Below are positions 1 through 64,000 of a stretch of 64,000 nucleotides of DNA, piece by piece; position 1 is the first letter of the stretch, and each line of letters starts with the position of its first letter. The notes under the pieces were generated by a model that saw nothing but the letters and a program-made list of their open reading frames with translations, did no database searches and was not told the DNA's origin. A program made the position numbers and the translations under genes. The stretch is from Orenia metallireducens (GTDB lineage: Bacteria > Bacillota > Halanaerobiia > Halobacteroidales > Halobacteroidaceae). The stretch covers positions 587,224 to 651,223 of the forward strand of contig NZ_LWDV01000008.1 in assembly GCF_001693735.1 (NCBI RefSeq), written 5' to 3'.

Positions 1-457
1 AAAGGTCTTAATATCATAGGTGCTACTGAAGTATTAAGAGATTTCTATTTCCTCTATGAAAAATATAAAAAAGGAACAAAAGATTCTATTTCAATCTGTG
101 CTACAGAAATTATTTCTTTTTTAGAAAAATTATTAGAATATGACCATCAAAGAGGTATAGAAAAAACTTTTGTACTTTTAGATAATGCTAGTATTCATAG
201 AGCAGATCTAGTAAAGAAATTTGTTCGCAAAAATAAAGATCATTTATTTCTATTATTCCAACCTCCATATTCTCCTGAACTTAACCCTCAGGAGAATATG
301 TGGAATTGGATGAAGAAGTTTTTATCTAATAAGTCTGCTTATACATCATACATCCATTGAAGAATTATCAAACCAATTGAAGATATTTTCTGATTATGCT
401 AATAGTAACCCTGAAAAGATAAAACAACGTGCAGGTGCTAGGAATTATTTTGGATAA
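1..457 (+). pseudogene. IS630-type transposase, C-terminal part, frameshifted
   Basis: The first frame is open from the window edge to a TGA at 358-360. It encodes the C-terminal DDE_3-type catalytic half of an IS630-family transposase: LLDNASIHRA (a catalytic Asp region) and QPPYSPELNPQENMWNW (the second Asp/Glu region). The match then continues in another frame (TSIEELSNQLKIFSDYANSN to ARNYFG) and ends at TAA 455-457. The shift lies at about 345-352, where TACATC occurs twice with a one-base spacer, suggesting a short slippage duplication. The N-terminus is outside the window. The copy is probably inactive, unless programmed frameshifting is used as in some IS630 relatives. Confidence 0.8.
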
Positions 458-487
458 ATTTCATTTTAGATTCACAAATCTATATAG
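452..487 (+). repeat. 3' end of the IS630-type element (36 bp, second copy at 26063)
   Basis: The last transposase codon and stop (GGATAA) run directly into an AT-rich end sequence. This 36-bp block recurs with one mismatch at 26063-26098, far from any transposase. It marks the 3' end of the insertion sequence. The true terminal inverted repeat cannot be set without the left end. Confidence 0.5.
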
Positions 488-1001
488 ATGCTCAAGTCTA
501 AAGTGAAATATTATCCTTCCTCCTTCTAATATTATTAACATATCTTATATTCCTATTATTTGTTGATGATCCATTTGATTCCTGTTAAATGGTTAAATTT
601 TGAAGAAGCATAAATAGGAAAATTAGGTGATGGGTTATAAGGAAAAATTCTTTCAGGTAATTAAATATCAATATTTTTCTATAATTGTTTTTTATTTATA
701 TTTAAAAATTGAAGAATAAGATAATAACTTAATATTTATCTTGACTTGTTAGTGGCTTTTGATACAATATATACCTGAGAAGAGTAGTAAATATAAAAAA
801 TCATATACATAATAATATTGAATTACATTATCTCTAAAACATAAAAAATCATTAAATTTTTTAATTTGGTAATACTATATAATGAAAGTTAAATTATTAT
901 AGCTTATTATTAAGTCGTTATTTGCTATTGGTCAGTTATGATAAGATGGACAAGCTAGTAGTAGGTAACTGCTAAGAACAATTATAGAGGGGGATTATAA
1001 A
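458..1001. other. Intergenic region between IS remnant and transketolase
   Basis: There is no open frame with coding character. The stretch begins with IS end sequence and becomes strongly AT-rich. It holds one good sigma-A-like promoter at 741-768 and a long presumed leader in front of the transketolase gene. I recognised no riboswitch in the leader. Confidence 0.5.
741..768 (+). promoter_or_regulatory. Candidate sigma-A promoter for transketolase
   Basis: TTGACT (741-746) and TACAAT (763-768) are separated by 16 bp, close to the vegetative consensus. The implied leader is about 225 nt, which is long for a housekeeping gene. A second, closer promoter cannot be excluded. Confidence 0.45.
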
Positions 1002-2972
1002 ATGTTAAAACAAGTGGCTGATGTAATTAGAGGTTTATCAGCAGATGGTGTACAAGAAGCTAATTCTGGTCATCCAGGTTTACCACTAGGATGTGCTGAT
1101 ATTGGTGCGGTGCTTTATGGAGAGGTGATGAAATATGACCCTAAGGCTCCAGAATGGGCTGATCGTGATAGATTTATCCTATCAGCTGGTCATGGTTCTA
1201 TGTTAGTTTATTCTTTGTTACATTTATCAGGTTATGATGTAAGCTTAGATGATTTAAGAGACTTTAGACAATTAGACTCTAAAACTCCAGGGCATCCTGA
1301 ATATGGTCATACTCCAGGTGTAGAGACTACTACTGGTCCACTAGGACAAGGTTTTGCTAATGCTGTGGGAATGGCAATTGCTGAGAGAATGATGGCAGAA
1401 AGATATAATACTGAAGAAGATACTATTGTTGATCACTATACATATACATTAACTGGTGATGGAGGTATGATGGAAGGTATCGTTTATGAAGCTGCCTCTT
1501 TAGCTGGACATTTAGGATTGGGTAAATTAATCGCTATCTATGATGACAATGACATCTCTATTGGTGGTAGTACAGATATTACCTTTACAGAGGATGTACC
1601 TGCTCGCTTTAGAGCTCAAGGATGGCATGTGGTTGATGGGGTAGATGGTCATGACTTTGAGTCTATCAAAGCTGCAATTGAAGAAGGTAAGAAGGTAGCT
1701 GATAAGCCAACTTTAATTGTTGCTAAGACTGCTATCGGTTTTGGTGCTCCAACTATGGAAGGTTTAAGTGCTGCTCATGGTTCTCCACTAGGAGATGAAG
1801 AGATTAGAGGAATGAAAGAGAAGTTAGGATTACCAGTTGATGAGAAGTTCTATGTATCTAAAGAGGTTAAAGAGTTCTTTGCTCAAAAAAGAGTAGAACT
1901 TCAAAAAGAAAGAGAAGCTTGGGAAGAGAAATTCAATAAATGGGCTAAAGCAAATCCAGAATTGAAGAAGTCTTGGGACCAAGCTCATAATTTAGAGCTT
2001 CCTGCTAACTTTAGAGAGGTAATTGAAGGTTTGGAGATAGATGCTCCAATTGCAAGTAGAGCTTCTTCTGGTAAGACTTTAAGTAAGATTGTTGATGAGG
2101 TAGAGTACTTTGTTGGTGGTTCTGCTGACTTAGCTCCATCTAATAAGACTTATCAAGATAAATATGGTGAGATTCAAAAAGGCGAGTTTGCTGGTCGTAA
2201 TTTCCGTTTTGGTGTTAGAGAGCATGCAATGGCAGCTATCGGTAATGGTATTGCCTTACATGGTGGATTAAGACCATATGTAGCTACTTTCTTAGTCTTT
2301 TCTGATTATATGAGAAATGCTATTAGAATGTCTGCATTGATGAATCAACCAGTGGTTTATGTATTAACACATGATTCTATTTATGTAGGTGAAGATGGAC
2401 CTACTCATCAACCAATTGAACATACAGAATCCTTAAGATTAATCCCTAACTTAACTGTACTTAGACCTGCTGATGAAGAAGAGACTAAGGTTGCTTGGAT
2501 TCAAGCTATGGAACGTACTGATGGACCAACAGCTCTAATCTTAACTCGCCAGAACCTGCCTCATATTGAGAAGGATAATCCTGGTGATATTTATAAAGGT
2601 GGCTATGTAGTTAAAGGTCCTCAAGATGCTGATATAGTATTGATTGCTAGTGGTAGTGAGGTTTCTTTAGCAGTAGAAACAGCAGACTTGTTAGAAAAAG
2701 AAGGTAAGAGTGTCAGAATAGTATCTGTACCTGAAAGAAGATTATTTACTGCCCAAGGTCAAGATTATGTAAATCAGGTCTTAGGTTCTAAAAATTCCTT
2801 AAGAGTAGCAATGGAGATTGGTGTAGGTCAAGGATGGTATCAATTCTTAAGAGAAGGTGACCATTTAGTAAGTATCGATACCTTTGGAGCGAGTGGCCCA
2901 GGTAAAGAGGTTGCTGATAAGTTTGGATTTACTGCTCAAAAGGTTGCTAAAGAGATTATGAATAAGTTATAA
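1002..2972 (+). CDS. tkt: Transketolase
   Basis: This thiamine-diphosphate enzyme of the non-oxidative pentose phosphate pathway moves two-carbon units between sugar phosphates in the cytosol. The 656-residue length matches full-size bacterial transketolases. Family marks include the N-terminal SGHPGLPLG, the ThDP/Mg motif GDGGMMEG ending at DDND about 30 residues later, the pyrimidine-domain VREHAMAAIGNG with its catalytic Glu, and HDSIYVGEDGPTHQP in the active site. The C-terminal domain is intact. The ATG follows an AGAGGGGGA ribosome site. The gene stands alone, with a long leader upstream and a terminator immediately after it. Confidence 0.97.
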   Translation: MLKQVADVIRGLSADGVQEANSGHPGLPLGCADIGAVLYGEVMKYDPKAPEWADRDRFILSAGHGSMLVYSLLHLSGYDVSLDDLRDFRQLDSKTPGHPEYGHTPGVETTTGPLGQGFANAVGMAIAERMMAERYNTEEDTIVDHYTYTLTGDGGMMEGIVYEAASLAGHLGLGKLIAIYDDNDISIGGSTDITFTEDVPARFRAQGWHVVDGVDGHDFESIKAAIEEGKKVADKPTLIVAKTAIGFGAPTMEGLSAAHGSPLGDEEIRGMKEKLGLPVDEKFYVSKEVKEFFAQKRVELQKEREAWEEKFNKWAKANPELKKSWDQAHNLELPANFREVIEGLEIDAPIASRASSGKTLSKIVDEVEYFVGGSADLAPSNKTYQDKYGEIQKGEFAGRNFRFGVREHAMAAIGNGIALHGGLRPYVATFLVFSDYMRNAIRMSALMNQPVVYVLTHDSIYVGEDGPTHQPIEHTESLRLIPNLTVLRPADEEETKVAWIQAMERTDGPTALILTRQNLPHIEKDNPGDIYKGGYVVKGPQDADIVLIASGSEVSLAVETADLLEKEGKSVRIVSVPERRLFTAQGQDYVNQVLGSKNSLRVAMEIGVGQGWYQFLREGDHLVSIDTFGASGPGKEVADKFGFTAQKVAKEIMNKL

Positions 2973-2987
2973 ATATATTATTTAGGG

Positions 2988-3015
2988 GTCAGCTTACTGA
3001 GCTGGCTCTTTTTTT
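2988..3015 (+). terminator. Rho-independent terminator after tkt
   Basis: A seven-base-pair stem GTCAGCT/AGCTGGC with one G-T pair and a 5-nt loop is followed by a T-rich run. It ends the transketolase transcript. Confidence 0.8.
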
Positions 3016-3252
3016 AAAACTATAGCTTTTTAGAGATGATGGATAATTGATTTATACAAATATTAAAATAACATAATTCCCTTATCTTTTTGTAATACAA
3101 TCAATCCCCAATTAAATTTATTAATATTAGTAGTTAAATATGTTTGATTAGTAAAATTGATTACTTTTATATCTGAAGATAATTTGATATAATTATTTTA
3201 CTATCATAATCTAATTAAGAATCTTATATTAATAGTCTAAGAGGAGGATAAG

Positions 3253-3501
3253 ATGAGATTATTGAGGATAGTTTTAAGTATAATTATAGTGACTGCTTCC
3301 TTTGAACTCGATAATATAATCAACGTTTTACTTAGCAATAGGATGGCGATGTACCAGATGAGTAGTACCGATACAGGTTATGTAGCTTATCAGCTATATA
3401 ATAACTTACATGGGTACTTTATGATCATACCTATTATTTTGGTTGTATTACTGATGTTACCAGAGATTAAAGCCTTACTTAAGAAGATAGGAGGATATTA
3501 G
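3253..3501 (+). CDS. Small membrane protein of unknown function
   Basis: I do not recognise this 82-residue protein. It has a hydrophobic N-terminus (LLRIVLSIIIVTASF) and a second clear membrane segment near the C-terminus (YFMIIPIILVVLLMLP), followed by a basic tail. The ATG follows a strong GAGGAGG site. Its stop directly abuts the ATG of the SPFH lipoprotein gene, so the two are almost certainly co-transcribed and perhaps translationally coupled. A membrane partner for the SPFH protein is a reasonable inference. Confidence 0.7.
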   Translation: MRLLRIVLSIIIVTASFELDNIINVLLSNRMAMYQMSSTDTGYVAYQLYNNLHGYFMIIPIILVVLLMLPEIKALLKKIGGY

Positions 3502-4512
3502 ATGAGAAAGAGAGTAAAGTTAGTTCTTTTATCACTGATGATGTTATTATTAGTAGGATGTGTTCGCCCCTATAAGACACCCCATATTGAGACAATTGAG
3601 CCACATCAGACAGCTTTTTTAATTCCATTGGTTGGTGATAATAAAGCTAATCAACAGGAGTTTATGTCTGAAAGTTATTTAGAGGAACGAAAGGTTCCAA
3701 CTAAGGAGATAGAGATTCCTCAAAGATGGGTACAGACAGGTCGCTTTAATAATCAAGGTCAGTGGAGAGATTCAGCTAGATTAATTTTAGTTGATAGGTC
3801 ACCAGTTACCCGTGAATGGACTCAAAGTCCAGATACAGGAACTTCTAGTAAGAATGAAGGGATTATTGCAGAGAGTAAGGAGAGTATCTCCTTTATGGTA
3901 GGTGTAAATGCTTCGGCTCAAATAGACGAACAGGATGCTGCTAAGTTCTTATACCGTTATAATAATAAAGATTTAAGTTATATCATGGATACAGAGATTA
4001 GAGCAATGGTGGAGAGTGCCTTTGTCTCCAATTCAGGAAAGTTGACTATGGCTGAAATTATTGAAAAGAAGGCAGAAATTATCAATGAAGTTAGAGCAGA
4101 AGTAATCCCATACTTTGAAGAGAGAGGAATTACCATTACTGTGTTAGGACTAAAGGGTGATATTGAGTATCTTAACTCCCAAATTCAAGAAGCTATCGAT
4201 AAGAAGTTTAAAGAAGAGAAGGCTTTAGAAGCTCAAAGGGTAGCTAATCAACGTTTAATTGAAGAAGCAGAAGCTAAAGCTAAGGCAGAGCTTAGAGCAC
4301 AGCAGATAATCAATCAAAAGGAGATTGAAGCTGCAGAAGCTAAGGCTAAAGCTGCCAAGTTGATGTCTGAAAGTTTAGAGTTCCAAATTAAACTACAAGA
4401 GCTTGAAAATCAAAGGGTTTTTGTAGAGAATTGGAACGGAGAATTACCACAGATTATGGGTGGGGATAATGGACTCTTATTTAATCTACCGATGAATGAC
4501 TTAGGGAAGTAA
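3502..4512 (+). CDS. SPFH/band-7 domain lipoprotein
   Basis: The 336-residue protein has a lipoprotein signal peptide (MRKRVKLVLLSLMMLLLVGC, lipobox Cys20). An SPFH/prohibitin-like domain follows at roughly 35-230, then a long charged coiled coil rich in Ala, Glu and Lys (about 225-310), as in flotillin and stomatin relatives. It should sit on the outer face of the cytoplasmic membrane as an oligomer. It is the second gene of a two-gene unit behind the small membrane protein. Lipid anchoring replaces the usual N-terminal hairpin of SPFH proteins. The substrate or partner is unknown. Confidence 0.75.
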   Translation: MRKRVKLVLLSLMMLLLVGCVRPYKTPHIETIEPHQTAFLIPLVGDNKANQQEFMSESYLEERKVPTKEIEIPQRWVQTGRFNNQGQWRDSARLILVDRSPVTREWTQSPDTGTSSKNEGIIAESKESISFMVGVNASAQIDEQDAAKFLYRYNNKDLSYIMDTEIRAMVESAFVSNSGKLTMAEIIEKKAEIINEVRAEVIPYFEERGITITVLGLKGDIEYLNSQIQEAIDKKFKEEKALEAQRVANQRLIEEAEAKAKAELRAQQIINQKEIEAAEAKAKAAKLMSESLEFQIKLQELENQRVFVENWNGELPQIMGGDNGLLFNLPMNDLGK

Positions 4513-4515
4513 TTG

Positions 4516-4569
4516 AGAAGCTAATAAAAAATGAGACTCGTTAACGAGTCTCATTTTTTATTAGCTTCT
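4516..4569. terminator. 54-bp perfect palindrome, bidirectional terminator
   Basis: The sequence is perfectly self-complementary around 4542/4543. A GC-containing core (GAGACTCGTT/AACGAGTCTC) is flanked by A and T runs on both strands. It sits between convergent genes, and its right arm contains the last two codons and stop of the minus-strand DUF4349 gene. Confidence 0.85.
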
Positions 4570-5415
4570 TCTTTTTTTAATAATTCTATAAAGTAGGTAT
4601 CCTAAAATAGCAACAAGAATCAACCATGGAATCAATGCTCCAATTAAGACGATAATTAGATTGATACTCTTTATAAAGCTTCTTAAGGCTTCTCTAAAGC
4701 TCTTTAGAAAACCTAGATTAGAGCTATTATTGATGATTGCTTCTGGTTCACTGATATTGACTCTAATAGTGGCTAGACTGATTTGATTATCATAGTATTT
4801 GATAGTTCCTTCAAGTTGTTCTATATTAATTCTAACACGATTTAACTCCCTCTCAACCTCTAGAATATCTTTGACATCCTTTGCTTTATCTAATAATTCT
4901 AAATATCTCTCTTCTTGGGCTTTAAAGTTATTTAATCTTGCTTGAATGTCAATATACTCTTTAGTTATATCTTGACCACTAAGCTCTTCTCTTAGTAGCT
5001 TACCTAATTGTGATAGTTCTGAAAGTGTAACTTCAAATTCTTCTTCAGGTACTCTTAAAGTAAAGTTATAAAATTTACGATTATTATATCCAGTCCACTT
5101 ACGAGAATTAGCAATGAATCCTTGGTGACTATTGATAATTTTGTTAACCTTTTCAGAGATATTTGATAGATCTCTGATCTCTAAATTTAAATTGGCATTT
5201 CTAATTATCTTCCGTTCTACAGTAGGTGTTTCAACTTCAACACTCTTCATTACCTTAGATTCTTCCATTACTTCAGCTTTATCATAGGATAACGATGTTC
5301 TTGGTTGAATTGCTGAATTTAAAGCTACCTCTTTACGTTCATATGATGCTCCACATGAAGTTGTAATCAATGTCATAACTATCATAAGTAATAATATAAG
5401 GAATTTTGATTTAAT
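4561..5415 (-). CDS. DUF4349 domain lipoprotein, probable ATT start
   Basis: The protein is a secreted, lipid-anchored DUF4349 family member. It has a signal segment KSKFLILLLMIVMTLITTSC with lipobox Cys, a linker, an extracellular domain beginning about VERKIIRNANLNLEI, a coiled-coil section around DVKDILEVERELNRVR, and a C-terminal membrane helix followed by KKRRS. The frame also opens upstream at ATG 5463 or TTG 5487. However, the only good ribosome site (AAAGGGTG) lies 7 nt before ATT 5415, which would give a textbook N-terminus M-K-S-K-F. I chose that start. Function of the family is not established. Confidence 0.75.
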   Translation of the reverse strand: MKSKFLILLLMIVMTLITTSCGASYERKEVALNSAIQPRTSLSYDKAEVMEESKVMKSVEVETPTVERKIIRNANLNLEIRDLSNISEKVNKIINSHQGFIANSRKWTGYNNRKFYNFTLRVPEEEFEVTLSELSQLGKLLREELSGQDITKEYIDIQARLNNFKAQEERYLELLDKAKDVKDILEVERELNRVRINIEQLEGTIKYYDNQISLATIRVNISEPEAIINNSSNLGFLKSFREALRSFIKSINLIIVLIGALIPWLILVAILGYLLYRIIKKRRS

Positions 5416-5640
5416 AAGATCACACCCTTTCTGATTAATTATAATATCGCCTATAAATATCATACTAAAAAATATTGTAAATAACAATCCTTTATCCTTT
5501 GATAATTATGCTAAAGATTGATAAAAGATACTATATCTATTTCCTTATATTACCTAATCTCCGTAAAAAATTAATTTAGTAGTGTATAAAATTCAAAGTT
5601 TAATCCCATAATAGATAAGAATGGAAAAGGAGGAATCTCT

Positions 5641-6882
5641 ATGAAGAATGTAATCACTGAGACTATTGTTGATTATGAAAATCATGTAAACTTAGGTATG
5701 GCAAAATTATTCAAAATTATGGGGTTAGATACTTTAGAGTGGAAGACCTCAGGAACCATTATTGAAGATATAGAGGGAAATAAATATATTGACTGTTTAG
5801 GGGGATACGGGACCTTTGCTTTAGGTCACCGACCACCAGAGGTGATAGAAGCAGTAAAGGAGCAGTTAGACTTGATGCCACTGTCTTCAAAGGTCTTATT
5901 TAATCAGGCTTTGGGGCAGTTAGCTAGAAGGTTGGCAGAGGTTACACCAGGCAGACTACAATACTCTTTTATCTGTAATAGTGGAACTGAAGCAGTAGAG
6001 GGGGCATTAAAGCTAGCTAAAATGGCTACTGGCAAGAATAGAATTATTGCAGCAGTCAACTCTTTTCATGGTAAATCTTTAGGTTCTTTAAGTGTAACAG
6101 GAAGAGATGTCTTTAGAAATCCCTTTAAACCATTATTGCCTAATATAGACCATGTTATCTTTGGGGATTTAGGAGATTTGTCCAAGAGTATTAACCATGA
6201 TACAGCAGCAGTAATTTTAGAGCCAATACAAGGAGAAGGCGGGATCATTTTACCCCCTGAAGATTATTTAGTAGGAGTAAGAGAGCTTTGTGATAATTAC
6301 GGTGCTTTACTTATCTTAGATGAGATTCAGACAGGGATAGGAAGAACTGGCAAGATGTTTGCTTGTGAGCATTATGATATAGTTCCAGATATACTAACAA
6401 CTGCCAAAGCCTTAGGTGGAGGTGTAATGCCAGTTGGAGCTTTTATAGCTACACCAGAGGTTTGGGAGGTATTCAATGAATCTCCTTTCATGCATACATC
6501 TACCTTTGGAGGTAATCCACTAGCTTGTCGTGCTGCAATTGCTACTTTGAATGCAATAGAAAAGAAAGAATTGGTACAGAAAGCTGCAGAGTCTGGAGAG
6601 TACTTATTGAATCGTCTAAAAGAACTTGTAAAGAATTATCCTGGGATTATCAATGATGTTAGAGGTAAAGGGTTGATGATAGGGATTGAATTTCAACATG
6701 AGAGCTATGGAGGATTGCTGATAAGTGAATTATTTGAAGCAGGTGTTGTAGTAGCTTATACCTTAAATCAGCAGAAAGTAATTAGATTAGAACCACCTTT
6801 AATTATTAGTCGTGAGGAACTAGATAAAGTCGTTGATGTTTTAGAGAATGCATTAGCTAAGGTAGTAGAATTAGCGAGTTAA
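5641..6882 (+). CDS. patA: Class III aminotransferase, probable putrescine aminotransferase
   Basis: This PLP-dependent enzyme of 413 residues probably transfers the amino group of putrescine to 2-oxoglutarate, giving 4-aminobutyraldehyde, which cyclises. Family motifs are visible: SGTEAVEGALKLA (residues 114-126, phosphate binding), DEIQTGIGRTGKMF (227-240) and TTAKALGGG, with the Schiff-base lysine at K256. Substrate assignment rests on overall resemblance to PatA (YGTFALGHRPP and the N-terminus). Ornithine or other omega-amino substrates are possible. The ATG follows AAAGGAGGAA. The gene is transcribed alone. It may link to the spermidine-synthase-like gene at 42136 through polyamine turnover, but that is speculative. 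Confidence 0.8.
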   Translation: MKNVITETIVDYENHVNLGMAKLFKIMGLDTLEWKTSGTIIEDIEGNKYIDCLGGYGTFALGHRPPEVIEAVKEQLDLMPLSSKVLFNQALGQLARRLAEVTPGRLQYSFICNSGTEAVEGALKLAKMATGKNRIIAAVNSFHGKSLGSLSVTGRDVFRNPFKPLLPNIDHVIFGDLGDLSKSINHDTAAVILEPIQGEGGIILPPEDYLVGVRELCDNYGALLILDEIQTGIGRTGKMFACEHYDIVPDILTTAKALGGGVMPVGAFIATPEVWEVFNESPFMHTSTFGGNPLACRAAIATLNAIEKKELVQKAAESGEYLLNRLKELVKNYPGIINDVRGKGLMIGIEFQHESYGGLLISELFEAGVVVAYTLNQQKVIRLEPPLIISREELDKVVDVLENALAKVVELAS

Positions 6883-7253
6883 GTATAAGAATTTATACAA
6901 TATCCCCATTAAACAATATTTTATTTTTGTACCCTGTTGAATAAATAAAATTTAATATCTATATTTACATTTTTAACCACAATTTTTTAATTAGGTTTCG
7001 CCTAATGGCGACCTACCTTTTTTCCATAGATAAAAAAGTAGGCAAAAAATCATCACAATCAGGAAAAACACTAGTACTATTCATTAATTTTTCTGCTATT
7101 ATCTAAATTTGATTAATTATAATCAATTTCTACTTAATATCATATACCGCTTACTTTTCCAAAAACATAAAAGATAAACTAAAAAAACTTAATTTGAAAA
7201 TCAAAATAATTATTCAACAACCTATGTTGATAAAGACAGGAGATGAGTTCAAA
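6883..7253. other. Intergenic region with repeat remnants
   Basis: There is no gene. At 6898-6915 stands a CAATATCCCCATTAA segment that matches the right end of the MITE-like family seen at 37253 and 55948. At 6993-7047 there is a double hairpin. The rest is AT-rich. Confidence 0.4.
6993..7047. repeat. Double hairpin, dispersed-repeat type
   Basis: A small CGCC-TAAT-GGCG hairpin is followed by a longer one (CCTACCTTTTTT/AAAAAAGTAGG). It could serve as a terminator for the aminotransferase gene, although it starts about 110 bp after the stop. The arrangement looks like a dispersed intergenic repeat. Confidence 0.4.
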
Positions 7254-7706
7254 ATGCCATATGTAGAAGAGAATATTATTATAGAAGGTGCAAGGGATAA
7301 AATATATGAATTAGTTAAGGATATGGAGTCCTATCCTAAATTTATGCCTGATGTACTTAATGTAGAGGTAGTAGAGAGAAATAATCACACAACAGTTACA
7401 AGGTGGGTGACTGATATTGATGGCAGAAAGCTATGCTGGACAGAGAGAGATTATTTTAATGATGATGAGTATCAGATTATCTATAAACAGTTAAGTGGAG
7501 ATTTAAAGAAGTTTGAAGGTGAATGGAGATTAGAATCTACTAATCAAGGAACAGAGGTTACTTTAACTGTAGATTTTGAATTTGGTATTCCTATGTTAGC
7601 ACCATTATTAAATCCTATTCTTAAAAAGAAGGTCAGCCAAAATAGTATAAATATGTTGACAGCAATTAAAGAGAAGATAGAGAATGAAGTTGAGCAATGT
7701 TCGTAG
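7254..7706 (+). CDS. SRPBCC-fold (polyketide cyclase/START-like) protein
   Basis: The 150-residue cytosolic protein matches the aromatase/cyclase branch of the SRPBCC superfamily, which folds into a helix-grip around a hydrophobic ligand. It begins with IIIEGARDKIYELVKDMESYP and shows the typical FMPDVLNVEVVER, DYFNDDEYQIIY and long C-terminal helix. Homologues include coenzyme Q-binding and polyketide cyclase proteins; the ligand here is unknown. I chose ATG 7254 because AGGAGATGAG precedes it. The frame is open upstream to TTG 7194 but without a ribosome site. No biosynthetic neighbours clarify its role. Confidence 0.75.
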   Translation: MPYVEENIIIEGARDKIYELVKDMESYPKFMPDVLNVEVVERNNHTTVTRWVTDIDGRKLCWTERDYFNDDEYQIIYKQLSGDLKKFEGEWRLESTNQGTEVTLTVDFEFGIPMLAPLLNPILKKKVSQNSINMLTAIKEKIENEVEQCS

Positions 7707-7782
7707 GTGTTTCTGTTTATTATTATATTTAAGGAAACTAAGTTGGAGAGCAGATTGATTTGCTCTTCTTTTTTATACATCA

Positions 7783-7972
7783 GATTAGTTAGAGCTTCTG
7801 ATGGTTATGAAATTGTAAGAAGTATAAATGATCAATTTGCTGATGATGAAAGTAGCATAGATATACTTGGAATTATCCAGACTTCGCTGGAGAAAGAGTT
7901 TATATCGAAATCGTTGATAATTTTACAGGTGGCTGGGATCACATTAATGTAGATGATATTAATATTTACTAA
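7783..7972 (+). pseudogene. Remnant of a secreted glycoside hydrolase C-terminus
   Basis: Two frames together read VRASDGYEIVRSINDQF and, after a shift near 7850, TWNYPDFAGERVYIEIVDN then TGGWDHINVDDINIY and a stop at 7970-7972. The phrase pattern YIEIVDN-x-TGGWxHINVDD is characteristic of C-terminal modules of GH32-like and related secreted glycosidases. No start, signal peptide or catalytic domain is present, so only a 3' scrap survives. The exact parent family is uncertain. Confidence 0.5.
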
Positions 7973-8013
7973 TATTAGATAAGCTTATTATTGATACTTT
8001 GAATGATAAAAAT

Positions 8014-8047
8014 CCCTTACTATAAATTTATAGTAAGGGGTTTTTTG
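8014..8047. terminator. Bidirectional terminator
   Basis: A 13-bp perfect stem (CCCTTACTATAAA/TTTATAGTAAGGG) is followed by a T run on the plus strand and by ATTTTT on the minus strand. It lies just after the 3' end of the minus-strand multicopper oxidase and can terminate both that operon and plus-strand read-through. Confidence 0.75.
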
Positions 8048-8065
8048 TTAAATAAATCATTAATT

Positions 8066-11000
8066 TTAATCTGTTAAAGTTAATAAATCACGATTTATAG
8101 AAGAATGTACTCTGATTATTCCCCACATACCCAATTCAATATCCCAGCGAATCAGACCCGAACTATACATAAAATCTCCTGATGGATTTAAAAATCCTCC
8201 TGCTCCATAGAGTAGTTTTTTATCCAACTCTCTTCCAATAGTAATCTCACCTTGAATTCCAATAATATTTGTGAAGTTATCTTCTGCTTGATGTTTATAG
8301 AGGTGATTATGGATAAAGAAGCTATGTGCTCTAGATTTATCAGCAGGCATTAGTAGGCGAACTGTGGCTGGGTCTTTGGGATAGAGATTGAAAATTGGAG
8401 TAGATGGGTCACCATGAACTAAAGAACTAAATACTTCATTAACATCTTGGTCATTTTTTAGGCGGTTAAAGAAGGGTTCACTTCTTAAGTTAAAGGCTTT
8501 CATACCTTGATCTTCTTCATCAAATTCTTCAGTCTTTTTACTATCTGGAGGATTAAAGAAGAACTTAGGTAACAACTCATTATTTTTATCGACTAAAAAC
8601 ACCCCATCATGTTGGATAATTACTAACTCACGAAAGTTTGGAATAAAAGGATTTATAATATCAACTTGTTCCTTAAAGGGTGTAAATTTACCAGTAGAAG
8701 AGTCGCGATAATTAGAACCTTCAGCCTCGACTATAAGAGCTCCAAATAATCCATGATGGCGGTGGTTTCTGATATCACCATAATCTACTAAGTTAGTTGT
8801 TCCTACAGGTTTAGATAGATACCACCTATAGGTTATGCTCTCTCCAGGACCTACAGTCTGGTCAGGATTAAATCCTATTGTAGCACCATCAGAGTTAAGA
8901 ATCTCATAGTCTACTAATTGTGGGTGGAGTGATACTCTTGGTGAATAGGGCCATTCTTCTTCTACAGCAACTTCAGGGTGAGGATGATCTTCAATAGTTT
9001 CTGGCATCATGTTTGTCAAAGTAACTTCAATACAATCTCCAATATTTCCTCTAATAATAAGAGGCTTAGGATTATAATCTACTGTATAGATTTCATTGAT
9101 TTTATCAACTGGGACAAAGACCATTCCAAAAGGATCATGATCATTATATTGATTATAGATAATAGGGTGCTGGATAGCTGCTATATGATATTTTCTAATT
9201 GGTGTATTCTCTGGATGAGGATTAGTAGTATTAATTGCTTTAGGAGGTGGAGTTCCAGTTTTTTCTGGTAAGGGTAGAGTTCTTTCTTCTAAAGGATCAC
9301 GATCAGATAATGGTTTTAAGAAAGGAACTCTTCTACCTCTAACTCTAATCAATCCCCAACATCCTAACCATAAGTCATCTAATCCAGCCGAGTTATACAT
9401 AAGATCAAAATCTTCATTATGAGATCCACCTTCAAGGGAAAATTCAAAGTTAAAGGCTTCTGATATTCCAATATGTTGTGCCTGAGTCAGAGAAGAATTT
9501 AAATTTCTTCTATCTCTATGCCAATACTCACGATGAATGTTTATTGCATGGGACTCTTCAAAAGCACCGTCAATTAGCCTGATTCTAGCTGGGTCACCTT
9601 TATATCCTTGAAATACAGGAGTAGCTGGATCACCATGTACCCATGAACTGAAGACATAGGCTGGATCACCACCTCTAATCTGGAAGGGTTCATTTCTATA
9701 ATTAAAAGCCATAACCCCAAAATCATCTAAAGAGCCAGGTACATTAGGTGGATTTAGAGGATTACCATCTCCATCAAAGAGAGGAACAAAATCATGAACT
9801 GCTAAGCAATATTCTCTAAAGTCTGGTATGAAAGGATTCTCTATGGTTGCTTCTGTACCAGCAGTTAAAGGTTCACCAGTAAAGGAATTTTTGAAGTTAG
9901 ATCCTTCTGCTTCCACTAATAGGGAAGCAAATACTCCATGATGTTGATGGGATTGGGCGAAAAGATGATCATGGAAGAAGACGGTCTTTAATTCAGTATC
10001 AGCAAACCATCTATAGATTCCAGTTTCACCATGGGCTACACAACTTAAGTAATTCCATCCTACATTTGCACCATCAGCAGCTATTACATCAAATTTAACA
10101 AAATGGACATGGGCTCCACAGAAGGGAGTTTCTTCTAAAGTCTGAAAAGCATTTCCCCCAATTGTTTCAGGTAGTTTATTGGTTAGATGAATCTCAATAC
10201 ACTCTCCAGCATTTGATCTGATAAATAATGGCTCTGGTTCTTTAATTCCTGCTCTAATGTCCTCTTCATCTTCTGCTAATACGTATAATCTACCTTGTGG
10301 GTCAAACCATTTAGCATCATTATAAATAATAGGTATCTCCATAGCAACTATATCATACCTTCTAACTGGTACATCTTCGGGGCAAGGGTTGACAAAAGGT
10401 GCTCCAGGAACTGGATTCTTATCAAAAGCGTTGGCCTCTAGTTGGGTAGGTTCAAAATCTCTATTAAATCCTAGAGGTGGTAGTGGCGAGAGTTGACCAA
10501 CCTCTCCAGGAATAAAGAGAGGAAAACCAGGTCTCTCTGGAGTAGGCTCTGGTGGTAAGGGTCTATCAGGTAATGGGATTAATGGTTGAATTGGTCTTCC
10601 ATCAGGATAAAACCTACCTTCTCCATTCTCTAAAACATCATGGGTTCTAAAGATCCCCCACATTCCTTCTCCAAAATGGGGGTACAGGTGGCAGTGGTAG
10701 ATAGAGTCTCCATAAGCTCCATGTAAACTACCTGCTCCATAAAGAACATCAAAGGTAATTGTCTGTTGAGGGCTTATTTCTCTTGAATCATTTAATTCTG
10801 AATGGGGATCATTGATCTCTGATAGCCATTGATGAACATGAAGGTGAAAGATATGAGTCTCCTTAACTCCACCATGTATAACATGGAATCTCATAGGATC
10901 ACTTATATAAGCTCTAGGAATTGGTGTAGCAGGATCTCCAAAGGCCCAGGAATCATGGTGAACTTCTTCACCTATACATCCTTCACATACTTCTCCTTCT

Positions 11001-11692
11001 TCTATTAATCTCTTTCTATTACGCATAGGTTCAGCTCTATAGTTGATAGCATGGGTAGATTGTGGTAGACCCGTAATTGGATCTAAGGGTGGATTCCCAT
11101 CTTTAGCTTTTATAGCAGGTTCATCATGAAAGACGATAACTGCCTCTCTAAAATCAGGCAAGAAAGGATTATGGATATCAACTATTGCTCCACTCTCGAC
11201 AGGTTTCCCAGTTTGAGGATCAGTCCAAGTAGAGCCAGGGGGTTCTACTATAAATCCTCCAAAAAGTCCATGAAGGTTACTTCCTAGTTCAGAACTAAGG
11301 GGATTAGCTAAATCACTAAATTGAAATGCCCCTTGGGTATTAGCTTCAAATTCATAGATGATAGACTTTGTAGGAGGAACAGTGGTATTAGGGTTTCTTC
11401 CTACAAAAGCACCATCAGAGGTCTTAACATCATAATCTAGCCCCTTTAAATTCATAGAAGCAGGAAAATCAAGCTTATTTGTAAATTTGATTTCAACCTT
11501 ATCACCTTGATTTGCTCTCAAGATTAAAGGTTCAACAAGATCAATAGGAATTAAACCGAACTCGTTTACTAGAGCTATGATTTGTTCTTCTTTTTCTTCT
11601 AAAACATAGAGCATACCATTAGGATCATGGTCACCAAACTTATTATAGACAATAGGTATCTGTATTGCTACAACACTATATTTTCTTAGCAT
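8066..11692 (-). CDS. Giant three-repeat multicopper oxidase, MnxG-like
   Basis: The protein has about 1,208 residues and is built from three tandem ~380-residue repeats, each probably two cupredoxin domains. They begin at RKYSVVAIQIPIVYN (3), RRYDIVAMEIPIIYN (445) and RKYHIAAIQHPIIYN (833). Repeat 1 carries HIFHLH (H280, H283, H285) and the type-1 motif HCHLYPHFGEGM (H333, C334, H335, H339, M344). Repeat 2 carries HVH (528-530) and HDH (574-576). All four canonical copper motifs are therefore present, but in the order 3-4-1-2. Repeat 3 has only scattered His clusters. Length and small upstream partners match Bacillus MnxG. I see no signal peptide. ATG 11692 was chosen because GGGTGA lies just before it; ATG 11710 would overlap the upstream gene. 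Confidence 0.8.
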   Translation of the reverse strand: MLRKYSVVAIQIPIVYNKFGDHDPNGMLYVLEEKEEQIIALVNEFGLIPIDLVEPLILRANQGDKVEIKFTNKLDFPASMNLKGLDYDVKTSDGAFVGRNPNTTVPPTKSIIYEFEANTQGAFQFSDLANPLSSELGSNLHGLFGGFIVEPPGSTWTDPQTGKPVESGAIVDIHNPFLPDFREAVIVFHDEPAIKAKDGNPPLDPITGLPQSTHAINYRAEPMRNRKRLIEEGEVCEGCIGEEVHHDSWAFGDPATPIPRAYISDPMRFHVIHGGVKETHIFHLHVHQWLSEINDPHSELNDSREISPQQTITFDVLYGAGSLHGAYGDSIYHCHLYPHFGEGMWGIFRTHDVLENGEGRFYPDGRPIQPLIPLPDRPLPPEPTPERPGFPLFIPGEVGQLSPLPPLGFNRDFEPTQLEANAFDKNPVPGAPFVNPCPEDVPVRRYDIVAMEIPIIYNDAKWFDPQGRLYVLAEDEEDIRAGIKEPEPLFIRSNAGECIEIHLTNKLPETIGGNAFQTLEETPFCGAHVHFVKFDVIAADGANVGWNYLSCVAHGETGIYRWFADTELKTVFFHDHLFAQSHQHHGVFASLLVEAEGSNFKNSFTGEPLTAGTEATIENPFIPDFREYCLAVHDFVPLFDGDGNPLNPPNVPGSLDDFGVMAFNYRNEPFQIRGGDPAYVFSSWVHGDPATPVFQGYKGDPARIRLIDGAFEESHAINIHREYWHRDRRNLNSSLTQAQHIGISEAFNFEFSLEGGSHNEDFDLMYNSAGLDDLWLGCWGLIRVRGRRVPFLKPLSDRDPLEERTLPLPEKTGTPPPKAINTTNPHPENTPIRKYHIAAIQHPIIYNQYNDHDPFGMVFVPVDKINEIYTVDYNPKPLIIRGNIGDCIEVTLTNMMPETIEDHPHPEVAVEEEWPYSPRVSLHPQLVDYEILNSDGATIGFNPDQTVGPGESITYRWYLSKPVGTTNLVDYGDIRNHRHHGLFGALIVEAEGSNYRDSSTGKFTPFKEQVDIINPFIPNFRELVIIQHDGVFLVDKNNELLPKFFFNPPDSKKTEEFDEEDQGMKAFNLRSEPFFNRLKNDQDVNEVFSSLVHGDPSTPIFNLYPKDPATVRLLMPADKSRAHSFFIHNHLYKHQAEDNFTNIIGIQGEITIGRELDKKLLYGAGGFLNPSGDFMYSSGLIRWDIELGMWGIIRVHSSINRDLLTLTD

Positions 11693-11696
11693 ACTA

Positions 11697-11975
11697 TCAC
11701 CCATTTCCATAATTTTGATTATTGGTCATACCAAATTTAGCAGGAGTAGGAATTTGATTTTGTTCATCTTCTGGGAAGATAGCAACAATATTTTCTAGAA
11801 CTATAGTAAAGGGAATATCTCTTAATTCAACAGGCACTCCAAAGTTTGGTTTTACTATAATATGATCATCAGCAGCTTGCTGTAAAGTTCCTACCATAAA
11901 GAAAGGGAAAGTTTCTAAAATAACTATAGTCTTCTTACCAAGACTTTCTTCTAATCTATCTATAATATTTGACAT
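11697..11975 (-). CDS. Small MnxE/MnxF-like subunit, copy 2
   Basis: The 92-residue protein immediately precedes the multicopper oxidase gene, whose preferred start lies 4 nt beyond this stop. It begins SNIIDRLEESLGKKTIVIL and has a compact beta-rich middle (VGTLQQAADDHIIVKP, PFTIVLENIVAIFP) with a Gln/Asn/Gly-rich tail. It appears distantly paralogous to the gene upstream, sharing DRLEE, VxIL and IxIVxPF-type positions. By position, size and pairing it is a candidate equivalent of MnxE or MnxF, the small subunits that oligomerise with MnxG in Bacillus. Sequence homology to those proteins was not checked. An AAGGAGG site precedes ATG 11975. Confidence 0.65.
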   Translation of the reverse strand: MSNIIDRLEESLGKKTIVILETFPFFMVGTLQQAADDHIIVKPNFGVPVELRDIPFTIVLENIVAIFPEDEQNQIPTPAKFGMTNNQNYGNG

Positions 11976-11998
11976 TTTATTAACCTCCTTGCTATTTT

Positions 11999-12280
11999 TT
12001 ATATTAAAGCAAATCTAGTATCAGAATCAAAAGGAGAAACGATAGCAATCTTCTCCATAGGTATTAATAAGGGTGTTGGAAAGATAAATTCTGGTGCATT
12101 TGACATCTTAATATTTACATTCTTCAATTCTATATATTTATCACTAACTTTTACAATTTTAGCACATAAGATAGGTCTAAAGACCTGTCCAAGAATATTT
12201 AATTGTCCAGGTTTTAATATCATTAATACATCTTTGTCCTTTAATTCTTCTAAACGATCTTCAAGATCTGATAAAGACAT
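11999..12280 (-). CDS. Small MnxE/MnxF-like subunit, copy 1
   Basis: The first gene of the oxidase operon encodes 93 residues. It opens with a short helix (LSDLEDRLEELKDKDVLMIL) and continues with a small beta-rich fold (GQVFRPILCAKIVKVS, YIELKNVNIKM, PLLIPMEKIAIVSPF). It resembles the next gene in length, layout and several residues, so the two likely form a heteromeric small-subunit ring or layer. One Cys is present. The start follows AAGGAGGT. The spacing of about 23 bp to the second gene supports co-transcription. Function is inferred from context only. Confidence 0.6.
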   Translation of the reverse strand: MSLSDLEDRLEELKDKDVLMILKPGQLNILGQVFRPILCAKIVKVSDKYIELKNVNIKMSNAPEFIFPTPLLIPMEKIAIVSPFDSDTRFALI

Positions 12281-12527
12281 ATCTGTACCTCCTTGTTAAT
12301 CTAGTAACTTACAACCTCATATATATTTTACTATTCTTTTAATTATGTTTTGTAAATTTTTCCTTGTTATTGCTTTTAGAAGGTCAAACACACCCAGTTT
12401 CTTCTTTATATTTTGCTGTTTTTCTTGTTAAAGTCGGAGGAAAATTTTATTCTATGATTAATCAGATACTAATAAATAACATATTTATTAATGTACACCT
12501 AATTAAATTGATTGATGAGGAGGGAGT

Positions 12528-12965
12528 ATTATCAAGTTAGAGGCAAGAGTCAAATTTTTAGAGTTTGCTTATGCAGGTGCTTTGGTAGATTCTCTATTTC
12601 GTTTTAGTGAAGAAGGAATCTTGGAGAAGGTAACTGAGAAGAGAAGAAAGGAGCAGATATTATTTGGAGCTGAGAAGGCAAAAAACTTTGGGGTGAGCAG
12701 CCCTGAGGAGGTCTTTACTAAAATTTCAGAACTATTTAACTGTACTTTCTGGAAAATCAAAGAAGATAATAAAGGATTCTTAGCAAAGGCTAATAGTTGT
12801 AAGCTAGCTGCTATGGCTAAGGAGGTTGGTGCAGGTCCTCCATGTGATATTTATTGTTTAGACCCAATAGAAGGGATGCTAAAGGGTTTAAATCAGGATT
12901 ATCAGATAGAAGTGGAAGAGACTTTATGGCAAGGGAAGAAGTGCAAAGTAAAGGTTAGTGAGTAA
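12528..12965 (+). CDS. ATC-hydrolase-like (PF14196-type) protein, ATT start
   Basis: The protein has about 145 residues. The conserved C-terminal part CKLAAMAKEVGAGPPCDIYC followed by LDPIEGMLKGL resembles the L-2-amino-thiazoline-4-carboxylic acid hydrolase family. Many members of that family have no proven activity. The frame shows coding character back to 12528 (KLEARVKFLEFAYAGALVDS), upstream of the first usual start codon TTG 12582. A near-perfect GAGGAGGG stands just before ATT 12528 and ATC 12531, and an in-frame TGA lies at 12516. Start at ATT (or ATC) is therefore most likely. Several conserved Cys could bind metal or be redox-active. Confidence 0.65.
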   Translation: MIKLEARVKFLEFAYAGALVDSLFRFSEEGILEKVTEKRRKEQILFGAEKAKNFGVSSPEEVFTKISELFNCTFWKIKEDNKGFLAKANSCKLAAMAKEVGAGPPCDIYCLDPIEGMLKGLNQDYQIEVEETLWQGKKCKVKVSE

Positions 12966-12993
12966 AGAGGATTGAATTTTCAATCCTCTTTTT
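12966..12993 (+). terminator. Terminator
   Basis: A 10-bp stem AGAGGATTGA/TCAATCCTCT with a 4-nt loop and a following T run lies directly after the stop codon at 12965. Confidence 0.85.
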
Positions 12994-13062
12994 CTTTTGG
13001 TTATTTTCCCTCTTCTTCTAGCATAAATTGATAGTAGTAATAATTAGAAGGGATAGATTATT

Positions 13063-14424
13063 ATGAAAGAAGTAGTAAGTAAGATTAAGAAAGCAACTAC
13101 TGGGCTTGCTAATTCCAATAAACAGATAATCATCATTGGAGGAAATGAAGTAAGTGTACAACTTGCTGAACCTTTGATTAAGACTGGTCAGAATATAGTA
13201 GTAATTGAAGAAGATGATTATTATCTAAAGCAGATTCAAGAGAGGGTAGATGTTTTAGCCTTAAAGGGGAGGGGAACAGATATATCACTTTTAAAAGAGG
13301 TTGCTACAGATAAGACCAATCTATTAATTGCAATTACTAACAATGATTATGAGAATTTATTGACAGGAATTTATGGTAAGAGCTTAGGGATACCTAATGT
13401 AGTGGTGCAAGTTAAAGAGATAAGAAACCTAGATTATAAGATACAGCATCAAGATTTTAAATTGGATTTGGTAGTTAATCCTTTTGCCAAAGTAATTAAA
13501 AGAATCAAAGGTGTAATTAGACCAGGAATGGAATTAGAGATTGATAACTTTATGGATAAGAGAGTACAAATATCTAAATTTAATATCTCTCACCAAAGTA
13601 GTTTTGCTTACAATAATTTAGATAATTTAAAATTACCTGAGGATTCATTAATATTGGCTATTTTGAGAAAAGGGCGAGTAATTATTCCTAAAGGAAGGGA
13701 TAAGATTTATCCTGGAGATACAGTCTTTATTATCTGTCAAAAGGGCTTTAGAGGAAAGTTGACTCAACTGGTCAATTATCATTCTACTGATAAAGAGAAG
13801 ATAGTTCTAGTTGGAGGTGGAGAGATAAATTACCAATTAGCAGAATATTTTTCAAAAAATTCCGTAGTTACTATTATTGAAGAAGATAGAAGAAGATGTG
13901 AAGAGTTAGCTGAGAACTTAGTTGATATATTGGTGTTAGAGGGTAAGGGAACCGATATAGATCTATTAAAGGAAGAAGGGGTAGCTAAATCAGATGCCTT
14001 TATAGCAGCTGGTGAGAGTGATGAAGCTAATATGTTGATGGCTAATCTAGCTAAAAAGTTGGGAGTAAAGAATTCAATTGCTGTAGTAAAGGATATCAAC
14101 TATACATATTTAACAGATCTTTCAGATATAGACCATATTATTAGTCCTTCAGCTAGTGTAGTAGACACTATTCTAGATTACTTCTATCAAGGACAAGTTG
14201 GAAATAATACAATCTTTGAAGGTCAAGTAAACGTATCTGAGGTTAGAGTTAAAAAGTCTAGCAAGCTTGCTAATTTAGAGTTGCCTTCTGATTTAATTGT
14301 GGCTTTAATTAAAAGAGATAAGAATGTGATTATCCCTAAAGGAGAAAGCAGGCTACAACGTGGTGATAGGTTGGTGGTATTATCTTTGGCTGTTAAGGGA
14401 GATATTACAGGATATTTTAATTAA
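13063..14424 (+). CDS. trkA: Trk potassium uptake regulator TrkA
   Basis: This 453-residue peripheral protein gates the TrkH potassium channel by binding nucleotides. It has two tandem TrkA_N/TrkA_C units. The first Rossmann fold begins IIIIGGNEVSVQLAEPL with acidic VVIEEDD, the second KIVLVGGGEINYQLAEYF with TIIEEDR. Each is followed by the characteristic LxGxGTDxxLLKE. RCK-C domains are recognisable by IIPKGxDxxxxGDxVxI patterns. The first ~20 residues are an extra lysine-rich leader. The trkH gene lies 176 bp downstream on the same strand. In a salt-loving organism the pair would supply K+ as a compatible solute. Confidence 0.93.
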   Translation: MKEVVSKIKKATTGLANSNKQIIIIGGNEVSVQLAEPLIKTGQNIVVIEEDDYYLKQIQERVDVLALKGRGTDISLLKEVATDKTNLLIAITNNDYENLLTGIYGKSLGIPNVVVQVKEIRNLDYKIQHQDFKLDLVVNPFAKVIKRIKGVIRPGMELEIDNFMDKRVQISKFNISHQSSFAYNNLDNLKLPEDSLILAILRKGRVIIPKGRDKIYPGDTVFIICQKGFRGKLTQLVNYHSTDKEKIVLVGGGEINYQLAEYFSKNSVVTIIEEDRRRCEELAENLVDILVLEGKGTDIDLLKEEGVAKSDAFIAAGESDEANMLMANLAKKLGVKNSIAVVKDINYTYLTDLSDIDHIISPSASVVDTILDYFYQGQVGNNTIFEGQVNVSEVRVKKSSKLANLELPSDLIVALIKRDKNVIIPKGESRLQRGDRLVVLSLAVKGDITGYFN

Positions 14425-14429
14425 TAGTG

Positions 14430-14590
14430 TATAGTTTGCAGTGGCTTATTCGATAAGTCTTATTAGAGACTACTACCAAAGGTTTGTCTTTTAAAGACTG
14501 AGGGTAGACACATAGGGACAGTTAAATTATAAAATATAGGTACCTAATTTTTTAACTGTACACTGTACAACTGTCAACTCTTCTGCTAGG
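14430..14590. repeat. Hairpin repeat between trkA and trkH
   Basis: The spacer contains ACAGTTAAA (14518-14526) facing TTTAACTGT (14551-14559), followed by a run related to CACTGTACAACTGTCAACT. A similar arrangement occurs at 42014-42118, suggesting a dispersed repeat. It may attenuate or process the trkA-trkH transcript. Confidence 0.4.
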
Positions 14591-14600
14591 GGGTGATTAA

Positions 14601-16040
14601 ATGAGATTAAAGATTGTCTTTAATATGTTAGGAACTCTGTTAATCTTTATTGGAGTCAGTATGTTAGTACCTATCTTTGTAGCTTTATATTATAAAGAGG
14701 TCGATGGAGTAGCTTTTATTGTAACTATGGGTTTTACTATCAGTATTGGTAGAATTTTAAGTAGAGCAACAGAGAGTAATGAAGAGATTAGGCATCGGGA
14801 AGGATTTGCAGTTGTTACTTTAGGATGGATAGCCATCTCTATCTTTGGGGCTATCCCCTTTATGTTAGCAGGTGTCTTTGATAATTTTGTTGATGCTTTT
14901 TTTGAGAGTGTCAGTGGCTTTACTACTACAGGAGCAACGGTAATTATGTCTTTAGAGAGTCTATCCCATACGATCCTCTTTTGGAGAAGTTGGATGCATT
15001 GGCTAGGTGGGATGGGGATAATTGTGATGTCTATTGCAATCCTACCAGAATTGGCTGGTTCGATGCAATTATTTAAAGCAGAGGCACCTGGACCAGTACA
15101 TGATAGGTTAAAACCTAGAATTCGGGAGACAGCTAAGACTTTATGGGTAGTATATCTTGTGATAACTTCTGTACAGACCATCTTATTAGTGATGAATGAT
15201 ATGCCTTTTTTTGATGCGATAATCCACTCTTTTGGTACTATTTCTAGTGGTGGATTTTCTTCTAGAACTTTAAGTGTTAAGGCTTATAACAGTACGGTGA
15301 TAGAATGGATTATGGCTGTATTTATGTTTTTAGCAGGGGTCAATTTGACATTACATTATCAATTCTTAACAGGAAATATCAGATCGATATTTAAGGATAA
15401 GGAGCTAAAGTTCTACACTTGTATAGTAGTATCTGCTATTGTCTTAATTACTATTAACTTAAGATTTCAAGTCTATCGTTCATTAGCTGAATCATTAAAT
15501 TATGCTGCCTTTCAGGTTACATCAATTATTAGTACTGCTGGATTTGCTACAGTAGATTATGATATCTGGCCACCCTTCTCTAGAGGTATATTACTTATCT
15601 TAATGTTTATTGGTGGCTGTGCTGGATCAACAGCTGGTGGGATTAAGGTAATTAGAATCTATGCTCTGATGAAAAAAGGCTTCCAAGAGCTATATAAGTT
15701 GATTCATCCTAGAGCAGTTACCTCTTTAAAGATAGGTAATAGAGCTGTATCTGAAGAGGTCTCTACCAGTATTTTAGGTTTCTTCTTCTTATATGTAATT
15801 GTATTTGTCATTTCAACGGTGATTCTAACATCCTTTGGGATAGATTTAATCAGTTCAATTTCAGCAGTAGCAGCAACTTTAGGGAATATCGGACCTGGTT
15901 TAGGGTTGATTGGACCATTGAATACCTATGTTCCTTTGCCGATAGTATGTAAGTTATTATTGAGTTTTTGTATGATTTTAGGGAGATTAGAGATATATAC
16001 AGTCTTAGTATTCTTATTATCTGGCTTTTGGAGGAAGTAA
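14601..16040 (+). CDS. trkH: Trk potassium channel subunit TrkH
   Basis: The 479-residue integral membrane protein has four pore-forming M1-P-M2 repeats. Pore segments with the selectivity glycine are visible: ESVSGFTTTGATV, FGTISSGGFSSRT, VTSIISTAGFATVDY and VAATLGNIGPGLG. WRSWMHWLGGMGIIV is the hallmark after the first pore. It imports K+ with TrkA as the nucleotide-dependent regulator. The start follows GGGGGTGA. The nearest paralogues are the KtrB/TrkG group; length and paired trkA favour TrkH. Confidence 0.95.
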   Translation: MRLKIVFNMLGTLLIFIGVSMLVPIFVALYYKEVDGVAFIVTMGFTISIGRILSRATESNEEIRHREGFAVVTLGWIAISIFGAIPFMLAGVFDNFVDAFFESVSGFTTTGATVIMSLESLSHTILFWRSWMHWLGGMGIIVMSIAILPELAGSMQLFKAEAPGPVHDRLKPRIRETAKTLWVVYLVITSVQTILLVMNDMPFFDAIIHSFGTISSGGFSSRTLSVKAYNSTVIEWIMAVFMFLAGVNLTLHYQFLTGNIRSIFKDKELKFYTCIVVSAIVLITINLRFQVYRSLAESLNYAAFQVTSIISTAGFATVDYDIWPPFSRGILLILMFIGGCAGSTAGGIKVIRIYALMKKGFQELYKLIHPRAVTSLKIGNRAVSEEVSTSILGFFFLYVIVFVISTVILTSFGIDLISSISAVAATLGNIGPGLGLIGPLNTYVPLPIVCKLLLSFCMILGRLEIYTVLVFLLSGFWRK

Positions 16041-16070
16041 CTTTAAGTTTTAAAGATAAGCAAGAATAAT

Positions 16071-16190
16071 TTTTGCCACAGATACTTACAGATAAAAAAC
16101 AAATAATAATTATCTTTCTAATTAATCCTTCACATAAGATAAATTCTTTAGTGGATAAGAAAGCTCTCCTTTAGGGAATCTGTGGCTAAA
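16071..16190. repeat. Inverted-repeat element ending in GCCACAGAT
   Basis: TTTTGCCACAGAT (16071-16083) and ATCTGTGGC (16178-16186) face each other about 95 bp apart. GCCACAGAT-type inverted repeats are a recurrent intergenic element in many bacterial genomes. This copy looks degenerate in the middle. Confidence 0.45.
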
Positions 16191-16314
16191 TATTAAACTA
16201 TTTTTTATATATTTTTATAGGGAAGGATTGTAGGGTTTCCTAATGTATTATAATAAAATTAGTCAATTAGCATAAAATAATTCTTAGAATTTTATGATAA
16301 AGGGATGATAAATA

Positions 16315-16797
16315 ATGACTAATTTAGAAGGTTTAATTCAATATGGTTCAAGCTTATTAGCGATTATAGCTTTAATTTGGAAGAGAGATGGGATGAAAAA
16401 GTATATTCCTGTTGGTTTATTTGCTAGTTTTTATGCTAATCTCTGGTGTTACATTGCTATTTACTTTAATTTATGGGGATATCATGATCATAAGGTTCTT
16501 CCTTTAATCAGAGATGTCTCTGTACCTGTTAATGTTATTGTAGTACCAATAATGGCTATGTTCTGGGTTAGATACTGTCCGTTAAGGTTTAAAGAGAAGT
16601 TGTTGTGGGCTTTTAGTTGGACAAGCATTTTGACGGCGGTAGAGGTATTCATAGAGAGAACGACAAATATATTAGCTTATCATGGCTCATACCACTGGTA
16701 TCATTCTTATCTATTATGGTTCTTTACCTGGTTTATCTGGTTAGCCTTTCATTTATGGCTAAATGATTGGAAAAGAGAATTTGATGGTTTCTTCTAA
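16315..16797 (+). CDS. CBO0543-type multi-pass membrane protein
   Basis: The 160-residue protein has about five membrane segments rich in Trp and Tyr (LWCYIAIYFNLWGYH, YLLWFFTWFIWLAFHLWLND). It resembles the CBO0543 family, found mostly in spore-forming Firmicutes and of unknown function. Basic and acidic residues cluster at helix ends (VEVFIERTTNILAYHGSYHWYH). The ATG follows AAAGGGATGAT. It is transcribed separately from trkH and lies upstream of a two-component system that has its own promoter. Family assignment is by general pattern. Confidence 0.55.
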   Translation: MTNLEGLIQYGSSLLAIIALIWKRDGMKKYIPVGLFASFYANLWCYIAIYFNLWGYHDHKVLPLIRDVSVPVNVIVVPIMAMFWVRYCPLRFKEKLLWAFSWTSILTAVEVFIERTTNILAYHGSYHWYHSYLLWFFTWFIWLAFHLWLNDWKREFDGFF

Positions 16798-16805
16798 AAG
16801 TCCTT

Positions 16806-16834
16806 TTGCCAAAAACTAATACCTTGTATATAAT
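16806..16834 (+). promoter_or_regulatory. Sigma-A promoter of the two-component system
   Basis: TTGCCA (16806-16811) and TATAAT (16829-16834) are separated by exactly 17 bp. They stand about 50 bp before the response-regulator gene. Confidence 0.6.
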
Positions 16835-16882
16835 AAAATTAATATATAATAACTGGAAATTATCTAGTATAGGAGGATACTT

Positions 16883-17575
16883 ATGCAAAATAAGATTTTA
16901 GTAGTCGATGATGATAAAAATTTATGTAGGTTGATGGAGATTTATCTCAAGAAAGAAGAGTATAAAGTAATTATAGCCAATGATGGGCAAGAGGCTATTG
17001 ATAAGTTTTATGAGGATAATCCTCAGCTAGTCATTTTAGATATAATGTTACCAGAGATGAATGGCTGGGAGGTATGTAATGAGATTAGAAAAGAGTCCAA
17101 TATCCCTATTTTGATGTTAACAGCAAAGGGGGAGAAAGATGATAAACTAAAGGGTCTAGAAATAGGAGCTGATGATTATGTCACCAAGCCCTTTGACCCT
17201 GATGAATTAGTGGCAAGGGTGAAGGCTATCTTAAGAAGAGTTGGAGATTCAAGTAAGGGTAAAGAATTAATAGCTTATCCCAATTTGAAGATTGATAATA
17301 AAAAGCATCAGGTGATACTAAAAGGTGAAGTTTTAGAACTGGCTCCAAAGGAGTATGATTTACTTTATTTTTTAGCCAAGCACGAGAAGCAGGTCTTTAG
17401 TAGAGAGCAATTATTAGATAGAGTATGGGGGTTTGACTTTATTGGTGATATTAGGACTGTAGATACTCATATTAAGAGGTTGCGGAAGAAGATTGATGAA
17501 CAGATAGAAGATTATAAGTACTTCCATACAGTATGGGGGGTAGGCTACAAATTTGAAACTGTCAAGGGGCATTGA
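16883..17575 (+). CDS. OmpR/PhoB-family response regulator
   Basis: This DNA-binding regulator has 230 residues. The receiver domain (1-115) shows the acidic pocket VVDDD, phospho-acceptor D53 in LDIMLPEMNGWEV, the LTAKGE switch Thr and the VTKPFDPDEL Lys. The C-terminal winged helix (about 130-228) includes LAPKEYDLLYFLAKH and RTVDTHIKRLRKKI with VWGVGYKFE. It is co-transcribed with the sensor kinase that follows. The HtrA protease gene downstream suggests an envelope-stress circuit of the CssRS or CpxRA kind, which is inference. Confidence 0.92.
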   Translation: MQNKILVVDDDKNLCRLMEIYLKKEEYKVIIANDGQEAIDKFYEDNPQLVILDIMLPEMNGWEVCNEIRKESNIPILMLTAKGEKDDKLKGLEIGADDYVTKPFDPDELVARVKAILRRVGDSSKGKELIAYPNLKIDNKKHQVILKGEVLELAPKEYDLLYFLAKHEKQVFSREQLLDRVWGFDFIGDIRTVDTHIKRLRKKIDEQIEDYKYFHTVWGVGYKFETVKGH

Positions 17576-17594
17576 TACGATATCAGGAAAGTTA

Positions 17595-18995
17595 ATGATT
17601 AGGTTTACTATAATTATTCTAGTAACATTATTTATTTTGGCTATTTCCTTATCATATCTCTTTCAAAACTACTATTATGGGAGTACTGAAAAGAAGTTTA
17701 TAGACCAAGGTAATAAGATAGCTAAGTTGGTACAGCGTTCTCTTTATGAAGGAAATTATGATGAAACTCTCTTCTTTTTAAGGGATTCACAGCGCTTTTT
17801 TGAAGGGAATGTCTGGATAGTTGATTCTAAAGGGCTTATTTTAGTAACTACACAGCAGAAAGAATTACAAGGTGTTAGATTGAATAAAAATGAGGTTAAA
17901 CAGGTCTTTCAAGGAAAGATAGTTAAAAAGAGAGGATTTTCCTATTATTTTGGAGAGCCTGTGTTATTTGTAGCGGTACCTATTAATTTTGCTGAGAAGG
18001 TAGTTGGAGCAGTATTTGTCTATTCACCTTTAGCAGGAATAGGTTCAACCTTAAATGACTTAAGGAGACTGATCGTATATGCAGCCTTAATAGCTATTTT
18101 CTTAACTTTAATTTTGAGTTTTACTCTATCTAAGAGCTTTTCAAGACCATTAAAGAGGATGCAGAGAATTTCACTTAATATGGCACATGGTGATTTTGAT
18201 GAGAGGGTAATGATTGAATCTGAAGATGAAGTCGGTCAGTTAGCTCAATCCTTCAATTATTTAGCTGATAAATTACAAGAAACTATAGCATCTTTGCAGG
18301 AGAAAGAAGAACAACAAAGGAGATTTGTAGCTGATGTTTCTCATGAGTTAAGAACCCCTTTAACTTCGATACAAGGTTTTGTTAAGGCTTTAAGGGATGG
18401 AGTATATGAAAGTGAGCAGGATAAAGATGAATATTATCAGATTATCTTATCAGAGGTTAAGCGGCTGATTAGGTTGGTAAATGATTTATTAGATTTGTCT
18501 CAAATAGAGCTGGGACAGATTAAAATGGAGCTAGAGACTTTGGATTTAAAGGAGATAATTAAGAATTCAATTAGAAATTTAATGCCTAAGATAAAAGAGA
18601 AGAATCTGCGAATAGTAATTGATCTATCAGATGATCTGCCTCCAGTCTTTGCAGATAGAGATAGAGTTGAGCAGGTATTAATTAATCTTATCAGCAATGC
18701 TATTGATTTTACTCCGCAGGGGGAGAGAATTAAGGTAGTCTCTAGAAGAGAAGATGATGAGGTTCTTGTTATGATCAAGGATACTGGACCAGGGATTCCA
18801 GCTGAAGAGATAAATAACATCTGGAATAGATTTCACAAAGTTGATAAGGCTAGGACTAGAGATAGAGGTGGGACAGGTTTAGGTTTATCTATTGTTAGAG
18901 AGATTATTCGCCATCATCAAGGTGAGGTTTGGGTGGAGAGCGAGGTTGGAAAAGGTTCTACTTTTGTTTTTAGTTTATTAGTAGCAGATAAATAA
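17595..18995 (+). CDS. Membrane sensor histidine kinase
   Basis: This 466-residue kinase is the partner of the upstream regulator. Order: membrane helix at the N-terminus, an extracytoplasmic sensor of about 130 residues (cache-like, VWIVDSKGLILVTT), a second helix (LIVYAALIAIFLTLILSF), HAMP, HisKA with VSHELRTPLT (phospho-acceptor H250), and HATPase with N (NLISNAIDF), DTGPGIP and GTGLGLSIV boxes. I chose ATG 17595, which follows AGGAAAG at good spacing. TTG 17553 would overlap the regulator gene but lacks a ribosome site. The last codons lie inside a tandemly duplicated 88-bp segment. Confidence 0.9.
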   Translation: MIRFTIIILVTLFILAISLSYLFQNYYYGSTEKKFIDQGNKIAKLVQRSLYEGNYDETLFFLRDSQRFFEGNVWIVDSKGLILVTTQQKELQGVRLNKNEVKQVFQGKIVKKRGFSYYFGEPVLFVAVPINFAEKVVGAVFVYSPLAGIGSTLNDLRRLIVYAALIAIFLTLILSFTLSKSFSRPLKRMQRISLNMAHGDFDERVMIESEDEVGQLAQSFNYLADKLQETIASLQEKEEQQRRFVADVSHELRTPLTSIQGFVKALRDGVYESEQDKDEYYQIILSEVKRLIRLVNDLLDLSQIELGQIKMELETLDLKEIIKNSIRNLMPKIKEKNLRIVIDLSDDLPPVFADRDRVEQVLINLISNAIDFTPQGERIKVVSRREDDEVLVMIKDTGPGIPAEEINNIWNRFHKVDKARTRDRGGTGLGLSIVREIIRHHQGEVWVESEVGKGSTFVFSLLVADK

Positions 18996-19198
18996 AGTTT
19001 CATTTTTTTGAGAAGCTTTATTATCACGAAGAGTTTCTTAAAACTCGAAGGGAGAGGTTTTTGGGATTTAACCTATTACTTTTTGCTATATTCTTAATTT
19101 TGGTATATTACAGATAAATAAAGTTTCATTTTTTTGAGAAACTTTATTATCACGAAGAGTTTCTTAAAACTCGAAGGGAGGGGTTTTTGGGATTTAAC
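18985..19198 (+). repeat. Tandem duplication of an 88-bp segment (126-bp period)
   Basis: Positions 18985-19072 and 19111-19198 are nearly identical (differences such as AGAAGC/AGAAAC and GGGAGAGG/GGGAGGGG). The unit starts in the last codons of the kinase gene (CAGATAAATAA), so the stop codon region has been copied into the spacer. Each unit contains a possible hairpin AAAGTTTC...GAAACTTT (better in copy 2) and may serve as terminator. Together they fill most of the spacer before htrA. Confidence 0.75.
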
Positions 19199-19275
19199 TT
19201 TTTTTACCTTATGTCATAATTTCGTAAAATTTTGCATTTATAATATAAAAAAAGGCAAGGAGGTAATGAAATAAG

Positions 19276-20391
19276 ATGAAAAAAATCAAAAAGAGTATAG
19301 TGCTTTATACTAGTTTATTGCTAATTGGTATTTTAATAGGAAATATAGTACTTAATAACTCCACAGCAAATGCTTTTTGGAATGATAGTAAGCAGGAAGA
19401 TAATTCTCAAAAAGCTGTTATAAATAAGATCGTTGTTCCCCAAGAAGAAGCAGTCAAAAGGGCAGTTAAGCAGGTAGGTCCTGCTGTAGTTAGTATTGTA
19501 ACCAGAGATGTTGAAATCGTACGGGACTTCTTCTATAATCCAGTCCCTCAAGAGAAGGAGGGGCTTGGTTCTGGTGTAATCATTGATAAAGAGGGTTATA
19601 TTTTAACAAATAATCATGTAATTGATGGTGCTGATAAGATTAAAGTTTTACTCTCTGATGGGCGTAAATTTACAGCAGAGTTGGTAGGTTCAGATCCTAG
19701 AAATGACTTGGCTGTAATTAAGATTGAGGGGAAAGATTTACCAGTAGCTCAGTTGGGAGATTCTGATGAATTGGTAGCAGGACAGTTGACTATCGCTATT
19801 GGTAGCCCTTATGGAATAGAGTTTAGTAATACAGTTACTACAGGTGTAGTAAGTGCTTTAGGAAGAGAGATTAGGGCAGGAAAGCATGGGATTTTAGAGA
19901 ACTTAATCCAGACAGATGCTTCAATCAATCCTGGTAATAGTGGAGGTCCTTTATTAGATAGCCAAGGCAAAGTAATAGGAATCAATACTGCAATCATTGG
20001 AGATGCCCAAGGTATTGGTTTTGCTATTCCTATCAATCAAGCTAAAGAGATTATTGGTGATTTAATCAAATATGGAAAGGTTAAGAGACCATGGCTTGGT
20101 ATCTATGGTACTAAATTAACTGAAGAGATTATCAATTATTATAGTTTACCAGTAGAACATGGGGTCTTAGTTGCTAGGGTAATTATGGATAGCCCTGCTG
20201 ATAAAGCTGGATTATCCCACAATGACATTATTGTGGAAGCAGACCATCAGAAGGTAAGGGATATGAACGATTTAAAAGAAATAATTAATAAGAAGGGGAT
20301 AGGTGCTAAGCTAAAACTATTGATTATGGATAATGATAAGAACTTAAAACCTATTACTGTTACCCTTGAAGAGTTGAAGATAGGAGAGTAG
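19276..20391 (+). CDS. htrA: HtrA/DegP-type serine protease with one PDZ domain
   Basis: This 371-residue envelope quality-control protease has an N-terminal membrane anchor or signal (YTSLLLIGILIGNIVL). It carries the trypsin-like triad H114 (LTNNHVIDGA), D144 (PRNDLAVIKI) and S222 (NPGNSGGPL), and one C-terminal PDZ domain (LVARVIMDSPADKAGLSHND). It degrades or refolds misfolded exported proteins, forming trimers in known relatives. The start follows AAGGAGGT. Its place directly after a two-component system suggests stress-induced expression, although spacer repeats and probable terminators separate them. Confidence 0.92.
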   Translation: MKKIKKSIVLYTSLLLIGILIGNIVLNNSTANAFWNDSKQEDNSQKAVINKIVVPQEEAVKRAVKQVGPAVVSIVTRDVEIVRDFFYNPVPQEKEGLGSGVIIDKEGYILTNNHVIDGADKIKVLLSDGRKFTAELVGSDPRNDLAVIKIEGKDLPVAQLGDSDELVAGQLTIAIGSPYGIEFSNTVTTGVVSALGREIRAGKHGILENLIQTDASINPGNSGGPLLDSQGKVIGINTAIIGDAQGIGFAIPINQAKEIIGDLIKYGKVKRPWLGIYGTKLTEEIINYYSLPVEHGVLVARVIMDSPADKAGLSHNDIIVEADHQKVRDMNDLKEIINKKGIGAKLKLLIMDNDKNLKPITVTLEELKIGE

Positions 20392-20433
20392 ATATATAGT
20401 TGAGATAATTATTTAATTGAAGGGGTTCCTTCT

Positions 20434-20461
20434 AAGAAGAAGGGGCTTCTTTTATTTTTTA
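20434..20461 (+). terminator. Terminator after htrA
   Basis: AAGAAG and CTTCTT form a short stem with a G-rich loop, followed by TTTATTTTTT. An overlapping GAAGG/CCTTC hairpin lies just upstream. Confidence 0.55.
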
Positions 20462-20489
20462 AGGTTAAATACATAAGGAGTGATTTGTT

Positions 20490-21161
20490 TTGGGTGAAGA
20501 TATAGCATTGATTATACCAGCTTATAATGAAGTAGAGACAATTGGAGAGGTAATAGAAGTAGCACAAGAGAGTAATTTATTTAACGAAATAGTTGTAGTA
20601 AGTGATGGATCAGAGGATGGTACTGTTAAAAGAGCTCTAGATTATGGGGTTAAAACTATTGCACTACCTAAAAATTTGGGAAAAGGAGCAGCTATGACTA
20701 TTGGGATGAAGAACACACTTGCAGAGGTGATAGTGTTTTTAGATGCAGATCTTGTTAATTTAAGAGAAAAGCATATTAAAAAATTACTTGCACCAATTAT
20801 AGCAAGAAGGGCTGATATGAGTTGTGGTTTGTTTTCAGGAGGTAGAGAGAATACAGATTTTGCCCAAAGATTGACCCCATATTTAACAGGTCAGAGAGCG
20901 TTGAGAAGAGAGATAATCGATTCTTATGAAGAGTTAAGGGATTCTAAATTTGGTGCTGAGCTGTACTTGACTAAATTGGTTATAGAAAAGGAATTAAAAG
21001 TAGAAAAGGTCTTGTTAGAGGGGCTAACTCATAGAATGAAAGAGGAAAAGAGAGGATTTATTATAGGGATAATCTCCCGTATAAAGATGTATTGGGAGGT
21101 ATTTAAATATTTTAAAAAAAATAATTTAAGTTATAATAGTATAAGCTCTACTACAAAATAA
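20490..21161 (+). CDS. Family 2 glycosyltransferase
   Basis: The 223-residue cytosolic GT-A enzyme starts IALIIPAYNEVETIGEVIEVA and contains VVVSDGSEDGTVKRA and the nucleotide-sugar/metal motif FLDADL. It then has RREIIDSY and a basic C-terminal region. It lacks a membrane helix. Small soluble GT2 enzymes of this layout include glucosyl-3-phosphoglycerate synthases that make the osmolyte glucosylglycerate. That would suit a halophile but is not proven. TTG 20490 follows AAGGAGTGA at good spacing. Its last codons lie in the palindromic terminator shared with murB. Confidence 0.75.
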   Translation: MGEDIALIIPAYNEVETIGEVIEVAQESNLFNEIVVVSDGSEDGTVKRALDYGVKTIALPKNLGKGAAMTIGMKNTLAEVIVFLDADLVNLREKHIKKLLAPIIARRADMSCGLFSGGRENTDFAQRLTPYLTGQRALRREIIDSYEELRDSKFGAELYLTKLVIEKELKVEKVLLEGLTHRMKEEKRGFIIGIISRIKMYWEVFKYFKKNNLSYNSISSTTK

Positions 21162-21197
21162 ATGGGGAGGGCTTAAGCCCTCCCCATTTATTTTGTA
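21152..21197. terminator. 46-bp perfect palindrome covering both convergent stop codons
   Basis: The sequence is perfectly symmetric around 21174/21175, with core GGGGAGGGCTT/AAGCCCTCCCC. The stop codons of the glycosyltransferase (21159-21161) and murB (21188-21190) are mirror images inside it, so both proteins end Thr-Lys. A/T arms provide terminator U-tracts in both directions. Confidence 0.9.
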
Positions 21198-22105
21198 AAC
21201 TCTCCAATAAATCTTGGTTCTACCTCTAATTTGACACCATTTCTTTGATAGATTTCATCTTGGACTATTTTGATTAAACTCTTAACATCTTCTGCACTAG
21301 CATTACCTAAATTGACAATAAATCCTGCATGTTTTTTAGATACTTCAGCTTCACCGACTCTAGTTCCTTTAAGTCCAGCTTCATCAATTAATGCACTGGC
21401 ATAATAATTCTCAGGTCTTTTGAAGATGCTACCAGCACTAGGCATTTCCATAGGTTGTTTAGTCCAGCGCTTATCAGTTAAGTCATCTATTTTTGCTTTA
21501 ATCTCTTTTTTATCACCATATTCTAGAACAATTTTAGCTTCAACAGCAATTAGTGGTTCATCTTGTAGGATACTATGGCGATAAGATAATTTTAAATCAT
21601 CCTTAGAAAGGATGATTTCTTTTCCAGTATAACTTAAACATTTTACTTCTTTGATTACATCTTCAATCATCCCACCATAAGCACCAGCATTCATGTAGAT
21701 AGCTCCACCTAAGCTACCTGGAATGCCACTAGCAAACTCTAATCCTGTTAATTCTGCTTCTAAAGCCGTGTCTGATACCTCTGATAGAAGTATTCCTGTC
21801 TCTGAAATTATCTCCTTTCCTTCTACCTTGATTCGGTTTAGTTTTTCAGTATTAATTACGATACCTCTGAATCCTTTATCTCCAACTATGACATTACTAC
21901 CCTTTCCTAATATGAAGAAAGGAATATCTATATCTCGAATATTGCCAAGCACTTCTTTGAGTTCTTTAATACTATTAGGTATTACTAATATATCGGCAGG
22001 TCCACCTATTTTAAAGGTAGTATACTCTTTTAGTGGTTCGTCAAACTTTACATTTGAGCCACAGATTTTTTTAAGATTATTCTTGAGTTCTTCGTTTATA
22101 AACAT
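21188..22105 (-). CDS. murB: UDP-N-acetylenolpyruvoylglucosamine reductase
   Basis: This FAD enzyme reduces UDP-GlcNAc-enolpyruvate to UDP-MurNAc with NADPH in peptidoglycan synthesis. The 305 residues show LKEYTTFKIGGPADILVIP, the FAD-binding LGKGSNVIVGDKGFRG and GIPGSLGGAIYMNAGAYGG, the catalytic Arg in LSYRHSIL, the proton-donor Ser in PSAGSIFKRP and the C-terminal Glu in LEVEPRFIG. This is the short type IIa-like form without the extra Tyr loop. The ATG follows AGGAGGG. It is a single gene, away from the usual mur cluster. Confidence 0.96.
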   Translation of the reverse strand: MFINEELKNNLKKICGSNVKFDEPLKEYTTFKIGGPADILVIPNSIKELKEVLGNIRDIDIPFFILGKGSNVIVGDKGFRGIVINTEKLNRIKVEGKEIISETGILLSEVSDTALEAELTGLEFASGIPGSLGGAIYMNAGAYGGMIEDVIKEVKCLSYTGKEIILSKDDLKLSYRHSILQDEPLIAVEAKIVLEYGDKKEIKAKIDDLTDKRWTKQPMEMPSAGSIFKRPENYYASALIDEAGLKGTRVGEAEVSKKHAGFIVNLGNASAEDVKSLIKIVQDEIYQRNGVKLEVEPRFIGEFTK

Positions 22106-23027
22106 AGGGATAAAACCCTCCTTTAAGAGTTAATTAAAATATAGTTATATAAATTTAGAATGAATCAAAATTATAAAATAACATATCTATTTTATCATAT
22201 TTCTTTTCTGTAACCAAATATTCCAAAAAGGATGGGAGAATTTTTGATAGAGGTTCAAATATAATATCTATTTACAATTATAAAAAATATCTTATGTATG
22301 TATATTAAAAGAGTCTTATTACTTGTTGCTTCTTACTTGTCAACTTCTTTGGGCTTATATATATTATTTCAGTAGGATAATTGGAGTATTCTATTGTTAT
22401 TACTTTTGATTCAAAATTTGATCTGTTGATAGTAGTAAATTATGTTAACTTGTTATGCGAATTGAATTTAAGTATATAGTAACTGTTAACGGATATATTG
22501 CGTCGCTTTTACTTCTAGAAAGCAACCAAACTTACAGGTTTATAGAACCTTCTATGGTAAAACCAGATCAATTAGGAAGAAACATCTTTACAAGTTTTAA
22601 ATAACAAAAACTCTCCACGGTAGAGCCCACTGACTACGAAATCAACATTCATTGAAATTAAGATATTTAAGAGTCCTAATTTAAAGATTATCTTAAACTT
22701 AAATATTTACTTCATTCAAATATTAATTTTCTTCCTCAATTCTTTATTTTAAGAGAGTGTAGCATTATCGTTTTTATCAAGACATATTTGAATTTAACTC
22801 TAGAATTATAAAACTATAATAAAAACCATTAAAATATTGATAAAAAAATTCAAGTATGATATCTTAAATATTAAACAGTAAGTTTGAGATTAGTCTTCTC
22901 TTTTATCTTGGTATAACTTTATTTTTTGGTATAAAATCTCATATAAATGAACAAGATATATTTGGTTTTTGTAAATATAATTGATAATTCTTGTTCAACT
23001 GTTAGTTTCATTTAATGGGGTGAAGAG
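22106..23027. other. Long intergenic region with a MITE-like element
   Basis: There is no coding frame across about 920 bp. The centre (22492-22769) is a reversed copy of the MITE-like family. The left part is AT-rich with a CTTGTTGCTTCTTACTTGTCAA stretch related to one near 44850. The right part before the cation transporter is AT-rich and probably holds its promoter. Confidence 0.55.
22492..22769 (-). mobile_element. MITE-like element, copy A (reverse orientation)
   Basis: Read on the minus strand, this copy aligns with those at 55948-56228 and 37253-37576. Shared internal blocks include CATTCATTGAAATTAA and TTAAGAGTCCTAAT in plus-strand reading. Its ends are GATATATTGCGTCGCTTTTA and GAGTGTAGCATTATC. 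No transposase is encoded. Confidence 0.6.
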
Positions 23028-23918
23028 ATGGAGTATGATAATAGGTATAATTTAAGTAAAAGGGTCAGTATTGTTGGCTTGATTGTAAATACAGTCTTAT
23101 CAATTGCCAAGATTATAGTGGGGTTTATATTTAGAAGTAAAGCTTTGGTAGCTGATGGTTTTCATTCAGTATCTGATATTGCTTCTACAGTAGTAGTAAT
23201 GTTTAGCATGAAAATTTCTGAGCTTCCTCCAGACCAAGACCATCCTTATGGTCATGGCAAAGCTGAGTCAATTGGAACAAAAATATTGGGGATTGTTTTA
23301 ATTTTAACAGGTTTTGGCTTAGCTAAAGGGGGACTAGAAACTATCTTTTCAGGGGAGATTGATATACCAGGCAAGATGGTTTTATGGGTAGCTGTATTAT
23401 CAATAATATCTAAGGAACTCTTATATAAGTATACTATAAAGGTAGGAAAGAAGATTGGTAGTAAAGCAATTATGGCTGATGCCCATCACCATAGATCAGA
23501 TGCCTTTTCTTCTATAGCTGCTCTAATTGGAGCAGGAGGAGCTATTATCGGTTATCCAATTTTAGATCCTTTAGCTGGGTTAGTAGTAGCTATATTTATT
23601 ATCAAATTGGGTTTTGAAGTACTGCTTGATGCTATAGACGAATTAATGGATGCTGTTCCTAGTTGGGATAAAATGGAAGAGATAAAGTTACAAGTTGAGA
23701 AATTAGATAATATTATTGAGGTTGGTGATATTAAATTAAGGTCTTATGGTCCGCGAATTTTTGTGGATTTAGAAGCAGTAGTAGCAGATAATTTAACCGT
23801 TGTGGAAGGTCATAAGGTAGCTGTTAAGGTTAGAGATAAGATTAAAGAGTTACACCCTAGTGTTGAAGAGGTACTTGTACATATTGATCCAGAAAGTGTT
23901 TATGAAGGTAATCAGTAA
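23028..23918 (+). CDS. Cation diffusion facilitator metal efflux protein
   Basis: The 296-residue CDF/SLC30 transporter exchanges divalent metal (Zn, Fe, Mn or Co) for protons across the cytoplasmic membrane. It has six membrane segments, the site-A motifs VADGFHSVSD (helix 2) and MADAHHHRSDAFSS (helix 5), and a His-containing loop PDQDHPYGHGKAES. A ferredoxin-like C-terminal cytosolic domain ends with EVLVHIDPE. The motif pairing HxxxD/HxxxD is typical of Zn/Fe or Mn members; specificity cannot be set. The ATG follows a GGGGTGAAGAG site. It is monocistronic. Confidence 0.92.
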   Translation: MEYDNRYNLSKRVSIVGLIVNTVLSIAKIIVGFIFRSKALVADGFHSVSDIASTVVVMFSMKISELPPDQDHPYGHGKAESIGTKILGIVLILTGFGLAKGGLETIFSGEIDIPGKMVLWVAVLSIISKELLYKYTIKVGKKIGSKAIMADAHHHRSDAFSSIAALIGAGGAIIGYPILDPLAGLVVAIFIIKLGFEVLLDAIDELMDAVPSWDKMEEIKLQVEKLDNIIEVGDIKLRSYGPRIFVDLEAVVADNLTVVEGHKVAVKVRDKIKELHPSVEEVLVHIDPESVYEGNQ

Positions 23919-23989
23919 TTTTTGATTAAAATATATATCAAATTTAATCTAAGATAACTAAGGTTTATTGATAGGAGTAGGTAAAATTA

Positions 23990-25561
23990 ATGGAATTGCT
24001 AAGTAAAAATAAACTTATAATTTTATTGGTTATAATTATACTAATCTTAACAGGATGCAATGATTCTCTAGTTATAGATGACTTTGTAATTGAATCTGAA
24101 TTTTATAATAAAGCTGGATATTTCATAGGAAATACCAAAGTAGAGTTTACTATCAAATTGGTTCAAGAGGTATTAATTGAAGGTTTTAATCAGGGTCTGG
24201 ATTATAAATGGTCTAGTAATGGAGGGGAGATATTATCCCAAAAGCAAAATAAAATTATTTATCTGACTCCACAGATACCAGGTGATTACTACATTAGTGT
24301 AATCATAACTGATAGAAAAGATCAAGAGATTAATTATAAATTTCCTTTCGCTGTTAGAGGGAGCTATCCTGAAAAAGTTACCTTAAAAGAGGTAGAGAAC
24401 AGATCTATAGAATCAGGTAATTTAATTAGGTGGTCAAGCTATATGAAGGATGATTTTTATGTCTATAAGATTCTTCGAAGTAATAATCTCTATATAGATA
24501 ATAACTTAGAGGTTATAGCTGAGATAGGTGATCCTAAATTAACTTCTTATATTGATTATGAAATTGAAGGTAACCAATATTATACTTATCAAATTATGGT
24601 GATTAATAAATTGGGTTATTTCTCTTTAAGTAATGAAAAGATGATTGAAACTTGGTCAAAAGGTATTAAAGAGATTGCAATAGAGGATAATTTAATAGAT
24701 ATTGTAAAAGACCCTAAAAGAACTAGATGTTATATTAGTAATAAAGGTCAAAAGCAATTATTAGTCCTAGATAGTAAAAGAGAAAAGATAATTAAAAGGA
24801 TTCAGTTAGATATTATACCTAAAAAATTGATATTAAGTAAAGATAATAACTTTATCTTTACTTTTTCTCCAGATAGTAAACAATTAATACAAATTGATTT
24901 AATTACTTGGAAAATTCATAAGTATAATTTTGATGAAAAGATAATAGATGTAGCTATAGGTAATAAATATGCTTATTTAAATGTTAAGGGAGAGTATAAT
25001 CTTTTAAAATTAGATATTAAAGAGAAGAAGATTGATGATAGGTTTAAGTTAAGTAATAAAGGTAGGCTTCTTTCTGTAGAGAGAGTAATCTTTATAAGAG
25101 ATAAGTATTTATTAATAGATGAGGTTTTTGGAGATGTCTTAATCTATTCTTTAGATGACTTATCTCAGCCTATTAGTAATTTGGGAATTTTATCTATAAA
25201 AAAATTAATCTTGTCTAGTTTAGAAGAAAAGGATTTGCTTTATATAATCACTGAATATCCTGATTATGTTAAGGTTGTTGGTATAGATAAAGATTTTAAT
25301 CTAAACTTTATAGAAAATCTTACTACTGATTCATATCCTAGAGATTTTGCATTTGACAATCAGAATAATTTATTATTTGTAGTTGGTGATGATAAGAGTA
25401 TTTATACTTTTTCTATTAAAGATAATACTCTTGTAGATAGGGTATCATTAAAGAATTATATTTATCAGATAGACTTAGATATTGATAATAAGAAGATTTA
25501 CTTACTTACATCATCAAGCAAATTGACAAAAAATAACATAGTTATCATTAATTATGAATAA
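23990..25561 (+). CDS. Large secreted lipoprotein, beta-propeller-like
   Basis: I do not recognise this 523-residue protein as a named family. A lipoprotein signal (IILLVIIILILTGC, Cys23) is followed by an Ig/PKD-like section with WSSNGGEIL and PGDYYISVIITD (about 60-125). A fibronectin-III-like section follows (about 130-225, WSSYMKDDFYVYKILRSN to YYTYQIMVINKLG). The C-terminal ~300 residues are repeats of the kind KxIYLLTSS or NLLFVVGDDKSIYTFSI, suggestive of a beta-propeller. It should sit on the outer membrane surface and may bind ligand or polymer. It follows the cation transporter by ~70 bp and could share its transcript. Confidence 0.65.
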   Translation: MELLSKNKLIILLVIIILILTGCNDSLVIDDFVIESEFYNKAGYFIGNTKVEFTIKLVQEVLIEGFNQGLDYKWSSNGGEILSQKQNKIIYLTPQIPGDYYISVIITDRKDQEINYKFPFAVRGSYPEKVTLKEVENRSIESGNLIRWSSYMKDDFYVYKILRSNNLYIDNNLEVIAEIGDPKLTSYIDYEIEGNQYYTYQIMVINKLGYFSLSNEKMIETWSKGIKEIAIEDNLIDIVKDPKRTRCYISNKGQKQLLVLDSKREKIIKRIQLDIIPKKLILSKDNNFIFTFSPDSKQLIQIDLITWKIHKYNFDEKIIDVAIGNKYAYLNVKGEYNLLKLDIKEKKIDDRFKLSNKGRLLSVERVIFIRDKYLLIDEVFGDVLIYSLDDLSQPISNLGILSIKKLILSSLEEKDLLYIITEYPDYVKVVGIDKDFNLNFIENLTTDSYPRDFAFDNQNNLLFVVGDDKSIYTFSIKDNTLVDRVSLKNYIYQIDLDIDNKKIYLLTSSSKLTKNNIVIINYE

Positions 25562-25710
25562 TATAAGATTAGGATAATTTAATCTGGATATTTATAATAT
25601 TGTAGAAATTATGAACTAGATGTTAGCTATAAATTATTTTAGAATCTTCAAGCTAAATATAGACAAACAACTTTAAAAAATTTAACAAGAGAGCTTAAAA
25701 CAATTTTCAT

Positions 25711-25919
25711 ACCTCACTCTAACTTCTCTGGGTTTATCAACCTGTCGCACCCTACAGGGGGTATACACCCATTCCCTTGCGTATAAAATCGGCAAGTGCT
25801 CTCTCCTATCTTAGGGAATGCTTTTTATTACGAAGTGCTTGATAGATTCGAAGAGAGAAGACTAAAATATTCTTTTCTTCTAATCTTCTGATATGAGAAG
25901 AGGGGTTAGGGGTGAGGTT
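25711..25919. repeat. Inverted-repeat element with CCTCAC/GTGAGG ends
   Basis: ACCTCACTCTAAC at the left faces GTTAGGGGTGAGGT at the right, about 209 bp end to end. The middle includes CTACAGGGGGTATACACCC and GATTCGAAGAGAGAAG. Related ends (ACCTCACACCTCACCTC, GGGGATGAGGTGTG) occur inside the element at 36142-36356. It looks like a REP/BIME-like or MITE-like non-coding repeat. Confidence 0.55.
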
Positions 25920-26062
25920 GTGTTTATAGATTTCACTCTAAAGTTGGATGACTATATAGTCTCGTGAACTTAGACTGAAATTTTCCAGTATTAATATTTC
26001 TATAAAAGTTTTATAATTATATTAAGTTATAGACAAAAGTTATATGTTCTAGATACTATATT

Positions 26063-26098
26063 GGATAAAATTCATTTTAGATTCACAAATCTATATAG
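26063..26098 (+). repeat. Solo 3' end of the IS630-type element
   Basis: The 36 bp are identical but for one base to 452-487, where they are the end of the transposase gene and its flank. Here no transposase is attached, so it is a relic of an excised or decayed copy. Confidence 0.6.
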
Positions 26099-26146
26099 GC
26101 ATGATTTGTAGTAGTATTTATAAAAGTAAGGTCAAGAGGTGAGGTA

Positions 26147-26365
26147 ATGAATGAAGAACTAATTAAACTATTGCTTGGAGTAGCTGCTATAGTTATCACT
26201 GTACTTATCATGTATATTCGGAGTGGTAGTAGAAAGTCTTTGTACAATTTTATACTTTCAGGCTTGATAAATTTTTGGGATAAAGTAGTTAAACTATTAT
26301 TTATAGTAGCAATTATTTGGTTCAGTATTAGATTAGCAGCTTATTTTTTAAGGAGGATATTATAG
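26147..26365 (+). CDS. Small two-helix membrane protein
   Basis: The 72-residue protein has membrane segments at 5-24 (ELIKLLLGVAAIVITVLIMY) and 46-65 (VVKLLFIVAIIWFSIRLAAY) with a basic inter-helix loop and C-terminus. I do not recognise a family. The stop directly abuts the recU GTG start, so the genes are co-transcribed, and the AGGAGG for recU lies within this gene. GAGGTGAGG precedes its own ATG. Confidence 0.65.
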   Translation: MNEELIKLLLGVAAIVITVLIMYIRSGSRKSLYNFILSGLINFWDKVVKLLFIVAIIWFSIRLAAYFLRRIL

Positions 26366-26896
26366 GTGTATTATGGTAGTCGTGGACAACTATTAGAAGA
26401 TATGATTGAAGAATCTAATAAACAATATGCTTTACAACAGATGGGAGTTATTCAGAAGATACCTACTCCAGTTAAGGTTTTAAATATTGACTCAAGGACT
26501 GGAAAGATTAATAATGGTTTTTATGAAAAGAAGTCTACAGTAGATTATATTGGTGTATTTAGAGGAGTTCCTCTTGCTTTTGATGCTAAAGAGACCAATG
26601 TTGATACTAGGTTAGATTTAAATAATGTTAAGGAGCATCAATACTACTTTTTAAAGAATTGGGTTGAGAATGGTGGTGTAGGATTTTTAATTGTCCATTT
26701 TACAAATTTAAATGAGAGCTATTATCTGCCCTTTGAGTTATTGGATGAATGTTGGACTAAGATGTTAGCTGGTGGTCGTAAGAGTATTCCTTATAAGAAG
26801 ATTTTTCAAGACGGTTATAGAATAGGTAGTAGAGGATTAATCTTTTTAGATTATCTAAGTATTGTAGAAGAGTATCTAACTACCAAAGATGGTTAG
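26366..26896 (+). CDS. recU: Holliday junction resolvase RecU
   Basis: This structure-specific nuclease cleaves four-way junctions during recombination and chromosome segregation in Firmicutes. The 176 residues show the N-terminal YGSRGQLLEDMIEESN, the active-site region STVDYIGVFRGVPLAFDAKET with catalytic Asp and Glu/Lys, and HQYYFLKNWVENGGVGFLIV. The length fits the family. The GTG start is preceded by AGGAGG. In Bacillus recU is paired with a penicillin-binding protein gene, which is absent here. Confidence 0.92.
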   Translation: MYYGSRGQLLEDMIEESNKQYALQQMGVIQKIPTPVKVLNIDSRTGKINNGFYEKKSTVDYIGVFRGVPLAFDAKETNVDTRLDLNNVKEHQYYFLKNWVENGGVGFLIVHFTNLNESYYLPFELLDECWTKMLAGGRKSIPYKKIFQDGYRIGSRGLIFLDYLSIVEEYLTTKDG

Positions 26897-27055
26897 AATA
26901 GAAGGATTAGTGATTAAATCTATTTATAATCTTGATTTTTTCAATTAGGTGTAATAAAATATATATGGTTATCCAAAAATAATTAAATAAAATAAATTGT
27001 ATAATTTAGAATATAATAACTATATTATGTGTAGAGGATTTTAGGAGGGATAAAG

Positions 27056-27418
27056 ATGGGAAAGAAAATATTAATTACTGATGATGCGAATTTCATGAGA
27101 ACGATGCTTGCCAAAATAGTTGAAGAGAATGGTTATGAAGTAGTAGGAACTGCAGAGAACGGTGAGGTGGCGATTCAAAAATATAAAGAATTAAAACCTG
27201 ATTTGGTAACTATGGACATCACTATGCCTGGTATGGATGGTATCGAAGCTACTAAAGGTATCATGGCAGTAGATCCAAATGCAAAGATTGTTGTATGTAG
27301 TGCTATGGGGCAAAAACCTATGGTATTAGAAGCTATTGAAGCTGGAGCAAAGGACTTTATAGTAAAGCCTATTAAACCAGAAAAAGTTAAAGAGACTTTA
27401 GCTAAATTAATAGGCTAA
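27056..27418 (+). CDS. cheY: Stand-alone CheY-type response regulator
   Basis: The 120-residue single receiver domain has ITDDANFMRTML at the acidic pocket, phospho-acceptor D54 (LVTMDITMPGMDG), Ser/Thr switch VVCSAMGQ and FIVKPIKPEKV. It closely matches the CheY form used by Firmicutes motility, where it binds the flagellar switch FliM. It stands alone outside a chemotaxis operon, so a dedicated partner cannot be named. The Rossmann-MCP protein at 56443 is another chemosensory element in the window. The start follows GGAGGGAT. Confidence 0.9.
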   Translation: MGKKILITDDANFMRTMLAKIVEENGYEVVGTAENGEVAIQKYKELKPDLVTMDITMPGMDGIEATKGIMAVDPNAKIVVCSAMGQKPMVLEAIEAGAKDFIVKPIKPEKVKETLAKLIG

Positions 27419-28089
27419 TTAAAATTATTTTCTTTAATTTATCAAAAATATGAATTTCTAAAGAATACTTTATATTAAAATAAATTTAAATTTATTTAGT
27501 TGAACCATTTGGATAATAATTAATAAATATTTTAGTATAAGAATGATTAATTTAATAAGTAATTAAAAAGTTATTTTATAAAATATTTTTAAATATATTC
27601 TTATTAAATAAAAACCAGTTAATCTTAAGATTAACTGGTTTTTATTTAGTTATATAATTGAAACTGTATATCTAAATAACTTAATATATTTGTTAAATTT
27701 TAATTTAAATGTATAGATTAACCGAAATAACTTAATCTTAATAATAAAGTTTATTAAATAGACATTTTAACTATTATTAGCTAATCTCATGGTCATCTAT
27801 TTTCTGTTTCTATTTTAATATATTTAGTATAAATATTAGGATAAGTGGATAATGTATATTTAAATTACAACTCACACAAGTCTTTATTGAGATTAGCTTC
27901 TTTACTAAAATTATTCTTTTGAATTGTTTAATTTAGACAAGAGATAAAATTTTTTTGATGATAAAAAGGGATATATAGTTATTTATCGAAAGTGATAAAT
28001 AGGGAGAAATATTTTCTAGTTTTATATAATATTTAGTTATGGTTTTGTCAAAATAATTAATTTTTAAATAGTAGGGGGAATTTTAATTT
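27419..28089. other. AT-rich intergenic region
   Basis: Nothing coding was seen in about 670 bp. It contains the palindromic terminator at 27605-27648 and a small hairpin TATTTATC-GAAAGT-GATAAATA at 27980-28001 in the presumed leader of the acylphosphatase gene. The rest is very AT-rich. Confidence 0.5.
27605..27648. terminator. 44-bp perfect palindrome, bidirectional terminator
   Basis: Core AACCAGTTAATCTT/AAGATTAACTGGTT is flanked by A and T runs. It lies about 190 bp past cheY with no gene between, so cheY may have a long 3' UTR. Confidence 0.75.
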
Positions 28090-28377
28090 ATGCCTAATAG
28101 TGATTTAAAAGCAATAAAAGTAATTGTTAAAGGAAGGATTCAGGGGGTAGGTTATAGAGCTAATACCCATAAAAAAGCTACTCAGTTAGGTATTACTGGT
28201 TATATACGTAGTGTGCAGGGTAGAGAGATAGAACTTGTGGCAGAAGGAACAGAAGAGGCTTTGGAAGAACTAATAGAATTTTTAGAAGAAGGACCTTCTG
28301 GTGCTGAAATTGAAGAATGTAAAGTTAAATGGATAGCAGCAAGTAATGAGTTTATTAGATTCTCTATTAAGTATTAG
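28090..28377 (+). CDS. acyP: Acylphosphatase
   Basis: This 95-residue enzyme hydrolyses carboxyl-phosphate bonds such as those of acetyl phosphate or carbamoyl phosphate. The catalytic loop GRIQGVGYRANTHKKATQLG supplies the active-site Arg, and ITGYIRSVQGREIELVAEG and the GPSGAEIEECK strand complete the family pattern. Length is standard. The asparagine usually found in the GxVrNxxDG region is replaced here by IRSVQG, so the second catalytic residue is atypical and activity might be reduced. The start follows GTAGGGGGA. A Cys-rich protein gene follows within 20 bp. Confidence 0.88.
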   Translation: MPNSDLKAIKVIVKGRIQGVGYRANTHKKATQLGITGYIRSVQGREIELVAEGTEEALEELIEFLEEGPSGAEIEECKVKWIAASNEFIRFSIKY

Positions 28378-28394
28378 AGGTAGAGGTGATAATT

Positions 28395-28706
28395 GTGGGA
28401 TTTTTTTCAAAAATAAAGGAGCTTTTTTTATTTGATGATACTAAGAGTGGTAAAGACTTAATTGATATACATGTAAAGTGTAATAAATGTGGAGAGAGAA
28501 TTGACTCTTATTTTAGAAAAAATTATGATTTACAGAGTAGTTATGGAGAAGAAAAATGGGCTTATTTGATTGATAAAAATTTAGTGTGTCCAGGTTGCTA
28601 TCAAAATATCACTATGAGAATAGAGTTTGATAATCTACTTAATAAGATTAATAGTGAATTGGCTGGTGGAGAATTTATTGTTGGGGAGGATAGTTCTCTA
28701 AATTAA
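28395..28706 (+). CDS. Putative zinc-ribbon protein
   Basis: The protein has about 103 residues. After a hydrophobic N-terminal stretch it has CNKCGERI and, about 40 residues later, CPGCYQNI, which together can form a four-Cys zinc ribbon. A tail of about 40 residues follows. I do not recognise a named family. I prefer GTG 28395, as AGAGGTGAT lies at good spacing; GTG 28386 is also in frame. It probably forms an operon with the acylphosphatase gene. Confidence 0.65.
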   Translation: MGFFSKIKELFLFDDTKSGKDLIDIHVKCNKCGERIDSYFRKNYDLQSSYGEEKWAYLIDKNLVCPGCYQNITMRIEFDNLLNKINSELAGGEFIVGEDSSLN

Positions 28707-29109
28707 TATTGTTAATCTTTAGATTCTAATTATTTTTCAAGCCCTTATATCAGGGAGTTCATAATTGGCTATTGCTGATAGTCAATAGTTGATGAAACTC
28801 TCTGATATAATAAATTTTTTGTACATAATTTAGTTAAATTTTGATTTTTATTATTTATTTTTGTAGTAAAATTTGGTATGGTGAATTAATGAATGGGAAT
28901 GTTTAATATATTATCTTTAAATTGATTTTATTTAGTGTTTATTTAAAAGTTTATATTTATCGATAGAATTTGATATATTTTATATAAATTTAATAATTAT
29001 ACATAGTTTAATAAACCTAATATATAATGGTTTATATTTTAGAAGAAATTGTAAAGTTATCGGAAGTATATTTTAACTTTGTTGGAAAATGATTTTGGGA
29101 GGATACAAT
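28707..29109. other. Intergenic region with a long imperfect hairpin
   Basis: No gene was seen. At 28747-28812 an imperfect hairpin pairs TATATCAGGGAGTT with AACTCTCTGATATA, with an inner ATTGGCTAT/ATAGTCAAT arm, followed by AAATTTTTTG. It is probably the terminator of the acylphosphatase unit. The remainder is AT-rich. Confidence 0.5.
28747..28818 (+). terminator. Long two-part hairpin, probable terminator
   Basis: The outer stem is TATATCAG-GAGTT / AACTC-CTGATATA, with a second inner stem, then a T-rich stretch. It is longer than usual for a simple terminator. Confidence 0.45.
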
Positions 29110-29637
29110 ATGAATGTGGCTAATCTTCTAACTTTGAGTCGAATTATACTATTGCCTTTTTTCATCATCATCTTTTTTAGTAATTATGAAAATAACTTTA
29201 TGATTGCTGGAATGATATTTGCTATATCTGGATTAACGGACTTACTTGATGGGTATGTGGCTAGAAAATATAATCAAGTTTCTCACTTAGGGAGATTATT
29301 AGACCCTTTGGCAGATAAATTAACTATGATTTCGGTATTTATTATATTAGCAATTAATAACTCTATTCATAGAGGGATTATTGGGGTCATTTTAGTTAGA
29401 GAATTTATTATATTAATTGGCTCTTGTGTTGTTTATTTTAATAGTGATGATATTATCAGTCCAAGCAAGTTTGGTAAATCAGCTACTTTCTTATTGTATG
29501 TAACTGCAGCTGCTTATATTTTAAATTTTTCTATCTTCAAGTATACTATATTTATAGCCCTTCCTTTGACGATTATATCTGGGGTTAGTTACTGTCTTGA
29601 GGCTTATAAATTTTTATTCAAGAGCAAAAATATCTAA
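29110..29637 (+). CDS. pgsA: CDP-diacylglycerol-glycerol-3-phosphate phosphatidyltransferase
   Basis: This membrane enzyme makes phosphatidylglycerol phosphate, the first committed step to PG and cardiolipin. The 175-residue protein has the CDP-alcohol phosphatidyltransferase motif DGYVARKYNQVSHLGRLLDP and LADK (D-G-x2-A-R-x8-G-x3-D-x3-D), and about four to five membrane helices. NLLTLSRIILLPFFI at the N-terminus is typical of PgsA. ATG 29110 was chosen because GGGAGGA precedes it at 7 nt; ATG 29089 is also in frame but lacks a site. PssA is the main alternative. Confidence 0.85.
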   Translation: MNVANLLTLSRIILLPFFIIIFFSNYENNFMIAGMIFAISGLTDLLDGYVARKYNQVSHLGRLLDPLADKLTMISVFIILAINNSIHRGIIGVILVREFIILIGSCVVYFNSDDIISPSKFGKSATFLLYVTAAAYILNFSIFKYTIFIALPLTIISGVSYCLEAYKFLFKSKNI

Positions 29638-29747
29638 TGATTCAAATTAATTTAGAAACTTTAATTTAAATATTTTTGAATCAAAGGAAACATTTATTAT
29701 AATTGACTTATATTTTCCTTTGATTCAATTTGTTGTTATTTTTCAGT

Positions 29748-30176
29748 TTATTGGGCAAAGACATGATTACCTATTTGATTAACTACTGGTCTATTATAAA
29801 TCCATGAAGAAGTAGTTTTGAGAGGATTATAATAGAATAGAGCTCCATTAGTAGGATCAACTCCATCTATAGCTGAGATGGCAGCTTTAGATGCTTCAGA
29901 GTCAGGTTCTAATTGGAATTGACCATCGCTAATAGCGGTAAAAGCTAAGGGTTGATAAATAACCTCTGAAATGGTATCTGGAAACTCTTTGCTTTTGACT
30001 CTATTAAGAACTACAGCTCCTACAGCAATCTTTCCAGTAAAAGGTTCTCCTCTAGCTTCAGCATGAATTATTTTAGCCAATAGATAAAATTCATCTGGGC
30101 TAATAGAGTTTTTTAAAGGTTTTTGAGCTAAAACTGGACTGATAAATAGAGCTAAAATCAGGGGGATGATAGACAC
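29748..30176 (-). CDS. SleB-type cell wall (spore cortex) hydrolase
   Basis: The 142-residue secreted hydrolase_2 domain protein begins with a signal peptide ending SPVLA. Its catalytic domain reads LLAKIIHAEARGEPFTGKIA, GAVVLNRVKSKEFPDTISEV, YQPLAFTAISDGQF and NGALFYYNPLKTT, typical of SleB/CwlJ lytic enzymes of spore germination. The peptidoglycan-binding domain of true SleB is absent. The best ribosome site (AAGAGGTGAT) precedes ATG 30191, but that frame meets TGA after two codons (ATG AAA TGA AGA ACA GTG). Translation must restart at GTG 30176 or the gene is damaged. Confidence 0.75.
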   Translation of the reverse strand: MSIIPLILALFISPVLAQKPLKNSISPDEFYLLAKIIHAEARGEPFTGKIAVGAVVLNRVKSKEFPDTISEVIYQPLAFTAISDGQFQLEPDSEASKAAISAIDGVDPTNGALFYYNPLKTTSSWIYNRPVVNQIGNHVFAQ

Positions 30177-30399
30177 TGTTCTTCATTTCATTGTTTATCA
30201 CCTCTTATCAATCTTTAGCTATATTTTATTATTAATTATTATAATATTTCTGAAGATAAAGTATACTAAGAATAAATTAAAGTACTAATTAAAATTAGTT
30301 ATTATTACAAATTTGAACTATCATTAAAGCTGTGCCTCTTAGTTTGATTTTTAGAAATATTAGCTTTATATAGTAACTTGCTTGAAGGGAGAGACTGAT

Positions 30400-30783
30400 A
30401 TGGATTATGTTCAACCTGCTTTAGAAAAACAGGCTTATGCAGTGGTAGGTGCATCAAATAACAAAAATAAGTACGGTTATAAGGTGTTTAATTTTTTAAA
30501 GAATCATAATATTAAAGTTTATCCTATTAACCCTAATAATGAGCAGATAGAAGGGACAAGCTGTTATGATGATTTATCAAAAGTTCCGGAAAAGATTGAT
30601 GTAGTTGTTACAGTTGTGCCCCCTTCAATTACCAAAAAGATAGTAAAGGAGTCTAGTTATTTAAAGATAGAATATATTTGGATGCAACCAGGATCAGAGT
30701 TTGAAGATGCAGAGAGATACTGTGAACACTTGGGGATAAAGTCTATTATCAATAGATGTATCATGGTAGAGATGAACAAATAA
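30400..30783 (+). CDS. CoA-binding domain protein
   Basis: The 127-residue single Rossmann-like domain is of the CoA_binding_2 type (YccU-like). It has YAVVGASNNKNKYGYKVF near the N-terminus, VYPINPNNEQIEGTSCYDDL, VVTVVPP and the C-terminal IIN-RCIMVE. In known relatives the domain binds CoA; no enzymatic activity is assigned. ATG 30400 follows AAGGGAGAG; TTG 30382 is in frame but less likely. It is probably monocistronic. Confidence 0.85.
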   Translation: MDYVQPALEKQAYAVVGASNNKNKYGYKVFNFLKNHNIKVYPINPNNEQIEGTSCYDDLSKVPEKIDVVVTVVPPSITKKIVKESSYLKIEYIWMQPGSEFEDAERYCEHLGIKSIINRCIMVEMNK

Positions 30784-30868
30784 GTTTTTGAAAATTTTAA
30801 ATATATTACATCTATTAGTGCTGACTTTCGATTAGTTAGTTTAAGAATAGTTAAAGGGAGGGATTTAA

Positions 30869-31207
30869 ATGGAGACAAAGAATTGGTATCCATTTAGTGA
30901 AATCAATGTTTTGCGGGATAGGATCAATTTATTTGGTGATGAAAGTATGATTGAATACAGTAAAATGGCAGATCCTACAGTTGATATTTATGAAGAGGAA
31001 GAGTCTTTAATAATTAGAATTAGTTTGGGATATATTGATTTAGAAAGTATTGAGATATCAATAAGTGAAGAAAGCATAGTGATTCATTCAGCAGATAGAG
31101 ACTGTATAATTAAGAGTATTTCTTTACCTACTAAGGTTGATGATAATAAGGCTAATATTGAATTAAAAGAAGGAGTAATTAAAATAATTGTTCCTGTAAC
31201 TAATTAA
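30869..31207 (+). CDS. Hsp20/alpha-crystallin-like small heat shock protein
   Basis: The 112-residue protein has an alpha-crystallin domain: PTVDIYEEEESLIIRISLG, ESIEISISEESIVIHSA, SISLPTKVDDNKANIELKEG and IKIIVPV. These correspond to the expected beta-strands and the A-x-x-x-x-G-V-type motif (here IELKEGVIKI). The N-terminal arm is short and the C-terminal I-x-I anchor is reduced to IIVPV, so oligomer size may be small. It would act as an ATP-independent holdase. GGGAGGG precedes the ATG. Confidence 0.8.
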   Translation: METKNWYPFSEINVLRDRINLFGDESMIEYSKMADPTVDIYEEEESLIIRISLGYIDLESIEISISEESIVIHSADRDCIIKSISLPTKVDDNKANIELKEGVIKIIVPVTN

Positions 31208-31440
31208 TTAAATAAAGATCTAAATTAATTTAGTCAAGTATATCATATGCTTGACTATTTTTCTTAAATTTATTATAATAAAATGTCTGTGTTTTTAATC
31301 TCCAAAAAGTATTATTGGGATGGTAAATGATCTTTAGATGAGCTGTAAATTTAGAAAATCCATCTATAAAACGATTAAATTAAAGGCCAATAAGTTAAAG
31401 TCATCCCATTTTTCAATATAATAATTTAGGAGGAAATCGA

Positions 31441-32265
31441 ATGGAAAATAGGAATCATGTAGTAGAATACGAGGAAATTGATTTAAGAGAATACCTTAGT
31501 ATAATGATTAAGAGAAAAAATTTAATTATTGGGATACTTATTTTTGGGATATTATCTGGTATGATACTAAATTTATTATTAAAACCTGTCTATCAATCTG
31601 AGGCAGTTATTAAGCTTAGTAATTCTAGTGCTCAATATTCTAATATAAATTATGCTAAACAAAAGATTAAGAGTTTAGATTATATGAAAGAGATAAATAA
31701 TAAATTTGAATTAGGCTATGATTTAAATAAACTTAATAAATTTAAAGAGGAAAATTTAGAGATTAATGAAATAGAAGATACTCTATTAGCTATTTCATTT
31801 AAGAGTAATGATCCTAAGAGATCAGAATTAATACTTAGTGGGCTATTAACTCTATTTAAAGAGGATAGTTCTAGAAAGTTTAAAGTAGCACAGCAAGAAA
31901 GACTGGACTATTTAGCAGCTATTAATGCTGAAATTTCTGAAATAAATCAAGAATTACAGGAAAATAATGAAGAAATTAGAGAAGTAGAAGATATGGGATT
32001 ATCTGTTGGTGATAAAGTTATCATTGGTAGTAATATAAATGACAGGTTAAGAAATATTAGGGAGATAAATGTATCTTTAATTAATAGAAAGCAAGACATT
32101 ATTCGACAATTAAATAACATGGAAGAGTTAGAGGTTATTAATTTCCCTATCGTTCCTGAAACTCCGATTAAACCAAATAAGCTATTAAATCTAGCTATCA
32201 GTACTATGTTAGGTCTATTTATAGGGATATTTATAGCATTCTTCTTAGAATTTTTAGAGGAATAA
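31441..32265 (+). CDS. Wzz/GumC-type polysaccharide chain-length protein
   Basis: This 274-residue inner membrane protein has two membrane helices flanking a periplasmic coiled coil. The N-terminal segment DLREYLSIMIKRKNLIIGIL leads into helix 1. The PVYQSEAVIKL strand and a long helical region follow. A proline-rich PETPIKPNKLLNLAIS precedes helix 2, the usual PCP-family signature. It lacks a fused tyrosine kinase. Its normal partners, polysaccharide polymerase and glycosyltransferases, are not adjacent, so it is an orphan here. The start follows GGAGGAAA. Confidence 0.82.
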   Translation: MENRNHVVEYEEIDLREYLSIMIKRKNLIIGILIFGILSGMILNLLLKPVYQSEAVIKLSNSSAQYSNINYAKQKIKSLDYMKEINNKFELGYDLNKLNKFKEENLEINEIEDTLLAISFKSNDPKRSELILSGLLTLFKEDSSRKFKVAQQERLDYLAAINAEISEINQELQENNEEIREVEDMGLSVGDKVIIGSNINDRLRNIREINVSLINRKQDIIRQLNNMEELEVINFPIVPETPIKPNKLLNLAISTMLGLFIGIFIAFFLEFLEE

Positions 32266-32333
32266 CTTGTTATAAATTAAGTTTAAATATATTAACTTAT
32301 TTAATTATTAATCTTTAATAAAGGGGAGTAATC

Positions 32334-34727
32334 ATGGTATTACCTAAGATTCTTTACCAGAACTTAAAGAGATATTTTGGATATAATGATTTCAGACCTA
32401 GGCAGAAAGAGGTATTGAGGTATTTATTTGCTGGTAATGATCTAGTAGCTATCTTACCAACAGGAAGTGGTAAATCTCTTTGCTATCAATTGCCTGCTAC
32501 TTGCTTATCTGGTCTGGTTGTAGTAGTATCTCCTTTAATCTCTTTAATGAAGGATCAGGTAGATAGTTTGAGATCTAGAGGTATTAGAGCAACTTATATT
32601 AACAGTTCCCTAAATTGGTCTGAGCAACAGAGGAGATTAAAAGGGATTATACAAGGAGATTATAATATTATTTATATTGCTCCAGAACGTTTCGAATCTA
32701 ATGTTTTTTTAGATAGGTTAACTCAGGTAAAGGTTGCTTTATTTGCTATTGATGAAGCCCATTGTATCTCTGAATGGGGTCATGATTTTAGACCAAGTTA
32801 TCTGAAACTAGCGCAAGTAAGAAAGAAGTTAGGTAATCCTAGATTGATTGCATTAACAGCTACTGCTACTCCTGAGGTTAGAAAAGATATTATTAAGGGC
32901 TTAGGTTTAAGAGACTTTAAATTATTGATAAAGGGCTTTGAGAGAAGAAATCTCTACTTAGAAGTAAAGCAGGTAGAGAATGAGCTTGTTAAAAAAGAAG
33001 AACTATTGCGCATATTGACTTATAATCCATTGCCTGCAATTGTCTACGTAGGAACTAGAAATAGAGTAGAAGAGATAATAGCCTTTCTGGAAGATAAATT
33101 TTCAGTAATAGGATATCATGGAGGAATGAAATCTCATGAGAGAAGAAGATCTCAAGAACTCTTTATGGCAGGAAGTTATGATATTGTTATAGCTACAAAT
33201 GCCTTTGGAATGGGAGTTGATAAGTCTGATGTTAGGCTTGTAGTTCATTATGAATTGCCTGGTACTTTAGAGGCCTATTATCAGGAGATCGGTAGAGCAG
33301 GCAGGGATGGTTTTGCTAGTAAATGTATACTTCTTTATCAAGAAGAAGACAGTGACTTAAGAGAGTTCTTTATCGATAATGATTATCCACAGAAGGATAT
33401 AGTAGAAGAGGTTTATTCTTTCTTCTTAGCTCAAAATCAACAAGAGGTAGAGGTTAATTTTAATCAGCTTTACCTTCAGCTAAGAAATCTCCCTAGTAAG
33501 CTAGCACTTGATGCTACATTGAGGTTATTAAGAAAAGAAGGTTATTTAAAGCGCATTTCTAGTAAAGACCAAGAGATAACTTATCAGATTTTAGAGCAGG
33601 TAGAGCCTAAGCAATTGGAGATAGATTATTTACAGCTACAATATCTTAAAAAGAATAAGTATCAAAAATTATCTGAGTTAAAGGGGTATATAGGTACTAA
33701 AGAATGTCGCCATCAATATATACTAAATTATTTTGGTGATGAAGAAGCCTTAAATTACTGTCCAGGTTGTGATAATTGTGATGAAGTTAGGCAGACTAGA
33801 GTTATAACTAAGGAGTTAGGTATTTTAGTACAAAAGATTCTAAGTTGTGTGATTAAGCTTGGTGGTAGATTTGGAGTTACTACTATAGCCAAGGTATTGA
33901 CAGGCTCCAAATCAAAGAAGTTACTAGGGAGGGGCTTGGACAAGGTATCTACTTACGGAATTGTCAATGATTTTAGCTATGAAGATATTATTAGCATAAT
34001 AGAGGAATTGATTGAGGCTAGATACCTTAAAAGGGATATGGGCAGATATCCTACAGTCCAAATTACTAAGGCAGGTTATAAGATCCTACATCAGCCCTAT
34101 AACTTAGATTGGAACTTGGTTAGAGAAGAGAAAGAAATAAATAATTTAGCTAATCAGGCTAGATTAGAACTGTTGAATAAATTGAAGGATTTAAGAACTA
34201 GATTGTCTAAAGAATTTAATCAGGCTCCTTTTATTATAGCCCATGATAAGACTTTAGAAGAGCTCGTAAGGAGATTACCTAAGAATAGAGAAGAGATGTT
34301 AAAGGTCAGAGGTTTTGGAGAGGTTACTTATAGAAGGTATGGTGAATCTTTTTTAAAAGTTATTCAAGAATTTTTACAGGTTGAACCAGAATTAGATAGG
34401 ATAGAAACTCCTATTTGTTTAGATGGAACCTATGAGGAGACTTTTAACTTATATAAATGTGGACTACCCTTAGAAGATATTTCAAAAGAAAGAGGGTTAG
34501 CAGTGGGAACAATAGTAGACCATTTATCAAAGCTAATAGAGTCAGGAGTAGAGATTGATACGAGAAGATTTATCTCTGCTAGTGAGTTAGAAGAGATAAG
34601 AGCTGCCATTGCTAAAGTAGGATATCAAACTTTAAAAGAAATTAAAGAGTTAGTTAATGATGAGATTGACTATAATAAGATAAAATTAGTGGTTGCAGGC
34701 TATAAGAAGGAGTTTATGCCAAATTGA
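32334..34727 (+). CDS. recQ: RecQ DNA helicase with C-terminal HTH extension
   Basis: This 797-residue 3'-5' helicase acts in replication fork repair. Motifs: RPRQKEVL, Walker A LPTGSGKSLCYQLP, DEAH box IDEAHCISEWGHDFRP, TATATPEV, ATNAFGMGVDKSDVR, EIGRAGRDG, the zinc-binding Cys cluster (CRHQYILNYFG, CPGCDNC) and RQC winged helix. An HRDC domain follows at about 620-690, then a ~100-residue tail with a helix-turn-helix look (LPLEDISKERGLAVGTIVDH). That tail matches the long Firmicutes RecQ form rather than the ~610-residue E. coli form. The stop lies in a 66-bp palindrome. Confidence 0.95.
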   Translation: MVLPKILYQNLKRYFGYNDFRPRQKEVLRYLFAGNDLVAILPTGSGKSLCYQLPATCLSGLVVVVSPLISLMKDQVDSLRSRGIRATYINSSLNWSEQQRRLKGIIQGDYNIIYIAPERFESNVFLDRLTQVKVALFAIDEAHCISEWGHDFRPSYLKLAQVRKKLGNPRLIALTATATPEVRKDIIKGLGLRDFKLLIKGFERRNLYLEVKQVENELVKKEELLRILTYNPLPAIVYVGTRNRVEEIIAFLEDKFSVIGYHGGMKSHERRRSQELFMAGSYDIVIATNAFGMGVDKSDVRLVVHYELPGTLEAYYQEIGRAGRDGFASKCILLYQEEDSDLREFFIDNDYPQKDIVEEVYSFFLAQNQQEVEVNFNQLYLQLRNLPSKLALDATLRLLRKEGYLKRISSKDQEITYQILEQVEPKQLEIDYLQLQYLKKNKYQKLSELKGYIGTKECRHQYILNYFGDEEALNYCPGCDNCDEVRQTRVITKELGILVQKILSCVIKLGGRFGVTTIAKVLTGSKSKKLLGRGLDKVSTYGIVNDFSYEDIISIIEELIEARYLKRDMGRYPTVQITKAGYKILHQPYNLDWNLVREEKEINNLANQARLELLNKLKDLRTRLSKEFNQAPFIIAHDKTLEELVRRLPKNREEMLKVRGFGEVTYRRYGESFLKVIQEFLQVEPELDRIETPICLDGTYEETFNLYKCGLPLEDISKERGLAVGTIVDHLSKLIESGVEIDTRRFISASELEEIRAAIAKVGYQTLKEIKELVNDEIDYNKIKLVVAGYKKEFMPN

Positions 34728-34785
34728 CCATATAAAAAGCCAGTTACTCTATATAGAGTAACTGGCTTTTTATATGGTCAATTTG
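34720..34785. terminator. 66-bp perfect palindrome over the recQ stop codon
   Basis: The sequence is perfectly symmetric around 34752/34753, with core AAAGCCAGTTACTCTAT/ATAGAGTAACTGGCTTT. It begins within the last sense codons of recQ and includes TGA 34725-34727. It can terminate in both directions, although the next gene is not convergent. Confidence 0.9.
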
Positions 34786-34913
34786 AGATGTTTTTGTAAT
34801 ATCTAAAGTTAATCTAGATAGACTTCGTTAACAATTACCATTATTTAAGCTCATATTTCTCTTTTGTGTCGAGTATATATATACTAATCAAATATGAAAT
34901 ATGGGTGATTGCT

Positions 34914-35186
34914 ATGTTTCTTATAAAAGATAGGATTGTCCTAAGTATGTCGATGATTAGATTTATTTCAGGAATGATTGAGTTTACAGCAGCACTGTTG
35001 ATGTTTAAATTTAATTCAAGGGAGACTGCATTTCAAATTAATTCATTTTTGGCATTAGTGGGTCCTACAGTAATGATTTTAGTCACTAGTTTAGGGCTAA
35101 TAGGTTTAGCAGGTAAATTTTCTTTATTGCAGATGGGAGTTATCATTGTAGGAGTAACATTAATATTTATAGGTATGAAATTATAG
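34914..35186 (+). CDS. YqhV-type (DUF2619) membrane protein
   Basis: The 90-residue protein has three membrane segments (SMIRFISGMIEFTAALLMF, FLALVGPTVMILVTSLGLIG, MGVIIVGVTLIFIGMKL). Length and pattern match DUF2619/YqhV, a sporulation-linked family located beside spoIIIA genes in Bacillus. GGGTGATT precedes ATG 34914, which I prefer to TTG or ATG codons further upstream. No spoIIIA genes are nearby. Confidence 0.65.
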   Translation: MFLIKDRIVLSMSMIRFISGMIEFTAALLMFKFNSRETAFQINSFLALVGPTVMILVTSLGLIGLAGKFSLLQMGVIIVGVTLIFIGMKL

Positions 35187-35248
35187 ATATTCTAGCTTAG
35201 GATAGTTAATCATTTAACTATCAAAATAATCTGTAAAGGTGTGATAGA

Positions 35249-36088
35249 ATGAATAGAGATTTTAATAATGGGTGGAATCTAGATATGGAATTTCCCCTAG
35301 TTGGAAGGGAAGAGAAGCCAAGAAGAAATGGTTTGACTATGGTATTAGATAAGGGCTTAGGGCTATATGAGACCGAAGATTTATTAGAGATTTCCTCAAA
35401 ATATATAGACTTTTTAAAATTAAGTTTTGGTACATCAGGGTTATATCCTAAGGATTTATTAAAGAGAAAGATAGAATTAGTTAAAGATTATGGGGTAGAT
35501 ATATATCCTGGAGGTACTTTCTTAGAAGTAGCAATTGTCCAAAACAAGTGGGAAGAGTATTTATATAGGGCTAAAGAATTAGGATTTAATGCTATTGAGG
35601 TATCTGATGGAACTATTGATTTAACTTCTAATTTAAGGAGTATTATTATTAGAAAGGCTAAAGAGCTCGAATTTAAAGTTTTTGCTGAGATTGGTAAGAA
35701 GGACAAAGATGAAGATTTTAAGGTCAGTCAGATGATTAAGCAGTTAAAAAGGGATGTAGCTGATGGGGCTTATAAGGTAATCGTTGAAGCTAGAGAATCA
35801 GGTAAGGGTGTATCAATCTATAATGAAAGTGGAGAAGCCGATGAGTTTAAATTACAGAGATTATTATTAGACAGTCCTCATCCTACCGATATTATTTGGG
35901 AAGCACCTTTGAAGAAACAGCAGGTATATTTTATTAATATGTTAGGGAATAATGTTAACCTAGGAAATATTGATACCCGTGATATTTTAGCCTTAGAATC
36001 TCTTCGTACAGGTTTACGAGGAGATACCTTTAGGAAGACTTTAAATTTAGATACATCTGATGAAACTGTTATAGAGATTGATGTCTGA
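35249..36088 (+). CDS. comA: Phosphosulfolactate synthase
   Basis: This 279-residue TIM-barrel enzyme adds sulfite to phosphoenolpyruvate to give (2R)-phospho-3-sulfolactate. Family motifs: GLTMVLDKGLGL, DFLKLSFGTSGLYP, VDIYPGGTFLEVA, GFNAIEVSDGTIDL, KVFAEIGKKD and KVIVEARESGKG. ComB, the next enzyme, is encoded 350 bp downstream with a repeat element between. In methanogens the pathway leads to coenzyme M. In Bacillus spores it supplies 3-sulfolactate, the likelier fate in this spore-former. The start follows AAAGGTGTGAT. Confidence 0.9.
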   Translation: MNRDFNNGWNLDMEFPLVGREEKPRRNGLTMVLDKGLGLYETEDLLEISSKYIDFLKLSFGTSGLYPKDLLKRKIELVKDYGVDIYPGGTFLEVAIVQNKWEEYLYRAKELGFNAIEVSDGTIDLTSNLRSIIIRKAKELEFKVFAEIGKKDKDEDFKVSQMIKQLKRDVADGAYKVIVEARESGKGVSIYNESGEADEFKLQRLLLDSPHPTDIIWEAPLKKQQVYFINMLGNNVNLGNIDTRDILALESLRTGLRGDTFRKTLNLDTSDETVIEIDV

Positions 36089-36434
36089 TAACTTTACTAG
36101 ATTAAATTCTTATGATAGTATAAAAATTGATATAATATAGAGATAATGGGACACTTTTATAGTTAAAAATCAAGTTCAAAACCTCACACCTCACCTCTTA
36201 ATCCCCCTACGAGTAATACAGTTCAATTACTCTTCGTACACAACCAGTCTCTCCTTAACTAATGGGAGGGGAAGCTCTTTCTCTTTTACTTTTCTCCCTT
36301 CTCCTAAGAGTAGGAGAAGGGTTGGGGATGAGGTGTGAAAAGTGTCGCAATATATCCATTAAGCAACAATATATTCATTGGAGTTTATTTAATATAATCT
36401 GTTATATTATAGAATAAAAATGGAGGGTTAATCT
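36089..36434. other. Intergenic region between comA and comB, mostly repeat
   Basis: The element at 36142-36356 takes up most of this spacer. The remaining 80 bp before comB is AT-rich and must hold any comB promoter. Confidence 0.5.
36142..36356. mobile_element. MITE-like element, copy E (shorter, different core)
   Basis: The ends are GATAATGGGACACTTTTA and GAAAAGTGTCGCAATAT, the same termini as copies B and C. The core is different: it has an inner inverted repeat (ACCTCACACCTCACCTC facing GGGGATGAGGTGTG) and an inner AGGAGAAGGG/CCCTTCTCCT hairpin. It lies between comA and comB. Confidence 0.6.
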
Positions 36435-37142
36435 ATGGAAGTAGATGTGATATTTTCTGCAGATAGGATTGAAGAAGACAATGTGAGGAATAAAACAGCG
36501 GTAGTTATTGATACTTTACGGGCAACAAGTACTATTGTAACATCTTTAGCTAATGGAGCTAAGGATATTATTCCTGTAGTTAGTATTGAAGAAGCCAAGA
36601 GGTTAAAGAGGGGCTTGGCAAAAAAAGCCCTAGTTGCTGGTGAACGGGGAGGGATTAAGATTGAAGAGTTTGATTTGGGCAACTCTCCAAGGGCTTATAG
36701 CCAAGAGGTAGTGCTGAATAAAAATATTATCTTAACTACTACCAATGGAACTAAATGCTTTGCTAGGTTAGAGAGTGCTCAAGAAGTAGTAGTTCTTTCT
36801 CTGTTAAACTTAGAAGCTATTAATAACTATCTCCAGGATAAAGAGAAGGTTGTATTCTGTTGTGCAGGAACCCATGGAGAATTTGCTTTAGATGATTTTA
36901 TTACTGCGGGTAAGGCTATAACTAAGCTGTCTGCTAGTAAAGAGGTTAAATTAAGTGATAGAGCTTTGGTAGCTTATCAGATTTATTTGCAGAATAAGGA
37001 TAATCTATTGAACCTGATTAAAGGCTCTAAAAGTGGGCAGAATTTAATCTCTTTGGGTAAAGAGGAGGATATTGATTATATAGTAGAAGGTCGAGAGTTT
37101 GGGGTAGTACCTAGTTATTGTGAAGGAAAGATAAGAATTTAA
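36435..37142 (+). CDS. comB: 2-phosphosulfolactate phosphatase
   Basis: This 235-residue Mg-dependent phosphatase removes phosphate from the ComA product to give 3-sulfolactate. Recognisable parts: VDVIFSADRIEEDNVRNKTAVVIDTLRATSTIVT split over the N-terminus, the acidic VVIDTLRATST, LVAGERGGIKIEEFDLGNSP, TTTNGTK, CCAGTHGEFALDDFITAGK and the final VVPSYCEGKIRI. Length fits the family. It is separated from comA by a repeat element but shares its direction. Confidence 0.92.
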   Translation: MEVDVIFSADRIEEDNVRNKTAVVIDTLRATSTIVTSLANGAKDIIPVVSIEEAKRLKRGLAKKALVAGERGGIKIEEFDLGNSPRAYSQEVVLNKNIILTTTNGTKCFARLESAQEVVVLSLLNLEAINNYLQDKEKVVFCCAGTHGEFALDDFITAGKAITKLSASKEVKLSDRALVAYQIYLQNKDNLLNLIKGSKSGQNLISLGKEEDIDYIVEGREFGVVPSYCEGKIRI

Positions 37143-37150
37143 TAGGTCAC

Positions 37151-37178
37151 TAAAAAGATGGCTTAAGCCATCTTTTTA
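37151..37178. terminator. Terminator after comB
   Basis: A 28-bp perfect palindrome (AAAAAGATGGCTT/AAGCCATCTTTTT at its centre) with T-runs lies 8 bp after the comB stop. Confidence 0.85.
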
Positions 37179-37252
37179 TAATTAATGATAATAATCTATA
37201 TTCTTATAGATTTATGACTCTAGAATGTAACATAAATATGTTTTTATAGAGA

Positions 37253-37576
37253 GATATTATGATACTTTTATGGTTAAAAATTAATAATTAAAAGGTTTTA
37301 AGGCGAAGAAAATTAATGTTTGAGCAGAGCAAGTATTCTAAAAAATAATAGTTTATAAGATAATCTTTGAAATAGGAATCTTAGCTATCTTAATCTCAAC
37401 TAATATTAATTGCGTAGCGAGTGGGCGTTGCCACGGAGGGTTATCTTTTTAAACCCGAAGAACTACGGCTGAAGAAGTATTCTTGAGGTGCATCAAGGAC
37501 GCCCCGTAGGAAGTAGTCTTGGGGTGAAACCTAAGATTTTGTTTATTTTTTAAAAGTGAAAAGTGTCGCAATATAC
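37253..37576 (+). mobile_element. MITE-like element, copy B
   Basis: The ends are GATATTATGATACTTTTA and GAAAAGTGTCGCAATATAC. The core shares GATTGCGTAG-type, AAACCCGAAGAACTACG and CTTGGGGTGAAA blocks with copy C at 55948. An extra ~40 bp including GCATCAAGGACGCCCCGTAG makes it longer. No coding frame is present. Confidence 0.65.
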
Positions 37577-37750
37577 CCATAAGATTTCATTTTAAATTCA
37601 CACATCTATAACTCTAAAGTGAAGGTTATAATACCTCAGTCTTTTATTTGGTCAATTTTGCCTTGATTTAAAATTATATAAAGTTGGATACTATTCTATT
37701 TCTTCTCTTGCCTACATAAAATTTTATTAAGTAGGATTAAGGGAGTTGAT

Positions 37751-38212
37751 TTGGTGAATACGAGCTATGCCTTTCTTATCATAATATTCAGTATAGGTCT
37801 ACTATCGAAGTCAGACCTATTGGTATTAGCAAGTATAGTATTATTTACTTTAAAGCTGATTAGGTTAGATAATCTCTTAGTTGTTTTAGATAATTTTGGT
37901 ATAAAGATAGGTTTATTATTCTTATTACTATCTGTAATGGTTCCTTTAGTCGATGGGAGTATATCCTTAGTAGAGATAATAAAGAGTTATAAATCTATTA
38001 CAGCATTCTTTGCTTTAATTAGTGGCTTATTAGCAACTAAAGTGGTGGGAATGGGAATTGTACTGCTAGAGCGAGATCCTGAATTGATAGTTGGGATGTT
38101 ATTAGGGTCGATAATTGGAATAGTTTTTTTTGATGGTGTTCCAACAGGACCTTTAGTAGCAGCAGGTTTAACTGCTATCTTTTATCAGCTATATTCTTTG
38201 CTGATTAATTAA
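37751..38212 (+). CDS. DUF441 family membrane protein
   Basis: The 153-residue protein has four to five membrane helices. It matches DUF441 (YtwI-like) by FLIIIFSIGLLSKSDLLVLAS, GIKIGLLFLLLSVMVPLVDG, FFALISGLLATKVVGMGI and VGMLLGSIIGIVFFDGVPTGPLVAAG split across the C-terminus. Function of the family is unknown. The start is TTG 37751 or GTG 37754 after AAGGGAG. A 54-residue gene follows 17 bp downstream. Confidence 0.82.
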   Translation: MVNTSYAFLIIIFSIGLLSKSDLLVLASIVLFTLKLIRLDNLLVVLDNFGIKIGLLFLLLSVMVPLVDGSISLVEIIKSYKSITAFFALISGLLATKVVGMGIVLLERDPELIVGMLLGSIIGIVFFDGVPTGPLVAAGLTAIFYQLYSLLIN

Positions 38213-38229
38213 TGGAGGAGGAAGGTTAA

Positions 38230-38394
38230 ATGGGTTGGATACTGTTTATTTTATTGCTTATCTTTTTATGGCTATTAAAAAAACATCCTACTAATTCAAA
38301 CTTTAAGGTTTTTGATAATTATAGTTATTATATAAGTAAGTATTTAGATGTAAATAAGAAAGATAATGATAGGGATAAAGGTCAGGATAATTAA
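38230..38394 (+). CDS. Small membrane-anchored peptide, 54 residues
   Basis: This short gene follows the DUF441 gene by 17 bp with a strong GGAGGAGGAAGG site. The peptide has one N-terminal membrane helix (GWILFILLLIFLWLL), a basic KKHP turn and a hydrophilic tail with Tyr and Asp/Lys (NYSYYISKYLDVNKKDN). I do not recognise it. Its last residues KGQDN and stop are inside the palindromic terminator and are identical to the C-terminus of the convergent MFS transporter. Confidence 0.7.
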   Translation: MGWILFILLLIFLWLLKKHPTNSNFKVFDNYSYYISKYLDVNKKDNDRDKGQDN

Positions 38395-38408
38395 TTATCC
38401 TGACCTTT
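38377..38408. terminator. 32-bp perfect palindrome sharing both convergent stop codons
   Basis: It is symmetric around 38392/38393: AAAGGTCAGGATAATT/AATTATCCTGACCTTT. The stop codons of the 54-residue gene and the MFS gene overlap at its centre, and both proteins end KGQDN. T-rich flanks are short, so termination strength is uncertain. Confidence 0.8.
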
Positions 38409-39605
38409 TGCTAATAATATATCTTCTTTAAGGAAGATATAAGTTAGAATTGAGACTACTAGTGCTATTCCAGAAGCTGTTAAAAACATGACTGTTTTAT
38501 TGATTTCATAGAGTAAACTAAATACTGGTGGACCGGCAGCTACACCTAAGAAACGGACACTACCATAAATAGAGGTGATTCCTCCTCTTTGACCACTGCC
38601 AGCAGCACTAGTGACTAAGGTATTCAAAGCTGGTAGTACTATTCCATTTCCTACTCCTAATAGAGCAAGTAATACTAAATAAAGTGTTAGACCATCCAAA
38701 AAAGGTAAGATAGCTAATGCGATACAATCTATTAATAGTCCCAAGGACATAACCTTCTTAAATCCCTTACCTTTCTTTTTAAGATAAGCCCCTGAGAGAT
38801 AAGAGCTAGTGGACATAAGAAGGATGGGCAGGGAGATTAATAGACCTTTCCTTAACCCTTTGATATGATATTTAGTCTCAAGCACATCAGAAATATGAGA
38901 TAATACTCCAAAGAGTAAAAAGAGTACTGTAACTCCAGCTAATAAACTAAAGAATAGAGAAGCCCCTTTTTCGCTGAAAATCTTTTTAATATCATTGATA
39001 TAATCTTTTAGCTTCTGTTCTTTAGTATTATTTTCTGGTTCTTTAATGATAAAGAAGAAGGCTATAGTGATAGGAACAGCCAATAGAGCATAAGAGAAGA
39101 AGATAGCATACCACGAAATTAAGGCTACTGCTGCACCTAATAAAGGGCTCATAACCTTCCCTAAACCATTTGCTGCTTCGATAGTTCCTAAAGCAGAGCT
39201 ACGCTCGTTAGATTGAAATATATCTCCAACCAATGCTATGACGATAGGGTAAGTACCAGCAGCTCCTATTCCTTGTATGATTCTACCCACTAGAACTAAA
39301 TAATATCCCTTCTCTTTTAACATAATAGCAGCTACACCTGAAATTACTCCTCCAATTCCATAAGTGATTAAAGAGGGAATTATAATCTTTTTGCGGCCAT
39401 ATCGGTCTGAGAGATATCCTAATAAAGGGATAGCCAGACCAGCTGATGCTGAAAAGAGGGTAATCATAAGTCCAACTTGAAATTGATTGATATTTAATGC
39501 AGATTTTATCTTGGGAAATTCTGGGATAAGCATAGAGTTTCCTAATACCATTAAGAAGGGTACTGTAGCAAATACAGCAATCATTATTTTAGAATTTTTT
39601 TTCAT
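38391..39605 (-). CDS. MFS drug/solute exporter
   Basis: The 404-residue major facilitator has twelve membrane helices. MFS marks: FPKIKSALNINQFQVGLMITLF, then GYLSDRYGRKKIIIPSL (loop 2-3 motif A) and VGRIIQGIGAAGTYPIVIALVGD (helix 4 with Arg). LGTIEAANGLGKVMSPLLGAA corresponds to the antiporter motif C in helix 5. It resembles 12-helix DHA1 drug-proton antiporters; substrate is unknown. The gene is convergent with the DUF441 unit. No adjacent regulator was found. Confidence 0.82.
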   Translation of the reverse strand: MKKNSKIMIAVFATVPFLMVLGNSMLIPEFPKIKSALNINQFQVGLMITLFSASAGLAIPLLGYLSDRYGRKKIIIPSLITYGIGGVISGVAAIMLKEKGYYLVLVGRIIQGIGAAGTYPIVIALVGDIFQSNERSSALGTIEAANGLGKVMSPLLGAAVALISWYAIFFSYALLAVPITIAFFFIIKEPENNTKEQKLKDYINDIKKIFSEKGASLFFSLLAGVTVLFLLFGVLSHISDVLETKYHIKGLRKGLLISLPILLMSTSSYLSGAYLKKKGKGFKKVMSLGLLIDCIALAILPFLDGLTLYLVLLALLGVGNGIVLPALNTLVTSAAGSGQRGGITSIYGSVRFLGVAAGPPVFSLLYEINKTVMFLTASGIALVVSILTYIFLKEDILLAKGQDN

Positions 39606-40035
39606 TTAAATTGATTCCTCCCAATATTATTTTTTTAATGAGGAGATGATTTATAGATACTCTTATTAGTCTGAGCAGTTAGACAAATTTTTATGTCAAG
39701 ATAGGGTAGATAAAATAATTGGAAATATATCCCGTGGTATCAAAATGTTTTTAAGCTAACATATCTATAGCAGAATAAATTAGGTATATAATATTGAGAT
39801 ATATTAAAAATAAAAAGGATTATTAGACATTAAGTAGAAATATAAGAAATAATTTAGTAAAATTTTAATTTTTAATTTATATTAGATTACCTTTTATCTA
39901 CATAGTAAATTTAATATAATATATACTAGTAAGCAATGAGTAGAAGAAATAGGAATTATAATACCAATTGTGAAATTGAAAATTTACTATTTAAGTTTGT
40001 CTAAAATAAGACAATCTCATTGAAGGAGGCGAGTT
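39606..40035. other. Intergenic region between divergent genes
   Basis: About 430 bp, AT-rich, no coding frame. It must hold promoters for the MFS gene (minus) and the DUF4178 operon (plus). TATAAT occurs at 39914-39919 but without a convincing -35 element. Confidence 0.4.
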
Positions 40036-40566
40036 ATGGGCTTTTTTGATCTTTTTAAATCTAAACCAAAGAAGAAAAATAAGGTTGAAGCTAGAAATCC
40101 ACTGAATTTGCAGATAGGAGATATTGTAGAATACGATTTAGCAGAATATAAAGTAATAGGGAAGTTAAGTTATGAAGAAGGTGGATATCTATGGTATGAT
40201 TATCATCTCTTTGATGGACAAGAGCATCTATGGTTAGGTGCTGAAGATGATGATGAGTTAGAGATAGGTCTGTATAAGAAGTTGGATGTAAACCATCAGC
40301 TGTATACCCAGCTACAGAATGAAATTCTGAAAAAGTTGACTTATGAAGGCAAAGAATATACTCTAATTGAGGATGGTAAAGCCAATATTAGAGCAGAAGG
40401 AAGGGTAGGAGCTAAGACTGGTCAAAGAGTTCAGTATTGGGACTATGAAGCCAGTGATGGAAGTGAAGTCTCTGTAGAGAGGTGGGGTAATGAGCTAGAG
40501 ATTAGTATAGGACAAGAGATTAAAGAGCATTTATTAGAGTATTATCCAGGAGAGAGAAGTGAATAG
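40036..40566 (+). CDS. DUF4178 domain protein
   Basis: The 176-residue cytosolic protein has a lysine-rich N-terminus, and then DUF4178 features: LQIGDIVEYDLAEYKVIGKL, GYLWYDYHLFDG, WLGAEDDDELEIGL, and a second half with EYTLIEDGKANIRAEGRVG, RVQYWDYEASDGSEVSVERW. Proteins of this type often accompany PspA, DUF350 and SpeE-like genes. It heads the cluster running to 44707. GAAGGAGGC precedes the ATG. Function is unknown; a role in the envelope-stress module is inferred from context. Confidence 0.75.
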   Translation: MGFFDLFKSKPKKKNKVEARNPLNLQIGDIVEYDLAEYKVIGKLSYEEGGYLWYDYHLFDGQEHLWLGAEDDDELEIGLYKKLDVNHQLYTQLQNEILKKLTYEGKEYTLIEDGKANIRAEGRVGAKTGQRVQYWDYEASDGSEVSVERWGNELEISIGQEIKEHLLEYYPGERSE

Positions 40567-40638
40567 TAAGAAGTGGGTAATCAAAATTAATTAATGACTA
40601 TTAGCTTTAAATTATTAAAATACAGGAGGGATTGAATA

Positions 40639-41331
40639 ATGGGAATCTTTGATCGTATTAAGACTGTAATGAGTGGCAAGGCTAATGAAGCTATTGATAA
40701 GTGGGAAGATAAGAATATTGAAGTTGTTGTTAAAGAGGAAATTCGTAAGATGAAAGATGAGTATCGTCAAGCAAAAGTAGCTGTTAATAAATCGATCACT
40801 TTAGTAAAAGAGGTAGAAGCTAAAAGGGATGAAGCCAAAGAAGAGATGGAACACTGGAATGACCGAGCTAAACAAGCTTTAGAAGCTAATAAAGAGGATT
40901 TAGCACGTAAGGCTTTAGAGAAGAAGCAGGCAGCTGAAAAGAAATATAATAAGTATAAAGAGCAAGCAGAAGCTAGAAGAAGGACTGCTGATTTACATAA
41001 GAGAAAGCTTGAAGAGTTGAAGAAGAAGATTGAAGAAGCAGAGGATCAACAGGATGAATTGATTGCTGAAGCTAAGAATGCCAAGGCTACTACAGAAATC
41101 AATGAGACTTTAAGTGGTCTAGGAAAATATTCAGCTGCCGATGATTTAGATAGGTTAGCATCTAAGGTTGATAAGATGAAGGCGAGAGCAGAAGCAAGTA
41201 ATGAATTATATGATGAATTAGAGAAGGATGATTTGGAAGCTGAGTTTGAAAAATTAAATGATAATGATTCAGTAGATGATGAGTTAGCTAAGTTAAAAGC
41301 TGAAATGGATAAGGAAGATAGCAATAAATAG
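40639..41331 (+). CDS. pspA: PspA/IM30 family membrane-stress protein
   Basis: The 230-residue protein is almost entirely coiled coil and begins MGIFDRIKTVMSGKANEAID, the usual amphipathic membrane-binding helix of PspA/Vipp1. Long Lys/Glu/Ala-rich helices follow, then TTEINETLSGLGKYSAADDLDRLASK, close to the family's conserved C-terminal part, and a short acidic tail. PspA oligomers stabilise damaged membranes (ESCRT-III-like). It lies between the DUF4178 and SpeE-like genes. GGAGGGA precedes the ATG. Confidence 0.88.
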   Translation: MGIFDRIKTVMSGKANEAIDKWEDKNIEVVVKEEIRKMKDEYRQAKVAVNKSITLVKEVEAKRDEAKEEMEHWNDRAKQALEANKEDLARKALEKKQAAEKKYNKYKEQAEARRRTADLHKRKLEELKKKIEEAEDQQDELIAEAKNAKATTEINETLSGLGKYSAADDLDRLASKVDKMKARAEASNELYDELEKDDLEAEFEKLNDNDSVDDELAKLKAEMDKEDSNK

Positions 41332-41358
41332 ATCAAAATTATAGATTTTGATAAAATG

Positions 41359-41385
41359 AAGCCTCTTAACTGGGGCTTTATTTTA
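41359..41385 (+). terminator. Terminator or attenuator after pspA
   Basis: AAGCCTC and GGGGCTT (with G-T pairs) form a stem with a 6-nt loop followed by TATTTTAT. It may only partly end the transcript, as related genes continue downstream. Confidence 0.55.
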
Positions 41386-41578
41386 TAATGGATTTTAGAA
41401 GGAGAAGATAAGTTGATGAAATCAGTATTTATCCGTATAATTGTTTTTTGATTTTTTAAATAACCAACTTTGGTCAGCTAGTCCATAATTAAAAAGAAGT
41501 AAAGATAGTAATATTGCCAATCTTATTATCAATTTCGATATTATTTATAAGTACTGATTATTTGAAAGGAGATATAAT

Positions 41579-42007
41579 ATGTTTAATGAGTCCTTTACTA
41601 TTGGAATTATTGTGTTAGTTATTATGGTTGTAATTGGGGTAGCTCTCTTTCCTAGTGCATCAATTGCAAAAAAAATCGATGAGAAATTCAAATTAAAGGG
41701 AAGGGAGAATGATGTGCTAATCTACCAATCGCCCTACAATTTGACTAGTACTTCTAGCAAGATTAGTAATTTGAAAAGACCTAGAGACATTAGAACATCT
41801 AATAATAATAGGTTTTTATTATACGAGAATCATATTGTTGTGTTAAAGCCCAAAGGATTGAATAATACTGATATTGAAGTAATGGGGCATAGTAGAGCAT
41901 ATAATCGTTATCGGGGACCAATAGTGAATTATTGGGGTGGTACTATCCGCAGTGGTAGTATTGGACGTTCTTCGACAAGAGGTGGAGGCTTTGGATTTGG
42001 CAAATAA
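41579..42007 (+). CDS. Single-span membrane protein with Gly/Arg/Ser-rich tail
   Basis: I do not recognise this 142-residue protein. It has one N-terminal membrane helix (FTIGIIVLVIMVVIGVALFP), a basic juxtamembrane segment, a central part (ENDVLIYQSPYNLTSTS, NNRFLLYENHIVVLKPKG) and a tail rich in Gly, Arg and Ser ending GGGFGFGK. It sits between pspA and the SpeE-like gene, where other genomes often have DUF350 or YjfM/DUF1190 genes. It resembles neither, but an equivalent role is possible. AAAGGAG precedes the ATG. Confidence 0.65.
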   Translation: MFNESFTIGIIVLVIMVVIGVALFPSASIAKKIDEKFKLKGRENDVLIYQSPYNLTSTSSKISNLKRPRDIRTSNNNRFLLYENHIVVLKPKGLNNTDIEVMGHSRAYNRYRGPIVNYWGGTIRSGSIGRSSTRGGGFGFGK

Positions 42008-42013
42008 AAAATT

Positions 42014-42118
42014 AATGTACAATGTATAGTTTAGAGTATACAGTTAAAACATTAAATTTTTTAGAGATTTAGAACTTTGATTTTAACTGTAAATTGTATA
42101 TTGTCAACTGTAAACTGA
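42014..42118. repeat. Hairpin repeat before the SpeE-like gene
   Basis: ACAGTTAAAA (42040-42049) faces TTTTAACTGT (42081-42090), flanked by sequences related to TGTACAATGTATAG and AATTGTATATTGTCAACTG. The same style of repeat lies between trkA and trkH. Confidence 0.4.
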
Positions 42119-42135
42119 TTGGTAGGGGTGTAGTT

Positions 42136-43671
42136 ATGGCTAGAGAAAAGAATTTAGAAGATATTAAGATAATAGCTCCATTAATGTTCTGTGCCTTTTT
42201 TGTATCAATCTCTGGGATTACATATCAGTTAATTATAGGAGGAATATCATCATACCTATTGGGCAATAGTGTCTATCAATTCTCTATAACTATAGGGCTA
42301 TTTATGACGGCTCTAGGAATTGGTTCACTACTCTCAAAGTATGTTGAAGAGGGTTTGATGAGTAAATTTATGTTAGTGGAGACATTACTAGGCTTGGTTG
42401 GTGGAATCTCTGGTGTGCTATTATTCTATAGTTATGCTATTTCGGAGCTTTATATAGTTATAATGTTCTTATTGATTATAACTATTGGTTCATTAACAGG
42501 TTTAGAGTTACCTTTATTGACTAGAATTATTGAGGAGTATGAGGATTTGAAGATAACTCTTGCTAATGTCTTATCGGCCGATTATATTGGAGGATTGATT
42601 GGCTCCTTATTATTTCCTATTATCCTCTTACCTAACTTTGGATTTATTAAGACTAGCTATATTATGGGGATTTTGAATTTAGTTGTAGCAGGAATAGTCT
42701 ATTTTAAATATAGAAACAGGATGAAGCTGGATAAATTCATTGGAGTATTTCTAGTCTTAATTTTAATCTCATTAACTGTTGGAATTATTACAGTTAAGGG
42801 TACTGAAGAGTATATAGAACAGAAGCTATATCAGGATAAGGTAGTCTACTCTAAGCAGAGTAAGTATCAAAAGATTGTAATAACTAAGAATAAAGATGAT
42901 GTTAGGCTATTTTTAAATGGTAATATACAGTTCTCTTCTAGAGATGAATATCGTTACCATGAACCCTTAGTTCATCCTGCTATGAGCCTTGTAAATAGGA
43001 GAAGCAGGATTTTAATTTTGGGTGGTGGAGATGGCTTAGTCGTTAGAGAACTATTGAAGTATCCAGAGGTTGAAGAGATTGATTTAGTAGATTTAGATAA
43101 GAGTATGACCGATCTAGGGCAGAACTCTAAGTATCTACTAAAGTTTAACCAAGGTTCGTTGGCTGATAAGAGGGTTAAGATTTATAACCAGGATGCCTAT
43201 CAGTACTTAGAAGAGAGTGCTAAGAGTTATAATCTAGTAATAGTAGATTTACCAGACCCTAATGACGAAAGTTTGAACAAGCTATATACAGTGAACTTTT
43301 ATCAGATGATATATGATCATTTGAAAAATCAAGGGGTGGTTGTTGTTCAATCTACTTCTCCTTACTTCGCTAGCAGAGCTTTTTGGATGATCCATCATAC
43401 TATTAACAAGGCTGGTTTTTATACTAGACCTTATCATGCTTACTTAGCCTCCTTTGGAGATTGGGGCTTTAACTTAGGAACTAAGGGGTTTGAATTTGAG
43501 GTTAAGGATCTAAAAGTAGAGGTAGATACAAGGTTTTTAACCACAGAGATGTTACCAAGCTTATTTTATTTTGGAGATGATATATTCAAGATTAAGAAAG
43601 AGGTAGGGGTCAATACTTTGACTAGACCGTCATTGATTAGAGAGTATAACCGGGCTTGGGAGGATTATTGA
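42136..43671 (+). CDS. Membrane-bound spermidine-synthase-like protein
   Basis: The 511-residue fusion has seven or so membrane helices in the first ~215 residues (MFCAFFVSISGITYQLIIGG and following). The C-terminal domain is a polyamine aminopropyltransferase: YSKQSKYQKIVITK, SRDEYRYHEPLVHPAM, ILILGGGDGLVVREL, the acidic IDLVDLD and IVDLPDPND (catalytic D-x-P-D-P). It may aminopropylate a membrane-associated amine; soluble SpeE lacks the helices. No SpeD gene is adjacent. ATG 42136 follows GGGGTG; ATG 42094 is in the repeat and unlikely. Only 19 bp separate it from the K+ channel. Confidence 0.85.
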   Translation: MAREKNLEDIKIIAPLMFCAFFVSISGITYQLIIGGISSYLLGNSVYQFSITIGLFMTALGIGSLLSKYVEEGLMSKFMLVETLLGLVGGISGVLLFYSYAISELYIVIMFLLIITIGSLTGLELPLLTRIIEEYEDLKITLANVLSADYIGGLIGSLLFPIILLPNFGFIKTSYIMGILNLVVAGIVYFKYRNRMKLDKFIGVFLVLILISLTVGIITVKGTEEYIEQKLYQDKVVYSKQSKYQKIVITKNKDDVRLFLNGNIQFSSRDEYRYHEPLVHPAMSLVNRRSRILILGGGDGLVVRELLKYPEVEEIDLVDLDKSMTDLGQNSKYLLKFNQGSLADKRVKIYNQDAYQYLEESAKSYNLVIVDLPDPNDESLNKLYTVNFYQMIYDHLKNQGVVVVQSTSPYFASRAFWMIHHTINKAGFYTRPYHAYLASFGDWGFNLGTKGFEFEVKDLKVEVDTRFLTTEMLPSLFYFGDDIFKIKKEVGVNTLTRPSLIREYNRAWEDY

Positions 43672-43690
43672 TTAAGGAGGACATTCTAGA

Positions 43691-44707
43691 ATGTTTAATG
43701 TGTTAGTTCAGTATTTTAAGAAGTTTAAATTTAAATTAGACCGTCATACCTTTCATTGGCTGATATTTATTGCGATTCTTATTATAGTCTCAAGTGCCGC
43801 CTTGATTATGTTGGTAGAGCCTGATGAGCAGTTTGCTAACTTTATAGATGCTTTATGGTGGGCGATTGTAACAGCTACTACTGTTGGTTATGGTGACAAG
43901 TATGCTGTTACTATATTAGGTCGTATCATATCTATTGTAGTTATGTTATTAGGAATTGGAATTGTTGGAGGCATTACAGCAAAATTGGCTGATATCTTTA
44001 TTGACTTTAAAAGAAGAAGGGAGTTAGGTGAATTGGAGGCTGAATATAGTGGTCATATAGTAATTTGTGGTTGGAGCAATAAAGCTAAGGAGATAATCAA
44101 TCAGATTTTAAATGAGGATATTGATAGAAAGCAGATAGTCTTAGTTGCTGATATTGAGCGAGACCCTTTTCCAGATAATAATTTGGTACATTTTGTTCGT
44201 GGTGATATTACCAGAGAAGAGGTTCTCAAAAGAGCTGGTGTGCAAAGGGCTAAAAGCGCAATTGTCTTAAATTCTGATGAGAATGATGCTACCACTGTAT
44301 TGACAGTACTGACTATCGAAACTCTTAATCCTGATATCTATACTATAGCTGAGATTAGCAGTAGTGAGAACAAAATTCATTTAAAAAATGCTAATGTTGA
44401 TGAGATAATAGTCAACAATCAAATTAATAGTCAATTAATGGTGCGTTCAGCTTTGTATCAGGGGACGTCCCAAGTTATCAGTGAACTATTATCAAATGAG
44501 AGTGGTAATGAGATTTATATCTTTGCTGCTGATAAGCAGGATGTAGGCAAGATTTTTTTAGATGTATTTACCAAATATAAACGAGAAGATGATATAATTC
44601 TATTAGGAATTAAACGGAAAGATAAGATTATCACTAATCCTGCTAATGATGAAGAAGTAAAGAGTGGAGATAAGTACTTTTATATTGCTAAAACTAAAGC
44701 TAAATAA
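43691..44707 (+). CDS. Potassium channel with RCK/TrkA domain
   Basis: The 338-residue two-helix ion channel has helix 1 (LIFIAILIIVSSAALIM), the pore with selectivity filter TATTVGYGDKYA (TVGYG at 64-68) and helix 2. An RCK N domain follows (HIVICGWSNKAKEIINQIL and FVRGDITREEVLKRAGV), then a C-terminal RCK-C-like part. It should form tetrameric, ligand-gated K+ channels of the MthK/Kch type. It ends the PspA/SpeE-like cluster and is co-transcribed with the SpeE-like gene (19 bp spacing, AAGGAGG site). Confidence 0.92.
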   Translation: MFNVLVQYFKKFKFKLDRHTFHWLIFIAILIIVSSAALIMLVEPDEQFANFIDALWWAIVTATTVGYGDKYAVTILGRIISIVVMLLGIGIVGGITAKLADIFIDFKRRRELGELEAEYSGHIVICGWSNKAKEIINQILNEDIDRKQIVLVADIERDPFPDNNLVHFVRGDITREEVLKRAGVQRAKSAIVLNSDENDATTVLTVLTIETLNPDIYTIAEISSSENKIHLKNANVDEIIVNNQINSQLMVRSALYQGTSQVISELLSNESGNEIYIFAADKQDVGKIFLDVFTKYKREDDIILLGIKRKDKIITNPANDEEVKSGDKYFYIAKTKAK

Positions 44708-45033
44708 GATTTTTGAGGGAAGCCGTGGGGCTTCTTTTTCTTTTTGGGGAATATTCTGTTATTTGACTTTAGAGTGAAGCTTAATGGGTGTAAAATACAG
44801 TGACGAGTAACAGATGATAGGTTAAGTTTTTTTATTTGTTGCTTGTCACTTATTACTCATTACTAAATTATCGTATTATCTACCTTTAATTTCATAATTA
44901 AATCTGATTCTAAAGTTGGGGCTGTGTATCGATTTAAATCACTATTTTCATATTTATATTCAATTAATTTCAAATATGATTATCAAAATTGGCATTGCTA
45001 AAATATACTATTATCAGAAAGGAGGGAAAGAGG
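44708..45033. other. Intergenic region with terminator
   Basis: After the terminator at 44719-44741 no gene is seen. A segment CTTGTCACTTATTACTCATTAC and TTGACTTTAGAGTGAAGC recall other intergenic repeats in the window. The Lon-family gene's ribosome site is at its end. Confidence 0.45.
44719..44741 (+). terminator. Terminator after the K+ channel gene
   Basis: GAAGCC and GGCTTC form a stem with a 4-nt loop, followed by TTTTTCTTTTT. Confidence 0.8.
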
Positions 45034-47421
45034 ATGAATGAGTATAGATTGAGTGTTGAACGTTTGAAGAATAGATGTACTTTAGAGGGAATTGATTTTG
45101 AAACAACAGCAGATGTTGAACCTGCTAAAGAGATTATTGGACAAAAGGAAGCTGTTAAGGCGATAAATTTTGGGCTAGATATCGATCATCCTGGTTATAA
45201 TATTTTTGTTGTTAATTTTTCTGGTTGTAAGGAATTAGAATATATTAAAGCCTTGGTAAGTAAGAAGGCCCAAGGGGAAAGAAAGTCGGTTGATTGGTGT
45301 TATGTCTATAACTTCTCTAATCCAAGTAAGCCTAGATATTTAAAGTTGGCAGTAGGATTAGGAAGAGAGTTTAAAAGAGATATGGAAGATCTTATAGATA
45401 ATATAGAGGGTGATATTGCTGAATTATTTGCTGGAGAAGAGTATATTAAACAGAAGAGAGAGATAAAGAGTAAATATCAGAAGATAAGTACTGGACTTAT
45501 CAATACAGTTCAAGAGAAAGTCAAGGAGGCTGGTTATCTCTTAGAGAGGGAGAAAGGTGGTTTTGCGATTATCCCTATCAAAGATGATGAAAGTCCAATG
45601 AGAGAAGAAGAGTATAAGAACTTATCACAGAAAGAGCAGGATCAGATCAATGAAGATACTAGAAAGATTCAACAGTTATTAGACCAATCTTTTACTAAAA
45701 TTGAGAAATGGAATGAAGAATTTACTAAAGAGATTGAGAGTCTGGATTATCAATTAGCTGAAAATATTATAGATAACTATTTAGATGAGTTGATTCAAAA
45801 ATATTCAGATTTTGATAAAGTAGTAGATTATTTAGGTGAGGTAAGAGATGATATATTACATAATTTGGATGATTTTAAAGAACCTGATGAGCCAAATAAC
45901 TCTTTATTATTCTTTGCAGAGGATAACAGTAAAGATTATTCTACAAAATATGAGGTCAATCTCTTAGTTGATAATAGCAATGTAGAGGGAAGCCCAGTAA
46001 TTGTAGAGAGTAACCCTACCTATTATAATTTAAATGGTAGAGTTGAATATAGTAATAAATCTGGAGAGTTAGCTACAGATTTTACCCATATCCGCTCAGG
46101 TTCTTTGCATCAAGCTAATGGGGGATATTTAATTTTAGAAGCTAAAGATTTATTAACCAATTTTAAGTCATGGCAGTTGATTAAGAGGGTCTTAAAGTCT
46201 AGAAGATTGAAGATGGAGCATATAGGTGAAGAATTCGATAAGATTCCTCTAGCAACCTTAGAGCCTCAACCGATACCTATCGATGTTAAGATTGTAATTA
46301 TTGGAGATATTGAGTTATACTATCTTCTTTATCAATATGATCAAGAGTTTAAAGAGTTATTTAAAGTAAAGTCTGATTTTAAAAGAGAGATGGAGCTAAG
46401 TCAAGAGAGTACTTATCAGATAGTCCAATTTATCAGTCGTGAGTGCCAAGAGAATGGTTTTTTACACCTTAACCGTCAGGCTGTAGCTAAGATAATCGAG
46501 TATCTTTCCCGAAGAGTAGATAGTCAGAAGAAGGTTACTACTAAATTTACAATCATAACTGATCTATTATGTGAAGCAGATGAATGGGCTAGGTTGGAGG
46601 GAAGAGATATAATTGGTAAAGAAGAGATAGAAAAGAGTATAATTGAGAGAATTAAGCGTTCTTCCAATTATGAAGAGAGAATACAGGAATTATATCGTAA
46701 ACACAAGTTATTAATTGAAAGTGAAGGATGGAAGGTAGGAGAGATCAATGGTCTATCGGTATTGGACTTAGGTGAATATTCTTTTGGTAAGCCTGTTAAG
46801 ATTACAGCATCGGTCTATAAAGGTAATCGTGGAGTCGTTAATATTGAAAGGGAGACAAAGATGAGTGGTAAGATTCATAATAAAGGACTATTGATCTTAA
46901 CGGCTTATTTAGGTGAGAAGTTTGCCCAAGAGGTACCGCTATCTTTATCAGCTAGTCTCTGCTTTGAACAGCTCTATTCGGGAATAGATGGTGATAGTGC
47001 TTCAAGTACTGAGCTATATGTTCTATTGTCAGCTTTAGCAGAGGTTCCAATCAATCAGGGAATAGCAGTAACTGGTTCTATCAATCAAAAAGGAGAGGTC
47101 CAACCAATTGGTGGTGTCAATGAGAAGATAGAAGGATTCTTCAAACTATGTAAGAGTAGAGGGTTAACTGGTGAGCAAGGTGTAATAATTCCAATCCAGA
47201 ATGTTGAAGATTTGATGCTATCTGATGAGGTGATAGCAGCAGTAGCGAAAGAGGAGTTTAATATCTATGCTATTAGCAATGTAGAAGAGGGACTTGAGAT
47301 TCTAACAGGTAAGAAAGCTGGTCAAGTTCAAGATAACGGAACATACCCTGAAGGAACTATTAATTATCTCGTTCAAGAAAAGATAAATAAATGGTCTAAA
47401 GATAATAATGAAGAAGAATAG
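45034..47421 (+). CDS. Lon-family (AAA_32/LonB-like) protease with degenerate P-loop
   Basis: The 795-residue protein has an N-terminal AAA_32 ATPase region, a helical insert rich in Lys and Glu, and a C-terminal Lon protease domain. The catalytic dyad is visible as Ser in YSGIDGDSASSTELYVLLSA and Lys in GGVNEKIEGFF. GGYLILEAKDLL matches the family's second AAA segment. The usual Walker A is replaced by NIFVVNFSGCKELEYIK (about residues 56-72), where relatives have a G-x-x-G-T-G-[RK]-[ST]-like stretch. ATP binding may be lost or handled differently. ATG 45034 follows AAAGGAGGGAAAG. Confidence 0.85.
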   Translation: MNEYRLSVERLKNRCTLEGIDFETTADVEPAKEIIGQKEAVKAINFGLDIDHPGYNIFVVNFSGCKELEYIKALVSKKAQGERKSVDWCYVYNFSNPSKPRYLKLAVGLGREFKRDMEDLIDNIEGDIAELFAGEEYIKQKREIKSKYQKISTGLINTVQEKVKEAGYLLEREKGGFAIIPIKDDESPMREEEYKNLSQKEQDQINEDTRKIQQLLDQSFTKIEKWNEEFTKEIESLDYQLAENIIDNYLDELIQKYSDFDKVVDYLGEVRDDILHNLDDFKEPDEPNNSLLFFAEDNSKDYSTKYEVNLLVDNSNVEGSPVIVESNPTYYNLNGRVEYSNKSGELATDFTHIRSGSLHQANGGYLILEAKDLLTNFKSWQLIKRVLKSRRLKMEHIGEEFDKIPLATLEPQPIPIDVKIVIIGDIELYYLLYQYDQEFKELFKVKSDFKREMELSQESTYQIVQFISRECQENGFLHLNRQAVAKIIEYLSRRVDSQKKVTTKFTIITDLLCEADEWARLEGRDIIGKEEIEKSIIERIKRSSNYEERIQELYRKHKLLIESEGWKVGEINGLSVLDLGEYSFGKPVKITASVYKGNRGVVNIERETKMSGKIHNKGLLILTAYLGEKFAQEVPLSLSASLCFEQLYSGIDGDSASSTELYVLLSALAEVPINQGIAVTGSINQKGEVQPIGGVNEKIEGFFKLCKSRGLTGEQGVIIPIQNVEDLMLSDEVIAAVAKEEFNIYAISNVEEGLEILTGKKAGQVQDNGTYPEGTINYLVQEKINKWSKDNNEEE

Positions 47422-47430
47422 TCTAAATGA

Positions 47431-47456
47431 AAAGCGACCTTTAAGGTCGCTTTCTT
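47431..47456 (+). terminator. Terminator after the Lon-family gene
   Basis: AAAGCGACCT pairs with AGGTCGCTTT around a 3-nt loop and is followed by TCTTGTCTT. It may also serve the convergent exporter genes. Confidence 0.75.
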
Positions 47457-47496
47457 GTCTTATTAAATGATTAGATTATTTGTTCTATTTACTGGC

Positions 47497-47943
47497 TTAA
47501 GAGTTTATCTTTCTTTTAAATTCCTTGTAATATCTAGCTCCTGCCCCTACAATAGCCGTAGCAAAGGCGATAGCACCAGCTATCATTAAGGTGTTAATTC
47601 CCTTTTCTAGGCCTTTGATGTATTCACCTTGGAGGATAAAGAGCATAGTATTATAGGCAGGTATTCCTGGTACCAAGGGAATAATCCCAGCTATAACAAA
47701 GATGGTTACAGGGATTTTCATTATTCTAGCAAATATCTCACTACAAATTCCTACAATAATAGATGCTATAAAAGATGAGATAACAACATTGTAAGAGGTT
47801 AGCTGTTCAAGGATGATAAAGCTCCCCCAACAGATAGTACCAGTTAACCCTAATAGCCATAAACTCTTCTTAGGTGCTTGAAAGATAGAACCAAAGGTTA
47901 TTACTGTGATAAAAGAAGCCAATAATTCTAATATAATATTCAT
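47497..47943 (-). CDS. Threonine/serine exporter, small subunit (ThrE_2/DUF3815)
   Basis: This 148-residue membrane protein of about four helices has FGSIFQAPKKSLWLLGLTGTICW, VGICSEIFARIMKIPVTIFVIAGIIPLVPG and the conserved IPLVPGIPAYNTM split across that region. It is the C-terminal half of a split ThrE-like exporter (YjjB-like). The ATG overlaps the upstream gene's stop by 4 nt (ATGA), giving translational coupling. Export of threonine/serine is the characterised role of fused ThrE; other substrates are possible. Confidence 0.85.
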   Translation of the reverse strand: MNIILELLASFITVITFGSIFQAPKKSLWLLGLTGTICWGSFIILEQLTSYNVVISSFIASIIVGICSEIFARIMKIPVTIFVIAGIIPLVPGIPAYNTMLFILQGEYIKGLEKGINTLMIAGAIAFATAIVGAGARYYKEFKRKINS

Positions 47944-48698
47944 CGATAAAGCACCCCCAAAGAGAGAGCTGCTCCCACAGCCAAGCTAATAGCAATTAAG
48001 GTTGCTTCAATACCTCGACTAGTAGCTGAAATAAGATCTCCACTGATTGCATCACGGATAGAGTTGGTTAAAGCAACCCCTGGGACGAAGGGTAAGATGG
48101 CACTTACTGTTATTATCCCTAGATTATCGCCCAAGCCATGTTTATAACAGAATAATGAGATGATTCCTCCAATAAATCCTGCTACTATTTCAGGGATAAA
48201 GTTGATATCCCCTAAAAATCCCATCTTTTTGATAACAATTTGGGCACCTAAGCTGGCTAAGATTGAAGGAATTATATTGATATAACTTGCTCTCATTAAG
48301 ATAACATTCATAGAGACTCCAAAAGAGATAAATAATAATCCAAACTTTAATTTTGTTTTAGGTTTTCCTTCATTTATAGCCCTTAATTCAGCCATTGCTT
48401 CTTGGTAAGTTAGGGTTTTTGCTTGTAAGTTTCGTGAAAAGCTATTGACTTGACTTATTTTAGTCAAATTTATCCTTCTTTTATGTATTCTTTTGACTAT
48501 TGTTTCTGAGCTACCCTGCCCATCATCGATTGAGATAAAGATACCAGTTGGCGTTACTAAACTATCTACATACTTTATCCCATAGGCATGGCAGATACGA
48601 TTCATAGTATCTTCAGTTCTATATATCTCTCCACCATTACTGAGAATGATATTTCCAGCATAAGCTGCAATATTTAAGATCTGCTTTGGTGCAATCAT
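47940..48698 (-). CDS. Threonine/serine exporter, large subunit (ThrE/DUF1212)
   Basis: The 252-residue protein has a cytosolic N-terminal segment (LSNGGEIYRTEDTMNRICHAYG, VTPTGIFISI) and five or so helices, ending with LPFVPGVALTNSIRDAISGDLISA. The pattern is typical of the YjjP/DUF1212 half. With the following gene it forms a two-component exporter complex. AAAGGGGTGT precedes the ATG. Confidence 0.87.
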   Translation of the reverse strand: MIAPKQILNIAAYAGNIILSNGGEIYRTEDTMNRICHAYGIKYVDSLVTPTGIFISIDDGQGSSETIVKRIHKRRINLTKISQVNSFSRNLQAKTLTYQEAMAELRAINEGKPKTKLKFGLLFISFGVSMNVILMRASYINIIPSILASLGAQIVIKKMGFLGDINFIPEIVAGFIGGIISLFCYKHGLGDNLGIITVSAILPFVPGVALTNSIRDAISGDLISATSRGIEATLIAISLAVGAALSLGVLYR

Positions 48699-48930
48699 TT
48701 TAACACCCCTTTTATTAGAAATAAGCTTTCTCTATTGTAACATAAGTTAAGGTGGAATTTAAAGTAAGTTTTGATTTTAATTTTAGTTTTTATATGACAT
48801 ATATGAGTTGGTTTTAGAGGATATCCTTCAAAAAATGTCTTTTAATTGAATTGATTAAAGATTTGCTCACTTTTTTAAAGTAAGAATATCTCTCTATTGA
48901 TTCATTTTTATTTACTGATAGTTATAATAA

Positions 48931-48956
48931 AAAAACCGCCAAAATGGCGATTTTTT
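48931..48956 (-). terminator. Terminator of the first UPF0180 gene
   Basis: CGCC/GGCG with A/T arms (AAAAATCGCC ATTTT GGCGGTTTTT on the minus strand) starts at the stop codon of the gene and runs into a T-tract. Confidence 0.7.
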
Positions 48957-49197
48957 AAACCAATCTATCTTTGAGTTCACTTTTAACCTCTTCTGCTGAA
49001 AGTCCTTTAGCGTTGATAATTTGGGCTTTGCTTTGGATATTAGACATATTCATCATATTATTGTCTGCTCCTGTAACTACAATTGCATCAACATTCTGCA
49101 TAGTATTGTTATTTAAGTCAGCTACCTCAAAACCATCTTTCTTTAATGCTTCTTTGATATTTGATAAAGAACCTTCTACTGCAATTTTACCCTTCAT
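48955..49197 (-). CDS. UPF0180 family protein, copy 1
   Basis: The 80-residue protein begins KGKIAVEGSLSNIKEALKKDGF, then ADLNNNTMQNVDAIVVTGADNNMM and ends in INAKGLSAEEVKSELKDRL. This matches the small UPF0180 (YkuS-like) family of spore-forming Firmicutes, of unknown function. A second paralogue lies immediately upstream (49355). Each has its own terminator and AGGGGCGAC ribosome site. The genes are tandem duplicates that have diverged to about one-third identity. Confidence 0.8.
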   Translation of the reverse strand: MKGKIAVEGSLSNIKEALKKDGFEVADLNNNTMQNVDAIVVTGADNNMMNMSNIQSKAQIINAKGLSAEEVKSELKDRLV

Positions 49198-49326
49198 ATA
49201 AAGTCGCCCCTTTAATTAATATTTTTATTGTTTTTTAAAATTTAATCCTTTAATATTTTGGCCTTAAATTATTAATAGAATACATTAATTTTCATAATTA
49301 ATACTAATTAATAAACCTATAAATTA

Positions 49327-49354
49327 AAATAACCGCCTTATAAGGCGGTTATTT
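49327..49354. terminator. 28-bp perfect palindrome after UPF0180 copy 2
   Basis: AAAATAACCGCCTTA/TAAGGCGGTTATTTT abuts the TAG stop codon of the minus-strand gene and ends in A/T runs. Confidence 0.8.
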
Positions 49355-49606
49355 CTAAATCAATCCAGATACTCCATTTTCAATCATATTCTTTATCTCT
49401 TCAGCAGAATGACCTTGACCATTGATTATTGGAGTAGCAATTTCTCTCTTCTCCATTAAGTCATGGTCATCTCCATTGGTAATAACTGCTGAAACATCTC
49501 CTAGATTATCAGCATTTAAATCATCAATCTCATAACCATATAGGTGAAGATGCTTCTTTAAATTTGATAAGCTCCCATCCACTGCAATTCTACGATTGAT
49601 ATCCAT
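49355..49606 (-). CDS. UPF0180 family protein, copy 2
   Basis: The 83-residue paralogue of copy 1 has MDINRRIAVDGSLSNLKKHL, EIDDLNADNLGDVSAVITNG and INGQGHSAEEIKNMIENG. Shared features with copy 1 include IAV-GSLSN, the GA/ND-containing loop and the SAEEVK/SAEEIK helix. Function is unknown. AGGCGGTCG precedes the ATG. Confidence 0.8.
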   Translation of the reverse strand: MDINRRIAVDGSLSNLKKHLHLYGYEIDDLNADNLGDVSAVITNGDDHDLMEKREIATPIINGQGHSAEEIKNMIENGVSGLI

Positions 49607-49942
49607 AATTTAACGACCGCCTTTCTTGTTAAGTGTTTTATTATAAATTCTTTTATTATTTTGGCTTTAAGCCTAATATAAAATACATGAAGTTCTGGTA
49701 TTTATTTTATTTTTGATTGGTATGAATTACTAATTATTGATAATTTGATAATAATCTCTGATTTTTATTTAGAACTTTAATTAAGTTGACTAATATAGTT
49801 ATTTAAAATAATTAAATGGTATCTTTAAAGATTAATACTTTTAAGCTCTATTTAATATAATGTAGATAAAGCTTTGATTTTTCAGCTATTTTTATCAATT
49901 ATTTCAAGGGCAGTGTCTTAAGTGGGGAGGAGGGAAGCTTTT
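49607..49942. other. Intergenic region between divergent genes
   Basis: About 335 bp, AT-rich, without a coding frame or recognised repeat. It must contain promoters for UPF0180 copy 2 and the GGDEF/HD-GYP gene. Confidence 0.4.
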
Positions 49943-51376
49943 GTGAGTAGTTCGCACAAAGGAGTAAAGAAGGATAAGAGAAGTAATTTAAATACAAGTA
50001 CTAATATTTATCGAGTCTTGTTTGAAGAGACGGCCACTGCTATGTTAATCAGTGATGAGGATAATCGGATATCCTTGGTCAATAGAGAGTTAGAGAATTT
50101 AATTGGCTATTCTAAAGATGAGTTGGAAGGAAAGATGGGTTTGGAAGATTTTATTAGGTTAGAAGACGTAAAAAAGATTAACTGCTACTACAAACAGCGT
50201 AGAAGAGATGATGATATCACTAATAATTATGAGGTTGAAATTATTCACAAATTAGGAATAGAGAGAATAGCATTACTACAAATTAGCTTGATTAATAATT
50301 GTAAGAGAAGTATAATATCTTTAATAGATATCACAGAGCGTAAGAGGTTAGAGGAGAAAATGATTTATTTAGGCTATCATGATGATTTGACAGGGCTTTA
50401 TAATCGTTATTATTATGAAGAGATGATTGGAAAATTAAATAGGGTAGATAAACTACCATTAAGTATAGTCATTGCAGATAGTAACTGCTTGAAGATGGTC
50501 AATGATACTTTTGGACATGAAGCAGGGGATAGAGTTATACAGATTATAGCTGATATTTTGCAGGACAATACTAGAGAGAAGGATATCGTAGCCCGTTGGG
50601 GTGGCGATGAATTTGGTATCTTATTACCTAATACCTCATTGAGAGATGCAATTAAAATTATTGAGAGAATACGAGTATCATGTAGAAAGTGGGATAAAGG
50701 ATTAGTAACTCCTAGCATTGCTTTAGGCGTAGCTACTAAGACAGAGGTTGATCAATGTATAAGAAAGATAATTAATATAGCAGAAAATAGAATGTATAAT
50801 GATAAATTAAAGAATAAAAGAAGTGTAGATAATTCATTGATTATCTCCTTAGAAAGGTCTTTATTGAGCAAAGATCATGAAATTGGCAAGCATATTAGAA
50901 GGGTAAGAACCTTGGCTTTGAAATTTGGGAAGGCTTTAAATCTATCTTCAGAAGAGTTGAAGAATCTCTCTTTATTAGCTCGCTTACACGACATTGGTAA
51001 ATTAGGAGTATCAGAGAGGATATTTAATAAGAAGGATGCTTTGACTGTTGAAGAGTTGGATCAACTCAAAAGGCATTGTGAAATCGGTTATCGAGTTGTT
51101 AGGAACTTTCAGGAACTATTACCTATTGCTAACTCTATTTTATTTCATCACGAGCGATGGGATGGAAAAGGTTATCCTCAAGGGTTGGAGGGAAAAGAGA
51201 TACCGCTTTTAGCAAGGATTATCAGTATAGTAGACTTCTATGAAATGATAACTAGAGAGAGAAGCTATCAGAAGAAAAATTCTCACAAAGAGGCTCTAGA
51301 AGAGCTAGAAAAGCATAAAGGAACAAAATTTGATCCAGAATTAGTAGATAAGTTTATTAATAGTAATATTTTTTAA
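49943..51376 (+). CDS. PAS-GGDEF-HD-GYP cyclic-di-GMP protein
   Basis: The ~477-residue cytosolic protein has no membrane helix. A PAS domain (about 25-140, LFEETATAMLISDEDNRISL) is followed by a GGDEF domain with intact WGGDEFGI, so cyclase activity is possible. The HD-GYP phosphodiesterase domain has LHDIGKLGV and HHERWDGKGYPQG. Synthesis and breakdown of c-di-GMP could both reside here, tuned by PAS. I chose GTG 49943, after GGGGAGGAGGG; GTG 49922 is in frame but lies within that site. The stop codon is the left edge of a palindromic terminator. Confidence 0.9.
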   Translation: MSSSHKGVKKDKRSNLNTSTNIYRVLFEETATAMLISDEDNRISLVNRELENLIGYSKDELEGKMGLEDFIRLEDVKKINCYYKQRRRDDDITNNYEVEIIHKLGIERIALLQISLINNCKRSIISLIDITERKRLEEKMIYLGYHDDLTGLYNRYYYEEMIGKLNRVDKLPLSIVIADSNCLKMVNDTFGHEAGDRVIQIIADILQDNTREKDIVARWGGDEFGILLPNTSLRDAIKIIERIRVSCRKWDKGLVTPSIALGVATKTEVDQCIRKIINIAENRMYNDKLKNKRSVDNSLIISLERSLLSKDHEIGKHIRRVRTLALKFGKALNLSSEELKNLSLLARLHDIGKLGVSERIFNKKDALTVEELDQLKRHCEIGYRVVRNFQELLPIANSILFHHERWDGKGYPQGLEGKEIPLLARIISIVDFYEMITRERSYQKKNSHKEALEELEKHKGTKFDPELVDKFINSNIF

Positions 51377-51417
51377 GAGAGCAACTCTAATTATATATAA
51401 TTAGAGTTGCTCTCTTA
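51374..51417. terminator. 44-bp perfect palindrome beginning at a stop codon
   Basis: It starts with the TAA of the GGDEF/HD-GYP gene and is symmetric around 51395/51396 (AAGAGAGCAACTCTAATTA and its complement). It can serve both this gene and the convergent DUF815 gene. Confidence 0.85.
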
Positions 51418-51464
51418 TTCTTAGTTAAGTTATTTATTCAAAATGAATTGAATCAACTTTAGAG

Positions 51465-52766
51465 TTACATTTCACCTAATAGGTAATCAATAAATTGCTG
51501 GGCTGTCCTACCTGAGCGTCCATTATTCCACATCTCCCATTGAATTGCTCTTTCTTTTAATTCTTCAGCAGATAGATTGATATTATTCTGTTTAGCCAAT
51601 TCCTTAACTATTTTTAGATAATCCTTCTGTTGTGGGGACTCATAGGAGATAGTGATACCAAAACGGCTAGCTAGAGATATCTTTTCTTGAATCGCATCAG
51701 ATAAGTGAATCTCGCCACTCTCCTGATCGCGATCACTCCATTTCTCTTTAATTAAGTGTCTACGATTTGAAGTAGCATAGAATAAGACATTATTTGGCTT
51801 TACCTCTACTCCACCTTCAATAATTGCTTTCATATACTTATACTCTGTTTCAAAGTCTTCAAAGGAGAGGTCATCCATAAAGATAATAAAGTATAGTCCC
51901 CGATCTTTAAGTATCTCCAATATCTTTGGTAATTCTCTCATCTGATATTTAGCAAGTTCAATCAAACGTAGACCCTGTGGAGCATATTGGTTCAATAGAG
52001 CCTTAATCGATGAAGATTTACCAGTACCACTATCTCCATATAGAAGTACATTATTAGCAGGCTTATTATTTAAAAAGGCTTCAGTATTTTTGATTAACTT
52101 CTCCTTTTGGCTCTCATATCCTATCAACTCTTTAAAGGTAATTGGATCACTATTGTTAATACCTATTAAGGAACTATCATCCCATCTGAAGGCTTTATAA
52201 TAGGCTACTTTCCCAGCACCAAAAGTATGATAATAGTTGCTAAGTTTCTCTAGTAGAATTTCTACAGAGTCGATATTATCAAAATCTCTTTTTAATTTTT
52301 CTAGTCTTTCTTGATAATGATTTTGATATCTTCTGTTGGATTTTGAGGGGGAGAAGTTATTAATAAATTTCTCCTCCTTAATATTTAGAAGTTGAGCAAG
52401 GTCATTGAGATTGAAATTATATATCTCTATGAGAATCTTTAGGTCATTAAGAGCCAATTGATATATAGTCCCTTTTAAGTCTTTATCCTTTTCACAGGCA
52501 AGACTAAAAGGGTTTTTGTCTTTAATAATTAGATTGAGGAGATAGTTCTGCCAAAGGTTTTCTTTATGCCCTTCCTCTTCACTAATTCTAATTAATTCAG
52601 CTAATAGATCATAATAATCTACCTGTAACTCTTCCACAGATGATTCTTTTTTGAGCTTTGAAAGTAGATTGCTAAATTTTTGAAGCAACTTATCTGCTAA
52701 AATCCCCCTATAAATCAGTAGTTTATTCAATTTTGAAAAAGAATCAGTTGTTGCTAAACTATCCAT
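51465..52766 (-). CDS. DUF815 family AAA+ ATPase
   Basis: This 433-residue ATPase has a helical N-terminal ~190 residues, then a AAA+ core: VLLYGDSGTGKSSSIKALL (Walker A), GLYFIIFMDDLSFED (Walker B), SNRRHLIKEKWSDRD and LASRFGITISYESPQQKDYLKI (sensor/arginine-finger region). The end RSGRTAQQFIDYLLG is typical of DUF815. Function of the family is not established. It is monocistronic; ATCCCTCCA on the plus strand provides its ribosome site. Confidence 0.88.
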   Translation of the reverse strand: MDSLATTDSFSKLNKLLIYRGILADKLLQKFSNLLSKLKKESSVEELQVDYYDLLAELIRISEEEGHKENLWQNYLLNLIIKDKNPFSLACEKDKDLKGTIYQLALNDLKILIEIYNFNLNDLAQLLNIKEEKFINNFSPSKSNRRYQNHYQERLEKLKRDFDNIDSVEILLEKLSNYYHTFGAGKVAYYKAFRWDDSSLIGINNSDPITFKELIGYESQKEKLIKNTEAFLNNKPANNVLLYGDSGTGKSSSIKALLNQYAPQGLRLIELAKYQMRELPKILEILKDRGLYFIIFMDDLSFEDFETEYKYMKAIIEGGVEVKPNNVLFYATSNRRHLIKEKWSDRDQESGEIHLSDAIQEKISLASRFGITISYESPQQKDYLKIVKELAKQNNINLSAEELKERAIQWEMWNNGRSGRTAQQFIDYLLGEM

Positions 52767-52897
52767 GTATATTTATCCCTCCAAGAATCATGTTCTAGTT
52801 GCTAACTATTTCGACATCAAGTTAAATAGACCTTTAAATCTACTCTAACAATTACTAGCCTTACACTTTCTTAATATAGAAATTAATAGAATAGAGA

Positions 52898-53010
52898 GAT
52901 AATGCGACAGTTTTACTTCAGTTTATAGTGTACAGTTAACAGTTAAAAGGTCTTTAAAACTGGAGAAAATTACTGTTTGAACGAAGCAAAAATTGAACTA
53001 AAATTTAGAG
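52898..53010 (+). mobile_element. MITE-like element, partial copy D
   Basis: It begins GATAATGCGACAGTTTTA and continues with CTTTAAAACTGGAGAAAATT and CTGTTTGAACGAAGCAA, which match the left part of copies B and C. The right half is missing; the sequence runs straight into the MarR remnant. Confidence 0.6.
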
Positions 53011-53271
53011 TTTAGTTCAGTAACAGTAATAGTTGATGCTTTAGTAGAGGATAATTTAGTCAAAAGATATAGAGATAGTGATGATAGAAGAGTAGTTTTA
53101 TTAGAAGTAACAAGTCAAGGAAGAGAGAAACTGAATCAGATATTAGAATCTAGGCAGAAGTTCTTACAAAAATGCTTAAATAAGCTTGAGATTAATGAGC
53201 AACATAAGTTGATTGCCTTATTGACTCCAATTCTAGATTATATGGAGGATTATTTTGAATCTTATAATTAA
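53011..53271 (+). pseudogene. MarR-family regulator, N-terminus lost
   Basis: The open frame reads SSVTVIVDALVEDNLVKRYR, then DSDDRRVVLLEVTSQGREKL and LNKLEINEQHKLIALLTPIL to a stop at 53269-53271. This is the recognition helix, wing and C-terminal dimerisation helix of a MarR regulator. The N-terminal half, expected just upstream, is replaced by MITE-like fragment D. It lies 18 bp before the MATE remnant, a classic regulator-exporter arrangement. Confidence 0.8.
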
Positions 53272-53288
53272 ATAGAAGGGTGGATATT

Positions 53289-53775
53289 ATGGTTGATTTA
53301 GCAGAGAATAAGACGCCAAGAGAGATTAGAAGGAGCATATTTAATTTAGCTTGGCTAGCAGTATTAAGAATGTTCTTACAGAGTATAGTAGGAGTAATAG
53401 ATTTTATCATGATAGGTAGCTTAGGTGCTACGGCTATTGCTGCTGTAGATATGAGTAAATAGGTTGATTATGGTGATTATAGGAGCTATGACAGCCTATT
53501 GCTTTAATAGCCCAGTCTATTGGTGCTAAAGATAAAGAGAAGGCCAATAAGATAATGGTTAACTCACTGACCACTGGGGTGTTTTTGGCTATAATTTTAG
53601 CGGTGTTAGGAGTTTTATTTTTAAGCGAATTCTTAAAAGCAATGATGGTATTAATGGAAGAAGTTGATAATAATGTTCTAAATCAAGGTAGTATCTATTT
53701 GAAGATTGTCTCTGCTTCAATGATCTTTGGTTTACCAATAATGATATCTTTAATTATAGTAGTTTCAATTATTTT
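53289..53775 (+). pseudogene. MATE-family efflux pump, decayed and truncated
   Basis: ATG 53289 starts AENKTPREIRRSIFNLAWLA, a typical MATE N-terminus. The frame breaks at about 53455, continues as VNRLIMVIIGAMTA, then breaks again near 53495 and resumes with ALIAQSIGAKDKEKANKIMV and EVDNNVLNQGSIYLKIVSAS. After ISLII (about 53770) the sequence is unrelated, so roughly two thirds of the ~450-residue transporter is missing. At least two frameshifts and a truncation make it non-functional. Confidence 0.85.
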
Positions 53776-53956
53776 ACTCTTAGTATCCTCTAGTTACCAT
53801 GCAGAATATAAAAAAGAGTTAAAGGATAAAGAAGAATATATTATAATGGAAAGTAGTAATTTTCTATATAAGGCTTATTCCGCTGACTATATTAGCTGGG
53901 ATGATAATTAGGATTTAGCTAACTCAATTGATATAGAGTATGAAGAAGTAAATTGA
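53776..53956 (+). pseudogene. Unidentified 3' gene remnant fused to the MATE fragment
   Basis: The frame continues from the MATE fragment with a hydrophobic stretch (VVSIILLLVSSSYHAEYKKE), then KDKEEYIIMESSNFLYK and YSADYISWDDN, a TAG at 53909-53911, and DLANSIDIEYEEVN to TGA 53954-53956. It does not fit a MATE protein. It looks like the tail of another gene joined by a deletion. I do not recognise the family. Confidence 0.35.
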
Positions 53957-54220
53957 TTGCATATTTATATAGAAACTCTTCAGAAGTTGTATAGTTTAGT
54001 AATATAGGTAGCTTTTGAAGAGATTTTGTTTTCAAATAATTTGTAGCAAAAGAAGGAAAAAATCATAATTTGTAGAATTCTCAATAAATATATACTTTCT
54101 ATGATCAGTTGATAGGTGAGGTGTATATTTAATAAGCGGTCATTATATTGGTTAGTAATCAGTATGAAACTCTCCACTATAAACTTTCAACTATAAACTT
54201 ATATTTTTGGGGTGATGAAG
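53957..54220. other. Non-coding region after the pseudogenes
   Basis: It is AT-rich with an ACTATAAACTTTCAACTATAAAC stretch related to other intergenic repeats. No gene is seen before the small frame at 54221. Confidence 0.35.
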
Positions 54221-54328
54221 GTGAGTGAAAAAGTTAGAGAAGAAGAGTATGATTTTGAAGAGGATGTAGAGATGGCTGTTAAGGAGATTATGGAAATTCT
54301 ATTTCCAGAAGAGAAGGAAGAGCTTTAG
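54221..54328 (+). CDS. Very small acidic protein, 35 residues
   Basis: GTG 54221 follows GGGGTGA at good spacing and is followed by a terminator 31 bp after the stop. The peptide is very acidic (EEEYDFEEDVEMAVKEIMEI to EEKEEL). No family is recognised. Expression is plausible because it has both a ribosome site and a terminator. Confidence 0.4.
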   Translation: MSEKVREEEYDFEEDVEMAVKEIMEILFPEEKEEL

Positions 54329-54358
54329 TAGCTTATTGCCTTACATATTTGTGGGTTT

Positions 54359-54387
54359 AGAGAGTTCCTGTGAACTCTCTTTTTTTA
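54359..54387. terminator. Terminator
   Basis: AGAGAGTTC/GAACTCTCT with a 4-nt loop and a seven-T run on the plus strand. It lies between the small acidic gene and the convergent cNMP-DUF2225 gene. Confidence 0.8.
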
Positions 54388-54399
54388 TGTTCTATATAT

Positions 54400-55629
54400 T
54401 TACTCCTTCTCTCTTCTTTTTTCTTCTCTAATCTCTATAAATTTATCTCTAGCCATCTCTTTATAGACTCTCTTAATTTGAGGATTACGGACTAAAGTAT
54501 CCAATAATGGTAAGGCCTCATCTTTTAAGCCATGCTTATAAAATAAGAAGGATAGTAAAAGTGTTATTTTGTTATTTTTACTATTTGAAAGCCTACTATG
54601 GTATTCTTTAAAATAAAATTCACGCAAATACTCCATTGCATTAAAAGAAGCCTCTTTAGCCAATTTTTCTTCAGCTACATCTTCATAAAGCCAACTTAAC
54701 TTCAACCACAAATAAGCAAGTTTTTCCTTACTAGCTTCAATTAAATTATATGATTCAATAGCTAAATAATAAGCATCAAAGACTTCATTTAGTTTTCTAG
54801 GTTCACTATAAGTTGGCTGGTAATTGGTACCTAAAATCTCCTGTACTCTGGCTTTAAACACCTCTTTTATCCTTCTTTTTCTACTATTACTTAGATCAAA
54901 AAAGTCATCCTTACTAGCTGTATAAAGGCATTTTGAGCATATCCAGATCTTATACCAATCTGGATTGAAGTCCTTATAAATTGGACGTAAATCATCTCTT
55001 GTCTCTTCAAGGCGTAAACGGGAATTTCGTATCTCCTTAACCTCTATCTTAGTAGAACAGATAGGGCAGTTAATAGTCTTATCATAAAGATAGTAATCAA
55101 AATCCTTTCCAGCTACCTCTGTATACTTACAATGACCATTAAGATAAAAGTTAGAGGTACTTTTGATTTCTTCTTTTTGTTCTGTATCTTCTTTGTTTTT
55201 GCTATTTAATTCCTCTTGTTTGGAAGGATTACTTAGCTTTTGAAATTCAATTACTGGTCGTTGTAAAAGTTCAATTCTAGAGCAAAGAGATCTTATTATC
55301 TTTTCATTTAAAATAGTTTGATTAGCTATTAATTTTTTAAAGTTTTCAGGAGAAAACTCTATTAAGGTACTATCTTCATAGGTAGTTGCTCTAGCAGAAT
55401 GTTTCTTTAATCCCAGTAATGCTAATTCTCCCAAAATATCTTCAGTACTAAGACGAGCAACCTCTTTCTCTTGTTCATCCTTATCTTTTATAAATAGTCT
55501 AACTAAACCTTTAATAATTAGATAAACCTTATCTGCTGACTCTCCATAACTAAAAATATTTTCACCAGCAGTTCTTTGTTGATAACTACCATATTTAGAT
55601 AATAAAGTATATAACGAACCGTTATTCAT
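54400..55629 (-). CDS. Cyclic-nucleotide-binding domain plus DUF2225 protein
   Basis: The 409-residue protein has an N-terminal cNMP-binding domain (about 8-115: GENIFSYGESADKVYLIIKG, GELALLGLKKHSARATTYED), but no DNA-binding helix-turn-helix. A charged linker rich in Lys/Glu follows, then DUF2225 with CPICSTKIEVKEIRNSRLR and WICSKCLYTASKDDF, which together give a four-Cys metal site. A helical TPR-like tail completes it. The phosphate-binding Arg of true cAMP receptors is only loosely kept, so the ligand is uncertain. It probably senses a signal through the N-domain and acts by protein contact. Confidence 0.82.
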   Translation of the reverse strand: MNNGSLYTLLSKYGSYQQRTAGENIFSYGESADKVYLIIKGLVRLFIKDKDEQEKEVARLSTEDILGELALLGLKKHSARATTYEDSTLIEFSPENFKKLIANQTILNEKIIRSLCSRIELLQRPVIEFQKLSNPSKQEELNSKNKEDTEQKEEIKSTSNFYLNGHCKYTEVAGKDFDYYLYDKTINCPICSTKIEVKEIRNSRLRLEETRDDLRPIYKDFNPDWYKIWICSKCLYTASKDDFFDLSNSRKRRIKEVFKARVQEILGTNYQPTYSEPRKLNEVFDAYYLAIESYNLIEASKEKLAYLWLKLSWLYEDVAEEKLAKEASFNAMEYLREFYFKEYHSRLSNSKNNKITLLLSFLFYKHGLKDEALPLLDTLVRNPQIKRVYKEMARDKFIEIREEKRREKE

Positions 55630-56442
55630 TAATTCATCTACCTTTCTAAATTTAATAAGAATTGAAACTTAGTATTATTGATTCTTAATCATATCTAAAA
55701 TCAAAGGCTAAAAAATACAATATAATAATATCATAGAATTATTTGATATACTAGAGTTGCTTTTGCTAAGTTACTAGATATCTGAAGATAGCTTAGATAA
55801 ACTAAAAAAATTACTTAGCACTTATTATAAAACAGAAAAATTTATAAATATATATAATTTGTTTTTTGATATATAGGAAAAATGATTGATTTATTATTCA
55901 TTCAGTTTATTATAATAATCCAATTTTAGAGTAGAATTTAAATAATAGATATTGTGACACTTTCGTATTAGTTGACAGTTAAGGTCTCTAAAGTTGAAGA
56001 AAATTTCTGTTTGAATGAAGCAAGTACTCTAAAAATAATTAGTTTAAGATGATTTTTGAATTAGGACTCTTGAATTCATTAATTTCAATGAATGTTGATT
56101 GCGTAGTGAGTAGGATTTGACACAGAAGGTTATTATTTCAAACCCGAAGAACTACGCCTGAAGAAGTACTCTTGGGGTGAAATCTAATATTTTGTTTACT
56201 TTTTAAAAAGTAAAAGTGTCCCAATATCCCCATTGAATTTCACCTTAAAATTCTTTATATATAATTCTTATATTAAAATATTTTACTAGGGTAATTTATC
56301 TCCGTTTATTTTGACAATCTATCATATCTATAGTAATCTAAATAAGTAATTCTAAATTTACTCAAATTTAAGCTGGGGATACTTAAATATTATATAATTT
56401 AATATTATACAGATTAAGCTAACCTTTGGGGAGGGGATTAAA
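55630..56442. other. Intergenic region between divergent genes, with MITE-like copy C
   Basis: About 810 bp with no coding frame. Copy C (55948-56228) is in the centre. The flanks are AT-rich and presumably hold promoters for the divergent genes. Confidence 0.5.
55948..56228 (+). mobile_element. MITE-like element, copy C
   Basis: The ends are GATATTGTGACACTTT and AAAGTGTCCCAATATC, an inverted repeat of about 16 bp. The core carries the family blocks GATTGCGTAGTGAGTAGG, AAACCCGAAGAACTACG and TGAAGAAGTACTCTTGGG. It has no coding frame and depends on a transposase elsewhere. Confidence 0.7.
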
Positions 56443-57126
56443 GTGGCAACTGGTAATATTACTAAGCAAATGAAATTAGGGATAATTGGTGGAGGCGAGA
56501 TAGGTAAAAAGTTACTAGAGATATTTTTGAAGATGGATTCTATTAAAGTAGAATATATTTCAGATATAAATAATGATGCTCCAGGTATAAGAATGGCAGA
56601 AAAAAAGAAGATTAAGACTACATCTAATATGATGGAAGTAGTTAAAGACCATAGTTTAGATTTAATTCTTGAGGTTACTGGTGTCAGTGAAGTATTATCA
56701 GCTATTGAAGATAATAAGGGGGAGAATACAGAACTAATCAGCAGTGAAGGGTCATATTTAGTTTATAATGTGATTGAAGAGTATAATAATTTTCAGAATC
56801 AATTACTAACAACAGTAATTAATCATCTAAATCAAGTATATCAAGAGATAGAGGATGACTCTCAAAATATTAATAAGCTCTTAGAACAGATTCAACGGAT
56901 TACTAAGAATCTAAATATGTTAGCTTTAAATGCCTCTATTGAGGCTGCTAGAGCAGATGCAAAGCAAGGTAATGGTAAAGGATTTGCTATAGTAGCAGAT
57001 GAGGTAAAGAACCTATCAAGTAGATCTAGTCAATTGGTAGATAATATTGAGGAGATAAATAAGGATATTAGAGATCTAAATGGTAGAATTTCAGAGGTAG
57101 TAGAGGAACTTAAGGGTAATGGCTAG
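56443..57126 (+). CDS. Rossmann-fold plus MCP signalling-domain fusion
   Basis: The 227-residue soluble protein has an unusual build. Residues ~10-115 form a NAD(P)-binding Rossmann domain (LGIIGGGEIGKKLLEIFLKM, VEYISDIN, DLILEVTGVSEVLSAI), like the N-terminus of homoserine or aspartate dehydrogenases. Residues ~120-225 are a short methyl-accepting chemotaxis hairpin tip (RITKNLNMLALNASIEAARA, GKGFAIVADEVKNLSSRSSQ). There is no membrane segment, HAMP or methylation bundle, so it may report nucleotide or redox state to CheA/CheW. GTG 56443 follows GGGGAGGGG. DUF503 follows 30 bp later. Confidence 0.8.
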   Translation: MATGNITKQMKLGIIGGGEIGKKLLEIFLKMDSIKVEYISDINNDAPGIRMAEKKKIKTTSNMMEVVKDHSLDLILEVTGVSEVLSAIEDNKGENTELISSEGSYLVYNVIEEYNNFQNQLLTTVINHLNQVYQEIEDDSQNINKLLEQIQRITKNLNMLALNASIEAARADAKQGNGKGFAIVADEVKNLSSRSSQLVDNIEEINKDIRDLNGRISEVVEELKGNG

Positions 57127-57156
57127 AATAAATATGTAGATGAGGTGATGATTAGC

Positions 57157-57441
57157 ATGATAGTGGGATTTTGTACAATAGAATTGAGAATCCCGATGAG
57201 CCATTCTCTAAAGAATAAGCGAGGAATATTAAAGAGTATTATCAACCGAATTAAAAATCGATTTAATGTATCTATTGCAGAAGTTGCTAATCATGATGAT
57301 TGGAAATTAGCAACTGTGGGAATAGTAACAATAAGCAATGACACCGTCTATATACAACAGTTATTAAATAAAGTAATAGAATATATAGAAAATAATTATC
57401 TAGATGTTCAATTATTTAATCATATTATAGAGTTTTTGTAA
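57157..57441 (+). CDS. DUF503 (YlxP-like) protein
   Basis: The 94-residue protein matches DUF503/YlxP: MIVGFCTIELRIPMSHSLKN, KRGILKSIINRIKNRFNVSI and AEVANHDDWKLATVGIVTIS. The family has a ferredoxin-like fold and is linked to ribosome-maturation loci (rbfA) in other Firmicutes, but its role is not settled. I chose ATG 57157 from the family N-terminus and GATGAGGTG spacing; ATGs at 57145 and 57148 are in frame. It is co-transcribed with the Rossmann-MCP gene. Confidence 0.82.
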   Translation: MIVGFCTIELRIPMSHSLKNKRGILKSIINRIKNRFNVSIAEVANHDDWKLATVGIVTISNDTVYIQQLLNKVIEYIENNYLDVQLFNHIIEFL

Positions 57442-57550
57442 TTAGTGGTAATCGACTAATAAATACTAAGAATTTTGGGTAGAACTAGGTCTCTATCCTA
57501 ATAGTTTAATATATGAAACATTAATAAGTTTTTATAAGGGGGAAATAATT

Positions 57551-58291
57551 ATGGCTAAAGAAGCTACGATTTACCATTTATATCATAGTGGGGTGGCAGT
57601 TAAGACAGCAAATCACTTTTTAATCTTCGATTATTATAATGATACTCCTAATAAAGGAAATAGAAATATTGTCAATGGTGTAATTACTAAGGATATTCTT
57701 AAACGTGAGGATAATATTATTGTTTTTGTAACTCATAATCATCATGATCACTTTAATCCAGTTATCTTTGAATGGGAACAGATGAACCCTGATATTACGT
57801 ATATCCTAAGTGATGATGTTGAGGCAGAGGAAGAGGATAATCGTTACACTATAAGCAAGTATCAAGAAATTAATTGGGAGAATGATATCTATATTAAAGC
57901 TTATGGCAGTACTGATCAAGGGTTATCTTACTATGTTGAAGTAGATGGATTGAAGATATTCCATGCTGGTGATTTAAACTGGTGGGATTGGAAGAGGTTT
58001 AGTGAAGAAGAAAGGAAGGTAGAAGAGGAAGATTACAAAAGAGAGGTTGAAAAGTTAACAGAGAAAGAGGTTGACTTAGCCTTTGTACCTGTTGATCCCA
58101 GATTAGAAGATAGTTATTACTTAGCAGGAAGGTATTTTGCTGAAACAATTAAGCCTCAAATGATAGTACCTATTCACTTTACCCACAAATATGATATCAC
58201 TAAGAAGTTCTCTCAACAACTTAAAGATTTACAAGTAGATGGAGCAATTATTGAAAGACGTGGTGAAAAGATTAAATTTAGAAAATATTAA
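57551..58291 (+). CDS. MBL-fold metallo-hydrolase
   Basis: The 246-residue metallo-beta-lactamase-fold protein has the zinc motif THNHHDHF (HxHxDH type), FHAGDLNWWDWKRF with a further metal Asp, and VPIHFTHKYD providing the last His. YHSGVAVKTANHFLIFDYYN at the N-terminus is typical of UlaG-like and related small hydrolases. Substrate is unknown. A charged insertion lies in the middle (EEERKVEEEDYKREVEKL). AAGGGGGAAA precedes the ATG. It is probably monocistronic. Confidence 0.85.
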   Translation: MAKEATIYHLYHSGVAVKTANHFLIFDYYNDTPNKGNRNIVNGVITKDILKREDNIIVFVTHNHHDHFNPVIFEWEQMNPDITYILSDDVEAEEEDNRYTISKYQEINWENDIYIKAYGSTDQGLSYYVEVDGLKIFHAGDLNWWDWKRFSEEERKVEEEDYKREVEKLTEKEVDLAFVPVDPRLEDSYYLAGRYFAETIKPQMIVPIHFTHKYDITKKFSQQLKDLQVDGAIIERRGEKIKFRKY

Positions 58292-58324
58292 ATTAAGAAA
58301 GTGATATACAATACTGTATTTCCT

Positions 58325-58352
58325 AAACCAGACATGTCATGTCTGGTTTTTT
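58325..58352 (+). terminator. Terminator after the MBL-fold gene
   Basis: AAACCAGACAT/ATGTCTGGTTT with a 3-nt loop and a T run. Confidence 0.85.
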
Positions 58353-58527
58353 AAATTGGTAGAAGAAGACAACAACTATCTTAAAAATCAGAAATTATAC
58401 TATTAAAATTTTTGTCTAGACCAACAAAAATATAACAGATGGCTTGTAATAATTCCCATTGATAAATCACATCTCTAATAACTATGAATATAATATTGTA
58501 TATTATTTTTGATAAAGAGGTGATATT

Positions 58528-59073
58528 TTGGGAGAATATAATAAGAGTAAAATAGAGTTACAGCAAGCTCCACCAAATACTGAGGCTTATCAAATCAAAG
58601 CAGGTGATACACTTTACTCATTGGCTCAGCGCTTTAACACAACAGTATCTGCAATTATTTCTGCCAACCCTGAGATAGATCCTGATAATTTACAGGTTGG
58701 AGATAAGATATTTATACCATTACAAAAAGAGTATCCATCTTGCCCAGAAGGAAATTACTATACTATCAAAGCAGGTGATAGTTTCTATGCTATAGCAGAT
58801 AGGTTTAATATATCAGTAGATGACTTGCAGGAAGCTAATCCTTATGTTGAACCTAATAACCTCAAAGTTGGTGAAGTAATCTGTATACCTTTAGCTACTC
58901 CACCTGTAGAATGCCCTCAAGGATCGATTCTTTATATCGTAAAAAAGGGAGATACCTTTTACTCTATAGCTAAAAAATATAAGATTTCAGTAGCTGAATT
59001 AAGAGATGCTAATCCAAGAATTAATCCTGATGAATTATTAATTGGTCAAAAAATTTGTATTCCTGTTGATTAA
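58528..59073 (+). CDS. Triple LysM-domain protein
   Basis: The 181-residue protein contains three LysM modules of about 45 residues (YQIKAGDTLYSLAQRFNTTV, YYTIKAGDSFYAIADRFNIS and YIVKKGDTFYSIAKKYKISV), separated by short Pro/Cys linkers (YPSCPEGN, PVECPQGS). LysM binds N-acetylglucosamine polymers. There is no signal peptide, which suggests attachment to the forespore side or coat as in SafA/SpoVID-like proteins, or non-classical export. TTG 58528 follows GAGGTGAT. Confidence 0.85.
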   Translation: MGEYNKSKIELQQAPPNTEAYQIKAGDTLYSLAQRFNTTVSAIISANPEIDPDNLQVGDKIFIPLQKEYPSCPEGNYYTIKAGDSFYAIADRFNISVDDLQEANPYVEPNNLKVGEVICIPLATPPVECPQGSILYIVKKGDTFYSIAKKYKISVAELRDANPRINPDELLIGQKICIPVD

Positions 59074-59115
59074 GAATTAGTATTTGGATTAATTTTAAAA
59101 TTAAAGTTGAGTTTT

Positions 59116-59140
59116 ACCAGCTTAAAAAGCTGGTTTTTTT
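59116..59140 (+). terminator. Terminator after the LysM gene
   Basis: ACCAGCTT/AAGCTGGT with a 3-nt loop and a seven-T run. Confidence 0.85.
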
Positions 59141-59254
59141 ATAGCAAGATACTAAAAACACGTACATTTATACTTGAGTTTATTATTTTTATTAGTTTAT
59201 TTTCTAATATGATATTGTTTCTTTTATAATTTACTTATCTTAGTCGAATTTTGT

Positions 59255-59283
59255 TTGATTTTTACCTTGATATCAAGTATAAT
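59255..59283 (+). promoter_or_regulatory. Sigma-A promoter for gltBD
   Basis: TTGATT (59255-59260) and TATAAT (59278-59283) are spaced by 17 bp, about 105 bp before gltB. Confidence 0.65.
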
Positions 59284-59303
59284 AATAGAACAAGATTTTT
59301 TAT

Positions 59304-59330
59304 TATGAAATTCTTTTTCATATTATGAAA
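59304..59330 (+). promoter_or_regulatory. Operator-like inverted repeat in the gltB leader
   Basis: TATGAAA (59304-59310), N5, TTTCATA (59316-59322) form a perfect dyad, and a third TATGAAA half-site follows at 59324-59330. Located just past the expected transcription start, it could be a repressor site. The regulator is unknown. Confidence 0.45.
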
Positions 59331-59388
59331 AGTTAAAGTCGTAAATAATGTAAAATTATTAATAATAGCTAGTAGAGGAGGAGTAGAG

Positions 59389-62300
59389 ATGATTACAAGA
59401 AGAAATATGCCTTTACCAGAAGGATTATATTATCCTCAGTTTGAGAGGGATAATTGTGGTGTAGGATTTATTACCAAAATAGATGGTGAAAAGAGCCATG
59501 AGGTAGTAGAGAAGGGACTAGAGATTTTAGAGAGATTAGAACACAGAGGAGCAGTAGGAGCAGACCCAGAAACTGGAGACGGTGCTGGTATTTTAATGCA
59601 ATTGCCTGATGAGTTTTTAAGAACAAAGATGGTAGAGCAGGGTGTAAAATTACCAGCTATAGGTGAATATGGGGTAGGGATGATCTTTTTACCTCGTAAA
59701 TTAGATGAGAGTTTATTAGCAGAAGGAATTATTGAGAAGATTATTCAAGAAGAAGGACAAGAGGTATTAGGGTGGCGTGATGTACCAGTTGTGGTTGATG
59801 CAATCGGTGAAACAGCAGCTAGTACTTTGCCAGTGATTAAACAGGTATTTGTTAAGAAAGCTGAAGGCTTGGATAACTTTGAATTAAAATTATATATTAT
59901 TAGAAAGAGAATTGAAAAGGCTATCGAAGAGAGTGAGATTAAGAACGCTGAATTATTCAGTATTCCTAGCTTTTCTAGCAGAGTTTTAGTATATAAAGGA
60001 TTAATCTTACCAGAGCAGATGAAGAAATTCTACTTAGACTTGGAAGATAAGAGTCTAAAATCGGCTATCGCTTTAGTACATCAACGTTTTAGTACTAATA
60101 CATTCCCATCTTGGGATTTAGCACAGCCTTTTAGATATCTAGCACATAATGGTGAGATTAATACTCTGACAGGAAACCATAACTGGATGATTGCTAGAGA
60201 ACCAGATTTGGCTTGTGATACTATAGGGGATGATATAAGTAAGTTATTCCCAATCACCGATTCTAGAGATAGTGACTCGGCTAATCTAGATCATGCTTTT
60301 GAATTATTAGTAGCTTCTGGAATGAGTTTGATTGAGGCTATGACTATGTTAGTTCCTGAGCCATGGGAGAAGAATCAATTCTTAAAAGAAGAGGTTCGGG
60401 ATTATTATGAATATAATGCTGGTTTAATGGAGCCTTGGGATGGTCCAGCAGCTATTGCCTTTACTGATGGTGTGCAAATAGGTGCTACTTTAGACCGTAA
60501 TGGTTTAAGACCCGCTAGATATACAGTTACTAAGGATGGCTATGTAATCCTAGCTTCAGAGGTAGGAACATTAGAAATTGACCCTACAAATATTGCAGAG
60601 AGCCGTAGATTACAGCCAGGTAAGATGTTATTAATCGATACAGCAGAGGGTAAAATCTACTCTGATGAAGAGATTAAGGAGAAGGTTAGTACAGCTAAGC
60701 CTTATGGTGAGTGGTTGAAGAAGAATAAAAAATATTTAAAGGATTTGGCAGGAGATAAAGAGCGTTATAGTGAAGATTTTGATACTTTAATTACTAGGTT
60801 AAAGAGTTTTGGTTACAGCCGAGAAGACTTAAGTGTGATCATTGGACCTATGGCTGAGAACAAGAAGGAAGCAATTGGTTCTATGGGTAATGATGAGCCA
60901 TTAGCTGTTCTATCTAATCGTGCTAAGTCATTATTTGATTACTTTAAACAGTTATTTGCACAGGTAACAAACCCACCAATCGACCCGATTCGTGAAGAGA
61001 TAGTTATGTCTTTAAAGACAAATATTGGAGTTAAGGGTAATGTTTTAGAGAAGACTGAAGACAAGGCTAAGACTATTGAATTAGAGTCTCCAATCTTAAG
61101 TAATGGAGATTTAGATAAGATTATCCACTTAAATGATCAAGACTTTAGAGCTAAGGTTATTCCTATGGTCTTTGATCCTGAGGAAAAGAATGGTTTAGAG
61201 AAAGGGTTAAATCGATTATTTAAGTATGCTAAAGAGAGTATTGAAGCTGGGAATAATATTTTAGTGTTAAGTGATCGTAAGGTTGATGACTTTAATGCTC
61301 CAATTCCAGCATTATTAGCAACTTCAGCATTGCATAATTATCTAATCAAAGAAGGTAAGAGAAATGGTATAGATATTATTGTAGAGACTGGAGAGGCTAG
61401 AGAGGTAATGCACTTTGCCTTATTAATTGGTTATGGTGCATTAGCAGTTAATCCTTATTTGGCTTTAGAGAGTATCTCTTATATGAATGACAAAGAGCTT
61501 TACTTATCTTCTGGAGATGAAGAGCAGAAGGTAGAACGTAAGAAAGCTTATATCAAAGCTATCAATAAGGGTCTGTTAAAGATTATGTCTAAGATGGGTA
61601 TCTCTACAATCCAGAGTTACCGTGGGGCACAGATCTTTGAGGCTGTTGGTTTAAGTCAAGAGTTTATCGATAGATACTTCCCAAATACTACTTCTAGAAT
61701 TGAAGGTATTGGTCTTGATGTTCTAGAGCAAGAAGTTCTTATTAATCATAAGAAGGCCTTTAAAGATACTAGAACTAATAATGATGATTTGTTAGAGAAT
61801 GAAGGTAAATATAAGTGGCGTCCTAAAGGTGAAAAGCATCTATTCAGCCCAGAGGCTATCGCTACTTTACAACATGCTGCTAAAGTAAATGATTATAATA
61901 TCTATAAAGAGTATGCTGAAATGATCAATAATCAAGCAAATAATCTATCTACAATCAGAGGGCTCTTTAAGTTCAAAAATCAGAACCCAATTCCAATTGA
62001 AGAGGTAGAACCTGTTGAAGAGATCAGAAAACGTTTTGTAACAGGTGCTATGTCTTATGGTTCTATTTCTAAGGAAGCTCATGAGACTATTGCTAAAGCT
62101 ATGAATGCTATTGGTGGTATGTCCAACTCTGGAGAGGGTGGAGAAGATCCAGAGAGATTCAAGGATGATAGAAGAAGTGCAATCAAGCAGGTTGCTTCAG
62201 GACGTTTTGGAGTAACTACTGAATATTTAGTAAATGCTGATGAGTTACAGATTAAGATGGCTCAAGGTGCTAAGCCAGGAGAAGGTGGACATTTACCAGG

Positions 62301-63891
62301 GCGTAAGGTAAGTGAGGAGATTGCAAGAGTTCGCCATACTTCACCAGGTATTGATTTGATTTCACCACCACCTCATCATGATATTTACTCAATTGAGGAT
62401 TTAGCCCAGTTAATCTTTGATCTTAAAAATGTTAATCCTGAGGCAAGAGTAAGTGTTAAATTGGTATCTCGAATTGGTATCGGTACAATTGCAGCAGGTG
62501 TATCTAAGGCCCATGCTGATATGATCTTAGTCTCTGGTTATGATGGGGGAACAGGAGCAGCACCACTTACTTCTATTAAGCATACAGGACTACCTTGGGA
62601 GTTAGGATTATCTGAGACTCACCAAGTATTGGTTAAGAATAACCTTAGAGGTAGGGTAAGAGTACAAGCAGATGGTCAGATGAAGACTGGTAGAGATATT
62701 GCAATTGCTGCTTTATTAGGAGCAGAAGAGTATGGGTTCTCTACAAGCTCACTAGTAGTTTTAGGTTGTATTATGATGAGAGCTTGCCATAGTAATACTT
62801 GTCCAGTAGGTGTAGCTACTCAGAACCCTGAATTACGTAAGAGATTTAATGGAAAAGTAGAAGATTTAATCAACTTCTTTACTTTCGTTGCTCAAGAGAT
62901 GAGAGAAATTATGGCAGAGTTAGGTTTTAGAACCGTTGATGAAATGATTGGTAGAGTAGATAAGCTAGAGATGAATGATGCTATTAAGCATTGGAAATCT
63001 CAAGGGATCGATTTAAGTAAGATTTTACATCAACCAACTTTACCTAAGAAGATTGCTAATAGATGTGTAGAAGCTCAAGATCATGGTATCGATGATATCC
63101 TTGATCGTAAGTTAATTGAACTTGCCCAGCCTGCTTTAGAAAATGGTGAGAAGGTAGAGTTAGACCTTGATATCTATAATGTTAATCGTACTACAGGAAC
63201 TATGTTAAGTGGTGAGATTGCTAAGCGTTATGGTGCTAAGGGACTAGCTGATGATACAATTGCTATCAACTTTAAAGGTTATGCAGGCCAAAGCTTTGGT
63301 ACCTTTGGTATGCAGGGATTGACTTTAAACTTAGAAGGTCAAGCAAATGACTATATCGGTAAAGGTCTATTTGGTGCCAAGATTATCATTAAGAAGCCTC
63401 AAGAGTCTGACTTCAAAGCTCATGAGAATATCATCGGTGGTAATACTATCCTTTATGGAGCGATCCGTGGTCAGTTATACATGAATGGTATTGCTGGTGA
63501 GAGATTTGCTGTAAGAAACTCTGGAGCTTCTGCAGTAGTTGAAGGTGTAGGAGACCATTGCTGTGAATATATGACTGGTGGTAGAGTAGTAGTCTTAGGA
63601 GAGACAGGTCGTAACTTTGGTGCTGGTATGAGTGGTGGTATCGCTTATGTATATGATATCGATGGCGGATTTGCTGATAGATTAAATACAGGTATGGTAA
63701 ATATAGATGAATTAGATGATCATGATATAGCAGAACTTAAATCTTTAATTGAAAATCATGCTAATTATACTGATAGTGAACGTGCTCAAGAGATTTTAGC
63801 TGATTGGGATAATAGCTTAGGTAAGTTTGTCAAGGTTATTTCTCCAGCTTACAAGCAATTGTTGGCTAAGAGTAGGAAGGAGGCAGAATAA
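59389..63891 (+). CDS. gltB: Glutamate synthase, large (alpha) subunit
   Basis: The 1,500-residue enzyme makes glutamate from glutamine and 2-oxoglutarate with GltD. The class II amidotransferase domain follows a short propeptide and starts at Cys23 (DNCGVGFITK). HQRFSTNTFPSWDLAQPFR and HNGEINTLTGN are its glutamine site. The central region and FMN-barrel (GAMSYGSISKEAHE, GGEDPERF, AQGAKPGEGGHLPG, SGYDGGTGAAPLTSIKHTG) precede the 3Fe-4S Cys cluster (CIMMRACHSNTCPVGVATQ) and a C-terminal GXGXG repeat domain (GQSFGTFGMQG, GGNTILYGAIRGQLYMNG). It overlaps gltD by one base (TAATG). Confidence 0.97.
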   Translation: MITRRNMPLPEGLYYPQFERDNCGVGFITKIDGEKSHEVVEKGLEILERLEHRGAVGADPETGDGAGILMQLPDEFLRTKMVEQGVKLPAIGEYGVGMIFLPRKLDESLLAEGIIEKIIQEEGQEVLGWRDVPVVVDAIGETAASTLPVIKQVFVKKAEGLDNFELKLYIIRKRIEKAIEESEIKNAELFSIPSFSSRVLVYKGLILPEQMKKFYLDLEDKSLKSAIALVHQRFSTNTFPSWDLAQPFRYLAHNGEINTLTGNHNWMIAREPDLACDTIGDDISKLFPITDSRDSDSANLDHAFELLVASGMSLIEAMTMLVPEPWEKNQFLKEEVRDYYEYNAGLMEPWDGPAAIAFTDGVQIGATLDRNGLRPARYTVTKDGYVILASEVGTLEIDPTNIAESRRLQPGKMLLIDTAEGKIYSDEEIKEKVSTAKPYGEWLKKNKKYLKDLAGDKERYSEDFDTLITRLKSFGYSREDLSVIIGPMAENKKEAIGSMGNDEPLAVLSNRAKSLFDYFKQLFAQVTNPPIDPIREEIVMSLKTNIGVKGNVLEKTEDKAKTIELESPILSNGDLDKIIHLNDQDFRAKVIPMVFDPEEKNGLEKGLNRLFKYAKESIEAGNNILVLSDRKVDDFNAPIPALLATSALHNYLIKEGKRNGIDIIVETGEAREVMHFALLIGYGALAVNPYLALESISYMNDKELYLSSGDEEQKVERKKAYIKAINKGLLKIMSKMGISTIQSYRGAQIFEAVGLSQEFIDRYFPNTTSRIEGIGLDVLEQEVLINHKKAFKDTRTNNDDLLENEGKYKWRPKGEKHLFSPEAIATLQHAAKVNDYNIYKEYAEMINNQANNLSTIRGLFKFKNQNPIPIEEVEPVEEIRKRFVTGAMSYGSISKEAHETIAKAMNAIGGMSNSGEGGEDPERFKDDRRSAIKQVASGRFGVTTEYLVNADELQIKMAQGAKPGEGGHLPGRKVSEEIARVRHTSPGIDLISPPPHHDIYSIEDLAQLIFDLKNVNPEARVSVKLVSRIGIGTIAAGVSKAHADMILVSGYDGGTGAAPLTSIKHTGLPWELGLSETHQVLVKNNLRGRVRVQADGQMKTGRDIAIAALLGAEEYGFSTSSLVVLGCIMMRACHSNTCPVGVATQNPELRKRFNGKVEDLINFFTFVAQEMREIMAELGFRTVDEMIGRVDKLEMNDAIKHWKSQGIDLSKILHQPTLPKKIANRCVEAQDHGIDDILDRKLIELAQPALENGEKVELDLDIYNVNRTTGTMLSGEIAKRYGAKGLADDTIAINFKGYAGQSFGTFGMQGLTLNLEGQANDYIGKGLFGAKIIIKKPQESDFKAHENIIGGNTILYGAIRGQLYMNGIAGERFAVRNSGASAVVEGVGDHCCEYMTGGRVVVLGETGRNFGAGMSGGIAYVYDIDGGFADRLNTGMVNIDELDDHDIAELKSLIENHANYTDSERAQEILADWDNSLGKFVKVISPAYKQLLAKSRKEAE

Positions 63892-64000
63892 TGGGGAAAT
63901 TAGGAGGATTTTTAGAATATAATCGTGAACCAAGAAAGAAGCGTAGTGTAGAAGAGAGAGTTAAAGATTATAAACAGGTCTATGAACCTATCGAAGAGGA
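63891..64000 (+). CDS. gltD: Glutamate synthase, small (beta) subunit, 5' end
   Basis: The first ~36 codons are in the window: GKLGGFLEYNREPRKKRSVE, then KDYKQVYEP. This matches the N-terminal FeS-domain helix of GltD, the NADPH-dehydrogenase partner that feeds electrons to GltB. The ATG shares a base with the gltB stop and follows GAAGGAGG. The rest is beyond the window edge. Confidence 0.93.
   Translation, partial: MGKLGGFLEYNREPRKKRSVEERVKDYKQVYEPIEE

Follow-up and report, generated by a model that had tools for sequence, protein, structure and literature searches.

The closest described system is the MnxEFG complex of marine Bacillus. In Bacillus sp. PL-12 the genes mnxE, mnxF and mnxG are the minimum set for Mn oxidation, and the activity is carried by spores (PMC5622069). 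The complex has the composition E3F3G1, and mass spectrometry has shown E and F to alternate in its E3F3 ring; MnxE has a disulphide, and a three-histidine copper site has been suggested in MnxEF (PMC5622069). The benefit of bacterial Mn oxidation is still debated, and several competing benefits have been listed (PMC5622069). Further oxidases bear on the comparison. The F-E fused Mnx systems (L006 from an Ammonifex sp. MAG, L101 from genome G325 and L107 from genome G397): these hold the nearest relatives of the proteins reported here, and carry F and E in a single protein with F first. The solo MnxG-like oxidases (Lachnospiraceae, Ruminococcus, Carboxydocella; L002-L004): these have the same six domains and copper ligands and occur in anaerobes; a 2013 paper already lists MnxG alone for Clostridium perfringens (PMC3600357). 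The proteobacterial MnxG (NCBIfam NF041487, 1894 positions): this shares the name and partial homology, but is a different, longer oxidase. The two-domain (small) laccases: these are of the same cupredoxin type and have the same copper motifs, in a two-domain rather than a six-domain chain.

Here we report on a 64,000-nucleotide stretch of the Orenia metallireducens genome (the window), in which a first-pass annotation had proposed a divergent Mnx-type module in an anaerobic spore-former. As in the Bacillus systems (PL-12, PDB 9bxa; SG-1, locus L065), the window has the gene order E-F-G, the copper ligands and the Sm-like fold of E and F; it differs in falling in a separate branch and in its host, which has neither of the two main types of respiratory oxidase.

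Organization of the mnxEFG operon

Two small genes encoding 93 and 92 residues lie directly before an oxidase gene of 1208 or 1214 codons (Table 1), in agreement with the first-pass description of two genes of about 92 residues preceding one of about 1,208. The two lengths of MnxG reflect alternative starts: the ATG at 11710 gives 1214 aa and an ORF that overlaps mnxF, and the ATG at 11692 gives 1208 aa. Preceded by GGGTGA and matching the Bacillus start (MLRK) in the alignment, the second ATG is the more likely one; residue numbers below follow the 1214-aa version. A clear ribosome-binding site is seen before mnxE and before mnxF. With the shorter mnxG, 23 nt separate E from F and 4 nt separate F from G, so that the three genes form one tight operon, on the minus strand and followed by a terminator-like hairpin with a T tract, as had been described. 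Upstream of the operon, the sigma-K-like match is not above chance, with 0.77 expected per window and a pattern that was fitted to that very site; sigma-70-like matches lie below the shuffled mean. On the far side of the operon, pieces of a decayed stretch (7794-7985) match no Pfam family.

Table 1. Features of the mnxEFG locus, in window coordinates
Feature	Position	Strand	Description	Evidence or remark
mnxE	11999-12280	minus	93 aa, predicted Sm-like small subunit	phmmer, left-out HMM, model
mnxF	11697-11975	minus	92 aa, predicted Sm-like small subunit	phmmer, left-out HMM, model; family histidine replaced by valine
mnxG	8066-11710 (11692 likelier start)	minus	six-domain multicopper oxidase	9bxa_A match, Cu-oxidase_3 repeats
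mnxG copper motifs C and D (H286 H289 H291; H339 C340 H341 H345 M350)	10661-10855	minus	predicted T1 site and part of trinuclear site	
mnxG copper motifs A and B (H534 H536; H580 H582)	9965-10111	minus	predicted remainder of trinuclear site	
mnxG codons 220-257 (H220 ... H251 H252 D253 ... F257)	10940-11053	minus	8 of the 17 E/F-specific residues	
Terminator-like hairpin, 3' of mnxG	8014-8039	minus	11-pair stem and T tract	
Operon upstream region	12281-12581	minus		contains sigma-K-like match 12368-12339
Variable spot, SRPBCC gene to ATC-hydrolase-like gene/trkA	7707-12581	.		other gene content in sister species

Identity and metal ligands of the three subunits

The window MnxG aligns over residues 7-1209 with the solved MnxG of Bacillus sp. 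PL-12 (9bxa_A) at 1296 bits. The next best PDB chains are two-domain laccases at about 50 bits, and hence the oxidase is not closer to another multicopper oxidase (MCO) family; the first-pass annotation had named such closeness as counting against its proposal. The NCBIfam profile of the proteobacterial MnxG (NF041487) gives 282 bits, far below its curated cut-off of 3100. Pfam Cu-oxidase_3 matches three times, which bears out the three repeats, and the claim of all four copper motifs likewise stands: the 12 type-1 (T1) and trinuclear copper ligands are all present, and are invariant across 87 aligned MnxG sequences. One apparent ligand mismatch in the 9bxa alignment arises because that structure is, according to its title, of an H340A mutant. 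These comparisons identify MnxG as a six-cupredoxin MCO with one complete predicted set of T1 and trinuclear ligands.

Sequence, profile matches, gene order and fold all identify the small proteins as MnxE and MnxF, and not as members of an unrelated family. In phmmer searches the only PDB match of each at E up to 10 is its own 9bxa counterpart: 9bxa_B (MnxE) for the first, with E=1.8e-16, and 9bxa_E (MnxF) for the second, with E=0.012. HMMs made from relatives other than the window and L006 match just mnxE (6.4e-35) and mnxF (9e-12) among the 248 ORFs of the window; together with the MnxG match, this profile comparison with MnxE, MnxF and MnxG, suggested at the outset as a check, agrees with a divergent Mnx-type module. 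AlphaFold models of the two (mean pLDDT 82 for MnxE and 87 for MnxF) have the same counterparts as best Foldseek matches: 9bxa_B for MnxE (TM 0.68, E=4.5e-6) and 9bxa_E for MnxF (TM 0.72, E=1.1e-6), the latter with 9bxa MnxE second. After their own 9bxa chains both models match Sm/LSm/Hfq proteins; from these matches we take MnxE and MnxF to be Sm-like, a fold that would fit the alternating E3F3 ring known by mass spectrometry. The spore-coat protein GerQ is also among the structure matches of both models. The first-pass annotation had described the two small proteins as mutually similar, and this was not upheld: their sequences show no significant similarity (BLASTP E=0.60, 21%), and they are alike in fold only.

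The window differs from Bacillus MnxEFG in several accessory features. The first of these is a histidine of MnxF conserved in 52 of 57 sequences, which is a valine in the window, an arginine in L006 and a serine in both L101 and L107, and is thus missing in the F-E fused relatives too. Further, the window MnxE contains only one cysteine and lacks histidine, so that a disulphide within MnxE is impossible, and the window E and F together have a single histidine; the two MnxE cysteine columns are not universal in the family, with cysteine in 36 and 35 of 55 MnxE sequences. Finally, none of mnxA-D, including the Sco-like mnxC, adjoins the window mnxEFG, and no Sco-type protein (SCO1/SenC, the mnxC family) was found in the host genome. 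We treat the MnxF histidine, the two MnxE cysteines and mnxA-D as accessory and not as defining for Mnx membership. The window does not preserve the accessory copper sites that have been proposed in Bacillus MnxEF; the window branch, whose E/F proteins lack these copper-ligand candidates, is also a test of the enzyme.

The altered small subunits raise the alternative of a Mnx-type complex that has a different natural substrate, be it Fe(II), Cu(I) or some organic reductant; it would use O2 when present, and the altered ring would mark a changed substrate path. The loss of the MnxF histidine across the whole window branch and the single cysteine of the window MnxE would be in keeping with this, and many metal-oxidizing MCOs are promiscuous. 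Against it, the window MnxG keeps 24 of the 25 histidines and 90% of the glutamates that are conserved in the Bacillales-type MnxG, where solo MnxGs keep 71% and 84%, respectively, and it keeps the residues specific to MnxGs with E/F. We hence regard a different natural substrate as unlikely. The E/F-specific residues are 17 positions that the window and L006 share with 95% or more of 54 Bacillales-type MnxGs, and that are seen in less than 10% of 29 solo MnxGs: the HHD motif at 251-253 and the 14 others are lacking in the solo proteins of Clostridia. Those within 220-257 (including H220, H251, H252 and D253) may, as a guess from their distribution, constitute a candidate Mn site or E/F contact. 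Residues confined to E/F-bearing MnxGs, these four among them, offer mutagenesis targets for a Mn site or ring contact.

Phylogeny and genomic setting

A scan of named genomes recovered 365 relatives, 80 of which were examined. The genes mnxE/F adjoin mnxG in nearly all Bacillales loci, whereas none of the Lachnospiraceae, Oscillospiraceae, Peptococcaceae and Carboxydocella loci has mnxE/F beside mnxG within the flanks examined, some of which end with the contig. The MnxGs with E/F form one clade and the solo MnxGs another (100/100), in a tree rooted by midpoint only, which does not fix the order of E/F gain versus loss. Within the former, the window together with L006, L101 and L107 forms one branch (100/100) that is sister to the Bacillales type. 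The MnxGs of these three relatives are the closest to that of the window, at 62-66% identity, 66% being the maximum found. On this sequence evidence, the window mnxEFG is a genuine MnxEFG set of a separate lineage, with the branch seen so far in four genomes.

In place of the two separate window genes with mnxE first, each of the three relatives has one ORF of 223-234 aa, in which a linker connects an N-terminal F domain to an E domain. As the fusion is present in three genomes, it is unlikely to be an assembly error. Such 1:1 F-E fusions appear consistent with the E3F3G1 assembly and its 1:1 alternating ring, and would provide simpler proteins for structural work. The genomes of this branch differ in their respiratory oxidases: the host of L006 has neither the haem-copper oxidase (COX1 family) nor cytochrome bd, while cytochrome bd is found in G325, and a COX1-family match, possibly a nitric oxide reductase, in G397. 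Hence, the window branch is not confined to strict anaerobes.

Among the 59 genomes of its class, the host genome (3.47 Mb, 99.91% complete) alone has MnxG. With an estimated contamination of 3.4%, we considered whether the operon came into the assembly from a Bacillus-like organism, and rejected this on flank synteny. The operon lies within a 689-kb contig, and its flanking genes match sister species: compared with a same-genus genome, those towards trkA are 81-98% identical and the SRPBCC flank is 91% identical. With an MnxG at most 66% identical to anything found, such contamination is extremely improbable. In genome G004, of the same family, the SRPBCC gene adjoins trkA directly, whereas in the host the two are separated by mnxEFG and a small ATC-hydrolase-like gene. 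At the same spot, G001 has ankyrin-repeat, transglutaminase-like and ABC-transporter genes (names read from the sequence) along with the same small ATC-hydrolase-like gene, and G002 has a glycosidase-like gene (likewise named from the sequence). The simplest reading is that mnxEFG was gained in the host species at a variable spot. The third-position GC of the operon (0.16-0.22, against 0.21-0.36 in its neighbours) does not stand out as foreign. The restriction to one of the 59 genomes and the turnover of genes at this spot in sister species might also suggest a recently acquired passenger that is functionless in this host; with three open frames, all copper ligands kept and a third-position GC like or below that of the neighbours, we find this very unlikely.

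The anaerobic host and the proposed function

The setting in an anaerobic spore-former is borne out at the genome level: the host genome has no match to the COX1 family or to cytochrome bd, in a search where control genomes behaved as expected, and has a match to SpoIVA and five matches to the [FeFe]-hydrogenase domain. That a Mnx-type complex in an anaerobe is surprising, as the first-pass annotation had it, calls for a qualification. Solo MnxG-type oxidases are widespread in anaerobic Clostridia, and with the listing for C. perfringens the oxidase alone is unsurprising. In the open-licence literature, an incomplete sample, we came across neither a full mnxEFG described for an anaerobe nor any description of F-E fusions.

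On balance, we consider it likely that the window encodes a spore-borne, O2-dependent Mn(II) oxidase complex of a separate Mnx lineage. As in Bacillus, an E3F3 ring would carry MnxG; Mn(II) would pass electrons singly to the type-1 copper of MnxG, and the trinuclear site would reduce O2 to water, leaving Mn(III/IV) oxide. None of the N-termini of MnxE, MnxF and MnxG reads as an export signal, which makes the spore surface the likeliest place: the complex would be made in the mother cell and placed on the spore surface, as in Bacillus. Given a host without either main respiratory oxidase type, the role of Mnx is probably not respiration.

The same two observations, the missing oxidases and the lack of an obvious export signal, could instead point to a cytoplasmic complex of growing cells, which would use Mn(II) or some other reductant to clear traces of O2 and so replace the missing terminal oxidases. 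Two same-genus genomes, however, have neither COX1 nor cytochrome bd and have no MnxG, and so it is not needed for that; further, assembly of a copper enzyme would be awkward in an anoxic cytoplasm, and the Bacillus Mnx is spore-borne (PMC5622069). Such vegetative scavenging therefore seems quite unlikely.

Returning to the spore-borne oxidase, its action on spores meeting oxygen would both remove O2 and build a coat of Mn oxide, which could later act as an electron acceptor once anoxia returns. A more far-reaching proposal follows this line: spores of an obligate anaerobe may use transient O2, by way of a distinct Mnx branch whose E/F ring has no accessory copper ligands, for a Mn oxide shell that uses up O2 and keeps an electron acceptor in reserve for growth once the spores have germinated. 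We put this forward tentatively, as a possibility that is doubtful in its full form. A complete mnxEFG in a host without a detected respiratory oxidase would remove respiration from the possible benefits in this host, and allows the ideas of O2 protection and of an electron acceptor to be tested.

MnxF-MnxE fusion in the nearest relatives

In the branch mates of the window MnxG (loci L006, L101 and L107) a single ORF encodes MnxF followed by MnxE, the two parts being connected by a charged linker; a literature search of open-licence papers found no description of such a fusion. The 220-aa ORF adjoining mnxE in genome G382 had no match in a Pfam search and may be an additional Mnx protein or a spore-coat protein.

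Location of the features discussed
Feature	Location	Strand	Context
MnxF-MnxE fusion ORF	L006:5286-5990		Ammonifex sp. MAG
MnxF-MnxE fusion ORF	L101:5179-5883	-	
MnxF-MnxE fusion ORF	L107:748-1419		
220-aa ORF	L127:4817-5479 (G382)		upstream of mnxE
Variable insertion spot	window 7707-12581		between SRPBCC and trkA
Decayed coding stretch	window 7794-7985	+	between SRPBCC gene and mnxG

The insertion spot and its decayed stretch

The gene content of the spot differs in every same-genus genome compared. The decayed stretch is a remnant coding sequence split over two frames (IRLVRASDGYEIVRSINDQFADDE... and TWNYPDFAGERVYIEIVDNFTGGWDHINVDDINIY); it matched no Pfam family and may be a glycosidase end.

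Tandem copies and fragments

Tandem copies of mnxG occur at L033, which has two complete mnxEFG sets, L020, L013 and L041. Other genomes within the same phylum carry short stretches resembling MnxG at L108 (G275), L109 (G227) and L110 (G371); these are 46-113 residues long with 42-61% identity and look like remnants of genes.
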